From assembly GCA_963971535.1 (NCBI GenBank), contig OZ020598.1, positions 88,426,985 to 88,490,984 of the forward strand: 64,000 bases of DNA. The letters are read 5' to 3'. Below, piece after piece: positions 1-64,000 of this stretch. Below the pieces are notes generated by a model, which had not been told where the DNA came from, did no database searches, and saw nothing but the letters and a program-made list of their open reading frames with translations. Both the position numbers and the translations under genes were made by a program. Every line of letters begins with the position of its first letter. The stretch's first letter is position 1. The DNA comes from Notolepis coatsorum (taxonomy: Eukaryota; Chordata; Actinopteri; Aulopiformes; Paralepididae).

Positions 1-534
1 GCTTGTGTTGCTACACGGACACATTTGTATGTTGCACCACTGTACTTCCTGGCTTACAGACATGTAAACAAGCACCCACGTCTCTCATTATATGTGAACT
101 AAAGAGTACAAGGTTTACACAACAGCCCCCACCTGCTGTTTTATTGTATTTGTACCTGTACTATCCGCTGTCAGCTGTTTATCTCTCTTTGTGAGCTTGA
201 TTAAATAGCGTTAGCTCACGTTAGCTCTGCGGCTAATTTTAGCTCACCCTGATCTAAATCAATGGCTGGGTTCTAAAGCATTCAAGTAGTTTTCACTGCA
301 CATAGAAGTAGCCAAACAGCGGGAGCATTTCGGGAGCATATTACCAAAACCCAGGCAATTTCGAGCCCTTAAGGAATCAAATAGAGTCTGCCATGGCTAC
401 ATGCTAACGTAACGTTATTGCGCAACTGTAGGCAGCGATAAGGGAATCGAAAGTCACAGGAGCCACACGGTTCCAGGCATCGGCCAATTAGGAACCGGTT
501 CCCAATGGGAACCGGTTTTCGATTCCCATCCCTA
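1..534. mobile_element. hAT-type element, right part (left end outside window)
   Basis: The stretch ends in GATTCCCATCCCTA, the usual right terminus of hAT-type MITEs, preceded by a palindromic GGAACCGGTT-rich subterminal region (490-520). The bases after it, CTCACAGA (535-542), continue a second repeat whose uninterrupted paralog lies at 15331-15345, so the breakpoint is clear and CTCACAGA is the inferred 8-bp target duplication. The left end lies before base 1. No coding potential was recognised. Confidence 0.6.
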
Positions 535-912
535 CTCACAGACAGTGGGTCCAGTCACGCCGCGGGACAGATTCTTGTGTATTTAAAAGTACTGCCAATG
601 TAGCCTTCAGGTGATCGCCATGGATAGAATCAGACATGCTTTGTTTACGCTTCTAGGCTACTGGCGCATGCCTGTGATGTAAGCAGTACGCGCGACGAGA
701 GCCTTGACAACCCTTTCGTCATCGTTTTATGCGGTTTGACAGTTTAGATGAGAGCGCAAAGGTTTATCGTTTCTAGGAATTCCACCCTGGAAGGTAGTCT
801 CACTTTTTTGCGGTTTCACCCCGTAAAAACGCTGTTTCCGTATAAACGAAAGGCACATCCGAAAAAATATTTTTGCGGATTCACCTGCTAGCGTTTCCGT
901 CTAAACAGGGCC
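535..912. mobile_element. PIF/Harbinger-like (Tourist-like) MITE, right half
   Basis: This is the 3' part of the MITE that is complete at 15085-15805. The two copies run in parallel from GACAGTGGGTCC to the terminus GTCTAAACAGGGCC, followed here by TAA. It lacks the TTAA-flanked 74-bp insert found in the other copy: TTAA at 583-586 is the empty site. The left part is cut off by the hAT element at 1-534. Confidence 0.7.
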
Positions 913-998
913 TAAAGTACCGGAAAAAATACTGTTGGGTACCGGTATCGATTCACAGGTACCGGTACCGTATCGGTTCAAATGTGAAAGGTACCCAT
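913..998. mobile_element. Right-end fragment of a CGGTACC-rich hAT-type element
   Basis: The segment is dense in GGTACCGGTA and TATCGGTTC motifs and breaks off at 998, where the next element inserted. Its terminus CATCCCTA resumes at 3008-3015, behind that element's right target duplication. Only the last 85 bp or so of the element are present. Confidence 0.5.
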
Positions 999-1381
999 TA
1001 GGGATGTCCGATATTATCGGCCTACCGATATTATCGGCCGATATCGACATTAAAATGTGATATCGGAAAATATCGGAATCGGTTTTCAAAAAAAAAAAGA
1101 TAAAAATATATATATATTTCTATAACCTTTATTTACCCAGGCAAGCAAGTAAGAACAAATTCTGATTTTATTTATTGTCAAAAATATGCATAATGTTGTG
1201 TTAATTCCACAACAAGAGATATGTAATGTTAATTACCTGAAATTATTCCATTTTGTGGGGGGGGGGGGGACCCTGCATTAGGGATGCACCGATATGAAAA
1301 TTGGCCGCCGATACCGATTGTTCAACTAACACTATCGGCCGATACCGATACCGATACCGATATTTGTATATTTGTATATAA

Positions 1382-1413
<32 letters not shown>

Positions 1414-1814
1414 TTATTTTTTTAATGAAACTACTGTATATTTGTATGTGTATGTTTGTATTTGTAGGCCTCTTTACTTACTTAAAAAAAGGAAACATCA
1501 AGAAATATGTTTATGGTATCACTATCTCTCTCCCAGTATCGTCTTGCGGCCTGCAGAGGGATACTATTTTCTCAACCAGAGCTTTCAACCAATGAAATGG
1601 AACCATTCTTGCGGCCTGCAGCGGGATACTATTCTCTCAACCAGAGCTTTCAACCAATGCAATGGAACCATTTTGATTGACAGTCGATTCGGCCAATTAC
1701 GCCACACCGCTAGCACCCACCTCCCGCTTGCCGACCAATCGGCAAGCGTTTATACATTTTTCTACTTCCGGGCATGCCGCCATTGTTCTGTTTGCGAGAG
1801 CAGAACACACTTAA

Positions 1815-2560
1815 CGTAGCTACGTTAGCTGCCCGGCCCGCCGACCGGCGCTCCACGCATGACCAAATGAGACATAATGATTTTACTGCAACAAATGTTA
1901 TAATAAAACAAAGCCATTCTATACATTTGTCTGGTTGAAAACTTTATTAACAGATTGCAGAATGTGTAGTTGGGTACGGAATGAGCAACGGAATGGAACC
2001 GAGCTATGAACGGACTAACGGAGTAATGCCTTGTTTACTGCTATGTTCGGGTAAATAATATGCTTGTTATTGAACGTGTAACACTTCATTTTAACAGCAG
2101 ATACTTTCTTAAATGCCATCTTCCCGAGAGAGGGTGTTGACGGGGAGTTGTGTTATTAATAGCATTGAACAGCTAACCGAAAGCTAGCGTTAACTATTGT
2201 TAAAGGTTTAGCCATAACGTTACCTTGGCTAAAGTTGGGGGTATTCATAATGCAGCAATAATGACTGCAGACCTGCAAGCAAAGTACAGCAAGTTGACAA
2301 AGGAGTATTCCAACGCAAATCACATTTTCACCAGTAACGTTAGTCTTGCATCTAATAGCTAATAACGTAGCTACGTTAGCTGCCCGGCCCGCCGACCGGC
2401 GCTCCACGCATGACCAAATGAGACATAATGATTTTACTGCAACAAATGTTATAATAAAACAAAGCCTTTCTATACATTTGTCTGGTTGAAAACTTTATTA
2501 ACAGATTGCAGAATGTGTAGTTGGGTACGGAATGAGCAACGGAATGGAGCTAATGAACGG
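1815..2560. repeat. Internal direct duplication within the MITE
   Basis: About 190 bp starting GTAGCTACGTTAGCTGCCCG at 1815 recur from 2366 with very few changes. The sister copy at 37053-38516 has this block once. The duplication therefore arose in this copy after the families diverged, and it brackets the gene-like exon. Confidence 0.75.
2261..2314 (+). pseudogene. ppp1r21: Captured first-exon fragment resembling ppp1r21 (degenerate copy)
   Basis: Eighteen codons from ATG read MTADLQAKYSKLTKEYSN. The sister MITE at 38083-38136 reads MAADLQAKYSKLAKEYSN. That resembles the N-terminus of PPP1R21 (KLRAQ motif-containing protein 1), which in vertebrates starts with a short coiled-coil stretch ending ...LAQEYSK before the KLRAQ motif. 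In this copy GT after codon 18 is GC, two residues differ, and the frame runs into element sequence, so it is a dead fragment carried by a MITE. The assignment rests on recalled similarity of 18 residues; another coiled-coil protein is possible. Confidence 0.5.
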
Positions 2561-3015
2561 ACTCGGAGTAATGCCTTGCTGCTATGGGTAATAATAATAT
2601 GCTGATGTTATTGTCCGTGTAACACTAACTATATAACGCTAATGCCACAAAACGAATGCCTTGTTAATCATAAGTAGTTACTTTGATGCAGTAGATTGTG
2701 TGTGGGGGACGGTGGGCGTTGTGCAGGTAGGTCTCGAGTGAACTTTTTTTTTTTTGCCTTTTGACGCTACACAAATTGATGGGTATTTATCGGCGACTGC
2801 TATCGGCACATTTGAGCTTATCGGCCGATAGGCCGATAGCAGTCAACAAGGCACTTATCGGCCGATACCGATACCCGACCGATATATCGGTGCACCCCTA
2901 CCCTGCATATATCGGTATCGGTTGATATCGGTATCGGAAATTAAGAGTTGGACAATATCGGTATATCGGTATCGGTAAAAAAGGCAATATCGAGCATCCC
3001 TAGTTCCCATCCCTA

Positions 3016-3459
3016 ATCACGATACCGGTTCTAAAACGATACCACGGCAAAAACCTAAAACATCAGGTAAGGTAATGAAATATAATATTAGATGCAGAAC
3101 ATGGAACATTTCTTTATACTGTTATTTTATATAGAACATATTTGGCGTTGTTGAAACTTAATAATAAATAATAGAATGATTATATTACAGCTGCTGAGCT
3201 ATAGGCATATAGTTAATCTCCATCTTGTTATTATGTGTATTGTATTGTGTTATCTCTCCACTACACACAGTGCTTGTGCCAGCACAGGAGATAAGAGTTT
3301 CCTTTTGAATAAAGTAGGCTACACACTGTTAGTGCTTATGCCAGCACAGGAGATAAGAGTTTCCTTTTGAATAAAGTAGGCTCAGGAATCAGGATTGTTA
3401 AAGCTAATTAGCCTAGTAGTCCATGTCAAAAAGAGCATAGCTGCTTAAAAGCATTGAAC

Positions 3460-3465
<6 letters not shown>
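3016..3465. repeat. Unclassified repeat with ~62-bp tandem duplication and an empty-site paralog
   Basis: A block with CAGCACAGGAGATAAGAG occurs twice with a period of about 62 bp (3270-3382). The following segment CAGGATTGTTAAAGCTAATT AGCC (3388-3412) is paralogous to the flanks of the MITE at 37053-38516 but uninterrupted, so it is a related empty site. No gene was seen. Confidence 0.6.
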
Positions 3466-3510
<45 letters not shown>

Positions 3511-3646
3511 TAAAGAGAAGATAAAGAGAGAGGCAGAGACAGAGTGAAAAAGATAAAGAGAGAGAGGCAGAGACAGAGTGAAAGAGAGAGAGAGAGAGCG
3601 ACAGGAGAGAGAGACAGAGAGTGACAGGAGAGACAGAGAGAGTGAC

Positions 3647-3680
<34 letters not shown>

Positions 3681-3682
3681 AT
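3466..3682. repeat. (GA)n microsatellite, imperfect
   Basis: Runs of GAGAGA are interrupted by GACAGA and AAGATAAAG. The Leu/Ser-rich ORF on the minus strand is only a translation of this repeat. Confidence 0.95.
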
Positions 3683-4394
3683 TATGGTCACAGACTGTGT
3701 TTGAAAGCTTGTTGCGCTGTGTGTTACTGCCTACTAAATAGCTTGAAGACGTATTGATGTGAAGACGTCTGTAGAGGAGAGTGTTTAGAGCTCAGCTCCT
3801 CCCATTCCTCATCCGCACTGTTGGAAAACAAAACGTATCTTGGCCCGGGCCAGGAGGCTCCAGGATTAGTTATAACTTGTTTTGGGACCAGCTTGGTTGA
3901 CATTAGCAGCTAACGTTACGTTAGTTTAGGTCAATGAACTGTCAGCTTGATATAATCTTTACTATAATCTTTGTGCTCCTATTTTAGTGGCAAATGCGAG
4001 AGAAACACGTGCACTGTCGAGTCCTGACTTCAGGCAGAATCATGAATAGACGATACGGAAAATGCTTCAGTCGACACTGTTGACACGCACTCGCACACTA
4101 GGCAAAGCTTGCTCTCTCTCTGGGGGCTTTCACACTAGCCATTCGGGGTCGAATCAGAGCACGATCGCACCAAAATAGGGTGTGATCGTCCCTGATGAGA
4201 ACGCTCCCCCCCCCCCGTCCCCGGGGACGCTGATTCGCTCCAAACCTGGACCGCTGGAATAGGTGGTTTCGGGGTGCGCGCCAGACAGTGTCCCCGGCGA
4301 CGAGGGAGCGGGGGGCGTGGTGTGCAAGCTTACTGTAACGCTTTCATGCTTGCTTGCATTTTGGGCAGATAAAAACATACAGCAACAAGTTCTG
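3683..4394. other. No gene recognised; possible MITE start at 4120
   Basis: The segment 3790-3925 is loosely paralogous to 38760-38880. From about 4120 a GGGGGCTTTCACACTAG start looks like a MITE terminus and is followed by GC-rich sequence, but I found no matching right end. Short ORFs here show no recognisable protein. Confidence 0.4.
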
Positions 4395-4600
4395 GACAAT
4401 ACCCACAAAAACTGGAACTGGTTCCCTTGTATCTATTGATGATGTGACTGTTGACAAATGCAGCAGGATGAATTCTGAAGTGTCCAGGTGATATTATCTG
4501 CTCATATTTAGCCAAATGCTTCAGAACTCATTGGATGGTGCTTCATAGTGCAGATGGACAATGACCCGAAGCATACTGTGAAAGCAACCAAGTCGTTTTT

Positions 4601-4769
4601 TGTGTCGAAGTATCCTTGAGCAAGACACTTACTTAACCCCTAATTGCTTGCATGGTTGCCTCCGCCGTCGATGTGTGAATGTGTGAGTGAATGGGTAAAA
4701 TCAAATGTGAGGAACAAATTGTAAAGCGCTTTGGATAAAAGCGCTGTATAAATGCAGCCATTTACCATT
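4601..4769 (+). mobile_element. SINE (family A) 3' part
   Basis: The segment from GTCGAAGTATCCTTGAGCAA to the tail AAATGCAGCCATTTACCATT matches the non-tRNA body of the SINE that is complete at 43313-43573. The tRNA-like head is missing. It sits inside the Tc1 relic and separates the KATKSF and SQSPDLNP parts. Confidence 0.8.
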
Positions 4770-5085
4770 AATGCAATGGCAGTCAATCACCTGACCTGAA
4801 TCCAGTTGAGCATGCATTTCACACTGAAGACAAAACTGAAGGGAAAATGCCCCAAGAACAAGTTGCAGTAGAGGCCTAGCAGAGCATCACTGGGGACGAA
4901 ACCCAGTGTCTGGTCATATCTATGGGCTCCAGACTTCAGGCTGGCATTGACTGCAAAGGAAATTGCAACCACGTATAAAAAATGACAATTTGATTTATGG
5001 ATTGTTAAGTTTGTCCAATTACTTTTGGTCCCTTAAAAAGGGGGGTGCACATGTAGAAATGTAGTTGCAATTCCTACACCTGATT

Positions 5086-5642
5086 TAGGGCTGGGCGATA
5101 TAACGATAACGATAAATATCGCGATATATTTTAATAATCGATATCGAATATCGAAATTTTAAAAAAAATCGAAAAATCGTTTTTTTTTTTTTACCTGCAA
5201 CAGGGCAGTTTTAAAACCAGAGACAGTGGACAGACTTGTCTTTCTTGCCTGCAACTTAAAGTAATGGCTTTGCTTGTCCAAATGACAATACTGACCAAAT
5301 TCAGATTTCTTTTTCTCTTGTCCATTTATTTTGTTTGCTTTCTAATTTAAAATACATTTTGAAACCGTCTGTACACAGTAGGCTATGTGTGCTAGCAGAA
5401 CTAGACTCCAGTCACGAGTCACAGTGCACATGTGCGGTGGTTTGTCCACCAAAAAAGCGCCAAAAGATCGAAAATAAACTAGCAGAGCCAGAACTGTTCA
5501 ACTCCTCTGGAGCCACAGCCAGCAGAGAAGCCGGTTTACTTTAGCTTTTAAACCAGCTGCAGCCTGAGAACTGGAGTGTGAGGGGATGTAACACTAAAGA
5601 TGGCGGCAATGACAAAGAATTGCTGCAAAATAAACATACATC

Positions 5643-5673
<31 letters not shown>

Positions 5674-5773
5674 TTATACTTATAACAATTCGATAATTAT
5701 CGATATCGAGAAATAAAATAAAATTATCATATCGTTATCGCGATATGATTTTTTTCCATATCGCCCAGCCCTA
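5086..5773. mobile_element. hAT-type MITE, GCGATATAACGATA family, copy 1
   Basis: Left end TAGGGCTGGGCGATATAACG, right end CCATATCGCCCAGCCCTA, perfect TSD ACCTGATT at 5078-5085 and 5774-5781. Both subtermini are strings of CGATA/TATCG. The interior is shared with copies at 16214-16880 and 45624-47700. A 69-residue ORF with PPKKRQKIENK is present in all three but breaks differently, so I do not treat it as a gene. It contains AAGATGGCGGC (5597-5607), a YY1-type motif. Confidence 0.9.
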
Positions 5774-5880
5774 ACCTGATTTGGATGTAAATACCCTCAC
5801 ATTAAAGCTGAAAGTCTGCACTTAAAGCACATCTTGATTGTTTCATTTCAAATCCATTCCACTGGTGTACAGAGCCAAAA

Positions 5881-6225
5881 TTGTGAAATTGGTCAAAAAT
5901 GTGTTATGTTTTTAAGTTTTCAGAGGAACGTTTTCAAACTTTATTATCTAAAGAAGTTAAGAGCGTTGTGTTCACTCATAGTTAAACTTAAAAGCCAGTC
6001 GACTTTGAGTAGTCTATTGTGATAGATCACATTCAGACTCAGTGATTTAGATTAACTTCACAACTGCAAATACACAGGCTTATGTGGTTCTTCGGTGCAA
6101 GGGTTCACGCTGACAGCAGAGGGCTCCAATAAGGCATTGATTAATAATAGACATGAAGACACACGCACAAAGAGTTTACACACACACAATCACACACACA
6201 ACATCACTCACTCACTCACTAAAAC
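5881..6225. other. No gene seen; sequence paralogous to 6690-6850
   Basis: TTGTGTTCACTCATAGTT and neighbouring bases recur at 6725-6745, suggesting two diverged copies of one repeat. CA- and ACTC-rich simple sequence closes the interval (6172-6220). Confidence 0.4.
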
Positions 6226-6690
6226 TAGGGCTGCACGATATGGACAAGATCTAATGCATTTTTAACAGATATCTCTTGCATTTCTGATACGATTCATGGT
6301 AGGGGAATGGTGTTTTGTGTCATTATTCTCATCTTCACTGTGATGATATGATTGTTGCAGTTTTCTCACATGTGGAGATCATAACCTGACGGCTGGCCAG
6401 GGCAGCTCTGCAGCATCACAACACTCCGTTTGGAAAGGTATAATAATAATAACTTTATTTGTATAGCAGCACCTTTCATACAAGAATTGCAGCTCAGCCT
6501 CAAAGTGCTTTACAGCACATTTAGGATAATTTAGGATTAGCATCCCAATGGGCCACTTTGTTTATAGTTTGATTCTATGGCATTAAATGACATATACAAC
6601 AACAAGCATGAAAACATAGCAGCAAGGTAAGGCAAATCACGTGACCAAATACCTCACCTTCATCACGACAAAGAACCATATGATGATTCC
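6226..6690. mobile_element. hAT-type left end and minus-strand LINE/SINE tail
   Basis: TAGGGCTGCACGATATGG at 6226 has the form of a hAT left terminus, but no matching right end was found. At 6439-6540 AATAATAATAACTTTATTTG followed by GTATAGCAGCACCTTTCATA is the reverse complement of a common teleost retroposon tail (compare 18985-19052). Confidence 0.55.
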
Positions 6691-6954
6691 AAACTTTATT
6701 TAAAGATTGCAGGTTAAAAAAGTGTTGTGTTCATTCATAGTTGAAGACCGTAAAAGAGGTTGAGTGCTGCTGCTAGATCACAGTCCCTCCCAAGAGATAT
6801 CGATTTACATTACAACTGAAAATATACGTGGCTGTCCGACATATTTAGAAATGGTATATGGTTCTCCTGTGATTTGGATATTGCACAACAAGGCCATATT
6901 GCCATTTTGATAAGAGTTCTGTTAATTGAGCAGGGCCGTGCCATCTCAAAACAC

Positions 6955-7145
6955 AAACACAAACACACACACACACACACACACACACTGGCAGCACAAA
7001 GAGCCCCTGTTGGCTGCCCCTGGGTATTGGAGTGTTTGGACTTGGTATAAATTGGAAGCCAGCTGGACAGAACGACACTGACTGCCTGTATTAGTGGAGG
7101 GAGCAGCCAGGGGGAGAAACCTCTTCACTTCAAAACACACACAAC

Positions 7146-7190
<45 letters not shown>

Positions 7191-7195
7191 GCCCA
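6955..7195. repeat. (CA)n microsatellites
   Basis: Two CA runs (about 6958-6989 and 7139-7190) are separated by unique sequence. ORFs here are CA translations. Confidence 0.95.
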
Positions 7196-7661
7196 CAAGT
7201 GTGCATATACACACAAACACACAGACACACAATAGCAGTGTGAACTATCCTGCAGAGAACTCTTTAAATTCTCACACACAAACTTTCAAATGTGGACCAA
7301 GAAACTACCTCACACAGAATCTGCACAACACAGACAGACAAACACACACCGCAACACACACACTAACACACTTTCTAATGTGGACCAACACATAACAAAC
7401 TGTTCTAATATACTGACGGGTGACAGGTGAAGTGTCTTAGTAAGGCGCTCCCAGAGCCGCTTCAATGCGCCTTGGCATAATATTCTAGTCTCTGGAAATA
7501 GAGAGATGGAACAAGATTCTTCCAAAACATATTCCCTCATTTGGTGTTTTGATGATGGTGGTGGAGAGAGCACTATCTAACATGTCGGACGAAAATGTCC
7601 CATAGGTGTTCAATTGGGTTGAGATCTGGCAACTGCGAAGGCCATAGCATATGATTCACAT

Positions 7662-8032
7662 TAGGGCTGGGCAATTAATCGGAAAAAAATTCATAGACCT
7701 GACCTATGCAATCTCATGTCTAAGTTATGATGGGTTTTTTTTTATTAAAAGAAAGGGAATTTTTCTTTTACTTTACTTTTTTAAATGATTACTATTCTGA
7801 CTTGCGTTATTTTGTATGTTACACAAGATACTTTTAAGTTTAAGTCAAGCACTTTCATATATGTTATGTTTAAGTTCAAGTCAAGCACTTTGATATATGT
7901 TATGTTGTCTGTTTAAGAAAGAGTGCAATAAATGATTTTATTGAAAAAATAAGAATCGTGTGAGAGAATCGTGATCTCAATTCTTAGAGAGAAAATCGTG
8001 ATTCACATTTTAGCAAGAAACGCCCAGCCCTA
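7662..8032. mobile_element. hAT-type MITE (TAGGGCTGGGCAATTAATCGG)
   Basis: Right end GAAACGCCCAGCCCTA; perfect TSD ATTCACAT at 7654-7661 and 8033-8040. The 371-bp element interrupts the Tc1 codons for NHMLWPSQ. It carries tandem AAGTTTAAGTCAAGCACTTT-type repeats at 7832-7895 and subterminal GAATCGTG motifs. Confidence 0.9.
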
Positions 8033-8055
8033 ATTCACATCATTTGCATACGATC

Positions 8056-8976
8056 AAACCATTCTCCACTTGCACAACCTGAAAGTAGTCACTTCCGGCT
8101 GACTTCCGGTTGCCAATGGTACTTCCTGTCCCATCCAAATACATTGGTTTTAGCTACTTTTCTCCCCTTATTTAAACAACTTTGTCGTCACAGAGAGGCA
8201 ATGAAACGTTTGTATTATTATAGTATAGAATGTATTTTATAAGCAAACGTTTGTCAGCAGGGTTTTTGGGCTGTATTTCATGTAAAAACGTTCACTGTTA
8301 GTTTACTTGCTCATGCTAATTAAGGCTAATACTGGCTAACAGAAGCTAGCGCAAGAAACAACGCCGCAAAGTATTGTTTATAGTGCATTTCTTGCCACCT
8401 TATAGCATTTGTACATTTGTATGACAGTCTATAATGCTCCCGTGAGGTTTTTCCGGACGTTTTGGTAATGATTTTAACTATAAAATCATATTTCTAAATG
8501 ACAGGAAGTTGATGAAAACTGGCCGGAATAGCTTTGAGCTAACGATCTTTGCCAATGCATTGCAAGAAACAACGCCGCAAAGTATTGTTTATAGTGCATT
8601 TCTTGCCACCTTATAGCATTTGTACATTTGTATGACAGTCTATAATGCTCCCGTGAGGTTTTTCCGGACGTTTTGGTAATGATTTTCACTATAAAATCAT
8701 ATTTCTAAATGACAGGAAGTTGATGAAAACTGTCCGGAATAGCTTTGAGCTAACTATCTTTGCCGATGCATTCCATTATAAACGTAACGTTAGTTGTTCA
8801 AAACATTACCCGTCTATATAATTTGTTCCTCAACGTTATATAGACGGGTAATGTTTTGTAAACTAACTGCAGCCTGCTACAGTTAGAAGCTAACGTTAGC
8901 CAGCAAGCTGCAGCTTGCTAGTTAGAAGCTAACGTTAGCCAGCAAGCTGCAGCCTGCTACAGTTAGAAGCTAACGT
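8056..8976. mobile_element. Unclassified insert in the Tc1 relic, with 211-bp tandem duplication and a perfect hairpin
   Basis: A 211-bp unit starting GCAAGAAACAACGCCGCAAAG is present twice in tandem (8351-8561 and 8562-8772). Downstream a perfect 20-bp inverted repeat (8801-8820 with 8837-8856, 16-base loop) precedes three copies of an AGAAGCTAACGTTAGCC block (8884-8980). No terminal repeats could be assigned. Confidence 0.6.
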
Positions 8977-9375
8977 TAGCCCTCTTGTCCTGTGGATGGG
9001 GGCGTGGTCATCCTGGAAGAGACCACTCCCATCAGGATAGAAGTGTTGAACTGAAACTGAAGCTCCTGCCATTCGTGGCCCAATAAAGAATAATGAGTTT
9101 ATGTTTAAGTTTATTTTTATTTTTTTTACCCAGGGACAGTGCACATTAATCAACATCTTCAGTTTCCACATCAATGTAAATGTGCCAGAGTTAGCTAATG
9201 AGCTAGTTTTCATCTGTAGTCCCTGCCTAACCGTCTTTATGGTGTGGGAGGAAACCGGAGTACCCAGAGGAAACCCACACGAACACAGGGAGAACATGCA
9301 AACTCCACACAGAAAGGCCCCCTGCTGGGGTTTGAACCCAGGACCTTCTTGCTGTGAGGCAGCAGTGCTAACCAC

Positions 9376-9701
9376 TAAGGCTGAGAACACTTAACTGCGT
9401 GAAATCGATAAGTGACATCACTTATCAATTTTTTGTGCACGTGTAATGTATAATAAAAAAAAAAAAAAAAATTGTACTTAAAACATCCCCATTTCATGTA
9501 AATTCTGTTGAATTGCAACTCTGCACTGTGCATTCAATATGCAGTGCACTCCTCCATCACATCCAGAGACCACCGACTATAAAATTAGAAGGATCACTGT
9601 GGTAGTTTTGAATGCGGAAATCTGTAACACTAAAGATGGTGGCAACGACAAAGAATTGCTGCAAAATAAACATAAATTTGTTGTTTAAATAATATTAAAG
9701 A

Positions 9702-9733
<32 letters not shown>

Positions 9734-9798
9734 TTATAGATATTTAATGATAATTTTGTCCCGCTTTATCGATTCTTCCAAATGGCGTCTCAGCCTTA
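9376..9798. mobile_element. hAT-type MITE (TAAGGCTGAGA termini)
   Basis: Left end TAAGGCTGAGAACAC, right end GCGTCTCAGCCTTA, perfect TSD CTAACCAC at 9368-9375 and 9799-9806. Although its termini differ, its interior GTAACACTAAAGATGG...CAAAGAATTGCTGC (9627-9665) is shared with the GCGATATAACGATA family at 5589-5630. A (TA)n run lies at 9704-9727. Confidence 0.88.
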
Positions 9799-9814
9799 CT
9801 AACCACTGTAGCAC

Positions 9815-11326
9815 TAGGGGTGGGACGATACATCGATCCAGATCGATACATCGATGTAATTATCAACAATCGAATCGGATCGATGCGATGTAATAAGATC
9901 GATTCATATCGATACTCTTATTTTGAAAATCCTGTGGCGAGTCTCATATCCGCCCAAGAACAACAGCAGTAGCTCCGTGTGTGTAGATGTTACAGCATAG
10001 CATTCTCCCTTTCTGTGTGTGTGTGTGTGCGCGCGTCTTTGGAAAGACCAGATGAGGCTAGAGGAGTTTGATGTTTAAATGTTATTTAAACATAAACAAT
10101 ATAATACATAATAAATGTAGGCCTATACATGATCATGCAACATCAACAAATTGTTGTAGGAACGGTTTGGGAGAGGGAGGTTGTGAGTTTTGAGTTCCAA
10201 AAAATGTAGCTTAAAGTTTAAAGCTCAATATATAAAAACGTGGCACTTTACAGTGAACAGGAGGTCTATTTGTATTAAAAACAATAGATTGATTTTCCTT
10301 TAAATGTCTGGAAGAGCTCAAAAATACAAATGTCAAATGATATTTTCATTACCTTTTTTTTGTTGATCTAAATCAGGGGTCAGCAACCTTTTTGACATGG
10401 AGTGCCTGTTTGAAATATAGTTGTAACTAGTGTGCCTCAACAATATTCCATGCATCGTAATTTTTTTTTCTCATAATCAAGTCTTTTTAATGATAATTTT
10501 TACATTATTACATCATTATTGTTATTGTTATTATTAACAATATTATTATGATGGTTGTATCAACCCTAAATCTGAGTTGGGGGGGGGGGGGGAATGCAAT
10601 GCAGACAAACAGCTGCATACAGTGCGACCATTTCACTCACATTTGCCCATTCATTTTTGGACACATCACACACCATCGGTGTGTGTACTGTACGTGTGCT
10701 GTCATAGCTCCACCTACAGGCCTAATGGAGAACACCAGGAGAACACCAGGATGTGAATGGAGGGTGAATGTGAGGTATATAGTGTAAATAAGTTTTGATT
10801 GATCGCAAGACTACACTGTAAAAAAAAAATTATTAGTTACCAGAACTTAAAAATATTGAGTTCAGTTACTGTGCATTAAGGTTTTCAGTTTTCAATCCAT
10901 AATAAGTTAACAGAAAAATAAGTACACAACCACATTATTTCAACCTAATAAAACTATGTTTATTGTCATTGTTTTAAGAACACAAGTTGACTTGGTAATA
11001 CTCACATTTTGAGTAAAAAAATGGCTTTTAACATGTGCAATGTTCAATGAAATAGACAAATAAATAATACAATTTGTTGATTAATCCCACTGGTCACAAT
11101 GGTGACCGTAATAATGTTTTTGTTATAAGGCTCTGCAAATGTTACTGAATGATGTAGCAATGTATTTCCAGCTAAATTGAAATAATAAACAAATAAAGGG
11201 TCTCAATTAAATATGTGGAAGTAAAAAGAACCTGTGGGAGGATTTCAACAAGATAAATGCGACAACAGTGCAAAATAGTTCACTATAATATTTCAAAGCA
11301 AAAAAAAAAAAAAAAAAAAAAATCAT

Positions 11327-11359
<33 letters not shown>

Positions 11360-11617
11360 TGCTGCCCCCTGTGCCTATGCAAATGCCCCCGCGTGCCTAT
11401 GCAGGCACGCGTGCCTAGGGTTGCCTACCCCTGATCTAAATGTTACTGATTGTGTTAAATGGGCATATGATATCATCTCATATCGATCGCAGGCACCTGA
11501 ATCTAATCGTATCGTATTGTATCGTGAGAGACTTTGTGATATCGGCAAATATCGTATCGTTGTCCAAAGAATCGATATCGTATCGTATCATGATGAAACT
11601 GGTGATTCCCACCCCTA
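9815..11617. mobile_element. hAT-type element (TAGGGGTGGGACGATACATCG), hosts a nested hAT
   Basis: Right end GGTGATTCCCACCCCTA; perfect TSD TGTAGCAC at 9807-9814 and 11618-11625. Its left TSD directly abuts the right TSD of the preceding hAT. Without the nested element it is about 735 bp, with GATCGATAC-rich ends. Confidence 0.9.
10374..11433. mobile_element. hAT-type element, Charlie-like termini (CAGGGGTCAGCAACC)
   Basis: Left end CAGGGGTCAGCAACCTTTTT, right end GGGTTGCCTACCCCTG, perfect TSD ATCTAAAT at 10366-10373 and 11434-11441. A long A tract followed by a long T tract (11301-11357) could fold back on itself. No transposase was seen. Confidence 0.92.
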
Positions 11618-11649
11618 TGTAGCACCATGCTGCTATGATGAGTCATGAT

Positions 11650-11909
11650 GCCACTTCCCTCCTGGCCATTGCTCTGCCCCACTGTCGGTCTGGGGTGGGT
11701 GTAGACCACCACATGCCTCCTACATGTGGAGTCGCCAGCTGCTTCTTTTCACCCGACAGCGTGGAGCTTCACTGGGAGAGCGTTACGCATGCAGAGGTTC
11801 CCGCCATCTCCCCCAGATCGCCTCCCCGCTGAACAGACGCCCGACCGACCAGCAGGAGTCACTATTGCAACGACCAGGACTCGTACCCTCACCGGCTTCC
11901 CACCCGTGA
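11650..11909 (-). mobile_element. SINE-B-related retroposon fragment
   Basis: The minus strand reads through GGCGACTCCACATGTAGGAG and a lysine-rich-looking GTGAAAAGAAGCAGC block, comparable with the body of the SINE at 43699-44167. Its CTCTGCCCCACTGTCGGTCT segment (11670-11689) is the single-copy counterpart of the 42-bp tandem array at 23026-23500. Confidence 0.6.
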
Positions 11910-11984
11910 ACACAATAGACAAAGTTTGTCCGAGGTAAGAGACAGTTGTGATTGGAGGATCAAGAAAAGAGGGCAGGGTTTGAG

Positions 11985-12062
11985 ATAGGTCTATTGTGTC
12001 CGTGGGGTACTAATGCTGGGAATTAAACCCGAGTCTCTGTGGTGGTAGGCCAGTGCTTAGAT
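11985..12062 (-). mobile_element. tRNA-like SINE head fragment
   Basis: The reverse complement contains CTAAGCACTGGCCTACC and GGGTTTAATTCCC, resembling A- and B-box regions. It is too short and too diverged to place in a family. Confidence 0.35.
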
Positions 12063-12190
12063 GGCCCCTGCTCAGCATTTCTTTTACATGATGCCACAGA
12101 GCATGATAGTATGTTAATAGCTTATTTTGCATCATTCAGTACATCTGTATGAAAGCATCTGCATTCCTTATGAATTAATGAATGATCATT

Positions 12191-12697
12191 ACATTTTATA
12201 TAGACACTCAAAGCGCTCCCCACAATGTAGGGTGCCTCCTTCACCACCACTGGTAACACCCAACCTTGGGCTACGCAGGCTCAATGGCTGCCATACACTG
12301 GCACCAGGCACACATCACACTACACAATGGCTGAACGGCTCAGGAGACAGGGATTGATATCAGGCAATTAAGGGGAAGGGATGATTAGGTGGCCTTGATG
12401 TCGGAGACCTGATTGGGAATTTGGCCAGGAACGTCGGGGAACCCCCTACTCTTTACGATAGGCGTCCTGGGTTCTTTAACAACCGAATTCAGTCAGGACC
12501 TCGGTTTAGCGTCTCACCCGAAGATGAAGCACTCACAGCTGTACGGTGTCCCTATCACAGTAACAGGGGCATTGTTACTGACAAGTCCAGAGGACAGAGT
12601 GCTCCCTGCTGGACAACGGCCTTGACCGGGGCTCGAACCGGTGATCTTCCGATCATGAGTCCGGAGCTCTACTCATGTAGCCACGCTTCTGGACTTA
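12191..12697 (-). mobile_element. tRNA-derived SINE (family F), near full length
   Basis: On the minus strand the head has GGTTCGAGCCCC (B box, about 12629-12640). It is followed by GGTGAGACGCTAAACCGAGG, GGGTTCTTTAACAACC (on +) and GGGGTTCCCCGACGTTCC, a conserved body shared with 49771-50135, and a tail GGGGAGCGCTTTGAGTGTCT. The long ORFs here are retroposon shadows. Confidence 0.82.
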
Positions 12698-13280
12698 TGT
12701 TTCTCCATTCATCTCTTCAGGGTTTTCCTTCAATCTGTCACCCATCTGTATATCAACACACACACACACACACAAGCACTAACTGCACTACACACACCCT
12801 TATTCTCCCCCTGTTAATTATATTTAATGGGCCTCAAGCCTGTCTCAGGATCAGTGTGGCAGGGGACTGAGTCAGACAATAGAACAGTGGAAGCAGGCTG
12901 CAGTGAGCCAGGGATTTACCCTGGTTTATGTGTGCGCCAAACCGCTCTGGAACATAAACTACAGGGCTAAAACTGAATTTACATTTACGTACCTCATACA
13001 CCAGCATTCATTCAGTGAGTCACTCACAGGCATGGTACTACTTGGACTCATGTTCAGAGAATCTGCCCTCTCTGTGTCCTTGTTTTTATTCGTTTGCCTG
13101 TGTAATCTCAGACAGTTTAGTTACGCACAAGGAATAGCATACGTCTCTCTCTAACAGCTAGAAACAACAGAACAGCAACACTCAAACAGGGGATGTCAAT
13201 AGAGATAGTCTTCTAATGGGACGACTTTTATTCCTGGACACTGTTCTTACAGTTTCATGTTCAGAACTGTGGACACTTGG
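12698..13280. other. No feature recognised apart from a short (CA)n
   Basis: A CA run lies at 12756-12774. The remaining sequence looks unique, and short ORFs match nothing I recognise. Confidence 0.4.
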
Positions 13281-13555
13281 AAAACACACTCAGGCTCAGT
13301 TAAAGTAGAATTAAAGAAACACACTCAGGCTCAGTTAAAGTAGAATTAAAGAAACACACTCAGGCTCAGTTAAAGTAGAATTAAAGAAACACACTCAGGC
13401 TCAGTTAAAGTAGAATTAAAGAAACACACGGCTCAGTTAAAGTAGAATTAAAGAAACACACGGCTCAGTTAAAGTAGAATTAAAGAAACACAGGGCTCAG
13501 TTAAAGTAGAATTAAAGAAACACACGGCTCAGTTAAAGTAGAATTAAAGAAACAT
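13281..13555. repeat. Minisatellite, 35-bp units then 31-bp units
   Basis: Units begin AAACACACTCAGGCTCAGTT and end AGTAGAATTAAAG. The first copies carry CACTCAGG, the later ones drop 4 bp to CACGG. The array runs straight into the left end of the fold-back MITE at 13545, and each unit contains its TTAAAGAAACA start. Confidence 0.9.
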
Positions 13556-13852
13556 GTCAACATTATGGGAAATGCGCTTACCGTCTTCTCCAGAGTCAGA
13601 CATTAGCCCTACCTAGCTTAGCACAAATTAATGGAAGCGGATACGGGCCAGCTAGTCTAGCTATTGGCCAAAAACACCTCTCCCTGAGTTTTAAGCTAGG
13701 CAAGTGGTCCGTATGCGCTTCCATTCATTTGTGCTAAGCTAGATTTCAACTGAACGGACAGAGAGGAAATTGGTATCTATCTATCTTCTCGTCTAAATCT
13801 GGAGAAGACGATGAGTGCATTTCCCATAATGCTGGCGTGTTCCTTTAACAAG
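13545..13852. mobile_element. Fold-back MITE, long imperfect inverted repeats
   Basis: The left arm AACATTATGGGAAATGCGCT (13559-13578) pairs with the right arm ending CATTTCCCATAATGCTGGCG (13818-13837). A second pairing, AATGGAAGCGGATACGG with CCGTATGCGCTTCCATT, lies inside. Termini read TTAAAGRAACAYG. A left-arm copy of the same family is at 57885-58010. Confidence 0.75.
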
Positions 13853-14414
13853 AAAATGAAAAAGTGCATCCCAAATGAATTGGCAATGAAGAGGACTACT
13901 TTGATTCAACTGTCTACAGTGAACAAGTTGTGATGAATAAAACCATTACAGGCTTCAGAATGAAAAACTCATTCATAACCCAGGCCTACGCTACTGGGAA
14001 GAGTGCCTGGTGTCACAGATAACCCACCAAGGAAACACAGTGGTCATCTGTCACTGTCCGATCCTCCCGCCTGCTCCCCTCAGAGTACCCAGGGTAGCAA
14101 CAGACCAAGGACATGGCTGGTGTCTGTGTAGACGTCCTTTCCTACTACATCTCCTTAGCAAGACTGGCAGTGAGTCTTGTTTCAAAGGCCCAGTCTGTCA
14201 TTTACTCCAACCTTCTTACTTTCATAACGCGGCATAAGTCAAAACACTGGTCAGTTATTTTGACAATGTTTACACACATTCTACATATGTAGGCTAAACA
14301 AAACGTTTACAGCATCGAAACACATGCACACAATCCTTATATCAAGAGCTCACTGAATAAATGTGAGAATGAACGATTCTCTACCATGTCATGGTTTGGT
14401 TTTCAGTGGTGGTG
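13853..14414. other. No feature recognised
   Basis: The sequence looks unique. A 75-residue ORF (14010-14237, +) has no recognisable motif and no splice or promoter context. Confidence 0.4.
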
Positions 14415-15029
14415 GTGGCAACTAGGGGTGGAATGGTTCACAAAAATCTACGGTTCGGTTCGTATCACGGTTTTAGTGTCTCGGTTTTCGGTTCGGTTTG
14501 ATACGTTGTTTTTTATTTTAAAAAGGTTTAACACTCCAAAAATACCATACATCTGCATAAGATATATAGCCTAAAATAATCCAACTTTTCAGTTATTCTC
14601 AAGGACGTAGTCGTGCAAAAACTGAAAGAATGAGGCAGTTTGACATCAGGCACATTATTTTGACAGTGACGGTTAGAGCTAGGAGAGAGAGGGGAGGCAT
14701 TGCTGATTTAAACATGCTTCTCATTTATTTGGTTAAAAAAAAGTTTACCTTTAATAATGTTTGGCACACAAAGACCAAACTGACTGAAAAATATAGGCAA
14801 CATTTGTAGTATTAACTTAGTGCAAACAAACAAAATAATTAAACATTTTCTATTTTTGTGGCCACATTATAGACAAAAGCCATCAACATTAAAGTATGAA
14901 TATGCTCAACCAACGATAGACTTTCTTATCAAAGAGGAAAATTCACTGTGTTATTTTAAATAAATAAATCATGTGTACTAAATATATATTTACATTTTAA
15001 TTGCATGAAACATTATGAAGTATTCTCTT

Positions 15030-15084
15030 ATGCTGCTTTTCACTGCATGGTACCTAATAGACTCGACTCGCTTTTGCTATTTGA
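15030..15084. mobile_element. Left-end fragment of the CTTTTCCACTGCATGG family
   Basis: TTATGCTGCTTTTCACTGCA followed by TGGTACCTAATAGACTCGAC matches the left end of the element at 26404-27969. The Harbinger-like MITE was inserted into it. Confidence 0.65.
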
Positions 15085-15805
15085 GGCCCCGTTTAGACGA
15101 GCGTTTTGTGAACAGAAACCGCAAAAGTCATCTTGCGGTTTCACTTTTAATTTTACATTTAGACGAGCGTTTTGGAGTGGAATTCTCCGTGCAGACGACG
15201 CTGTAACGACGGAGACCCGCTGTCACACGATTGGCGCATATGTCACATGACGTGCTGTGAAGACCCGCCCTACTCTGCCTCTGATTCGCAGACTGTGGAT
15301 GGGGAATGTGATTGCACCAAAGCAGAGTCACTCACAGACAGTGGGTCCACTCACGCCGCGGGACAGATTCTTGTGTATTTAACCCTTTCACTGCCACACG
15401 ACAGCCGGTTGTGTGATAGTAAAGGGGTAACCTTCTGTCGTGTGGCAGTGAAAGGGTTAAAAGTACTGCCAATGTAGCCTTCAGGTGATCTCCGTTGATA
15501 TAAGTCAGACATACTTGCTTTGTTTACGTCTCGGCTACTGGCGCATACCTGCTACCTGTGACGTAAGCAGTACGCGCGACCAGAGCCGTGACAAACCTTT
15601 CGTCATCGTTTTATCAGATTTATACGTTTTAACAGTTTAGACGAGAGCGCAAAGCTTTTGCGTTTCTAGGAATTCCACCCTGGAAGGTAGTCTCACTTTT
15701 TTGCGGTTTCACCCCGTAAAAACGCTGTTTCCGTATAAACGAAAGGCACATCCGAAAAAATATTTTTGCGGATTCACCTGCTAGCGTTTCCGTCTAAACG
15801 GGGCC
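15085..15805. mobile_element. PIF/Harbinger-like (Tourist-like) MITE, complete
   Basis: The perfect terminal inverted repeat begins GGCCCCGTTTAGACG and ends CGTCTAAACGGGGCC. The 3-bp flanks are TGA (15082-15084 and 15806-15808), consistent with PIF/Harbinger-type insertion. A partial second copy is at 535-912. It contains a 74-bp TTAA-flanked insert. Confidence 0.85.
15383..15456. mobile_element. 74-bp TTAA-flanked mini-element
   Basis: TTAA at 15379-15382 and 15457-15460 flanks a 74-bp palindromic insert starting CCCTTTCACTGCCACACGAC. Its 22-bp ends are perfect inverted repeats. The paralogous MITE has a single TTAA at 583-586, so the insertion and duplication are exact. TTAA targets with CCC/GGG termini fit the piggyBac style, although Kolobok also uses TTAA. 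The same ends appear in arrays at 20400, 21906 and 43034. Confidence 0.82.
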
Positions 15806-16029
15806 TGAGTGTCCTTGTAGCCGTATTTGAAGTGACGTCACACGAGGAAGTAAATAGTCAACAGTAACACTGCGTTGGCAGGAGAAGCCCTGATGATATA
15901 CTATAAACCAACAGTCAATAAATGTGAAGTTAATTATCTTTGAACCTCTGTTGTCAAGCCTCGTCAATATACCCCCCCTTCCCCACTAATGGAACTAATG
16001 GAACACAGCGAAGTGACTCCACGGTTATC

Positions 16030-16130
16030 TCGCGACTAACGCTAGTTAGCTCACGGGTAACGCTAGTTAGCTTGCGGCTAACGCTAGTTAGCTTGCGGCT
16101 AACGTAACGTTAGCCTAGCTTGCGGCTAAC
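16030..16130. repeat. Short tandem repeat, ~22-bp GCTAACGCTAGTTAGCTTGC units
   Basis: About four to five imperfect units lie at the right side of the large hAT interior. They are rich in the GCTAACG/CGTTAGC motif found all over this window. Confidence 0.8.
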
Positions 16131-16213
16131 ATTATAACCGAACAATACACACATGCCCCGAACTGTGGAGGTCGTGTCGAACGGTGTACGGTTCGAATGC
16201 GTACCGTTCCAGC

Positions 16214-16277
16214 TAGGGCTGGGCGATATAACGATAATGATAAATATTGCGATATATTTTAATAATCGATATCGAAT

Positions 16278-16308
<31 letters not shown>

Positions 16309-16880
16309 GACCTGCAACAGGGCAGTTTTAAAACAGAGAGACCGTGGACAGACTTGTCTTTCTTGCCTGCAACTTAAAGTAATGGCTTTGCTTGTCCAAA
16401 TGACAATACTGACCAAATTAAGATTTATTTTTCTCTTGTCCATTTATTTTGTTTGCTTTCTAATTTAAAATACAGTTTGAAACCGTCTGTACACAGTAGG
16501 CTATGTGTGCTAGCAGAACTAGACTCCAGTCACGAGTCACGGTGCACATGTGCGGTGGTTTGTCCACCAAAAAAGCGCCAAAAGATCGAAAATAAACTAG
16601 CAGAGCCAGAACTGTTCAACTCCCCTGGAGCCACAGCCAGCAGAGTTTACTTTCGCTTTTAAAACAGCTGCAGCCTGAGAACTGGAGTGTGAGGGGATGT
16701 AACACTAAAGATGGCGGCAATGACAAAGAATTGCTGCAAAATAAACATACATCTGTTATTAAAAAAATAAATAAAAAATGTATATACTTATAACAATTCG
16801 ATAATTATCGATATCGAGAAATATGATAACATTATCATATCGTTATCGCGATATGATTTTTTTCCATATCACCCAGCCCT
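16214..16880. mobile_element. hAT-type MITE, GCGATATAACGATA family, copy 2
   Basis: Left end TAGGGCTGGGCGATATAACG, right end CATATCACCCAGCCCT, with the last A apparently lost. Flanks GTTCCAGC (16206-16213) and GTTCCACC (16883-16890) match 7/8. It lies within 16 bp of the right end of its host hAT. It shares its interior, including AAGATGGCGGC (16708-16718), with 5086-5773. Confidence 0.85.
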
Positions 16881-16902
16881 GCGTTCCACCCCTAGTGGCA
16901 AC

Positions 16903-17482
16903 CCATTTCTTTTACATTTGCATTACATATTGCACCTTTAAAAAAAACATGCTAGCTGGAACCCCTCCACAAGTGATAAAGGCAAAGCAGGGTTTGCTGG
17001 GGTGAGACGACTGGGCAGTGATTGTACATTCGGTGACTGAATCAATAGCTGCTGGGGGTGTGAATCACCAGAGGCCCAGCGATACAACCTCATCGTGAGA
17101 CTGAGAGCACTGCCATATACTGTGACTTATAACCTTTTTTTAACTGCAAATTGTGTCCCCAACAGAAGACTTAGTCAACATCTGCAAGCAATATATATAC
17201 AACATGTTTTATCTAATAAGATAGAGTTTCCAGTCCGTTTGCCGCACTACAATCACTTCTTTTATTGCAGTAAAATGGGATTGTCAAGCAAAGAAAATAA
17301 ATAATAATAATAACTATAATACATAATATATATGTATGCACAGATACCATTTTTTAACGTCAATGCCAATTCTGAGTCCTATACTTTCAGTATCAGCTGA
17401 CAAAGTACCCATCTGCTTTTACAAAACAATATAGGATAGACATAGGCCATCAGTTTGGGGTCATTGGACAAAGATTATTGAG
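16903..17482. other. No gene recognised
   Basis: ATATTGCACCTTTAAAA at 16927-16943 looks like a MITE end. Otherwise the stretch is AT-rich and apparently unique. Confidence 0.4.
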
Positions 17483-18064
<582 letters not shown>

Positions 18065-18072
18065 CCGGAGAG

Positions 18073-18644
18073 TAGTGTTGTCAAAAATATCGAAAAATGT
18101 ATACATATAGATTCTGAATATTTAAAACGGTTTCAATACTCATCTCCCGAAATATCGATATTTAATTATTCATAAAAAAAATTGTATAAGGAAGTTGCAT
18201 TGTTCATTTCAATACCTGTAATAGTACAGTAGTCCACACACACACATGTGCATTCAGTTAAGTCGGAATATAACTAATACAAACAGTTCAGTTTGTCAGG
18301 TACATGCAACACAGATTACAGTGTTTACATCTGTCTGCTTGAGAAAATACCATGTTCTGCAATAAAAATGATTGAAGTGAGATGAACAGTTATTTTTAAA
18401 TGTGTGATCTAAAGATAAACTAAGGGTTTTAAAAGTGTTATATTTATCTTCTCTTATAGTACCAGAGAGAAGCTGAGGAGAATCAACCAGCAACAAAAGC
18501 AAAATCTATTAAAAAAAAAAGAAAAAGAAAAATTACATTTTAAGATTGAACCTTTTTCCCTGTGGTATCGAAAATGGTATAGAATATCGATACTTTTCAA
18601 GGTATCGTATCGAAGTTCGAAATTCCAGTTTCGTGACAACACTA
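18073..18644. mobile_element. hAT-type MITE (TAGTGTTGTCAAAAATATCG)
   Basis: Right end TTTCGTGACAACACTA; perfect TSD CCGGAGAG at 18065-18072 and 18645-18652. The interior from AAGGAAGTTGCATTGTTCAT (18188 onward) to the CTTGAGAAAATACC block is shared almost base for base with the hAT at 24826-25297, which has different termini. Confidence 0.9.
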
Positions 18645-18652
18645 CCGGAGAG

Positions 18653-18984
18653 ACGATGCTCATCCTCCTGTTGCTCTGGAGATATGTTTTATTAGACATG
18701 GTCGGCTGTCACTCACAACATGAGCTAACGTGGAGATTATTCTATATCCAACTGCTTTTTTCCCCCTGTGTTAACAAACAGGATACAGTTCTCCGTGTAG
18801 CGTTTCTATATTCCCAGCTTTAGGGTCACTAATGGAAAAAGCTACAGCTGTCTCTTTGCATATTGGCCCGGTTGAAAATGCAGACGATGTGTCTCGTGCA
18901 GATCGCTGGCAAGGTATAATATGTCTGCACTTTATGCATTGCTTTGATTCTGTCAACTATATGCAAATTGTATGCCTATGTTAA
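18653..18984. other. No feature recognised
   Basis: No repeat end or plausible exon was seen. Confidence 0.4.
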
Positions 18985-19052
18985 TTGTATGCTATTTGCT
19001 GTGAAGCACTTTAAGCTGCAATCCATGTATGAAAGGTGCTATATAAATAAAG

Positions 19053-19848
<796 letters not shown>

Positions 19849-19868
19849 AAATAAAGTTATTATTATTA

Positions 19869-20399
19869 CAGAACAGAACAGTGATGGGATCACAATGCCA
19901 CTCTCTCGGGTGCAGTGACACCTGTAGTTATAGCCGTGATCGGATCGCCCAAGACGAGCCCCTTTAATGGCAAGTCTGACTTGCCAAGAGATTGGATTGC
20001 TACTCTGCCTCTAACGATATCCTAGGGTGGTAGTTAGTGCATCCCTAAAAATGACTGTTATCAAGTTCCTGTGGTTATCAAACACAGTAGTATTACAGTC
20101 TATTAAACCTGGGTTGAAGGTTTAGTAGTAGACAGTCAGACAACAGTCCTGCAGGTAGAAAATCCAGGAGATATTCAAGAGTAAACAACACCCAGAAAGC
20201 GCCGTCTACCCAGACAGCAGCGAGACTCGAAAGAGATCAGAGAGAAAACGAGGACACAGCGAGGTTCCGACAGGCCGTTGTTGAGACACGTCCTTCTCTC
20301 CACTGACAACAGCACACGGCCGTATCACCACATGTACATCGGTAACAATACATGTCACCCTTCCACTCAAAAATTTCTGGTTTTTAAGGTTAACTCCTC
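19869..20399. other. hAT right-end fragment, otherwise nothing recognised
   Basis: TAGTTAGTGCATCCCTA ending at 20047 has the form of a hAT right terminus without a visible partner. The rest shows no gene. Confidence 0.4.
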
Positions 20400-20599
20400 T
20401 TAACCCTTTCACTACCAGTACCACACTACCAAATGGTTAACCCGTTCACTGCGACAATACAGAAGGTTAATCCTTTCACTGCCACGTGACGTGACAAAGG
20501 GTTAAGCCTTTCACAACCACACTACAGAAGGTTAACCCTTTCACTACCACACTACAGACGGTTAACAGTCTGTATGTAGTGTGGTAGTGAAAGGGTTAA
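20400..20599. repeat. TTAA-delimited modular array, locus 1
   Basis: Five forward modules of roughly 30-36 bp, each starting TTAACCCTTTCAC or a close variant and ending CAGAAGG/CAGACGG/AAAGGG, are followed by one inverted module ending GTGGTAGTGAAAGGGTTAA. Module boundaries are TTAA. The end sequences are those of the 74-bp element at 15383-15456. Confidence 0.85.
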
Positions 20600-20773
20600 G
20601 AGGCATGACTTGTTTCACCTTCAGATTGTAAAGGCGTTTGTGCAGAACCTGTCACAAGAGCTCCTCTGTACTTCCCTGAAATCTGAGTTGCATCATGTAA
20701 CGGTCCAGTATGTGGTAACTGACACATTCGCTTCAGCTACACAGCAAGCTGAGAAGGTATTGATTGACCCGTC

Positions 20774-21765
20774 TTGAAAGAACATAAGCTGCCGACTTGG
20801 AATTCCTGGAAAATATCAATGGGTGCCTGTTGCCATTTTGCATATATTCATATATCGTTGCATTCTCAACCAGGGCAAAGGTGTAGAGATGCTGCTAAGC
20901 ATCAGTCGTTTATTGAACAATTTGGTGTGGGGGGGGAAAACACATTATACAAATTACAAGAGCACCCTACAGGCAATAGGCACCAGGCAAAAAAGAGCAA
21001 TCAGAATAGTGAATAATGTAGTATATTATGAACACACCAATGGACTATTTCTAAAGTCACAGAAATTGAAATGTAGGGATTTAGTGGAATTCAAAACTGC
21101 ACAAATAATAAGTATTAACTTAAAACAGCCGACTGTACACTATAAAGAGCATGAACACATTGATGATGACTAATGGGGATCCTAATAAACATAAACATGG
21201 GCGCTCAAGTAGCACACCACGTACTGCGCTGCGTCGCAACACGGCCGTCCCGGGTTCGACTCCTGGACCCGGCAACCTTTGCAGAATGTCTTCCCCCGTC
21301 TATCTCACATTCTTCCTCTCTCTCTCTCTACCGGACTGCCCGGTAGTAAAAAACCAATAAAAATCTACCAAAAACATTACAAATTAAAAAATTGTGTCTG
21401 TCTGTGGGGTGAAGTTGTGGAATCGTCTACCTGAGGCATTAAAAGAAAGTTAAAATACTGCTCATTTCAAAAGGAAGTTCAAACACAGTTAACAGAGTGT
21501 TTCGAATCAGATGTTTAGATCAATTGTTAAAATGTTTGCTTGCTGTTTGTTGTTAATTATAATTTTTTTGTTTTATTTTTGTTTGTTAACGAAGATCAAC
21601 GATAAGCGTAATTTCAATGTAAGATGATGCACTGAGTTAGGGCATTTACAAGCTTGTAGCTTCAGCCCTAACCTTTTCGGCCAACTGTATGTGAATTGAT
21701 TTGTGTATGTTCTTTTTTGTACATGCTAAAATGGCTTGAAATAAACTTCTTTCATTCAAATTGTT
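20774..21765 (+). pseudogene. LINE ORF2 C-terminal relic and 3' end
   Basis: Codons from 20940 onward read YTNYKSTLQAIGTRQKRAIR, then YYEHTNGLFLKSQKLKCRDL. Beyond a SINE insertion come SVCGVKLWNRLPEALKES (about 21395-21450) and a non-coding tail to 21765. This is the usual C-terminal region of L2/CR1/Rex-type LINEs downstream of the reverse transcriptase core. It is 5'-truncated and internally deleted. GGGGATCCTAATAAAC at 21177-21192 looks like another LINE end, so two insertions may be joined here. Confidence 0.7.
21199..21370 (+). mobile_element. Short tRNA-derived SINE (family D)
   Basis: GTCCCGGGTTCGACTCCTGG (21248-21267) is a good B box. CTTTGCAGAATGTCTTCCCC and a CTCTCTC stretch match the body of the SINE at 50348-50523. 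It lies inside the LINE relic. Confidence 0.75.
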
Positions 21766-21905
21766 ATTCAAAATAGAAAAATTGTTAAGGGTTTCAAACA
21801 CTTTGAGGGGATCGTTAAACACAAGCACACAAAGAGCACAGTCTCCACCATGTTGGCCTCCGAACGTGTTTCCTGTCAACACGTTGCTGTACTACATTCA
21901 GTTGA

Positions 21906-22062
21906 ATCAACCCTTTCACTACCAAATGGTTAACCCTTTCACTGCGACAATACAGAAGGATAACCATTTCACTGCCACACGACAAATGGTTAACCCTTTC
22001 ACAACCACACTACAGAAGGTTAACCCTTTCACTACCACACTACAGACGGTTGTGAAAGGAAG
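21906..22062. repeat. TTAA-delimited modular array, locus 2
   Basis: Modules of the type TTAACCCTTTCACTGCGACA and TTAACCCTTTCACAACCACA follow each other. Some TTAA borders have decayed to TCAA and ATAA. The end GTGAAAGGAAGGGG is a worn inverted terminus. Confidence 0.8.
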
Positions 22063-22980
22063 GGGAACAAAATAAATGCAGGAACCTTACATACCAATAT
22101 TGGCTAAATAAGGTCGGTGAAGGATTCATATTGGGGGTTTATCTGCCACATAATTCTACACCTGGACTTAATGGTGTGGGCCCGACACCTACGGTGACGT
22201 TTCAAGCGAGACAGAGCGGTCTCGACTGTCCTGTGATGATCTCCTGCTCCCGTAGCGCTGCCCATGAGCCAGATGGTGCGTTTACACTAGAATCTATCGG
22301 CTAGAGCCGCCCGGCGCTCCAGACGCTGATAACCTCTCCTCTGTGTAGGAGGACTGTACTGTGAGCCGCCGAGGAGGAGGGAGGCTGCTGGGTCTGTTTC
22401 CAACGGATGGTTGGTGGCAGGCAGTGCATGCTGGGAGAGGAACACTACTTACAAGACTGAGGACTGAAAGCAAATCAGTAGTGTTGCCAAGATACAAGAT
22501 AGTGATACCACTATTTTACCCCCACAAAGACTAGGTAGCCTATAGACCTGTTCGCTGTATACAAACATACCGTGTTCGAGCCAATCAGCACTACCAACTG
22601 AGTCACGTGACGTGACTAAGTTGCCCCCTTACCTGCGTGAGCTGCTGCGCTAAAAAAGAAGGACAGGGTTTTATGGAGAAATAATGGCACTCCCCTGACT
22701 AAAAGTTGTTTCAAAACGAAAACAGGCTGGATGTCATTTTGCCAAATCAGCACGGCTGTGAGTGAGTCTTTCACCTTTTACATTATCTAGCTTTGGCATG
22801 GATTGATTGTTTAGATCGCTAGCATGGCTAACAAATGCAAATATATTGTAGTCTGCCCCATTGTTCTGACTAGTATGGCTGACCTTTGAATTTTTGGCAT
22901 TCGAAGCTTCGGGGCCGAGATTCGATTTTAATTCGAAGCCTCGAGATAAAAAAAAAAAAAAAAAAAAAAACTTTTATGTT
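22063..22980. other. No gene; fragments of hAT-like ends
   Basis: TAGTGTTGCCAAGATACAAG at 22471 resembles a hAT left end, and TTCGAAGCTTCGGGGCCGAG near 22902 is the interior of another family. No pairs of ends or long coding ORFs were found. Confidence 0.4.
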
Positions 22981-23025
22981 GTGGGACTTGTACAGCACTT
23001 TGTTCAACTTTGTCAGTGCTGCCTT

Positions 23026-23600
23026 ACTTTGCTGCCTTATTGTCGGTCAGGGGAGGGTGTAGACTACCACATGCTGCCCTACTGTCGGTCTGGGGAGGGT
23101 GTAGACTACTACATGCTGCCTTACTGTCGGTCTGGGGAGGGTGTAGACTACCACTTGCTGCCTTACTGTCAGTCTGGGGAGGGTATAAACTACCACATGC
23201 TGCCCCACTGTCGGTCTGGGGAGGGTGTGTACTGTGTAGACTACCACATGCTGCCATACTGTCGGCCTGGGGAGGGTGTAGACTACCACATGCTGCCCCA
23301 TTGTCGGTCAGGGGAGGGTGTAGACTACCACATGCTGCCCCACTGTCGGTCTGGGGAGGGTGTAGACTACCACATGCTGCCCCACTGTCGGTCTGGGGAG
23401 GGTGTAGACTACCACATGCTGCCCCACTGTCGGTCAGGGGAGGGTGTAGACTACCACATGCTGCCCCACTGTCGGTCTGGAGAGGGTGTGTAGACCACCA
23501 CATGCCTCCTCCGATACATGTGGAGTCGCCAGCTGCTTCTTTTCACTCGACAGTGTGGAGTTTCACTGGGAGAGCATAACACACATGGAGGTTCACGCCA
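23026..23600 (-). repeat. 42-bp tandem array grown from a SINE-B segment
   Basis: About eleven 42-bp units read CTACCACATGCTGCCCCACT followed by GTCGGTCTGGGGAGGGTGTA. The array passes into CACATGCCTCCTCC and ATGTGGAGTCGCCAGCTGCT (23500-23540), the same SINE body present once at 11650-11909. Because 42 is a multiple of three, ORFs run through both strands; they are artefacts. Confidence 0.88.
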
Positions 23601-23760
23601 TCTTTTATTTATTTTTTTATTTTTATTTAACCTTTATTTAACATTTATTTAAGAACAAATTCTTATTTACAATGACGGCCTGGAAAGAGGACACAAAGGG
23701 CCTCTCAAAGGGTAACAGGGAAAGGGGACACGTTTAAAAAAAAAATAATAATAACTAAAT
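23601..23760. mobile_element. Widespread fish repeat fragment (AACAAATTCTTATTTACAA)
   Basis: TTTATTTAACCTTTATTTAA followed by AAGAACAAATTCTTATTTAC is a common teleost interspersed repeat, also seen in brief at 1121-1165. Confidence 0.5.
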
Positions 23761-24817
23761 AAATAAAATAGAAAAGACACAGGTGATAAATACATCACCG
23801 TGCAGATCCATTCTTTGTGGATCTAGCCCTCAGCAGTCTCATTCAATGTGTCAATGGACCAACCAATCAAGTGTCTCCAGCATAGAGAGACAGTTGTTTT
23901 GCGTTTATGACTCATGTGTCCGAGATCACTGGATGGATTACAGCACAATGAAACCTACTGAGAATTTCCCACTAGACTACTAGACTCTAATGCCAAGATG
24001 CTATCTCAGAAATAGTGACTCCAGACTCCAAGACAGGTTTCTCCCACAGCGCAGGCAGTCAGACTCATGAACAAATAACCAAACAGCCTGCTACCTGTCT
24101 GCCCACCATTCTCACTCACTCACACACACACACACACACACACTCGCACGCAAGGACGCACACACACACGCACACACACACACACACACACACAAATAAC
24201 TATGCAGACACACACAAAGAACTATGCACACACAACCACAAGGTTCCTGCTGGTTTCAACAAGTTCAATTTAAGACTTTTAAATAGAGAGAGACCACTTT
24301 GAAATTATAGAATGTAATAATAATACCCATTCCACAGCCATACTGGCAAAAAGGTATGATGGAAAATTACAATGAAAGATTCCACATGAATTCTTGGGGG
24401 GGGGGGACTGATGGACAACTCCTCCCATCCACTACACACACAGACTTGGCTGTAGAAGGAGCACGTTCAGTGTTAGACTAAGACTCCCAAGATGCAACAC
24501 TGAACGGAAGTCCTTCACTCCAACAGCCATCAATTTTTACTTTATTCTATTTTATCTGATGCCTTCTTTTTCTTTTCTTTTATAGTACAATTGCTGCTGA
24601 AGAAAATAAATAAAATAATTTCACTCTATGTACAAATAGAAAGAAGTGACAATACAAGAATCTGAAAACATGGCGAGACATCATATAACAATGACTTGAT
24701 AATTGTCACACACAACAGAGAAAGAGACAGAAATATGTCACATATTTCTCAAGATAGTCACAACTGATACTCAAGAGTTGTGTGACTGTCTTAAGAAACA
24801 AAACATGGTGGAAATGT
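23761..24817. other. No gene; (CA)n and an AAGACTTTT-type element end
   Basis: CA-rich repeats occupy 24118-24196. AGGTTCCTGCTGG with TTTAAGACTTTTAAA at 24240-24283 looks like the left end of the family at 34465-36570. The rest looks unique. Confidence 0.45.
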
Positions 24818-24825
24818 CCATACAC

Positions 24826-25297
24826 TAGGGGTGGGGAAAAAAATTGATACGTAGTAGTATCGCGATACTTTGCGTGGCGATACTGTATCGATACTTAATT
24901 ATTCATATAAATTTTTTTTTTATGTATAAAGGAAGTTGCATTGTTCATTTCAATACCTGTAATAGTACAGTAGTCCACACACACACATGTGCATTCAGTT
25001 AAGTCGGAATATGACTGTAATACAAACAGTTCAGTTTGTCAGGTACATGCAACACAGATTACAGTGTTTACATCCGTCTGCTTGAGAAAATACCATGTTC
25101 TGCAATAAAAATGATTGAAGTGAGATGAACAGACTGAACTTTATTTTATTAGATAAAACATGTTGACAGTTTTACTTTGCAGTTGAAAAAGATAATAAAG
25201 TTTGAAAAAAAAACGCTAAATATCGCGATATATCGTATCGTGACGCAAGTATCGCGATAGTATCATATCGTGAGGTCTCTGGCGATTCCCACCCCTA
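24826..25297. mobile_element. hAT-type MITE (TAGGGGTGGGGAAAAAAATT)
   Basis: Right end GCGATTCCCACCCCTA; perfect TSD CCATACAC at 24818-24825 and 25298-25305. Subtermini are full of TATCGCGATA. Its interior matches the hAT at 18073-18644, whose termini are unrelated. Confidence 0.92.
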
Positions 25298-25305
25298 CCA
25301 TACAC

Positions 25306-25944
25306 TGGAAACAAGTCCTAATGTACTCCAGTATGAGTATTTATATTAAGCACTTTCTTTGCGTGTGTGTCTTCTAGCTGGCCAATTAATCAAGTGAAAA
25401 TTTCAATAACGATTTTGTCTCCCCACCATCATGAAAACAAGATAATAAAATGTATTATTATTGTGCCGCATGCTGCGTTGTTCTTATTTTGTCTCGTGTT
25501 GTAAATGCAGCGCTCCCTTACTTCACAGTGGTGCGCTCTGCCCCTCCCCCCCCAAGCCCAAACCGTCGTTTCAGCTGGTGTTGAGAGGGAGGAGGGAGCC
25601 ACAGTGCGTTTCACCTGTTATTTTTAAACGTCTTTACCAACTTGTAGAAGGTGACAGGAAGCCTTTCCATTTTCCACTTTCTTCCGTCCCTTTCTTTCTG
25701 GGAGGTGCGTGATGATCAGATCTACAAGCATTATTTTCCCCTTTTAGCCTATATAGTAGGCTAAAGCCTAATAGTATAGCAGCCAGTATAGTATAATATA
25801 GTATAGTATATAAAGTTACATAACCAGTATAGCAGCGAAAACGAATTATTTGTTTTTGTAGATCGCCATGTACGCATTTCAATGAGCTGATGGCTTAATT
25901 CACTTCCATGTGTTTCAAAACACGAAAACTACGTCTGAGCTTGT
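25306..25944. other. No gene; region paralogous in part to 35800-36010
   Basis: GTGTTTCAAAACAC and AATTCCAATAGTG with neighbours recur at 35880-35960. No exon was recognised. Confidence 0.4.
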
Positions 25945-26197
25945 AAATGGTGGATTTATATAACACTTTTAGCCAAAGCGCTTTACAATTTTGTTCCTCA
26001 CATTTTACCCATTCACACAACGACGGCGGAGTCAACCGTACAAGGTACACTACCAACCTGCTCATCTGGAGCAGTTAGGGGTTAAGCGTCTTGCTCAAGG
26101 ACACTTCGACACGCTGCCCGGGAGAAGCGGGAATCGAACCAGGAGCCTTCTGATTACCAGATGACCGTTCTACTTCCTGAGCCACTATTGCCCCGCT
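25945..26197 (-). mobile_element. SINE (family A), full length
   Basis: Minus-strand order is: GCTCAGGAAGTAGAACGGTC head with CGATTCCCGC B box, CTTGAGCAAGACGC body, and tail AAAGCGCTTTGGC. TSD GCTTGTAA lies on both sides (25940-25947 and 26195-26202). The uninterrupted paralog at 35930-35945 (GTTTGTAATTCCAATAG) is an empty site. Confidence 0.85.
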
Positions 26198-26565
26198 TGT
26201 AATTCCAATAGTGCATTCTGCCTGTTGTTTTGACTACTTCGGTTGTTGAAGTGGCATTTTTTATAGCTACGTTTTACCATTGAAGTGAACAGGCACTTCC
26301 ACTACCTCACATCGCATGGAACTCGACATGGTGAATAAGGCATTAGCTCCGTGTTCGGTTATCACCTGAGGGCGCTAGGCTACTCAGAATCATATCAGTA
26401 GTGTTATGGCACTTTTCCACTGCATAGTACCTACTCGACTCTACTCTACTCTACTCGCTTTAGGTACCTGGTACCATGTTGCTTTTCCACTGCAGGTACT
26501 AAAATAAAGTACTCAGTTTGTCTCCGTGTGGGGAGGCGGGGCTGCTGGTGATCAGCATGAGAGCT

Positions 26566-27078
26566 CACCGAGTGAATCCACAGTCAGTTGATCCTCAATA
26601 GGAAACCAACCTAGATTTACCCTGAAGGACTGGTTCTGGCCGAACTGTTCGTTATACAAGTATCACAGAGACATTTCAAATGTACTCACAGTTGTACAAG
26701 GGTTTCGGACAGAGATACGGGATGGTTTGAAAGCTCGGCGTTGCTAATAAACATTTTAAATATTTTTTATAAACTGCTCAAAACGGCATTATTTCCGGCG
26801 TTGGGTGCATGATGCGCATGCGCTGTGATCACACCAGGCAGCCAACGCCGGAAATAATGCAGTGTTGAGCAGTTTATAAAAAATATTTAAAATGTTTATT
26901 AGCAACGCCGAGCTTTCAAACCATCCCGTATCTCTGTCCGAAACCCTCGTGCAACTGTGAGTACCTTTGAAATGTCTCTGTGATACTTGTATAACGAACG
27001 GTTCGGCCAGAACCAGTCCTTCATGGTAAATCTAGGTTGGTTTCCTATTAAGGAGCAAGTGACTGGATTCACTCGGTG
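26566..27078. repeat. Long inverted repeat, arms ~238 bp, spacer 37 bp
   Basis: The left arm starts CACCGAGTGAATCCA and ends TTTCCGGCGTTGG (26804). The right arm starts CCAACGCCGGAAAT (26842) and ends GGATTCACTCGGTG (27078). The arms differ at only a few positions. Coding frames in the arms differ mainly by amino-acid changes, so they are not coding. Confidence 0.92.
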
Positions 27079-27733
27079 CATCACAGTCACGAAAGGGGCT
27101 ATGAGCTTGGCAAGCCAGAGTAAAACACAGTTTTCAATCAATCAATAACAACATTAACGAGACTCTCGTTGTGTCTATTCTGCTAACGCTAACGTTACCC
27201 CTCATTGTGTCTATTCTACAACGCGTTAACGTCAGCTAGGCTGTCTATATATGCTAACGTTAACGTTAGCATTAGGCTAACAACAACGCTGTAACGTTAC
27301 CAGTCGCGTCTATTTGCTAACGTTAGCATTAGGTAATAACCGGTTTAAAATGGATGGTGATTACCTCACGTTGTGTCTATTCTACTAGCATTAACGTTAC
27401 TCATACAAACAATCAATAGCGAGTTATATTGAACCCGCTATGTACGATAGCCATGCTAAAACGCTAGCACATTAGAACATTCCTTCCACCGTTGTGGAGC
27501 TTAAGCCTTAACAAGTCAGCGATCTTTTTGCGAGACTAAACTCTCCGCTCGGTGGCAAATTGTGTTGATGTCGGTTTTGTTTAATCAATAAATGAGGCAG
27601 AATACACAGTGACTGTATCGTTTGTTTATTGAACTTGTGCCTGCTGCAACCATAATGAAATCCTATGCGAGACATTAAAGATGGCGGCGCCGGCTTTCTG
27701 TTTTCGTTCAGACCAGTTCAGACTCTCCAACTA

Positions 27734-27792
27734 GTGACGCGTCTCTCTTCTGACCAATCAGTGGTCTGCAGTGTTTCACGTGACTTTTATAG
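27734..27792. promoter_or_regulatory. NF-Y/E-box block inside a MITE
   Basis: CTGACCAATCAGTGG (NF-Y type) is followed by TTTCACGTGAC (E-box type). The same roughly 60 bp recur at 31335-31396 in a hAT with different termini. AAGATGGCGGC (27678-27688) lies just upstream. The functional reading is an inference from motifs only. Confidence 0.45.
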
Positions 27793-27969
27793 TACCAGTT
27801 CTACCCGCTTGGCTCGCGCTTGGAACCAGACTCGAGCAGGGACTAAAAAAGTACCGAAAAAGTACCTGGTACCAGCCTGGTACCAGGTACTTTGGTAATG
27901 GAAAACCGAAAATACCGAGTAGAGTAGAGTAGAGTAGAGTAGGTACCATGCAGTGGAAAAGCGCCATAA

Positions 27970-28339
27970 GAGTGCAGCCCCAGTTCTAACGCCTCATGCT
28001 ATGAGTTTCAAGTTAGTTTATTATTAGTCACAACAAAATACAGAATACTTTATGATGAAATGCTTGTTTCTGTATGAGCCCCTGCTATGAGACCAGCTGT
28101 GAAGATGATGACTTTGATGCAATGTGTAAATGTGTAAAAAAGTGTAAATAAAAATAAACCTCAGAATGAACATTAACACGGACAGTAAAGTCTGCCTATT
28201 TTTATTATTACTTTTCTACTGTACTGTAATTTTATGACCTGTATCATTGTCTTCTACTATTACCATTGTACCTGTACCTCCCCTCCCCCATGCTGCTATG
28301 ATGCCCGAATTTCCCAGAGGGGATCAATATACTAAATAC
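27970..28339. other. Retroposon tail remnants; no gene
   Basis: The end GCTGCTATGATGCCCGAATT with GAGGGGATCAATA (28290-28328) resembles the LINE tail at 32353-32430. The upstream part is AT-rich with no ORF of note. Confidence 0.45.
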
Positions 28340-29233
28340 TAGGGATGCACTGAGATTTCGGTTAACGGAAATATTGACCGAACGTGTGTGACCGAATGCT
28401 GTGATGCGCTCCGGAATCTGAACCCCTGTACTGCATCCGGACTGTGCTTGATCCACAGTATAAAGGCCATTACTTTGATGTGGGGAAAAGCAGCGTGCAA
28501 TGCATGCGAAATTATGTCGGATGAACCCTCTTTGACGCACTGTATCTCCATCATCAACTGGTGTTTCCATCAAATCCAATTCACCCTGGATAATTTTGCG
28601 TGCACACATCAAAGTAATGATCGTCATACCGCGGATCAAGTACAGTCGCGATTGCCCTCTTGGATATTGGGAGGGCCAATCAAGGCCGCTTTCCAGAGCT
28701 GGTACAGATGGCATGCAGGTTACTCCTCTGCCCCGTCCACGAGCACAGACAGTGAGAGACCGTTTAAAGCTGAATCTTGTGTCATTGATGACAAAAGGAA
28801 GCGACCTTCCTGTGAGAAAGCAGATAAGCTTTTGTTTCTAAAGAAGAACCAGTCACTTGTCTTGAAGAAGGAGAAAGTAGGCCATTATTCCTTTATTCCT
28901 TCCTTTGAGCTTATCCCCATGTACTTTTTGTTATACAGACATATGTTATTGCAATAGTTGTTTTACAGTCAGTGCAGTAAAGGCCTAATCTATTCAGGGA
29001 AACAATTCGCTCAAAGATGGGCAAATAAAGATATTTTTTTTCACTTTTAATTTATTTTCAGTTATTGAGATTTTTTGGAAAGGACAATGTAAAAATGTTT
29101 ATTGAACATTGTTTATTAATACAAGTTTATTTCATCACCTTGTTGTTTTGTATTTGAATGTTGTGTGAATGTGTGAATGTCATTGAAAAGCATAAATCAA
29201 AAGCAACATTAATTGAATGTAAATGCATCCCTA
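28340..29233. mobile_element. hAT element relic with transposase remnants
   Basis: Left end TAGGGATGCACTGAGATTTC, right end TGTAAATGCATCCCTA. Flanks CTAAATAC (28332-28339) and GTAAATAC (29234-29241) match 7/8. Unlike the MITEs nearby, it still carries recognisable transposase codons (28388-28957). Confidence 0.85.
28388..28957 (+). pseudogene. hAT transposase C-terminal relic (LDP motif and hATC domain)
   Basis: In one frame at 28444-28488, VLDPQYKGHYFDVGK matches the LDPRYK-type motif of hAT transposases. In the open 189-residue frame, STSTDSERPF, then DDKRKRPSCEKADKLLFLKKN (about 28738-28855) matches the C-terminal hATC dimerisation domain (SER.FS..G...KR..L.P...D.L.FL..N). The two motifs are in different frames with stops between, and the catalytic core is largely missing. 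It is therefore a dead remnant that shows the source of this hAT family. Confidence 0.75.
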
Positions 29234-29241
29234 GTAAATAC

Positions 29242-30050
29242 CAAGGTACAATTGCTGGGCGGACTTTATTGCCTCTCCCACTCGCCCACACTCGTGTGTG
29301 TAAAGGTTTATTTCGCAGCGGGTCCCTTTATGTATAAAATGTCTGCAGGCCTAAAGTGACTCTCTTTTCTAAAGTATAATTGCAACAATCATATGTTTTG
29401 TGCAGGATAAAATCCAAGGATTACCTACTTATATCAAACCTACACCAACAACACTAGTTCGCCATTCGGAAATCCAGCTCGTGTAGAACGTGACGCACAC
29501 AAAAAAAAGAAAAAAAGAAACTTAACCCAGTTAAAAATAAAAATAAATGATGTATGATGACAGCTCAGGAAGAACAACATAACCCTGTAAGAGCGTAGGG
29601 TGTGAGGATGTAAGTTCTGCCCTCTAATGAAGACATGTCAGGGCTGACATGGCTCTCTCCCTGCACAGAGGCCCTGTGCTCTTCAGTGGATACAGTGAGG
29701 TATCGCTTGGCTTCGTGTGCCTCTGTCACATTTCCCCAGATAAGCGTGAAATCTGTGTTGATGAGCAGCACATGCTGCCGCTGAAGTGCCTTCAATGTGG
29801 AATGAAGGAGTGGATTTAGATTTGTTTAGTGTTGAGCGGTGAGATTATACCACAGCCCTGTAAACAGGCGAGCCCTAATTTGATCATACAGTTTAAAGCG
29901 ATCGCTGTTTAGCATAAGAGCCCCTGAACCAAGCATTTCACTGTAATGTACTATATAAGTGACAAATAAAACAAAACTTGAAAACTTGAAGATGAGTCTG
30001 TATGGAATACTGGAGCCATCTCTATGGCAGGTCTGTGGAAACACTGTTTT
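29242..30050. other. No gene recognised
   Basis: Short ORFs on the minus strand (29565-30044) match nothing I know. TGTACTATATAAGTGACAAATAAA near 29947 looks like a retroposon tail. Confidence 0.4.
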
Positions 30051-30078
30051 GCCTTTTAGTGTCAGAAAGCACTGTTCT

Positions 30079-30544
30079 AGGGGTGGTCAGGTGGCGTAGC
30101 GGAGATTGTGCTCGTCACCAATGCAACAGGCTGCAGTCTCGACTCCCGGAGTCAGCATTGCCTTGGCTTGGGCTGATCGCTATACTAACTCGTTTGACTG
30201 AGTTAGGGGGAGGGGAAGTCATGGGTGGGAATCTGGCGTTGTGGACAGCGTCAGGTCTGGGCGCTTGCTCAGCGGAGGCAGGACTTGAGGAAGGCAGCGT
30301 GACCTCCCACGCGTTACACTTCACCAATGAGAGCCCTCGCTGCCAGGTGAGAAGAGAGCCACTGGCTGTCGCCGCACGTGTCGGAGGAAGCATGCGGATA
30401 CTTCAGGGTTCCCTTGTACCGACCAGTAGGAGAACATGCGCACAACAACCAGGTAGGGGAGAGGGGGGGAATTGGCACAACGACTAAATTGGGACGGGGA
30501 GAAAACAGAGAAAAATCGGAGAAAGAGAGGTACCAAAAATAAAA
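30079..30544 (+). mobile_element. SINE (family B), full length in a minisatellite unit
   Basis: The A-box-like GTGGCGTAGCGGAG (30091-30104) and a worn B box are followed by a body shared with 43699-44167 and an A-rich tail. TSD AAAGCACTGTTCT (13 bp, perfect) lies at 30066-30078 and 30545-30557, within the minisatellite. Long ORFs here are shadows. Confidence 0.9.
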
Positions 30545-30575
30545 AAAGCACTGTTCTGCCTTTTAGTGTCAGAAA

Positions 30576-31583
30576 TAGAGTTGCCGCGGTATTGATGTTT
30601 TCCTTACCGCACACATTTGCAAAATATTTCCTACCGCCGCGGTTATTACCGCACGCACACAAAAAATTTAAAAAAAAAGTTTGAATGCATTTTTTTTTTT
30701 AGTAGTAGTAGTCGACTCTTTATAGCATATAGCCTGCCTCTAGTCTAAATGTCTATCTTTAGAGGATTACTTTGCAGCATGAATATTGTTTGGGATTCGG
30801 CAAGCACGCATTAGTTATTGAAAGTGAAACACGGATTCGAAGTTTCCCCTCTGGTCGTGCGCAGTTCACTCGGTGTCGCGGGCAGGGGTGGTTACCCCTA
30901 ACCCCCCCGACCCTTTCTTATTATTATTACTATAAAGTTACTACTTTATAATAAAGGCATTCGTTTTGTGGCATTAACATTATATAGTTATACGTTCAAT
31001 AACATCAGCGTATTTACCGGACCATAGCAATACTCTATTCATATCTCAGTTCCTTTCTTTGCTCAGAGCGTGCTGAGTTGTCCCATTCTGCGGTCTGTTA
31101 ATAAAGTTTTCAATCAGACAAGTGTATAGAACGAAGGGCTTTTATTATAACATTCGTTGCAGACAGTAAAATCATTATGTCTCGTTTAGTACTCCTGAGG
31201 AGCGATGATAGTCCACTCCGGCGGAGAGTTAAAGCTAACGTTATTAGCCGTGTTGTGATGAGCTGACATTCAGGAAGTAAAAACCTAATACGCGCTTGCC
31301 GATTGGTGGTAACACACTGCATGACGCTACAACGTGTGACGCGTCTCTCTTCTGACCAATCAGTGGTCTGCAATGTTTCACGTGACTTTTCTGGTACCCA
31401 ATAGGGTCGCTTAGAACCTCGATAGAGGAGTAGGGTATATCTGCAGAGCCGCAAGCCCAACGAGAGGAGGGTAATTTATTATTATTATTATAAAAAACAG
31501 CGGTGACGCGGTATTCAGCCTACTCTGCGGTGGCCGTGATGTAACAGCGATACCGCGGTAATGTGGTAATCGCGGCAGCTCTA
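30576..31583. mobile_element. hAT-type element (TAGAGTTGCCGCGG)
   Basis: Left end TAGAGTTGCCGCGGTATT, right end GGTAATCGCGGCAGCTCTA, perfect TSD GTCAGAAA at 30568-30575 and 31584-31591, again in the minisatellite unit. Subterminal ACCGCGGTAA repeats are present. The interior at 31335-31396 shares the NF-Y/E-box block of 27734-27792. Confidence 0.92.
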
Positions 31584-32352
31584 GTCAGAAAGCACTGTTC
31601 TGCCTTTTAGTGTCAGAAAGCACAGTTCTGCCTTTTAGTGTCAGAAAGCACTGTTCTGTATTTTAGTGTCAGAAAGCACAGTTCTGCCTTTTAGTGTCAG
31701 AAAGCACTGTTCTGTCTTTTAGTGTCAGAAAGCACAGTTCTGTCTTTTAGTGTCAGAAAGCACAGTTCTGTCTTTTAGTGTCAGAAAGCACTGTTCTGTC
31801 TTTTAGTGTCAGAAAGCACAGTTCTGTCTTTTAGTGTCAGAAAGCACTGTTCTGCCTTTTAGTGTCAGAAAGCACTGTTCTGCCTTTTAGTGTCAGAAAG
31901 CACTGTTCTGTCTTTTAGTGTCAGAAAGCACTGTTCTGCCTTTTAGTGTCAGAAAGCACTGTTGTCTTTTAGTGTCAGAAAGCACAGTTCTGCCTTTTAG
32001 TGTCAGAAAGCACAGTTCTGTCTTTTAGTGTCAGAAAGCACTGTTCTGTCTTTTAGTGTCAGAAAGCACTGTTGTCTTTTAGTGTCAGAAAGCACTGTTC
32101 TGCCTTTTAGTGTCAGAAAGCACAGTTCTGCCTTTTAGTGTCAGAAAGCACTGTTCTGTCTTTTAGTGTCAGAAAGCACAGTTCTGTATTTTAGTGTCAG
32201 AAAGCACAGTTCTGTCTTTTAGTGTCAGAAAGCACTGTTCTGCCTTTTAGTGTCAGAAAGCACAGTTCTGCCTTTTAGTGTCAGAAAGCACTGTTCTGCC
32301 TTTTAGTGTCAGAAAGCACAGTTCTGTCTTTTAGTGTCAGAAAGCACAGTTC

Positions 32353-32430
32353 AGCATTTATCTGCAATGCTGCTTTGATGCCCTCATTTTCTTCCGAAGA
32401 GGATTAATAAAAGTATCTATCCATCCATCT
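32353..32430 (+). mobile_element. LINE 3' tail fragment
   Basis: GCTGCTTTGATGCCCTCATT and GAAGAGGATTAATAAAAGTA end in a CTATCCATC simple repeat, the typical end of a 5'-truncated LINE. Confidence 0.55.
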
Positions 32431-33120
32431 ATAATTACCTCAATCTGCCTCTGCGTGGAGTCCAGTAGGGCACTGACATTGTTTGTCTTCATGTAAGCTC
32501 TACTATGTATGAACCATGACATGACATGACATGGGTCTGCTATACTGGGGCTGTGGGGCTTGCATTCTTACAGTTTTATGATCAATGACGTGGAAAAAGG
32601 CGTTAAGATCAATAGACCATCAATCAATAACATTTGTTCACTTCATAGAATAAGATCTGAAATGAAAACCGCATAATAATATTTTTGCACACAAATCTTT
32701 TAGAAATAATAACATCCAAAAGATGTTACATTGCTCGTCCGTCGACCTGTCGAATTGTGAGGTACGGTCTTATACAAAGGGTCGTTTTTTTTCTAGCTTG
32801 CTCAGTCCGTGCAAAGGAAAAGGTTCATATAGCCTACTAACTACACCTAGCCACATTTCTTTACACAACTTAGCCATTCACTGCCTGTCGCCTCTGAATT
32901 CCCCCTGGCTTTCGCCGAGGAAAAGCACCTAGTGCGCTCCTCAGAATGGCTTCTCGCTAAGCCCTCTTGCCCTACTGACCTCCTAGTAACCAAACATAAC
33001 AATGACCCCAGGGAGGGCGCGGGGGGGCGGGGGCCTGGTGTAACCCTTTCTCCAGAGCTGGAGCCATAAGTTCTGACACAGGAGAGTTCAACAGAGGTCT
33101 CCTCACCCTAGATGGTTACA
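32431..33120. other. No feature recognised
   Basis: A G-rich stretch GGGGGGGCGGGGG lies near 33020. No recognisable protein is encoded. Confidence 0.4.
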
Positions 33121-33168
33121 GCATGAAGAGAGAGAGAGAGACGGGAGGGAGAGAGAGAGACGGGAGAA

Positions 33169-33214
<46 letters not shown>
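33121..33214. repeat. (GA)n microsatellite
   Basis: The GA runs are interrupted by GACGGGA. Confidence 0.96.
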
Positions 33215-33218
<4 letters not shown>

Positions 33219-33849
33219 GGATCAGAGTGAGGAGAGGAGGAGATGGATGGTGTGATTGGAGGAGAAATGACCGTAGTGAGCGAGCCTGAGCAGAATAATG
33301 TAATAGCTGGCGTATTACCAGTGTTCTTGACGCCGCCTGCCTCGCAGACGAGACACGCCGTGGACAGCATCCAGCTCACCTCAAATAACCCAGTTCCACT
33401 ATTAGGGAGCCTCTCTCTCTCGCTCCCTCTCCTCTGGCTCGCGGCTGCCGGAGGGAGGAGGCCTGTAGCAACAAGGAAGACGCAGTGTGAGCCACTGTGT
33501 GGGTTTGTTGGTGAGCAGGTTTGCAGAGGGAAGGCTTTCCTGCTCTAGTAGGGTGTGTTGGTTATGGTAAGAAGAAACACCAGGAGGAGGAGGACGCCTG
33601 CCATTCAGTCGTCATTCAACCATCTCAGTTTTATCTCCAAGGCAACGCTCCATCACCGGAGTGGACAGCAGTCAGCGGGGGACAACATGTGACATAATGT
33701 GACACAACAACCCAAGTGTTCGAATTCAACTCATCGATTTAGTCAAAAAGATTTATTTGACAAGCATTTGGCTCCTGGTGTTAGTTTTGGACCAAGCTTA
33801 CGGCAGCTTTACCCAAACTGAATGCAAGACTATTTAGGCTAATTCTTTT
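33215..33849. other. Unique-looking, moderately GC-rich, unassigned
   Basis: A 101-residue ORF (33243-33548, +) has no motif that I recognise, and its second half is low-complexity Leu/Ser. The stretch lacks repeat hallmarks, so a regulatory or untranslated exon function is possible, but the sequence alone does not show it. Confidence 0.3.
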
Positions 33850-34456
33850 TTAAGGCCTTTTGTTAGTAAATGTGAATTTAAGACATTTTAAGACTTTCTA
33901 GGGACCCTGTATTGTGATTCTTTTTACTCTAAATACTAGGGATGCCGATTTCTCCGGCCCCACATCGGCCGATACAAATACAGATACTTGGACGCATGCT
34001 AGCCTATCCTCATATCATGAAGTGGTATCATGAGTGTTACAACACTGCTTGTAGGAAATTTTTTAATAAATGAACTGAAATCTATTTGTCAGTGTTAATC
34101 TTTTATTCAACTGGCATGTGTGACATGCATTAAATGGGGCACGTCGCCGAAAAACAACAGTGATTTATTTTGCACATAATCTCACACGTATCCCAAGGCT
34201 GTAAACTGTTTTGTACACATTCATTTAAGTTTGACAGTTAAAGAGTGTTGAATACATCACTGAAATGATGCAGATGAAAAAACTGCAATCCCTATCTAAT
34301 CTAGGGCTGCAACTAACGATTATTTTGTTATCGATTAATCTGTTGATTATTTTACCAGAAGAATCAACAACAATTGATTCTATTTGCATTTAATATTTAA
34401 AAATGTTTTACTAGTATCCTCAGGTCACATGGGTAGTTGCCTCTTTGACACCATCT
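33850..34456. mobile_element. Several element ends without partners
   Basis: TTAAGACTTTCTAGGGACCCTG ends at 33909 (right end of the AAGACTTTT family). TAGGGATGCCGATTTCTCC (33937) and TAGGGCTGCAACTAACGATT (34302) are hAT-type left ends. No closing ends were found, so these are truncated copies. Confidence 0.5.
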
Positions 34457-34559
34457 ACTGAGTACAGGGTATCTGCAGGTTTAGCCCAGTCAGATTTAAG
34501 GCTTTTTAAGACTTTTTAATGCCACTCAGAATTAAATTTAATACCAATTTCACGATAAC

Positions 34560-34810
34560 AAAATGGCAAAAATCATGGGTACTCTCAGTACACTCATTCA
34601 AGGGTACTACGACTATGCCTGGCTACACCTCATGGTACCAAAGCACCTCAAAGGTACTAAAAACAAGATTACAAACATCACAAAACAAACTGGTCAGACT
34701 ACTGCTTAACCTCACTCCTAAAACCCACTTTACCCCTGCCCACATTCAAAACCGCTCTTTAAGAGCACCTACGGGAGGCTGCAATTCGAAACTGGCCACC
34801 GTAAATGTCC

Positions 34811-34852
<42 letters not shown>

Positions 34853-35219
34853 TGTACAGTCTCATCCCCATCATATATATATAATATTTTCTGTTAGGAT
34901 CTCTGGGTAACAGTACTGTATATTATTTGCATATCGTATATGTCACAAATGTAACAGTACTACAGTATATACCTGTATGTCATGCATGTCCCTATGCCAT
35001 AAATGTCATGATGTCATGTATGTTTTTACTGTATTTATTTCTGTATATTTTATTTCATTTTTATTCTATTTTACTCTACTCTTATCCCAGGCAACTTGAT
35101 TGATTTGTGTTATTATTCTAATTAGTGACCTGTCCTGTCTAAATGTTTAAATGTTGAGCGATTTGCAGTGTCAAATTTCCCACGGGATAATAAAAGTATT
35201 TCTATTCTATCTATTCTAT
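34560..35219 (+). pseudogene. LINE ORF2 fragment, internally deleted, with 3' tail
   Basis: Across frames it gives YQSTSKVLKTRLQTSQNKLV and LTPKTHFTPAHIQN, then jumps to RAPTGGCNSK in the 3' end. The minus-strand LINE at 60115-61195 has about 300 bp more between these points. The tail CCCACGGGATAATAAAAGTA with a (TATTC)n-like end closes near 35219. Confidence 0.65.
34813..34849. repeat. Poly-C tract, 37 nt
   Basis: This is an uninterrupted C run inside the LINE fragment. The G-rich complement could form quadruplexes. The Pro-rich ORF end is an artefact. Confidence 0.95.
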
Positions 35220-35228
35220 GTTGTGTAT

Positions 35229-35520
35229 GTTTTTGATTGATTGATTGAAAACTTTATTAACAGATTGCAGAATGGGTACAATACAGTACAGCTCAATACA
35301 CACAATTGTTAAGGGGATGCAGACCAGAGAAAGACTTTCGTCTTGTTTACATCAGGGTCCCCCATTTTCAATTCATCAGGAATGTCTATATGAATTGAAA
35401 ATGGGGGACCCTGATGTAAACAAGACAAACGTCTTTCTCTGGTCTGCATCCCCTTATTATTGTGTGTATGTACTGTATTGTACACATTCTGCAATCTGTT
35501 AAATAAAGTTTTCATTCATC
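35229..35520. repeat. Two LINE 3' tails joined head to head (inverted repeat)
   Basis: The left copy (minus orientation) runs from ATTGATTGAAAACTTTATTA to CCCCCATTTTCAATTCATC. The right copy repeats the same segment inverted from GAATTGAAAATGGGGGACCC to AATAAAGTTTTCATTCATC. The arms are about 130 bp around a short centre near 35387. Confidence 0.88.
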
Positions 35521-35544
35521 CAGTTGTTTTGTTTTTGTGGTTTG

Positions 35545-35690
35545 GTTGAATGAATACTTTATTTAACAGATTTCAGAATGGGTACAATACAGTACAGCTC
35601 AATACACACAATAATAAGGGGATGCAGACCAGAGAAAGACTTTCGTCTTGTTTACATCAGGGTCCCCCATTTTCAATTCATCATAACATT
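35545..35690 (-). mobile_element. LINE 3' tail, third copy
   Basis: ACTTTATTTAACAGATTTCA through CCCCCATTTTCAATTCATC repeats the tail at 35229 and 58720. It is 5'-truncated. Confidence 0.8.
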
Positions 35691-36004
35691 TATGACATAC
35701 ACATATACAGTACGTTACTGCGTTCCAACCTACAACTGCTCCACACCAGTTCCACGCCAGTCTCCGTAAATGTTCCGTTATAAAAATAAAATACCATTTC
35801 AATACACAACAAGTTTTCGTGTTTTGAAATACATGAAAGGAAATTAGCTAACGTTGATTCGCCTAACGTTAAGGCTTTGCTACATGCTGCGTATTTCAAA
35901 ACACTGCGGTGAAAACAGAGTCCGGTAAACACAAGTTTGTAATTCCAATAGTGTATTCTGCCTGTTACTTGACTATTTCGATTATTGAAGTGGTATTTTT
36001 AAAA

Positions 36005-36259
36005 CTAACATTTACGGAGACCGGTGTGGAGCACTTGTAGTGTCGAGCCAGGCTGAGACACGTTAATAATATGATCCATTAGCTCACCTTGCATGTGGCT
36101 CGAAAGTGCACTCTCCCCCATCGTAAAAATCTTCAAGTCCTTTCTGCATATTTTGCAGACGGCTACTCGAGGATGTTCTCCTCTTTTCAACCATGACTTA
36201 TATTTGATATTTGAGCCAGAGCTCATTAAAACGGCAGCCTCCCGGCATTTTGACCACAC
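36005..36259 (-). pseudogene. hAT-type transposase N-terminus, BED zinc finger relic
   Basis: The 84-residue frame contains YKSWLKRGEHPRVAVCKIC followed by MGESALSSHMQGE and a later H. The aromatic residue, CxxC pair and His pair have the layout of BED fingers in fish hAT transposases (C.xC, then MGESAL..H..G..H). The second His is displaced by extra residues, and no catalytic domain follows, so it is a fragment, probably left from a formerly autonomous element. Confidence 0.6.
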
Positions 36260-36576
36260 ACACGCGCGCTGTTCTCAGATAGCACAGCTAAAAACACTAC
36301 GGGTAGAGCCGAGCCACATTTCATTTTGCGTGAAAGGCGATTTCAAAATAGGCTCAATCGAATCGCTCCGACTTATTTTATTTCTTTGTCTAAACAAACC
36401 AAACTATTCAGTCAGATAGCGATTTATTATTAAATCTATGTCTTTGTCTATGGCATTTTTTAAGACCTCTGAAAATGGATTTAAGACATTTTAAGACAAA
36501 CTAAGGCCTTAATTATTGATAAACAAATTTAAGACTTTTTAAGACTTTTTAAGGATCCGCGGACACCCTGTGAGTA

Positions 36577-36752
36577 GGAGATGAGCCATGAAGTTTATTT
36601 ATGTCTATAAATAATGCTGTGTAGTGTGGATGACTACTAGGGTGAGTAACCTACATGCCATTACTGCTTTTTATCTATTGACTCATTATAGCTACTTTAT
36701 TATCTTGAAATAATAGAACACCTGCACGTTACTATGACATTGTGTAAACTTA
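36577..36752. other. Nothing recognised
   Basis: A short AT-rich interval separates two elements. Confidence 0.4.
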
Positions 36753-36760
36753 CATACAAT

Positions 36761-36937
36761 CAGGGCACGAAATAAACTTTTTGACTCACCGGCCAGTGGC
36801 GGGTAGATGGAAAGAATCTACCCGCCAAGCATATTTCTTACCAGCCAAAAAAAACGCATTTTTGTGTCTCAGTGTCATTCGCCAAACGTAAAATCTGCCC
36901 GCCAATGGCGGGTGGCGGGTTCTAATTTCGTGCCCTG
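36761..36937. mobile_element. Short hAT-type MITE (CAGGGCACGAAATAAAC), 177 bp
   Basis: Right end CTAATTTCGTGCCCTG; perfect TSD CATACAAT at 36753-36760 and 36938-36945. The ends carry GGCGGGT/ACCCGCC strings. It is related to the larger element at 48511-49477. Confidence 0.93.
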
Positions 36938-37052
36938 CATACAATGTATCCAAGCCTGTTGCTAAATGCTTATAAGCTATATAGATATTCAAATCAATAT
37001 CTTCCTTTTTAATAAAATAGGCTCAGGAATCAGGATTGTTAAAGCTAATTAG

Positions 37053-38516
37053 TAGGGGTGCACCGATATGAAAATTGGCCACGATACCGATACCGATTGT
37101 TCAACTAACACAATCGGCCGATACCGATACTTGTGGCAAAAAATAAGTATTTTTAATTTTTTTTGATATTTATTTTTTATTTTTTTAATGAAACTACTGT
37201 ATATTTGTATGTGTATGTTTGTATTTGTAGGCCTCTTTACTTACTTAAAAAAGTAAACATCAAGAAATATGTTTATGGTATCACTGATCCCTCTCCCAGT
37301 ATCGTCTGGCGGCCTGCAGAGGGATACTATTTTCTCAACCAGAGCTTTCAACCAATGCAATGGAACCATTCTGGCGGCCTGCAGCGGGATACTATTCTCT
37401 CAACCAGAGCTTTCAACCAATGCAATGGAACCATTTTGATTGACAGTCGATTCGGCCAATTACGCCACACCGCTAGCACCCACCTCCTGCTGTTCTTACC
37501 ACCAATCGGCAAGCGTTTATTCATTTTCTACTTCGGGGCATGCCGCCATTGATCTGCTTGCAAGAATGCGAGTCAAACTCAGAACCACAACAAGCTAATA
37601 CGTTAGCTGCCCGGCAGTGCCCGCCGACCAGCGCGCTCCACAGGATGGCCAAACGAGACACAATGATTTTACTGCAACAAATGTTATAATAAAACAAAGC
37701 CTTTCTATACATTTGTCTGGTTGAAAACTTTATTAACAGATTGCAGAATGTGTAGTTGGGTACGGAATGAGCAACGGAATGGAACCAAGCTATGAACGGC
37801 TTGCTTGCTATCTTCGGGTAAATACTATGCTGATGTAATTGAACGTGTAACTAACTATATAACGTTAATGCCACAAAACGAATGTTTGTGTCATTTTAAC
37901 AGCAGATACTTTCTTAAATGCCATCCTCCCGACAGAGCGGTGTTGATGGGGAGCTCTGATGGGTTCGCTTGGTTGTGTTATTAGCATTGAACAGCTAACC
38001 GAAAGCTAGCGTTAACTAATGTTAAAGGTTTAGCCATAACGTTACGTTGGCTAAAGTTGGGGCTATTCATAATCCAGCAATAATGGCTGCAGACCTGCAA
38101 GCAAAGTACAGCAAGTTGGCAAAGGAGTATTCCAACGTAAATCACATTTTCACCAGTAACGTTAGTCTTCTGCCTCCCGGCTATGAACGGACTCTGAGTA
38201 ATAATAATATGCTGATGTTATTGTCCGTGTAACACTAACTATATAACGTTAATGCCACAAAACGAATGTCTTGTTAATCATAAATAGTAACTTTGATGCA
38301 GTAGCTTGTGTGTGTGTGTGGGGGACGGCGGGCGTTGTGCAGGTAGGTCGCGAGTGAACTTTTTTTTTTTTGCCTTTTGACGCTACACAAATTGATGGTT
38401 AGTTATCGGCGACTGCTATCGGCACATTTGAGCTTATCGGCCGATAGGCCGATAGCAGTCAACAAGGCACTTATCGGCCGATACCGATACCCGACCGATA
38501 TATCGGTGCACCCCTA
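37053..38516. mobile_element. hAT-type MITE, gene-fragment-carrying family, copy 2
   Basis: Left end TAGGGGTGCACCGATATG, right end ATATCGGTGCACCCCTA, perfect TSD CTAATTAG at 37045-37052 and 38517-38524. The flanks joined together match the uninterrupted repeat at 3381-3412, a related empty site. The interior matches 1279-2900 without its internal duplication and keeps the better-preserved exon (38083-38136). Confidence 0.93.
38083..38136 (+). pseudogene. ppp1r21: Captured first exon resembling ppp1r21, with intact GT donor
   Basis: ATG opens MAADLQAKYSKLAKEYSN (18 codons), followed immediately by GTAAAT, a possible 5' splice site. Vertebrate PPP1R21, an early-endosome protein with an N-terminal KLRAQ coiled coil, starts with a similar stretch ending LAQEYSK before KLRAQ. 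I see about 11-12 identities over 17 aligned positions. The length of one short coding exon and the donor position fit a captured exon 1 with flanking 5' UTR and intron. Downstream codons read into intron-like sequence. It is unlikely to make protein on its own, but it could supply an alternative first exon if inserted upstream of a gene. Confidence 0.55.
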
Positions 38517-38524
38517 CTAATTAG

Positions 38525-39240
38525 CCTAATCCATGTCAAAGAGTAGCCTATAGTACATTTATACACACACACACACACACACACATGAGAGGGAGAATAG
38601 CTTATAGCAGACTTAAAGATTTTACAATATTTTTGCTAATGAAGTGAAATATTTATTATCATCAACTATCCAGTTAGTTTTTATAGTGTAACGCTACTTC
38701 AAATCATTGAACGTACAGAGAGAGAGGGAGAGAGGGAGAGAGGGAGAGAGAGACGGGCTCAGCCCCCCCCCCCCCCCCCAATCCTCACTATTGGAACTCC
38801 GCAAAAACAAAACTGTGAGCGCTTCCAGGGTTATCTTAGCTTAGTTAGCAGCTATCATTAGATTAGGTTTTTACCACGACGTGGGCATACAAGAATGGCG
38901 AGGATGTAAAGCATGTTAGATGGATTGGACCCAGAGTTTTCACTGCATAGAAACAGCGCGACTCGCGAGAGGAGTGGAGTTGTCACAGGGCTGTAGAACG
39001 CAGAGCTGAAGCGCTGTCATAGCTTCTAAAATTTAAGGTGGGGGTATCAGGCTCAGCCCCTCGCTTACAGCTGGAGTTGACGTGAAACACCTCCTTTAAG
39101 CAAAATTCTATCTGATTAAAGGTCATAGAGATGGCAATTCTACAATTGCATCGGCCAATTAAAATAAAATCAGGTTAGGCTACTACAGTTAGGCTACTTC
39201 AATTAGACTTGTCCTAATAAACTAACCTACACTGTAACAC
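38525..39240. repeat. Repeat block paralogous to 3380-3930 and 63600-63830
   Basis: It contains a short (CA)n (38562-38585), GA and G/C runs (38717-38779), then CATGACGTGGG-like sequence and CATAGCTTCTAAAATTTAAG (39019-39038), shared with 63808-63827. It appears to be the interior of a larger decayed element. No gene was seen. Confidence 0.5.
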
Positions 39241-39739
39241 GCAACACTTTGATGAACATTGTTACTCAGCTGATAGAGTTATACCCTTCTTGCTGTCTTG
39301 TCGCACAGAACTTGTAAGTCGCTTTGGATAAAAGCGTCAGCTAAATGACTAAATGTAATGTAATGTAGACTACTTCAGTTAGGCTACTTAAATTAGGCTT
39401 CAGTTTGGCTACTTCAGTTAGAGGGTTTAAATCATCACTCAGTATGGAAAAAGAACAATCAAAACCCAGGCAACTGGACTAAGAAATTCTATTCAATGAA
39501 TGCAAATGAGCAAATCGATGCAGAATCACAAGATCTGAATTGTTGATTATTGCATGAATGAATTGGGCTATAATTTCTCCAAACCATAAGGGGAAACAGT
39601 GGGCTCCGTCACTAAAGGCAGAAGGGGTGTGAAAATCTACTGTAGAAATTATATATAATACATTGACCTACAGTAGAGTAGGTTCACTAAGCAGCATGGA
39701 CACTCTTCTCTAGCAACACCCTGCTTCACTCACAGTTTT
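39241..39739. other. LINE tail, then sequence with no recognised feature
   Basis: TAAGTCGCTTTGGATAAAAG with CGTCAGCTAAATGACTAAAT (39316-39355) is the common L2-type tail of fish SINEs and LINEs. TTAGGCTACTTCAATTAG-type short repeats surround it. Confidence 0.6.
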
Positions 39740-40000
39740 ACACACAGTCACACCTGGGAGCTGCCCAGTAGAACCAGTCTGACACTGTTGACCACTAGGG
39801 GCTGCCCAGTACAACCAGTCTGACACTGTTGACCACTAGGAGCTGCCCAGTACAACCAGTCTGACACTGTTGACCACTAGTAGGAGCTGCCCAGTACAAC
39901 CACAATCTGACACTGACGACCAATAGGAGCTGCCCAGTACAACCACAGTCTGACACTGTTGACCACTAGTAGGAGCTGCCCAGTACAACCAGTCTGACAC
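39740..40000. repeat. ~41-bp tandem repeat, about six units
   Basis: Units read GAGCTGCCCAGTACAACCAG then TCTGACACTGTTGACCACTA, with small insertions. Confidence 0.92.
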
Positions 40001-40029
40001 GATCAGCTACTGAGCAGCTGCACTGGAAC

Positions 40030-40200
40030 AGTTGGAGGTTAAGTGCCTTGCTCAAGGGCACTTCAGCAGTTGGTATTGAGAAAGGGGACACAAGGGGAGA
40101 CGGTTATTCATTCACTTGCCTGCCGATGTAGGGGGGATTGAACCGGCGACCTTTCCGGTCACAACACACACGTTCTCTAACCTATAGGCCTCCGCTGCCT
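40030..40200 (-). mobile_element. tRNA-derived SINE, 5' part
   Basis: The reverse complement starts AGGCAGCGGAGGCCTATAGG, has CGCCGGTTCAATCC (B box, about 40137-40150) and passes into CTTGAGCAAGGCACTTAACC. Confidence 0.75.
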
Positions 40201-40536
40201 GTTCACTGTGTACACGTTGGGCAGTTCGTACGAGACAATCAAGTCATTAATTACCCCTTTGGCCAACGATCATCCATTCACAGTGGCTCTCTGGGATGGA
40301 CTGACATCAACACAATAGCAGGGCTGACATCAACAACACTAAGTGGCAGGGCTGACACCAACACTAAACACTACAGTCTACAGCAGCTTGTTCTGCGCTC
40401 CATCACAGGCTAGTCTCACCAGAAATACATGCAAATAAATACAGACAGAAGAGTCTTGGACTCTTTTCACCTTAAAGAAGCTTTTAAATTATTATATATA
40501 TATAGATAACAAATCACTAGGCATTATAGAGGTTGA
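40201..40536. other. No feature recognised
   Basis: ORF 40138-40413 starts inside the SINE and shows no protein similarity that I recognise. A short (TA)n lies at 40492-40503. Confidence 0.4.
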
Positions 40537-40570
40537 CATGTGATATTCTCTATGTAGGCTAGTTCTTTAA

Positions 40571-41377
40571 AAGGTCCCATATTATGAAAAGAAATTGAAC
40601 TTTCAGTGCTTGTGCACATAATTTGGATCTCTGAGGGTCCTACTAACCCTCAAACACTGAAATAAGACAACCCCGTACAAAATTGTACCCAGTCTGTAAT
40701 CAGAAACTGTGCCTTTAAACAAGCCTTATGTGATGTCACACCAAAAAGCTCATTGCAAGGCGCAGTCCTTGTGCGTGTGAAAAACATGTGTGTACAAAAT
40801 GACGGCTTGCTCGTAAATCTCTACCTAACTAAGTTGAACCTAAAATATGTTTCCGACAACGTATTAAGTGGCAAGTAGGATATGAAATTGCTGTATCTTG
40901 AGTCATATTTGATCTGCAACGCCTAGTTTGACAGTTTGATCAGAATTTACTTCGATCGTGGGTTACTCACGCGCAATTCCGGAGCGCAATGTGCGGTCCT
41001 AGACTTGTGTGTGCGCATGTGAAAAAATAAAAAAAGTTTTGGCTTGCTCGTAAACTCTCTTTTCTAAATTAAGTTGAAACTCAAAGTGGGAAGTAGGATT
41101 ATGAAATTGCCGTGATATTTGTTCTGCTGCGTCTTGTTTGACAGTTTGATCAGAATGTTGTTTGATTGTTCACGCACAATTTCGGTGCGCTGCGTTGGGG
41201 AGCAGGAGCAGGAGTGCATTTAAAAAAAGGTACAGACACAGAAACAGCCTGTCGAGAATAGGACTCGAATAGAGACGTATATAGGCTGCTAGAATGCATC
41301 ATCTGATATTTTCAGCAAAAAATACTTCAAAGACCTATATTAACTTGTTGAAAGGGACTATAATATATATGGGACTT
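40571..41377. mobile_element. TTAA-flanked MITE (AAGGTCCCATATTAT)
   Basis: TTAA at 40567-40570 and 41378-41381 flanks termini AAGGTCCCATATTAT and ATATATATGGGACTT. TTAA use suggests Kolobok or piggyBac. The left flank GTGATATTCTCTATGTAGGC up to TTTAAA recurs without the element at 41415-41449. Fragments of this family's interior are at 55640-55780. Confidence 0.72.
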
Positions 41378-41381
41378 TTAA

Positions 41382-41967
41382 CGTGGGTCTATGTCCACTT
41401 ATTATCACTGACCTGTGTGATATTCTCTATTTAGGCTAGTTCTTTAAAGTGGGCCTACCTCTGTGATTAGCATAAAATTAGCATGTCTATGAAAGGGAGA
41501 CTCGCTGGGACCCGTAGGATTCCGATTACTTGAAGTGAGACCTCTTTTAAAATGGCCATGTCATTTATCCACTCCCACATTTTGGTTAACTTTGGAGTGT
41601 TGTTTATCCTCTCTCCCGACAAGCTAGCATGGCATGGTTGGTACCAATGGATTCCATAGCTTGTCTAAACTCATATGATGCAACTACTCTACTACTAAAA
41701 TGAGCTACAGCCTCACAGACACTCTGGGGCTTCATTAAAAAATATATACCGTGTTTTTGAAAATCGATACGGTATCACAAGACATATTGCGATACTCAAG
41801 TGTATCAATATTTTCTTACACCCCCAATAGGCAGTAGTAGGCAACTCGTTCAGATTTAACCAAAGGAGGTTGTGAATAGACAGTTGTTTATACAGTTTCT
41901 ATCAAATCTATAACAGGGTGGTGGTGTGTTTATATAAAAATATACGGTTTGTACTAGTCCTTGAGAT
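41382..41967. other. hAT right-end-like fragment; no gene
   Basis: GATACGGTATCACAAGACAT followed by TTTCTTACACCCCCAATA (41766-41829) looks like a hAT right end. No left end was matched. Confidence 0.4.
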
Positions 41968-42694
41968 TAGGGCTAGACAGATATATCGCTCAGATGGTAT
42001 TATCGGCCGATATTAGCCTTTACCGACATATCACTGTCTGCAAAAGTACCAACGATTGAAACCATCGGTCTTCCACTCGACGTGTTGATCAGATATTGTT
42101 CTTATTGTAAAAGCCTATTCATTTGCGTGAGACAAACATCATATCCTTCTTCACGGTTTACGGATAAATCGATAAGCGACAGGGAAATAGAAAGAATTTA
42201 AATGTATTTCAGTTCAATTTACTCAATTTCATGAATGAAAAAAAAGAAAGAAAGATAGAAAGATATTCTTCTTCTCTGGGTCTACTGCTGATACAGCAGA
42301 GGAACTGCAGACTATGTAGTAGTAGTGGCCAATAATCTGTTCAACCTGGTACCTCAAGTTGAAAACATGTTGGTTGTCGTTAGATAAGATTTAGTGCACA
42401 AGTCCATAACAACTGATAGGGGAGATACTGTATAACGGTGGAGAGAGAGCGAGGCCTAATGAGGAGAACAGTAGGGCGCTCTGCATTGTGACCGATTTCA
42501 CTGCCGTTTAAACCGCTGGTAATAAAACAGACTAGCCAACTAATCTGAGGAGGGGGGGGGGGGTCTCCACAGCACTTAGGCTAAATCTATTAGGCCTAAC
42601 GCGCTCTCAGCAAAAAGACTGTTGGCAGTAGGAACCATCGAAAGGCTTAACATTAGTCTAGTTGCCTAATGCCCCAATAAGAGAATCTATTTGA
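41968..42694. mobile_element. hAT-type left end (TAGGGCTAGACAGATATATCG) with unassigned interior
   Basis: Subterminal TATTATCGGCCGATATTAGC is typical of these elements, but no right end was found. A 10-G run lies at 42550-42562. Confidence 0.5.
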
Positions 42695-42965
42695 AACGCT
42701 ACAGGATAGTATTAGGAAATAGGGAGGCATCGGTAATAATACAGGATAGATAGGGAGGCATCGGTAATAATACAGTAGGATAGATAGGGAGGACTCTGTA
42801 ATAATACAGTAGGATAGATAGGGAGGACTCTGTAATAATACAGGATAGATAGGGAGGCATCGTAATAATACAGGATAGATAGGGAGGCATCGTAATAATA
42901 CAGGATAGATAGGGAGGCATCGGTAATAATACAGTAGGATAGATAGGGAGGCATCGGTACTAAAT
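42695..42965. repeat. ~32-36-bp tandem repeat, about eight units
   Basis: Units read GATAGATAGGGAGGCATCGG then TAATAATACAG(TAG), with ACTCTG variants in the middle. ORFs on the minus strand are repeat translations. Confidence 0.93.
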
Positions 42966-43033
42966 ACAGCAGAGCTGCCGCCACCGGTTCTCAGAGTAGC
43001 CTAGTTTTAGCCGACTGGCAAGTGTAGCAACGT

Positions 43034-43270
43034 TTAACCCTTTCACTACCACACTACAGAAGGTTAACCTTTCACTATCACACTACAGACGGTTACCCTT
43101 TCACTATTCACTAAGGGTTAACGTTCTGTAGTGTGGTGTGGTAGTGAAAGGGTTAACGTTCTGTAGTGTGGTTGTGAAAAGGTTAACCCTTTGTTGTGTC
43201 GCAGTGAAAGGGTTAACCTTGTCACAGTGAAAGGGTCAACCCTTTGGCAGAGTGGTAGTGAAAGGGTTAA
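43034..43270. repeat. TTAA-delimited modular array, locus 3
   Basis: Two to three forward modules (TTAACCCTTTCACTACCACA) are followed by about five inverted modules ending GTGAAAGGGTTAA. TTAA stands at nearly every boundary. It is the largest of the three arrays and switches orientation near 43112. Confidence 0.87.
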
Positions 43271-43312
43271 AAAAAAAACATGTAGTAATTTAACCACACA
43301 CATCCCTGCCAG

Positions 43313-43573
43313 GGGCGACAGTGGCTCAGGAGGTAGAGCAGTCGGCGTGGCAATCCAGACGTTCCCGGTTCGATTCCCGCTCCTCCCAGGCAGCTTGTCG
43401 AAGTGCCCTTGAGCAAGACACTTTTAACCCCTAATGTCTCCCGGTGAGCAGGTCGGCACCTAGCATGGTCTCTCCTCTGCCGTCGGTGTGTGACTGTGTG
43501 CGTGAACGGGTAAAATGTGAGGAACAGAGTAAAGCGCTTCGGATAAAAGCTGCTATATAAATGCAGCCATTTA
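43313..43573 (+). mobile_element. SINE (family A), full length
   Basis: The A-box region GTGGCTCAGGAGGTAGAG (43321-43338) and B box GGTTCGATTCCC (43367-43378) are followed by the CTTGAGCAAGACACTT body and a tail AAAGCGCTTCGGATAAAAGC ending near GCAGCCATTTA. It is a retroposon, not a tRNA gene. Confidence 0.9.
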
Positions 43574-43698
43574 GTGAACAAAATAATAGTGAAATTAAAC
43601 GAGCCTCGCTTTGCTAAGGACCCTCTGGAATGCCCAGAGGCTCTCAGGACCCTTTGGGAATCACTCTGCTTGAGAACCATGGAAGAGAGTGAAATTTA

Positions 43699-44167
43699 GG
43701 GCGGCTGGGTGGCGCAGCGGACATTGCGCTCGTCACCAAGGCATGAGACGCCGGGTTCGACTCCGGCTGTCTGAGCATTGCCTCCGGCTTGGGCCAGCCG
43801 TCATACTAACTCAATTGGCAGAGTTAGCGGGTGGAAGTTGATGGGTGGTAATCTGGACGTTGTGGACAGCGACTCCTACAGGTCAGTTGGGGGACGCCTG
43901 CACAGCAGAGACAGGAAATGGCGGGGGTAGTGTGAGCCTCCCACACGTTACACCTCGCCAATGAGAGTCCGCGCTGGCAGGTGAAAAGATGTGACAGGCT
44001 GCCTCCACGTGTATCGGAGGGGACATGTGATGCAAGGCTTCTATCCTCCCTACAACCGGCCAGTGGGGGGCATATACGAGCAACATTCAAGACAGGGGAG
44101 GGGAGAATTGGCACAGCGGAATTGGGATGGGAGAAAAATAGAAAAGGAGAAAAAGTGGATAAAAAAA
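43699..44167 (+). mobile_element. SINE (family B), full length
   Basis: A box TGGCGCAGCGG (43710-43720), B box GGGTTCGACTCC (43753-43764). The body is shared with 30079-30544, 60905-61080 (-) and 61849-62308 (-), followed by an A-rich tail. Imperfect TSDs begin GGAAGAG(AG)TGAAAT on both sides (43681-43698, 44168-44184). Confidence 0.9.
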
Positions 44168-44189
44168 GGAAGAGTGAAATGTGAATAAT

Positions 44190-44740
<551 letters not shown>

Positions 44741-44982
44741 TATGTGTGTGTGGTTGTATACGTGCATGTGTGTGTGTGTGTGTGTGCGCGTGCATGCACA
44801 TGTGTGTGTGTGGTTGAATGTGTGCATGTGTGTTTGTGTGTGTGTATATGTCCATGCGTGTGTGTGTGGTTGAATGTGCGCACGTGTGTGTGTGTGTGTG
44901 CGCGCGCGTGCGGTTGCATGCACATGCGTGTGTGTGGTTGAATGTGTGCATGTGTGTGTGTGTGTGTGTGTGTGTGACGTGT
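44741..44982. repeat. (TG)n-rich minisatellite, ~60-70-bp higher-order units
   Basis: TG runs alternate with GTGGTTGAATGTG or GTGGTTGCATG blocks at roughly 60-70-bp spacing. ORFs on both strands are artefacts. Confidence 0.93.
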
Positions 44983-45215
44983 GCTTACTAAAAAGAGAGT
45001 CAAACCACTGAGCTTGCACAACCTGTTGAGAGCCAGTTTTTCTAGATGTTGACATAAAACAGCCAGAGTCATGGAGGACACAGAGCCTCACAAGCTACAG
45101 GCCACCGGTCGCAGCTTCCCTGAGGAGACGCACACAGCAGCTGCAGGGTCCTCTGGTCCAACACCACCATCAGTCTACTTCTAGACTCTCTCAGTCACCT
45201 TTCTGGGGCTTGTAA
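44983..45215. other. Unassigned; a small ATG frame at 45071
   Basis: ATGGAGGACACAGAGCCTCA opens a 36-codon frame, but no promoter, splice or protein similarity supports it. Confidence 0.3.
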
Positions 45216-45480
45216 AATGGCAAATGGCTGCATTTATATAGCAGCTTTTATCCAAAGAGCTTTACAATTTTGTTCCTCACATTTGACACATTCACTCGCA
45301 CATTGACACACACAGACGGCGGAGGCGACCGTGCAAGGTGCCGACCTGCTCATCGGGAGCAATTTTAGGGGTCAAGTAATCTCACTCAAGGACACTTCGA
45401 CGCGCTGCCCGGGAAACGAACCGGGAACCTCTGGATTACCAGACGACTGCTCTACCTCCCGAGCCACTGTCACCCCCCCC
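45216..45480 (-). mobile_element. SINE (family A), full length
   Basis: Minus strand: GTGGCTCGGGAGGTAGAGCA head, CGGTTCGTTTCCC in the B-box position, and an AAAGCTCTTTGGATAAAAGC tail. It is close to 43313-43573 in sequence. Confidence 0.87.
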
Positions 45481-45927
45481 CCTGGGCCCCTGGTAGACTA
45501 ATAATCTCTCATCCGCCGACCGCCGTTGACATCTAAATGTGTGAACGAAATGTCAGAGGGACTTAGGACCAGGCACTGTCCCAACAGAATGAGGACACTT
45601 TCAAAAGTCTTTGTACGCGAGAGTAGGGCTGGGCGATATAACGATAACTACTGCGATATATTTTAATAATCGATATCGAATATCGAAATTTTAAAAAAAA
45701 TCGAAAAATCGTTTTTTCTTTTTTTACCTGCAACAGGGCAGTTTTAAAACCAGAGACAGTGGACAGACTTGTCTTTCTTGCCTGCAACTTAAAGTAATGG
45801 CTTTGCTTGTCCAAATGACGATACTGACCAAATTCAGATTTCTTTTTCTCTTGTCCATTTATTGTTTGCTTTCTAATTTAAAATACATTTTGAAACCGTC
45901 TGTACACAGTAGGCTATGTGTGCTAGC

Positions 45928-47322
45928 TAGTGATGCACCGATGTGAAAATTGTGGCCGATACCGATAACCTAGGGGTGGACGGTATAAACGGTATACGGT
46001 ATAAACGGTATGAATTTGCTCTACGGTATGGATTTTGACTATACCGTCTAAACCGGTAGTGCAGCTCTAAAATACCAATGACGTCATGTAACCACAACGC
46101 GACTATTTCACTCGCATTTGCCCCTAAAAATAGATAGAATTAGTCATAGATAATAGATATGTGCGAACTGGAAAAAGTTATTTAGGAGGCTTCGCGCAGT
46201 GGGCGTGCCAGCCCCTACCGCACGCATGTAAACACGGATCTAGTAGTCTAGTGGGACGGGACACGAGAGCTCAGCTGTCGGCGGCGTCTCCTTGAGCTAA
46301 CGTTAGCTTAGCTACCGTTACAAAATGACCCAGTCAACTATTCACTTTTAGTTTAATACATGATGAGGCATTGTCTAACCGAACGGTATCTAGTCGGCCA
46401 GCTACCGATAGCTCCTGACATCAACAAACGCTCCACAAAGTCTAGTAGAGAGAGACGTGTGTGTGCTACCTGTTAGCCGTTAGCTCACGTTAACACAAGT
46501 TAGTTCACCGTTCAAAACGAAATGTCCCATTGAACTAAATAATTCACTGAGGCGTTGTATTAACGTTATATATCCGGCTTAGCCGGATAGCTCCTGATAT
46601 CAATGTCTTATAACACTGATTCGATGCGTATTCGAGCTGAGGGCTTGCTAACGTTATAATAGGGTCCAGGTGCAGCGCCGGAGAATCCTGGCCGTAGCTC
46701 TGCTCGAGGCTACTCGAGTATAGGTCCAGCTGCATCTCCGGGGAATCCTGGCCGTAGCTGGAGGCTACTAGAGTACACACAGACAGTGGAGCTTATTGCG
46801 TGGTGGCGATGTCTCGCAGATAATACAAGTACAAGTCTAATTATATAATATATATATTTTATAAAAAAAAAATATATAAAATAAATTTTTTTTTTATCAA
46901 AAACGATGATACCGTGATATATACCGTTACCGTCTATGCTTCAAATTATACCGTGATATAAATTTTAGACCATACCGTCCACCCCTACGATAACCGATAT
47001 TAATATTGCTGTTCTGGCCGATACCGATATTTACCGATGTCGATATCTCTGTATAGAAAACACTTTTTTATGATAATCAAATAAAGAGCTATTTTCCAAA
47101 ACGCATAATTTTTTTACTTTTGTAACTTATTTTCAGAAATGACTGATATTTTGAAATTATTTAAGGCCAAAACATGTAAAAAGAAGAAAAAAAAAGATTT
47201 TTTTTTTTTTTTTTTTTTTTTTATATATCGGCCCTATCTTGATATCGGTCCGATACCGATGTGTAAAAAAACTGCCATATCGGCCGATATTATATCGGCG
47301 GCCGATATATCGTGCATCACTA
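45928..47322. mobile_element. hAT-type element (TAGTGATGCACCGATGTG), middle shell
   Basis: Right end GATATATCGTGCATCACTA; perfect TSD GTGCTAGC at 45920-45927 and 47323-47330. The uninterrupted target reads GTGCTAGCAGAACTAGACTC at 5388-5407 in the paralogous MITE. It keeps only its ends plus about 330 bp, including a T run at 47198-47222. Confidence 0.93.
45971..46987. mobile_element. hAT-type element (TAGGGGTGGACGGTATAAACG), innermost
   Basis: Right end ACCATACCGTCCACCCCTA; perfect TSD CGATAACC at 45963-45970 and 46988-46995. Subtermini are made of ACGGTATA/TATACCGT strings. It is the youngest of the three shells, inserted 35 bp inside the middle one. Confidence 0.93.
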
Positions 47323-47732
47323 GTGCTAGCAGAACTAGACTCCAGTCACGAGTCACAGTGCACATGTGCGGTGGTTTGTCCACCAAAAAAGCGCCAAAAG
47401 ATCGAAAATAAACGAGCAGCGCCAGAACTGTTCAACTCCTCTGGAGCCACAGCCAGCAGAGAAGCCAGTTTACTTTAGCTTTTAAACCAGCTGCAGCCTG
47501 AGAACTGGAGTGTGAGGGGATGTAACACTAAAGATGGCGGCAATGACAAAGAATTGCTGCAAAATAAACATACATCTGTTGTTAAAAAAAAAAAAAAAAA
47601 AATTACACTTATAACAATTCGATAATTATCGATAGAGAAATAAAATAAAATTATCATATCGTTATCGCGATATGATTTTTTTCCATATCACCCAGCCCTA
47701 CGCGAGAGTCAGAACTGCTATCAGACTCAAAC

Positions 47733-49620
47733 ATTCCTATTGGACTGCCCTATAAGATTCTAACAAGCTGAATGGACTGCCCTATAAGATTCTAACAAGC
47801 TGAATGGACTGCCCTATAAGATTCTAACAAGCTGAATGGACTGCCCTATAAGATTCTAACAAGCTGAATGGACTGCCCTATAAGATTCTAGCAAGCCTAA
47901 TGGACTGCCCTATACGATTCTAGCAAGCCTAGTGGACTGCCCTATAAGATTCTAAACAAGCCTAATGGACTGCCCTATACGATTCTAACAAGCCTAATGG
48001 ACTGCCCTATAAGATTCTAACAAGCCTAATGGACTGCCCTATAAGATTATAGCAAGCCTAATGGACTCCTATAAGATTCTAGCAAGCCTAATGGACTCCT
48101 ATAAGATTCTAGCAAGCATAATGGACTGCCCTATAAGATTCTAACAAGCCTAATGGACTGCCCTATAAGATTCTAGCAAGCCTAATGGACTCCTATAAGA
48201 TTCTAACAAGCCTAGTGGACTGCCCTATAAGATTCTAACTATAAGATTCTAACAAGCCTAATGGACTGCCCTATAAGATTCTAGCAAGCCTAGTGGACTG
48301 CTCTATAAGATTCTAACAAGCCTAATGGACTGCCCTATAAGATTCTAACAAGCCTAGTGGACTGCTCTATAAGATTCTAAACAAGCCTAATGGACTGCCC
48401 TATAAGATTCTAACAAGCCTAATGGACTGCCCTATAAGATTCTAACAAGCCTAATGGACTGCCCTATACGATTCTAACAAGCCTAGTGGACTGCTCTATA
48501 AGATTCTAAACAGGGGAGGAAACAAACTTTTTGGCTTACCAGCCAACTGGCGAGTATCTGATTTTTTTTACCAGCCAAACAGATTTTTTACCAGACAAAA
48601 AAAATCGCTAATTGTGATAATTACTTCTTTGTATGTCAAGCCGCGTCAATGTTGTGTATGCATCTGGGTAGGCACACTGTGCCTTTAAGACAGCACGGTG
48701 GTCTTACGACAGTGCTGTGACGTACCGTCAAGTGTTGTGGTAACGTCAGTTGGGTTGGTGTGCTGTTGTGCACAGTGCACTGGTTGAGCACTTTCGTGAC
48801 TGCGATGTGCAAGCCAGGGGCTTTTGAGCATGAAATAAAATGTCTAACCTTACGTCGTAGTCCGGTGCTTTTTTGGAAACATTATAGTCATAACAGATAC
48901 ACCTAGCTGGCTGCTTTGAGTACACTGGGCTGACGTTAGCTAGCAAGCAGCTATAGCTAAAACGCTAACTAGAAGCTAACCACTGTATACAGTTCCAGTA
49001 GACTAACATTACACCTCTGTGATTTAAATGTGTCCTTAGTAACTTATACTCGAGGGTTGTACTAGGGTTGGATGCAGTTCCCCGTTGGTCAGTCTGTCTG
49101 TTTTCCATCTTCTGCTGTGTTTAACGTTATCTGTTTGCGAGTGCTCCTGATGGCTAGCCTAGTACCGCGGGACTTTTATTATTATATGTCCGCGGGTTGG
49201 CCAGTACTGCGCAAACGTTTATTAAACATTATATGTCCGCGGGTGGTCTTGTGCAGTGCTCTCGTGGCACTGTCAACTAAAGCGAACACTCAGAAGACGC
49301 GCACCGTTTGCCAGTGCAGTGATTGCAGAATGTTTTATTTTTTTGTATACTCGCCAGCAGGGGAGGAAACTAACTTTTTGGCTTACCAGCCAACTGGCGG
49401 GTATCTGATTTTTTTTACCAGCCAAACGTAAAAAATACTAGCATTTGGCCAGTAAAGTGGCCTAATTTCCTCCCCTGATTCTAAACAAGCATAATGGACT
49501 TCCCTATAAGATTCTAACAAGCCTAGTGGACTGCCCTATAAGATTCTAACATTGCCTAATGGACTGCCCTATAAGATTCTAACAAGCTGAATGGACTGCC
49601 CTATAAGATTCTAACACTGG
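47733..49620. repeat. 32-bp minisatellite, split by a hAT
   Basis: Units read TGGACTGCCCTATAAGATTC then TAACAAGCCTAA (or GCTGAA). About 25 units precede the hAT at 48511 and about 4 follow it. Some units are 4 bp short, and AACAAG/AGCAAG variants are interspersed. Confidence 0.95.
48511..49477. mobile_element. hAT-type element (CAGGGGAGGAAACAAAC)
   Basis: Right end GCCTAATTTCCTCCCCTG; perfect TSD ATTCTAAA at 48503-48510 and 49478-49485, within the minisatellite unit. A second copy of the left terminus, CAGGGGAGGAAACTAAC, stands inside at 49358. The last 120 bp therefore read as a miniature element on their own. Confidence 0.92.
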
Positions 49621-49770
49621 ACTTAACTATAGAACTACTAAATATATTCATACTAACAGAGGGTGTTCTCATGTGGGATTCCTCTCTTGCTGTCCCCTCA
49701 TAGTCCATTCATTTGTTCGGTGTTAGTCCAGTAAGACTTTGTTAGTCCATTATTATATATTCGTTTCCAT

Positions 49771-50135
49771 ACCATCCTTCGGGTGAGACACTAAACCGAG
49801 GTCCTGACTGAATTCGGTCGTTAAAGAACCCAGGACGCCTATCGAAAAGAGAAGGGGGTTCCCCGACGTTCCTGGCCAAAGTCACAATCAGGTCTCTGAC
49901 ATCACGGCCGCCTAATCATCCCTTCCCCTTAATTGGCTGATATCAATCCCTGTCTCCTGAGCTGTTAAGCCATTGTGTAGTGTGATGTGTGCCGGGTGCC
50001 AGTGTATGGCAGCCATTGTGCCTGCGTAGCCCAAGGTTGGGTGCTATCAGTGATGTTGAAGGGGGCAATTTCCACCCTACATTGTGGGGAGCGCTTTGAG
50101 TCTGAGAAAGGCGCGAATATAAATGTAATGAATTA
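49771..50135 (+). mobile_element. SINE (family F), 5'-truncated
   Basis: It starts in the body at CCTTCGGGTGAGACACTAAA, includes CCCAGGACGCCTATCG and GGTTCCCCGACGTTCCTGG, and ends with the GGGGAGCGCTTTGAGTCTGA tail. It matches 12191-12697 (-). Confidence 0.83.
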
Positions 50136-50334
50136 TAATTATTAATAATCATACTAAAGCATTCATTTCGATAAGCGACAAGCACATCTCTGGTAAGTAT
50201 GAGATTTAAAGAGGTTCTTTTTGCATTATTGCACGTTTGGAAACTCAAATGTTACAGACTAGTCGTGTCGATCAAATCCATTAGGTGTAATCAATTAGTG
50301 GATGAAGCCCTTGGCTATTAGTCCACTGAAAATG
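50136..50334. other. Nothing recognised
   Basis: AT-rich sequence lies between two SINEs. Confidence 0.4.
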
Positions 50335-50347
50335 TCTTTAGTCGTGG

Positions 50348-50523
50348 GCGCCAGGGTGGCGCACTGCAGACCTATGCGGTCGACCCGGGTTCGTCTCCCG
50401 AACCCGACGTACATTTGCAGCATGTCTTTCCCCCATATCTTCTCCCGTCCTTCCTCTCTGTCGGTCATGTCTGACCTGAAAAAGCTGTAAAAATGCAAAA
50501 AAAAAAAAAATCTTTAAAAAAAT
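50348..50523 (+). mobile_element. Short tRNA-derived SINE (family D)
   Basis: GCGCCAGGGTGGCGCACTGC head, CCCGGGTTCGTCTCCCG in the B-box position, CATGTCTTTCCCCCATATC body and an A-rich tail. The perfect 13-bp TSD TCTTTAGTCGTGG lies at 50335-50347 and 50524-50536. Confidence 0.92.
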
Positions 50524-50588
50524 TCTTTAGTCGTGGCCAGCCATAGATTCCTCACAGGTTCTGCGAGGTGCATCGTATGGGAAAGTAA

Positions 50589-50676
50589 TAGGGCTGGGTA
50601 TTCGTTTTTTTTATTATTATTCTGGTGCCAAAACCAGACACCTTTCTTCTTGTTTGAATAAATACCAAAAATTTGG
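50589..50676. mobile_element. hAT-type left-end fragment (TAGGGCTGGGTATTCG)
   Basis: Only the left end with TTTGGTGCCAAAA-like subterminal sequence is present. It breaks off at the next SINE. Confidence 0.5.
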
Positions 50677-50929
50677 CAACAGTGCAGACGTCTGGTAATC
50701 CGGAGGTTCCCGGTTTGATTCCCGCTCCTCCCGTTGCAGTGTGTCAAAGTGTCCTTGAGCAAGACACTTAACCCATAATTGCTCCCGATGAGCAGGTTGG
50801 CACCTTGCATGGTCGCCTCCACCGTCGGTGTGTGAATGTGTGAGTGAATGGGTAAAATGTGAGGAACAAATTGTAAAGCGCTTTGGATAAAGGCGCTATA
50901 TAAATGCAGCAATTTACCATTTTACCATG
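50677..50929 (+). mobile_element. SINE (family A), head truncated
   Basis: It begins within the tRNA-like part (CAGACGTCTGGTAATCCGG), has CGGTTTGATTCCCGC and continues to the tail GCAGCAATTTACCATTTTAC. Confidence 0.85.
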
Positions 50930-51663
50930 CAAACAAACACCAAATCACCAGTTTAAACTCTCGTTCTATCAGAGCCATTGTTACATCTGTAACGGTCTTG
51001 TTCCCGCTGACCTGCCTCTGAAAAGCAGCACCTCAGATGGAACACACGGCTGCAGCACAGTGCTTACAGTACATGGATCCTCGTGAGGTCAGTGCTCATT
51101 TCGGTGCTGCTGCACGTGACTGGATCCGGGTTAGTATCCACTATCCACCACGTTGGAACCAGTAGCGCTCAGTACTCGGTTCACGATACTGAAGATTAAG
51201 ATTAAACTGGACTTTGAAGAAGTATTTTTATTCATTGCACACATTGAATGACAATGTATGTCGTCATGCAGTGACAGACACAACCATGCGATGGGCGGCA
51301 GACACACAGATACACACGCAATTTTCAAACCCTCAACCCTTGTAAGGAAAGAGAAAACGTCACGTTTGACTGTGTGAAGACCGCATGTTCCCTTTTTCCC
51401 CTGGTAACAACTCTGCCTTTCATTTAAAAGCACAAATGGTCAACATTTTCACCTCCCTCGGATGAAGACGTGTCCACAACAGACACCTCACTAATGTCCC
51501 AACCTGAAACAGCTAGGTCTATAGCCAATATAGGAGGGGAAGAAGATGGTAATATTGACCTAAATTGTGGATGAATCATGTTCCCTTTTAAATGTTTTCC
51601 ACAGTGTCCCCTGACTCAGTAACTACTACATAATATCACCACAATATAGACTATTTCTCAAAC
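50930..51663. other. No feature recognised
   Basis: Unique-looking sequence. Minus ORF 51131-51433 shows no recognisable domain. Confidence 0.4.
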
Positions 51664-51950
51664 TAGGGCTGGAAGGTTATACCCAATATGAAGGTATACC
51701 ATCAGACATGGAGCCATGCAAAGGTAGGGGTTTTTACTATATACCGTCATCCATGATATATATACTATACACAGTGTATTTTTAAATTGATAAAAAAAAA
51801 GATTCATTGCAGTAGTACTAAAAAGACAAATTAAGTAGACCATTTTGAATTAAATACAATTGTAAAACAAGAAAAAATCATGTACAAATATATATATTAT
51901 ATCACATTGTAATTTGTACTGGAAAACTATACCGCCACACCGTCAAAACT
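51664..51950. mobile_element. hAT-type element, left end (TAGGGCTGGAAGGTTATACC)
   Basis: Subterminal GAAGGTATACC and, near 51935, TATACCGCCACACCGTC resemble the two sides of one element, but the last bases of the right end are missing. Confidence 0.5.
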
Positions 51951-52442
51951 CAGAACAAGGACACAGTGTGTTACACACTGTGGGCGAGCAAGAGGCTGAG
52001 CCCCTTCTCCCTCTTCTCCAAATCACCAAATAGCCAACAGTGAACACGGTTAGCATCATCTGTCCGTGAGCTTTGCTATGACGTTACTGCGATAAGCCAT
52101 TATTTCCAGGACTTTTGAGCTACTAAAAGTAAACAGGACTCACGCTGCCGACTTGCAGCCGCCAGCCATACTAACATTACTGTGACTGACAAGCCATTAT
52201 TTCCATGAGCTTCCCGGGGCAAACGGACGCTGACGTCAACATAATGCTTGCGAGACGCCACTAGGTGTGAGTGAGTGAACGGCTGAATAAATGAACGTGC
52301 CAAATGAATTAGTGACATTGCCAGTCATAGAGGTGCTTTGCATTGCATCTAAAAGAAAATTGTGGTGTGATATATTGGGCATATCGTCCAGGCATACCTC
52401 AAACAGAATAACATTAACACCACTCGTATTACAGATTACATG
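51951..52442. other. No gene; ATTATTTCCA-containing duplicated segments
   Basis: AAGCCATTATTTCCA occurs twice (52096 and 52192) in otherwise unassigned sequence. Confidence 0.35.
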
Positions 52443-53360
52443 TAGCATCACTCGCTTTTACATGTAACATCACTCGCTTTACAGATTACATGTAACATCA
52501 CTCGCTTTACAGATTACATGTAACATCACTCGCTTTACAGATTACATGTAACATCTGTTGCATTACAGATTACATGTAACATCACTCGCTTTACAGATTA
52601 CATGTAACATCACTCGCTTTACAGATTACATGTAACATCTGTTGCATTACAGATTACATGTAACATCACTCGCTTTACAGATTACATGTAACATCTGTTG
52701 CATTACAGATTACATGTAACATCACTCGCTTTACAGATTACATGCAACATCACTCGCTTTACAGATTACATGTAACATCACTCGCTTTACAGATTACATG
52801 TAGCATCCCTTGCATTACAGATTACATGTAGCATCACTCGCTTTACAGATTACATGTAACATCCCTTGCATTACAGATTACATGTAGCATCCCTTGCATT
52901 ACAGATTACATGTAGCATCACTCGCTTTACAGATTACATGTAACATCCCTTGCATAGTTGCATAATTACAGATTAATTGTAACATCACTTGCATTACAGA
53001 TGAATTGTAACATCACTTGCATTACAGATGAATTGTAACATCCCTTGCATTACAGATGAATTGTAACATCCCTTGCATTACAGATGAATTGTAACATCCC
53101 TTGCATTACAGATTGCATGTAACATCCCTTGCATTACAGATAGCATGTAACATCACTTGCATTACAGATTGCATGTAACATCCCTTGCATTACAGATTGC
53201 ATGTAACATCACTTGCATTACAGATTGCATGTAACATCCCTTGCATTACAGATTGCATGTAACATCACTTGCATTACAGATTGCATGTAACATCACTTGC
53301 ATTACAGATTGCATGTAACATCACTTGCATTACAGATTGTATGTAACATCACTTGCATTA
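52443..53360. repeat. 28-bp minisatellite, about 33 units in two subtypes
   Basis: The 5' part is made of CATGTAACATCACTCGCTTT + ACAGATTA, the 3' part of CTTGCATTACAGATTGCATG + TAACATC. A transition zone (52800-53100) mixes them and includes GATGAATTG variants. TTACATGTAA in the 5' subtype is palindromic. Confidence 0.96.
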
Positions 53361-54200
53361 CTCAACACACACTCCTTTCCGCTGCTGGACTCTCTCGTGT
53401 CCCTTGCTCACCCCAGCCTGGCTGTCAGTGTCACCACTACAAATAATAACCTAATCTGAGCACCTGTAGGCAAGCCTGTTCGTCGATAGGAGGCCAAGTA
53501 TCAGGCGATATGACACACAGGACAATCTGACAAAACTGTAACGCATGTGGAGATTGTGGACCGTGTGCCACCGTGAATTCTTACAGTTTCACTATAGTCT
53601 CTCAGCGGGCAATCAACACCCGTGTGTGGAATATCACTCCATGCACACACAACGCTCGTGGATCTGGTCAGTCTTCAGTGGCATAGGAACAGACCAAAGA
53701 AATACCCTGCACTCACTGTAAAATGAATATGCCTAGGTAATCTGATTAGGGACAGGACAGGAGTAGGACCTCTCTCGAAGGCATCCTTGCCCAGGTTGGT
53801 CGAAATGGATTCGTCTCTTTAACCCCTTGGTCTTACAATATGGTTTTGATTGCTGCTATGCTGCTATAGGCACAATCCAATCAAGCTAGCTAGCAGAACA
53901 AATCACTGTGGTTATGATTAATATAGGACCAAATGTTAATCAATTTAGAGGTTAGAAATGTTTTTGGAAAAGTTGGGAGCAGGCTTTAGTTTGCCTGCAA
54001 AGAGAGAGCAGAATAATCCTACCTTGAAAGTTGATGCTTGCCTGTGTATAATGTGCAGCCATGTCATATGGGATTCCTGAGCTCAGGCCCCAAGTAACAT
54101 ACAACAACCCAAGAATGTTTGTTTGTTGTGTGTGTCACAGACCTAACCTTGAGAGAGATAAATGCGATGATTGCAGTACCCCCCATGGGATGATAGACTT
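53361..54200. other. Unique-looking sequence, no exon recognised
   Basis: There are no repeat family hallmarks. It could be intron of the gene suggested by the promoter-like patch at 54831-54980, but nothing here proves it. Confidence 0.3.
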
Positions 54201-55140
54201 GTTGGCTAGACTGTGCTAGATGCCTCTGCACCCCCAACAAGCCCCACAATGTCACCGCTCACTGCAGTCAAGCGAGAGGGGCGACAACATCCACCCTTTA
54301 AAAAAAATGCATCAACTTTCTCTCTCCTCTCGATGCGATCGAAGCCCCCCCGTGCTGCAGATAGATAGCAGCAGCAGCAACCCCCCCCCCGAACTTTGGA
54401 AGCCCGAGGTGGGTTAATGGTGGACCACGGGGTTTTTTGCAAGAACATTCCAGGCAATGTGAAAGAATTGGTCTGTCGCTTATTACAATAACAGCAGATC
54501 TATGTGTGACAGACAGAGCGGAGGGTCTCCTCCCTCACGGCCAGATGAAACCGCGTGCATCACGGCCAGGCGGAGGAGGACAAAGCCGCTTAGAAGACAC
54601 TTTTCTCCCGGTGTGGAGGAACCGCAGGGCCCCGGCGCCGCCATACACCACCACACATAGGGACATAAAACAACACGTATAGCGTGCAGCAGCCCCCACA
54701 CATACCACCAGGCGAGGAGAGACACGCGTAAAAATGAATCAAGAACAATACAAAATCATGACCGCGAGTCACCGGATGAGACAGATTAACGGCGGATAAT
54801 ATGGACCTTTTAAGTGAACCGAACTAACCTGTTTGGGAACGGAACGGTCCGCTGGATGTCGGCTTGAATCCGAGTTAAAATCCACTATCAGTAAAACAAA
54901 GAGGCGAAAATGTCCGGGCGATGCCGAAGCAGACCGAAACACACACCGCTCTGGCTGGGCGCATGCGCAGTGCCGCCGGCGGAGGGAGGGAGGGGGTGGG
55001 GGTGAACGAGTGCAACACATTGACAACATTGTATCCTCTCTCCAGTCAGATACTGTGGATACTGTGTTTCTGTTTTCAAGAACACAGGCGTGGGGTTTTG
55101 TTTTACCAGCTGAATCAAGGCTGTCAATCAAGTAGGTTTG
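54201..55140 (-). promoter_or_regulatory. CpG-rich promoter-like patch with NRF-1 palindrome; possible 5' UTR exon
   Basis: GCGCATGCGCAGT (54959-54971) is a strong NRF-1-type site in GC-rich sequence (GCCGCCGGCGGAGGG follows). On the minus strand a segment from about 54950 ends at CCAAACAG followed by GTTAGTTC (54830), a good splice donor, with no ATG between. This could be an untranslated first exon of a gene running to lower coordinates. A + strand gene is equally possible; several ORFs of 60-120 residues on both strands look like CpG-island shadows. Confidence 0.35.
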
Positions 55141-55959
55141 TATTGTTTACTCTCATTTGTCAAGTTTGGCCTTTTACAACAAACCGCTGCTATGGCCTGA
55201 CAGTGACTACTATAAATAAACGTTGTGCTTAGGTGTTTGTTTGTTTTTTTGTTTGTTTGTTGAATTGTGATGCTTGACTGCTCAATAACATTTAACACAA
55301 CACAAATTATAATTCCGCTTCCAATCATTTGTGCTAAAAAAAAAAAATTATATATACAGAATACATATAAAAATAGTTGTTAGCATGCTTTTTTTTATAT
55401 TAATTTGCACATTTAAGTGGATTATTTTGTTAAAATAAGTGTTAAATAGCTCTACATTCCGACAGCCATCACTGATAGATATAGAGTGTTTGCTCAGTAA
55501 CATGGGTCTCCCAGTCCCTCTGCTCTGCAGTAAACTGAAAATACATTTTCTGGTATCCCTTCCCACTTTATCCAATCAGGAGAGAGGACTCCACAAAGTG
55601 GGGTGGGTAATGTTCTCTTTTTCCACCTAAACGGTTCACTCAAATGTGTTTCTGACAACATTTTAGGCAAGAAATATAGGATAATGCAATTGCTGGGTAT
55701 ATATAATTGCTTAATTCATATTTGATCTGCAGCACCTAGTTTGACAGGAAGTTAGCCAAAAGGCTGATATCGCTTACAGCACCTTTAAACATGCTTTAAA
55801 AATACACATTTTAGTGTAGATTTGAAAGGATTGTGCCAGTTGTTTTCAACTTAGACAAAATATTTAGCCGTGATGACCAAGCAGCTTGTATGACCAAGCA
55901 GGTATTATAAGACCACACTAGCCACGGCCAAACCATAATTTATGACCGCTACACCCTGC
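55141..55959. other. No gene; fragment of the TTAA MITE interior
   Basis: CATATTTGATCTGCAGCACC and TAGTTTGACAG (55727-55756) match the interior of 40571-41377 (40908-40940). The rest looks unique and AT-rich. Confidence 0.45.
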
Positions 55960-56315
55960 TAGAAAAACCAGCATAGACCAACATAATTTCAATGGTCTAT
56001 GTTGGTTAGTGCTGGTGTGATGCTGGTTTAGCTGGTGGACCATTATAGTCACCCGCATACTAGCACCAAAACATATGCTTGTCTTTGCTGGTATAACCAA
56101 CATGTATTATGCTTGTCTTTGCTGGTATAATCAGCATGTATTATTCTTGTCTTTGCTGATATAACGTAACCAGCATGCATTATGCTGGTCTTTGCTGGTA
56201 TAACCAACATGCATTATGCTGGTCTTTGCTGGTATAACCAACATGTATTATGCTTGTCTTTGCTGATATAACGTAACCAGCATGCATTATGCTGGTCTTT
56301 ACTGGTCATACTGGT
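55960..56315. repeat. CAGCAT/ATGCTGG tandem repeat, MITE-like
   Basis: ACCAGCATAGACCAACATAA and its inverse GGTCTATGTTGGTTAGTGCT open a fold-back. It is followed by about seven 32-42-bp units of TATGCTTGTCTTTGCTGGTA + TAACCAACATGTAT. Confidence 0.8.
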
Positions 56316-56759
56316 CAATCAGATATTGGAAAAACATGTGCGTTGCAGTTACACACAGGAAGTGAAGTGTTACTCGTGAACTTTGTCTGATTTGCACCAA
56401 ACTGCATATGTGTTTCCTCAGTGACGAGGAAAAGGTGTGCAACGTTTTGCGTCATTTGGACACATGGTTCACAAAAATCACATGATAAGAAATGTGAAAT
56501 TTGTGCCTATACCTCAATACCTCACACCAAATCTCCCACCAGTTGACCAAATGGTGGCGCTACAATCAATGTACAACTTTGAAAAATAAAAAACATTACT
56601 CGTACACATTTGTTGACGTGTATGCTCTAAATTGTGGAAACAGCCCTTTATTGTTTGTGTCATCATCACGTGGGTCTGTATGATGGACGATGACAGCCAG
56701 AGTGACACCTGCTCTGTGTGTATATATATATATATATTGCACACCTGCAAATAAAGTCC
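56316..56759. other. No gene; short (TA)n at 56722
   Basis: TATATATATATATAT lies at 56722-56738. Nothing else was recognised. Confidence 0.4.
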
Positions 56760-57108
56760 CTTCCTCCTGTTTTGTTCCAGCTAAGCCGATGCCCCACTGT
56801 GTCAGGAGGGAGAGCCCCCCTTGAACGGCCCTTCTAAGGTGTCTCCCCTCCACATTGCCTGTGGTGCTTTTTTCCTATCGCTAGGTTTTTCGTGAGTGTT
56901 TCCTTACCTTCGCGTGGGATATGTCTGGGAGTGTTGCATTCATTTTTTTTATTTTAGATTTTATTTGAGATTTTATGGTATTTTTGTTTTGTTCTTGACT
57001 TATTGTGATGTTTCTTCTTGACTTGTTTAAATAAGACGTGTCCGGCCCATGGGGACATTAACGTGTGTTGCCGGGCCTTACAAATAAATTTGATTTTATT
57101 TGATTTAG
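56760..57108 (+). mobile_element. LINE 3' end fragment
   Basis: GGCCCATGGGGACATTAACG and CAAATAAATTTGATTTTATT TGATTT form a typical 3' UTR end with a short GATTT-type tail. Confidence 0.5.
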
Positions 57109-57884
57109 TTTGTTCCTCTTGTCACTTATAGTTCTTATTATTGGTCTAGCACTATGATCTAGTTTAGTATACATGCTGGGATCGCTGTTCAATCCTACTC
57201 TGTCAACAACATTCTAATGAGGAATTTCCTCCTGTACAGATTCATGTACACATTCTTGTCCTGCACACAACCATGAACTAAGCTTTTTGCACATATACTA
57301 CTGTATATAGAGAAGCTTCTGGCTATGACTGTGGACGAAAGACGAGTCCTGGGAAACAGCCAAATGGGAGGAATGTGTAGGTATAGCGGTGACATGGTGG
57401 TGATGGGCCTGCTGAGTGGGGGTTAGAGGAGGGTGTTTGAGGATGTTAGAACGCGCTGCTGAGCCACCTGGAGGTGTCATGGGCCAAACTAATCCATGAC
57501 ATCTGTGATAGGGGGTTCCCTGTTCCCACTTGACAACCACTCTCTGCACTGCCCAGCAGCACCCGGGGACATTTGCACCTGACTGGGTCTCTCACAAGCG
57601 TCTGGCACATGGGATGAATGACACCGTATCCTGGGTGTTGGTATACGTGCACACTGCACACAAATGTTTAATTTACTGATGTCAACAGAAATTGCTCAAA
57701 TGTTTTAAATCTTGCAGTTTATCATGGCTGGCTAGATGATATTCTACTTGATGAGAATGTGAGAGGATGCTACCGGTATAGCAGGGAAAGCAGCAGGACA
57801 TGTGATTTTGATACTATTCAGTGGTAGCTAAACAATGTAATAGTCTAACTAACTAACACATCAGATCATCATGAATGGTTGTTG
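57109..57884. other. No feature recognised
   Basis: Unique-looking sequence. Minus-strand ORFs of 66-83 residues show no similarity that I recognise. Confidence 0.4.
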
Positions 57885-58012
57885 AAAAGGAACACGCCAA
57901 CATTCTGGGAAATGCACTTACCGTCTTCTCCAGTCAGACAAGAAGATGGATACCAGGAAGCTATCCGGATGCAAGCTGGCCTAGCATAGCACAAATTATT
58001 GGAAGTGGATAC
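57885..58012. mobile_element. Fold-back MITE left arm
   Basis: AAAGGAACACGCCAACATTC and GGGAAATGCACTTACCGTCT match the left arm at 13545-13600. The right arm is absent. Confidence 0.7.
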
Positions 58013-58362
58013 CATAAATTAACATAATAAACTTTAACATTCTCATATGGGCTTGAATCTCTGAACAGTGATACAGACAGCGGTATTTTCTATTCAGGGT
58101 TTAAACTGGGAGTCACATAGAGCCACGATCTTGCACTGTAAGCCAACATTAAACAGTAACCTGCGTTAACTACCCCTGCTTTTATATATTTGTGCAAAAA
58201 GTGCTTGCACTTCATTTGTCACTATTGTTAATTATCCAATTAACCAAGGCAATGCAGCGCCTTATGCCAATAACGTCTGGTATTAGCCTACCACATGGCA
58301 CAATTTACAAAATGATGTATTATTAGTCAATCATAATGTCTCCACTCAGAATACATTCAATT
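58013..58362. other. No feature recognised
   Basis: AT-rich sequence with no repeat ends. Confidence 0.4.
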
Positions 58363-58530
58363 AAATTCAAACCTTTATTTATTCTCGAAAAAGTACAATT
58401 GAGGTGAGGTCGAAATTGTTTTCTTACAATATAATAATAATAAATAATAACAACTGATCTATAGCACTTTTCAAACACGGACCACAGCCCAAAGTGCCCC
58501 ACCACAGCAAATTACATAAAATGAACATAT
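58363..58530 (-). mobile_element. Retroposon tail (minus strand)
   Basis: ATAATAATAATAAATAATAA with ATCTATAGCACTTTTCAAAC is the reverse complement of a common AAAGTGCT...-type tail. Confidence 0.55.
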
Positions 58531-58719
58531 AGGCATACAATTAGTATACAGTTGACAGAATAAAAACAATGCATAACGTGCAGAGATAAGAATAGATATA
58601 AAAGTAAAAGAAAAAAAAACTTTATTTTATTTGCTCAATCTAAGAAAGCCACTCGAGGACATAAGACAAAAGGGGCACACTGTGTGCATCCACCACGCAA
58701 TAGCAATTGCATTGATTGA

Positions 58720-58870
58720 TTGATTGATTGATTGAAAACTTTATTAACAGATTGCAGAATGGGTACAGTTAAGTACAGTACAGCTCAATACACACACAAT
58801 TGTTAAGGGGATGCAGACCAGAGAAAGACTTTAGTCTTGTTTACATCAGGGTCCCCCATTTTCAATTCAT
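58720..58870 (-). mobile_element. LINE 3' tail
   Basis: (TTGA)n, then AAAACTTTATTAACAGATTG through CCCCCATTTTCAATTCAT, the same tail as at 35229, 35545 and 59718. It lies 0.6 kb upstream of the SLC49A3-like exon. Confidence 0.85.
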
Positions 58871-59341
58871 ATATGACACACACGACATACAGATACAGTA
58901 CTGCTACATATACATTTATGACATACCAGATTTGCAAATACAGTACTGTTTGTGGTACAAAAAGAGTCCAGAAAAGAGTATATACATTTGACATAGAAAC
59001 TGTACATTGGAGGGGGTTGGGTACCGTATAGGTGCAGACCAATATCTTCTTAATTAAAGCAGTGCCATTGATTACAGTCCGCTGCTGCCACCAAACGATG
59101 AACTCGACGGGCACTAAGACTCGGGGGGCTAAACGGGGAGGGGTGATAAGTGTACAGTACACACCAGTTATGTACAGCGATGCGACCCTATCTCCCATTA
59201 TCAGGAGGAGGCGATAAACTGGCCGGGTGACTTTTCCTCGGGGATGACAACACAAGCACAATGTAGTAGCCTATACACACGCCGAGGTTCTAGGTTAGAC
59301 AAGTTAATGAACAGGCTACAAGTACAACCACCGACTCTTCT
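58871..59341. other. Upstream flank of the SLC49A3-like exon
   Basis: ACATTGGAGGGGGTTG at 59006-59021 also occurs in the LINE 3' region (60251-60266), so LINE sequence reaches about 59030. From there to the CCAAT motif the sequence looks unique. Confidence 0.4.
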
Positions 59342-59363
59342 CCAATTTAACCGTTTATATAAA
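59342..59363 (+). promoter_or_regulatory. CCAAT and TATA motifs upstream of the SLC49A3-like exon
   Basis: CCAAT at 59342-59346 and TTTATATAAA at 59354-59363 lie about 100-120 bp before the ATG. They are unusually close together, so only the TATA-like element may matter. A start site near 59390 would give a 5' UTR of about 70 nt. The reading is based on motifs only. Confidence 0.35.
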
Positions 59364-59462
59364 TTGCACAATGCGTCGGTGATTTATGCTATTATTATTA
59401 GTGTATAGAGTAGTCGAAGCATTTCCAAGTGCAGACTGTTGTGACACCACCGGGGGACACCC

Positions 59463-59642
59463 ATGGAGGAACATGACGGGGATATCAACGCAGACGTGCC
59501 GGACGACGTGCCCATTATTCCGCCGTGGACAACAACAACACCCGACAACAAAAACCTGGAGAGACTTCTCGTCTTCAAAGTGTACAAGAGAAGATGGTTC
59601 GTTCTGTTCGTGCTGTGCCTGCTGAATTGTTCCAACTCAATG
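59463..59642 (+). CDS. slc49a3: First coding exon of an SLC49A3 (MFSD7)-like transporter
   Basis: Sixty codons: an acidic, Pro/Thr-rich cytosolic start (residues 1-38), then KVYKRRWFVLFVLCLLNCSN (39-58) at the cytosolic edge and first membrane segment. RRW followed by hydrophobic residues and LLNCSN matches the start of SLC49A3, where RRW and LLNCSN are conserved; FLVCR paralogs have a similar but less exact layout. The exon ends at ATG with GTAAGT directly after (59643), a near-consensus donor. The family are 12-segment major-facilitator proteins; the substrate of SLC49A3 is poorly known. No further exons were found to 64000, so intron 1 is either long and TE-filled or the copy is incomplete. 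ATG context CACCCATGG is acceptable. Confidence 0.72.
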
Positions 59643-59717
59643 GTAAGTTGACTGTAGTAGTAAACTAGTAGTAACTTAGCTCAGCCACATGACTCGACCA
59701 CCAGCCTCATTATGTCA

Positions 59718-59835
59718 GATTGATTGATTGATTGGACATTTTTATTAACAGATTGCAGAATGTGTACAATACACAGTACGGCTCAATAGACCAGAGAAAG
59801 ACTTTCGTCTTGTTTACATCAGGGTCCCCCAGACG
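59718..59835 (-). mobile_element. LINE 3' tail in intron 1
   Basis: GATTGATTGATTGATTGG, then TTTTATTAACAGATTGCAGA and TTTACATCAGGGTCCCCCAG: a slightly shortened copy of the tail at 58720. Confidence 0.82.
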
Positions 59836-60114
59836 GTATCATCATATAGCCTAGCTAATCTGACATTATCAGTCTTTTATTATTGTATGACTGCTATGGT
59901 TTGTTTGTTTGTTTGGATTTATTTAACTTTTTGCCTACAATTAGCAAATGTCCCATACTGACTGATGACTGACTCATTGCCTGACTGACTCCCCAGCGTT
60001 GAAACAGACATGCGTACTACAGCATTCCTGGAACGTGCACGTGACTGAGCCTGGAGCATTCACGTGACCATTGTTGAAATGCAGGCACGAGTGTTGTTGC
60101 CTGCTTCTGCTTGA

Positions 60115-61195
60115 TTGATTGATTGATTGATTGAAAATGTTATTAACAGATCGAGGCGGGGGGGGGGGGGGACTGTACATTGGATTATCGACGAATCCTT
60201 ACTTGGTTCCAAGAAGAGGGTCTCGTGTATTATTGGGTTAGGACATTTACATTGGAGGGGGTTGAGTAAGGACATTTACAGGGACCAGTTTCGAATTGCA
60301 GTCTCCCGTAGGTGCTCCTTGAGAGTGGTTTTAAAAGTGGGTAGCTAGTGATTCACATTCCTTTACAGCTGTGGGTAGGGCGTTCCACATTGATGTGGCA
60401 TAATTGCTAAACGTGTTTAGTCCCTTGTTTGAGCCGAATCTGGGTTTAACATGATTTGTGAAACTCTGTGTTGTGGTCGTGGTATTCACTGACCTTTGGG
60501 AAGTATTTTGACATGTACATGGGTACCTTAGTGGTGTAGTGTATCTTGTAGACCAGGCCCATTGCAAGTTGCTGTACTCTGTCATCTACTCTAAGCCATC
60601 CTAGGTTGTCAAAGTGGGCAGGGGTGAGGTGGGTTCTAGGAGTAAGGTCAAGCAGTAGTCTGACCAGTTTGTTTAGTGATGTTTGTAATTTTGTTTTTAG
60701 CGCCTTTGAGGTGCTTTGGTACCATGAGGTGCAAGCATAGTCGTAGTACCCTTGAATGAGTGCTCCTGCCAGAGTCTTCAGGGTATTCTTGTTTACCAGA
60801 GAGGAGATCCGGTACAAGAATCTAGTTCGTTGGTTGACTTTTTTTTATTACATTGGATGCCATTTTGTCACAGGAAAGATTAGCCTCTAGGATGGAACCT
60901 ATGTAATTTCATCTTTCCACAACGTCCAGATTACCACCCATCGACTTCCACCCGCTGACTCTGCCAATGAGTTAGTATGACGGCCGGCCCAAGCCGGAGG
61001 CAATGCTGACACCCGGATTCGAGACCGGAGTCTCTTGCATTGGTGACGAGCGCAATCTCCGCTGCGCCACCCAGCCGCCTTCGAGCTGAGGGTTTGTTCA
61101 ACCTGTAACTTGTTCTTGTCAGAGACCAGCAGGGCTGAGTCGTCCGCGAACAGGAACAAGTTGCAGTCACAAGCTGACGACATGTCATTTGCATA
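60115..61195 (-). pseudogene. LINE ORF2 relic (reverse transcriptase FADD to C-terminus)
   Basis: On the minus strand, NLFLFADDSALLVSDKNKLQ (about 61100-61165) is the reverse transcriptase catalytic FADD block. Beyond a deletion and a SINE follow RISSLVNKNTLKTLAGALIQ, ACTSWYQSTSKALKTKLQ, THLTPAHFDNLGWLRVDDR (60580-60817) and, in another frame, MWNALPTAVKECES (about 60360-60400). The 3' region ends in a TCAATCAATCAA tail at 60115-60135. It is a CR1/L2-like non-LTR element, 5'-truncated and frameshifted. Its tails litter the window (35229, 35545, 58720, 59718). Confidence 0.8.
60905..61080 (-). mobile_element. SINE (family B), 5' half inside the LINE
   Basis: Minus strand: GGCGGCTGGGTGGCGCAGCG (61061-61080), TCTCGAATCCGGGTGTCAGC at the B box (with a broken core), ending after GGTAATCTGGACGTTGTGG. 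The 3' half is missing and LINE codons are lost at the junction. Confidence 0.82.
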
Positions 61196-61371
61196 AATTA
61201 GGAACTGCTGAGCGCATCAGACCACAGCCAAGCCACACAAACTCCCGAAAACTGCATATTCTATATAATAGCGAACCACATGAACACACAATGCCAACTT
61301 TGCTTGAGGCAAAATAAAGCAATATGTATATCACGTTAACTTATCGCATTGGGGTGGGGGAAAATCGATAC

Positions 61372-61506
61372 TAGGGTTGCACGATACACCGATACTAGAA
61401 ATAAACAGCGATACCCGCTGTTAAAAGCGGTTCAATACTCCATTTTATTAGTATCAATACTTTTAGAAGAATAGCCTGATGCGTATATTCTATGAGTGTG
61501 TGTGAC
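61372..61506. mobile_element. hAT-type left end (TAGGGTTGCACGATACACCG)
   Basis: The left end with subterminal CGATAC strings is present. No right end was found. Confidence 0.5.
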
Positions 61507-62507
61507 GGCCCCGGCACACCAGCCGCAAACTTTCAGCAGGCGGGCTGGCGGGCGACCAGCGCTTCACTTTCGCTCCCATGTTAATGGACGTAGCTGTGCC
61601 CACTGGCCGCAAGCGGGCGTGCGACTCGCGGGGCGGAAGCGATCGTTTTCGCTTCAGTTGGATTCAGAGGCGTGCGCCACGCGCATTTTCACAAATACAC
61701 TCAATATCTGCATTATTACCACACATATAGATGTTGTTCAACCAGCTAATGTGTCTGTATCTTTCCCAATACAAATAAACCATATTACTATACTTTTTCA
61801 GGAGTACAGTCACACTGATCATCATTCTAAAATGAATTCTGACATTCTTTTTTTTTCCCATTTTCAAATTTTTCTCCCATCCCAATTTTGTATATTCAAG
61901 TCTTTCCTCCCCTGTCTTGATCATTGCTAGACTATGCCTCCCACAGGTCGGCTGTAGTGAGGACAGAAGCCTTGCATCACGTGTCCCCTCCGGTACACGA
62001 GGAGGCAGCCTGTCGCATATTTTCACCGCAGCAGCTCGAACTCTCAGTGGCGAGGAGTAACGCGTGGGAGGCTCACGCTGCCCCCGCTACTTCCTGCTTC
62101 AGTCGCACCGGCGTCACCAAACCGACCTGTAGGAGTCGCCGTCCACAACGTCAAATCCCTACCCACCGGCTTTCCCACTCTAACACTTGCCAATTGTGTT
62201 AGTATGAACGACCGGCCAGCCGGTAGCAACGCAGAGAGCTGGGCTCGAACCCAGCGTATCCTGCGTTGGAGGCGAGCGCCTTGCCCACTGCGTCCAATCA
62301 GCCGCCCCGAATTCTAACATTCTAATTAACTATATAATAACTGGTTATACAAAATGGACAATAGAACACTGGAACTGGAAATCCTTCAAATCTTTTCAAA
62401 AACGGGGACTGACTTCGCATATAGACTAGGCATTTATAGCTGTTCCAATGTAAATGTGCCTTCCTCCGTGCACTTTCGCCCACTCTGAAGTCGGACTCGG
62501 TGTGCCA
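61507..62507. mobile_element. Harbinger-like element (GGCCCCGGCACACC) holding a SINE
   Basis: Left end GGCCCCGGCACACCAGC, right end CTCGGTGTGCCAGGCC. The interior is rich in GCGGGC and CGCGC. A clear target duplication could not be read, so the classification is tentative. Confidence 0.45.
61849..62308 (-). mobile_element. SINE (family B), full length
   Basis: TSD GAATTCTGACATTCT (61834-61848) and GAATTCTAACATTCT (62309-62323), 14/15. The minus strand shows the GGGCTCGAACCCAGC-type box (on + at 62242-62256), the shared body, and a tail whose complement is TTTTTTTCCCATTTTC. Confidence 0.9.
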
Positions 62508-62821
62508 GGCCACGCTCACGTTCTCGCACGAAACCCGCGAGTGCCTGAGTGCGCGACTGGTCTGCCTGCGCCAAGTTGTATGCAGTGATGAAAGGTCTTT
62601 CCCAGCAGAACACAAGTGTAACAAGTTACTTAACGTTACACAGGTCGCGCTACGCATGCTTAGCTTGCTAACGTTAGATAGCAGTGTTGATAAGGAGTCG
62701 TCTGCCAACAAAGATGTTGTTTCATTCTGCCTAAAGCCAAGACTCGACAATGCAAGCTTTTCACAATGCAAGCTGGTCAAGTTACAACTAATCCTGGGAG
62801 CGGAGAGGTTTATGAGGGAGG
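62508..62821. other. No feature recognised
   Basis: Plus ORF 62500-62913 runs into the ACTC repeat and shows no recognisable domain. Confidence 0.35.
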
Positions 62822-62890
62822 GGACTCACTCACTCACTCACTCACTCACTCACTCACTCACTCACTCACTCACTCACTCACTCACTCACA
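62822..62890. repeat. (ACTC)n microsatellite
   Basis: About 17 units are followed by a T run. The Ser/Leu/Thr/His tail of the overlapping ORF is an artefact. Confidence 0.97.
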
Positions 62891-62975
62891 CTTTTTTTTT
62901 TTACACGAATTAGGCTAACAATTCTGATTCTTGAACCTATTTTATTCAACAGGAAGAGATTGATTTACATATATA

Positions 62976-63986
62976 CAGGGCTCTACGCTAACTTTCCCCC
63001 CAAAGAGCACACAAATGAAAAAATGTTGGAGCACACAAAGAAATTTAGGAGCACAGAAAGAAATTTAGGAGCACAGTGAGAAATGTTCAAATAACACAGA
63101 GTTTATTAACAAACTATTTATTACATGCATATTATACTGTGCGTTAGGGGTGTAACGATGCGACCTCACAATGATTAAATTCGATTACGATTCTTCAGGC
63201 AACGATTCAATGCATCATGAAATCTCTTCATTTGACCACGATTCGATTCGATACATTTTCTATCAGTTAATTCCCCCCAAAAAAATGTATACACAAATGT
63301 GGCTGGGGGAACTGATTCACATGAATGGACTATAGGTAAATACATTTTATTTAATTTTATTTTATTCCGATTCTAATCGATTCTAACATTTTCAAATTGA
63401 TGCAGTTGAATCGTCACATTAGGATTGATGCATTTCGATGCATCGTTACACCACTACTGTGCGTGTGTGTGCATACTAAGGGACAAAAATCTGTCCAATA
63501 GCACATACCACCAAAATCACACATTGGCCCATGCCTACTAGACGATAGCTGCTTTTGTATGTACATTTAACATTTACATTTAAATGTAATGTAAATGTAT
63601 GTTGTTGTAGTATAGCAGTATAGCTTAGTTAGAGTTAGCAGCTAACATTAGTTAAGGTTTTTAGCATGACGTGGGTATACTATACAGGAATGGTGAGGAT
63701 GCAAAGCATGTTAGACCATTGGACCCATTGCACATAGAAACAGCGTGACTCACGAGATGAGTTGTTACAGAGCTGTCAAACGCAGGGCTGAATAGCTAGA
63801 TGTCATAGCTTCTAAAATTTAAGGTCCGCACTGCTTTGTGTCTAATATGAAATGACAATTGTGCGTTGACACGCCCACTATGCAAAACTATTACTCTCAC
63901 ACTGTGCTCCTAAATGATTTTTCCGAGTTCGCACAAATCTATTTTTGGGGAAAATGTGAGTCAAATGCTCACACTGTAGAGCCCTG
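62976..63986. mobile_element. hAT-type element (CAGGGCTCTACGCTAAC)
   Basis: Right end TGTAGAGCCCTG. ATATACAG follows it (63987-63994) and precedes GGCTCTACGC on the left, so three bases (CAG) appear lost where duplication and terminus overlapped. AGGAGCACA repeats lie at 63028-63075. The interior 63600-63830 is paralogous to 38845-39045. It hosts the hAT at 63145-63456. Confidence 0.82.
63145..63456. mobile_element. Short hAT-type MITE (TAGGGGTGTAACGATGCGAC)
   Basis: Right end TTCGATGCATCGTTACACCACTA; perfect TSD CTGTGCGT at 63137-63144 and 63457-63464. Subtermini consist of GATTCGAT/ATCGATT strings. Confidence 0.93.
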
Positions 63987-64000
63987 ATATACAGTATGAT

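Follow-up and report, generated by a model that had tools for sequence, protein, structure and literature searches.

The window, by which we mean the whole stretch of 64,000 nucleotides from Notolepis coatsorum analysed here, contains at 37053-38516 a 1,464-bp element that we name MITE-A (Table 1). Its assignment as a hAT-type MITE follows the form of its TIRs and target site duplication (TSD): the TIRs (TAGGGGTGCACCGATAT / ATATCGGTGCACCCCTA) are 17 nt long and 100% complementary, and the same 8 bp, CTAATTAG, flank the element on both sides. The longest stop-free stretch within it is 131 codons, by length alone too short for a transposase. Inside the element an ATG at 38083 opens a frame translating to MAADLQAKYSKLAKEYSN up to 38136, with GTAAAT directly after. 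These observations agree with a reading made earlier from the letters of this DNA (the sequence-only reading), which had described a hAT MITE with an exact TSD and, within it, an ATG that opens this peptide just before GTAAAT.

Table 1. Coordinates of the MITE-A copies, their duplications and the ppp1r21-derived pieces in the window
Feature	Position	Strand	Details
Second MITE-A copy with ppp1r21 fragment, more diverged	1279..2900	+	TSD CCCTGCAT; exon 2261-2314; donor GC not GT
Target site duplication CTAATTAG, left	37045..37052	.	sequence
MITE-A, rearranged subfamily, with ppp1r21 fragment	37053..38516	+	perfect 17-nt TIRs, 8-bp TSD
Internal duplication, left copy (MITE-A segment flanking captured piece)	37790..37885	+	repeats D3 and D5
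ppp1r21 upstream piece	37886..37990	+	host about -582 to -470 from ATG; 84.5% to C23:6664874-6664766
ppp1r21 5'UTR-side piece adjoining ATG	38028..38082	+	pairwise alignment, host from C23:6664363
ppp1r21 exon 1 coding part	38083..38136	+	MAADLQAKYSKLAKEYSN; host MAADLQAKYSKLAQEYSK
ppp1r21 intron 1 start	38137..38170	+	donor AAC|GTAAAT vs host AAG|GTAAAT
Internal duplication, right copy	38181..38275	+	repeat comparison within element
Target site duplication CTAATTAG, right	38517..38524	.	sequence

A scan of the 3.42-Gb genome for the Pfam family KLRAQ (PF10205), in which 5 of 5 candidates were scored, gave a single match, on the minus strand of contig C23 at 6645461-6645610, covering model positions 32-81. 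Upstream of this match lie exon 1 of the host ppp1r21, which reads MAADLQAKYSKLAQEYSK followed by GTAAAT from C23:6664296 downwards, and exon 2, which starts LRAQNQVLKK. Host exons 1-3 joined match PPP1R21 chain 7nd2_A (PDB) over 90 aa with an E of 3e-34, the residues of exon 1 included. At the DNA level element and host gene are 90% identical over 120 columns (38046-38164, E 8e-41), and pairwise alignment extends the match to 38028-38170, covering the 5'UTR side, the exon and the start of the intron. A second matching block, at 37889-37988 (with a left edge of 37883 in the widest alignment), corresponds to sequence ~0.5 kb upstream of the host ATG (84.5%). Because ~380-400 bp of the host upstream region, including a tandem repeat, are missing from the element between the two blocks, the captured block is non-contiguous gene sequence. 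Over 60 nt the window exon has four differences from the host exon; two alter the amino acid (Q to K and K to N), and the second of these, a C for G, falls at the donor -1 position.

Since the host ppp1r21 matches through upstream sequence, 5'UTR, exon and intron start, the likeness of exon 1 is not due to chance, and the window element and ppp1r21 have shared ancestry. The sequence-only reading had recognized the likeness to the start of ppp1r21 and had looked to a parental exon 1 with matching UTR and intron; that exon is the one on C23, where the upstream sequence matches as well, and the similarity of 38083-38136 to it is plain at the DNA level. With just 18 codons involved, one could still imagine a fortuitous resemblance, or a transposon that donated exon 1 to the host. 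Either is contradicted by DNA identity that runs on into UTR, upstream and intron sequence, by the presence of the host exon 1 peptide within the match to PPP1R21 in 7nd2_A, and by a MITE-A relative at C23:6694075-6695104 (TSD ATTTACAA) that is uninterrupted and without the gene segment; we regard both origins as practically excluded. Further relatives without the ppp1r21 piece are partial (C23:6684336-6684085 and window 31204-30934). With an internal host gene segment whose parent lies elsewhere, on C23, and a relative free of that segment, the ppp1r21-carrying MITE has the anatomy of a Pack-TIR.

The MITE-A segment at 37790-37885 that flanks the captured piece as a duplication is single in the empty relative, and its right-hand duplicate is missing from 5 other MITE-A copies compared. 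The duplication probably arose later than the capture. We had considered it as a scar of the capture and dropped this reading because those 5 copies are without it and have clean junctions. A separate 37-nt stretch of MITE-A (37718-37754) recurs at several sites around ppp1r21 and elsewhere in the window and is probably an independent dispersed repeat. The second copy in the window is 83-95% identical to the first in matching parts and has a larger internal duplication, the equivalent of 37599-37884 being repeated at 2372-2658. Elsewhere, 63145-63456 may be another small MITE, with TIR-like ends TAGGGGTGTAACGAT / TAGTGGTGTAACGAT.

The fragment is found at several thousand places in the genome. 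A DNA search of the genome gave 2,116 candidates, and each of the 40 scored matched at 97-100%. Counts by pattern are of overlapping sets and not additive: the exact 72-mer that runs from the 5'UTR to GTAAAT has 769 matches (358+411), a 64-mer from just before the ATG to GTAAAT 3,550 with <=3 mismatches (1,727+1,823), the upstream piece 983 with <=3 mismatches (495+488), the junction on the left side of the MITE-A capture 1,172 (585+587), and a stretch of the intron in one MITE-B subtype (see below) 57 (25+32). As a control these patterns were read backwards, which returned 0 places every time. The host-type donor AAG|GTAAAT lies within an exact 27-mer found at 1,544 places (739+805), the gene itself included; the exact full 64-mer of this class is present at 220 places (105+115).

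The context of the fragment was studied in 30 copies (L018-L047), the first listed with an exact exon match, and the conservation of ATG and GT in 50 copies (L048-L097) chosen by exact match to the MITE-A upstream piece; all are on contig C1, and young copies are over-represented in both samples. The 30 exact-exon copies reveal three carriers. Fifteen have MITE-A sequence, 4 have sequence of a second family, MITE-C, and the other 11 contain parts of a third, MITE-B, both arms of which are near full length in 4 of the 11 (L025, L042, L043, L047); several of the other copies are ragged. The MITE-B TIR is TAGGGGTGYAACGGTAC, also given as TAGGGGTGTAACGGTAC, and the 8-bp TSDs are identical in 3 of the 4 copies (GTACCTGG, GTATACAG, GCTGCTAG), the ends of L042 being eroded. 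MITE-C has the ends CAGGGCTCGAGACTAAC / GTTAGTCTGGAGCCCTG; of its 4 copies, 3 are again flanked by identical 8-bp TSDs (CATACCAG, TGATGTTG, CTTGCGGC), and in L026 no 3' end was found. For MITE-A, 38 copies were examined and 17 have both ends, with an identical 8-bp TSD in 16, the window copy among them; only in L036 is the TSD off by one base.

Some copies have a more complex structure. L041 and L038 adjoin ends that we take to resemble further hAT MITEs, with complete ends found in neither. Within the intron part of its fragment, L041 has an insertion of ~930 bp (1595-2524) whose ends are complementary (GGGCCCTTTCTCACTCA) and which is probably a further small element with inverted repeats. 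Two MITE-A copies, L070 and L076, contain the ppp1r21 exon twice in tandem, at a distance of 415-422 bp, an arrangement that recombination between internal repeats would be expected to produce. L061 (minus strand, 2760-3047) has the donor AAG|GTAAAT and an intron that tracks the host to about +129, and adjoins on its 5' side the apparent end of another MITE (TTTATCGCCCCCAGCCCTA); it is a near relative of the 1,544-place AAG|GTAAAT class and not an exact 27-mer match.

Of the 15 non-A copies, 13 match the host from -640 onwards and 14 up to +1685, and one 41-bp host match falls outside that range (L032, +2487 to +2527). Six A sequences have 17-21 derived sites in common with B_L025, L042 and L047, and 14-18 with B_L043 and C_L035 (205-244 sites compared); these counts leave out the poorly aligned stretch 37995-38030 and supersede counts that reached 39 with it. 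The fragment being carried by three different TIR types, MITE-A, B and C might each have taken exon 1 of ppp1r21 from the gene separately. The 14-21 common derived sites outside the poorly aligned stretch speak against this, as do two features common to the aligned A, B and C copies, the gap in the upstream region and identical exon changes relative to the host, the latter point being partly selected for in copies mostly picked by exact exon match. For MITE-C separate capture is contradicted by its content, which includes parts of MITE-B's arms. We consider independent captures very improbable and favor a single capture.

For MITE-B, direct capture from the gene is the simplest reading. MITE-C encloses a MITE-B piece including parts of B's arms, without B's 5' end, and in the C copy L045 B's 3' arm reaches position 149 of 155. 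Because MITE-C encloses parts of MITE-B's own arms, the sequence comparison supports a transfer from B to C well. MITE-B also covers more of the host gene than the piece in MITE-A does, on both sides, and since A's piece lies inside B's stretch and derived sites are common to both, MITE-A probably acquired the fragment second-hand, from MITE-B. Since all of A's piece falls within host-derived sequence of B, A is without any MITE-B arm that would prove the direction.

The five MITE-A copies compared of the 15 (L019, L024, L028, L030, L031) have the same junctions: empty-A sequence to 777/780, MITE-B 219/223 to 651, and empty-A sequence from 795. Thus 14 bp of the empty element have been replaced by a fragment piece of MITE-B form, which matches 429 nt of MITE-B. 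Both partners have AATG at the left junction, as expected under template switching, which we infer to be the most likely mechanism. Host-like states relative to B_L043 and C_L035 are found in B/C only at 7-9 sites and in A only at 2-4. Relative to B_L025 and B_L042 they are nearly balanced (A only at 1-6 sites, B only at 1-7), and the core of B_L042 falls inside the A clade of a tree with supports from 0 to 0.97. This balance and the position of L042 suggest that exchange between A and B may have run in both directions.

The exon could be aligned in 48 of the 50 MITE-A copies (not in L056 and L059). All 48 keep the ATG and 46 the GT, a tally that the sequence-only reading had suggested making; the ATG-to-GT frame is open in 44, 41 are identical over 60 nt, and AAC precedes the GT in all 48. 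The 9-nt donor has a predicted U1 pairing energy of -6.8 kcal/mol in the host and -1.9 in the window copy, compared with +1.3 in the second window copy and -11.8 in the consensus, and 48% of the 3,794 GT 9-mers on the + strand of the window pair with U1 at least as well as the window copy. By this prediction the window copy is a poor 5' splice site; the strong site expected of a mobile first exon like HelibatN3 is not provided by its AAC|GTAAAT. The sequence-only reading had described a usable donor in this copy, which is doubtful because the donor is weakened to AAC|GTAAAT; AAG|GTAAAT is kept by another class. Since the donor has weakened in its lineage, the window copy is probably inactive as a first exon. 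On C1, one listed AAG copy has an A junction 211 bp upstream, and therefore some MITE-A copies may retain the strong AAG donor.

By cell count the diversity of the exon is low (2 of 1,498 cells, 0.13%, versus 0.4-1.4% in other regions), which hinted at selection on the exon. The hint failed: the 30 copies, a small sample, have 2 private exon changes versus 4.3 expected from the flanks (Poisson 0.20) and give no sign of selection on the exon.

The copies could supply a promoter, a start codon and a 5' splice site and so rewrite the N-termini of nearby genes, in the manner of the NUBPL Helitron in bats. The frequent ATG, GT and open frame in MITE-A copies would fit such a role, as would the 1,544 places, gene included, with the exact host-type context, and PMC4778049 provides an experimental precedent of the same anatomy in HelibatN3. 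Youth alone predicts the intactness, however, and private exon changes are not clearly fewer than expected. The ~380-400 bp missing from the upstream region and the predicted pairing of the window-lineage donor, which 48% of the GT 9-mers on the + strand of the window equal or exceed, also weigh against this role. As to a host gene in the window able to use this copy, the 20 of 391 ORFs tested against Pfam gave no match, which says little on short exons. On balance we find it unlikely that the copies act as mobile first exons. A wider form of the idea, equally tentative, is that a host 5' cassette (promoter side, ATG, exon 1, donor) would be a shared passenger among hAT MITE families, with the AAG class as a genome-wide reservoir of alternative first exons spliced into many genes; we give it a minor chance.

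We favor instead the following account of a passenger exon. A ppp1r21 fragment within about -640 to +1685 of the start codon, with internal gaps, would have been copied once into the non-autonomous hAT-type MITE-B. Internal pieces of MITE-B comprising upstream sequence, the start codon and the exon 1/intron 1 boundary would then have been copied into MITE-C and MITE-A, in the latter by replacement of the 14 bp of empty element, most likely through template switching during repair. Through transposase supplied in trans, the carriers would subsequently have multiplied to a total of several thousand places, with the exon travelling as a passenger whose donor weakened in the lineage of the window copy, leaving that copy probably inert. 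We consider this account, taken as a whole, highly probable. The sequence-only reading had proposed that an ancestral MITE captured exon 1 with its 5' UTR and part of intron 1 and then spread it; the content of the fragment and its spread (3,550 and 1,172 places, by exon and junction pattern) bear this out, and the proposal needs amending in that the captured block is not contiguous and MITE-A probably received it by an indirect route, not from the gene itself.

Plant Pack-MULEs, which have TSDs of about 9-bp, differ from the elements described here in this length, in belonging to the MULE superfamily and in their plant hosts. They are alike in being TIR elements with gene fragments (PMC8277862, in excerpt). 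The view of the sequence-only reading that Pack-type capture is rarely described for hAT MITEs of animals does not survive comparison with this animal survey, the excerpted text of which counts 370 Pack-TIRs, 208 of them hAT and few of them multicopy. The same excerpts mention 4 multicopy cases in frog and alligator, among them Pack-hAT-N8_XT (hAT-N8_XT), which carries the CAPSL 5'UTR in the western clawed frog and amplified into three chromosomes, plus a few fly Ssk-FB4 copies, and animal Pack-TIRs of which some are transcribed as chimeras. As far as these parts of the survey go, the present case resembles animal Pack-TIRs in being a non-autonomous hAT with a short fragment of a gene's 5' end, in the distinct TSDs at dispersed copies and in the template-switching origin proposed, and differs in its thousands of places, in that what is carried is a coding exon 1 complete with start codon and splice boundary, and in the three MITE families involved.

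Captured first exons have also been described in bats. According to excerpts of PMC4778049, the HelibatN3 Helitron of Myotis carries the NUBPL promoter, six codons and a splice donor, and the Helitrons of Myotis lucifugus hold captured promoters of 15 genes at 4,690 copies; an engineered assay in HeLa cells demonstrated splicing from the captured donor, and three transcripts of bats begin within NUBPL insertions. From these excerpts, HelibatN3 and the present elements are alike in placing the 5' end of a host gene, its first codons and a splice donor on a non-autonomous transposon. They differ in that HelibatN3 is a Helitron with splicing and chimeric transcripts demonstrated, whereas here a TIR element is known from its sequence and the donor of the window lineage is weakened. 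Among the matches listed in the open-access literature, we found no report of ppp1r21 carried by a transposon, nor of this case within hAT/MITE gene capture. Three features set the present case apart: how many places hold the fragment, that a small TIR element carries a coding first exon together with its splice boundary, and that a single fragment recurs in three MITE families.

In this genome small TIR elements have carried a protein-coding first exon, splice boundary included, to thousands of places, many more than are reached by the multicopy animal Pack-TIRs in the excerpts of PMC8277862. The fragment has apparently been relayed between transposon families, and scoring captures one family at a time would miss such a relay. 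Gene finders and RNA-seq mappers applied to this genome may call spurious copies of ppp1r21 exon 1. With thousands of natural replicates that carry either a strong or a weak donor, one could measure what a mobile first exon costs or how it is used.
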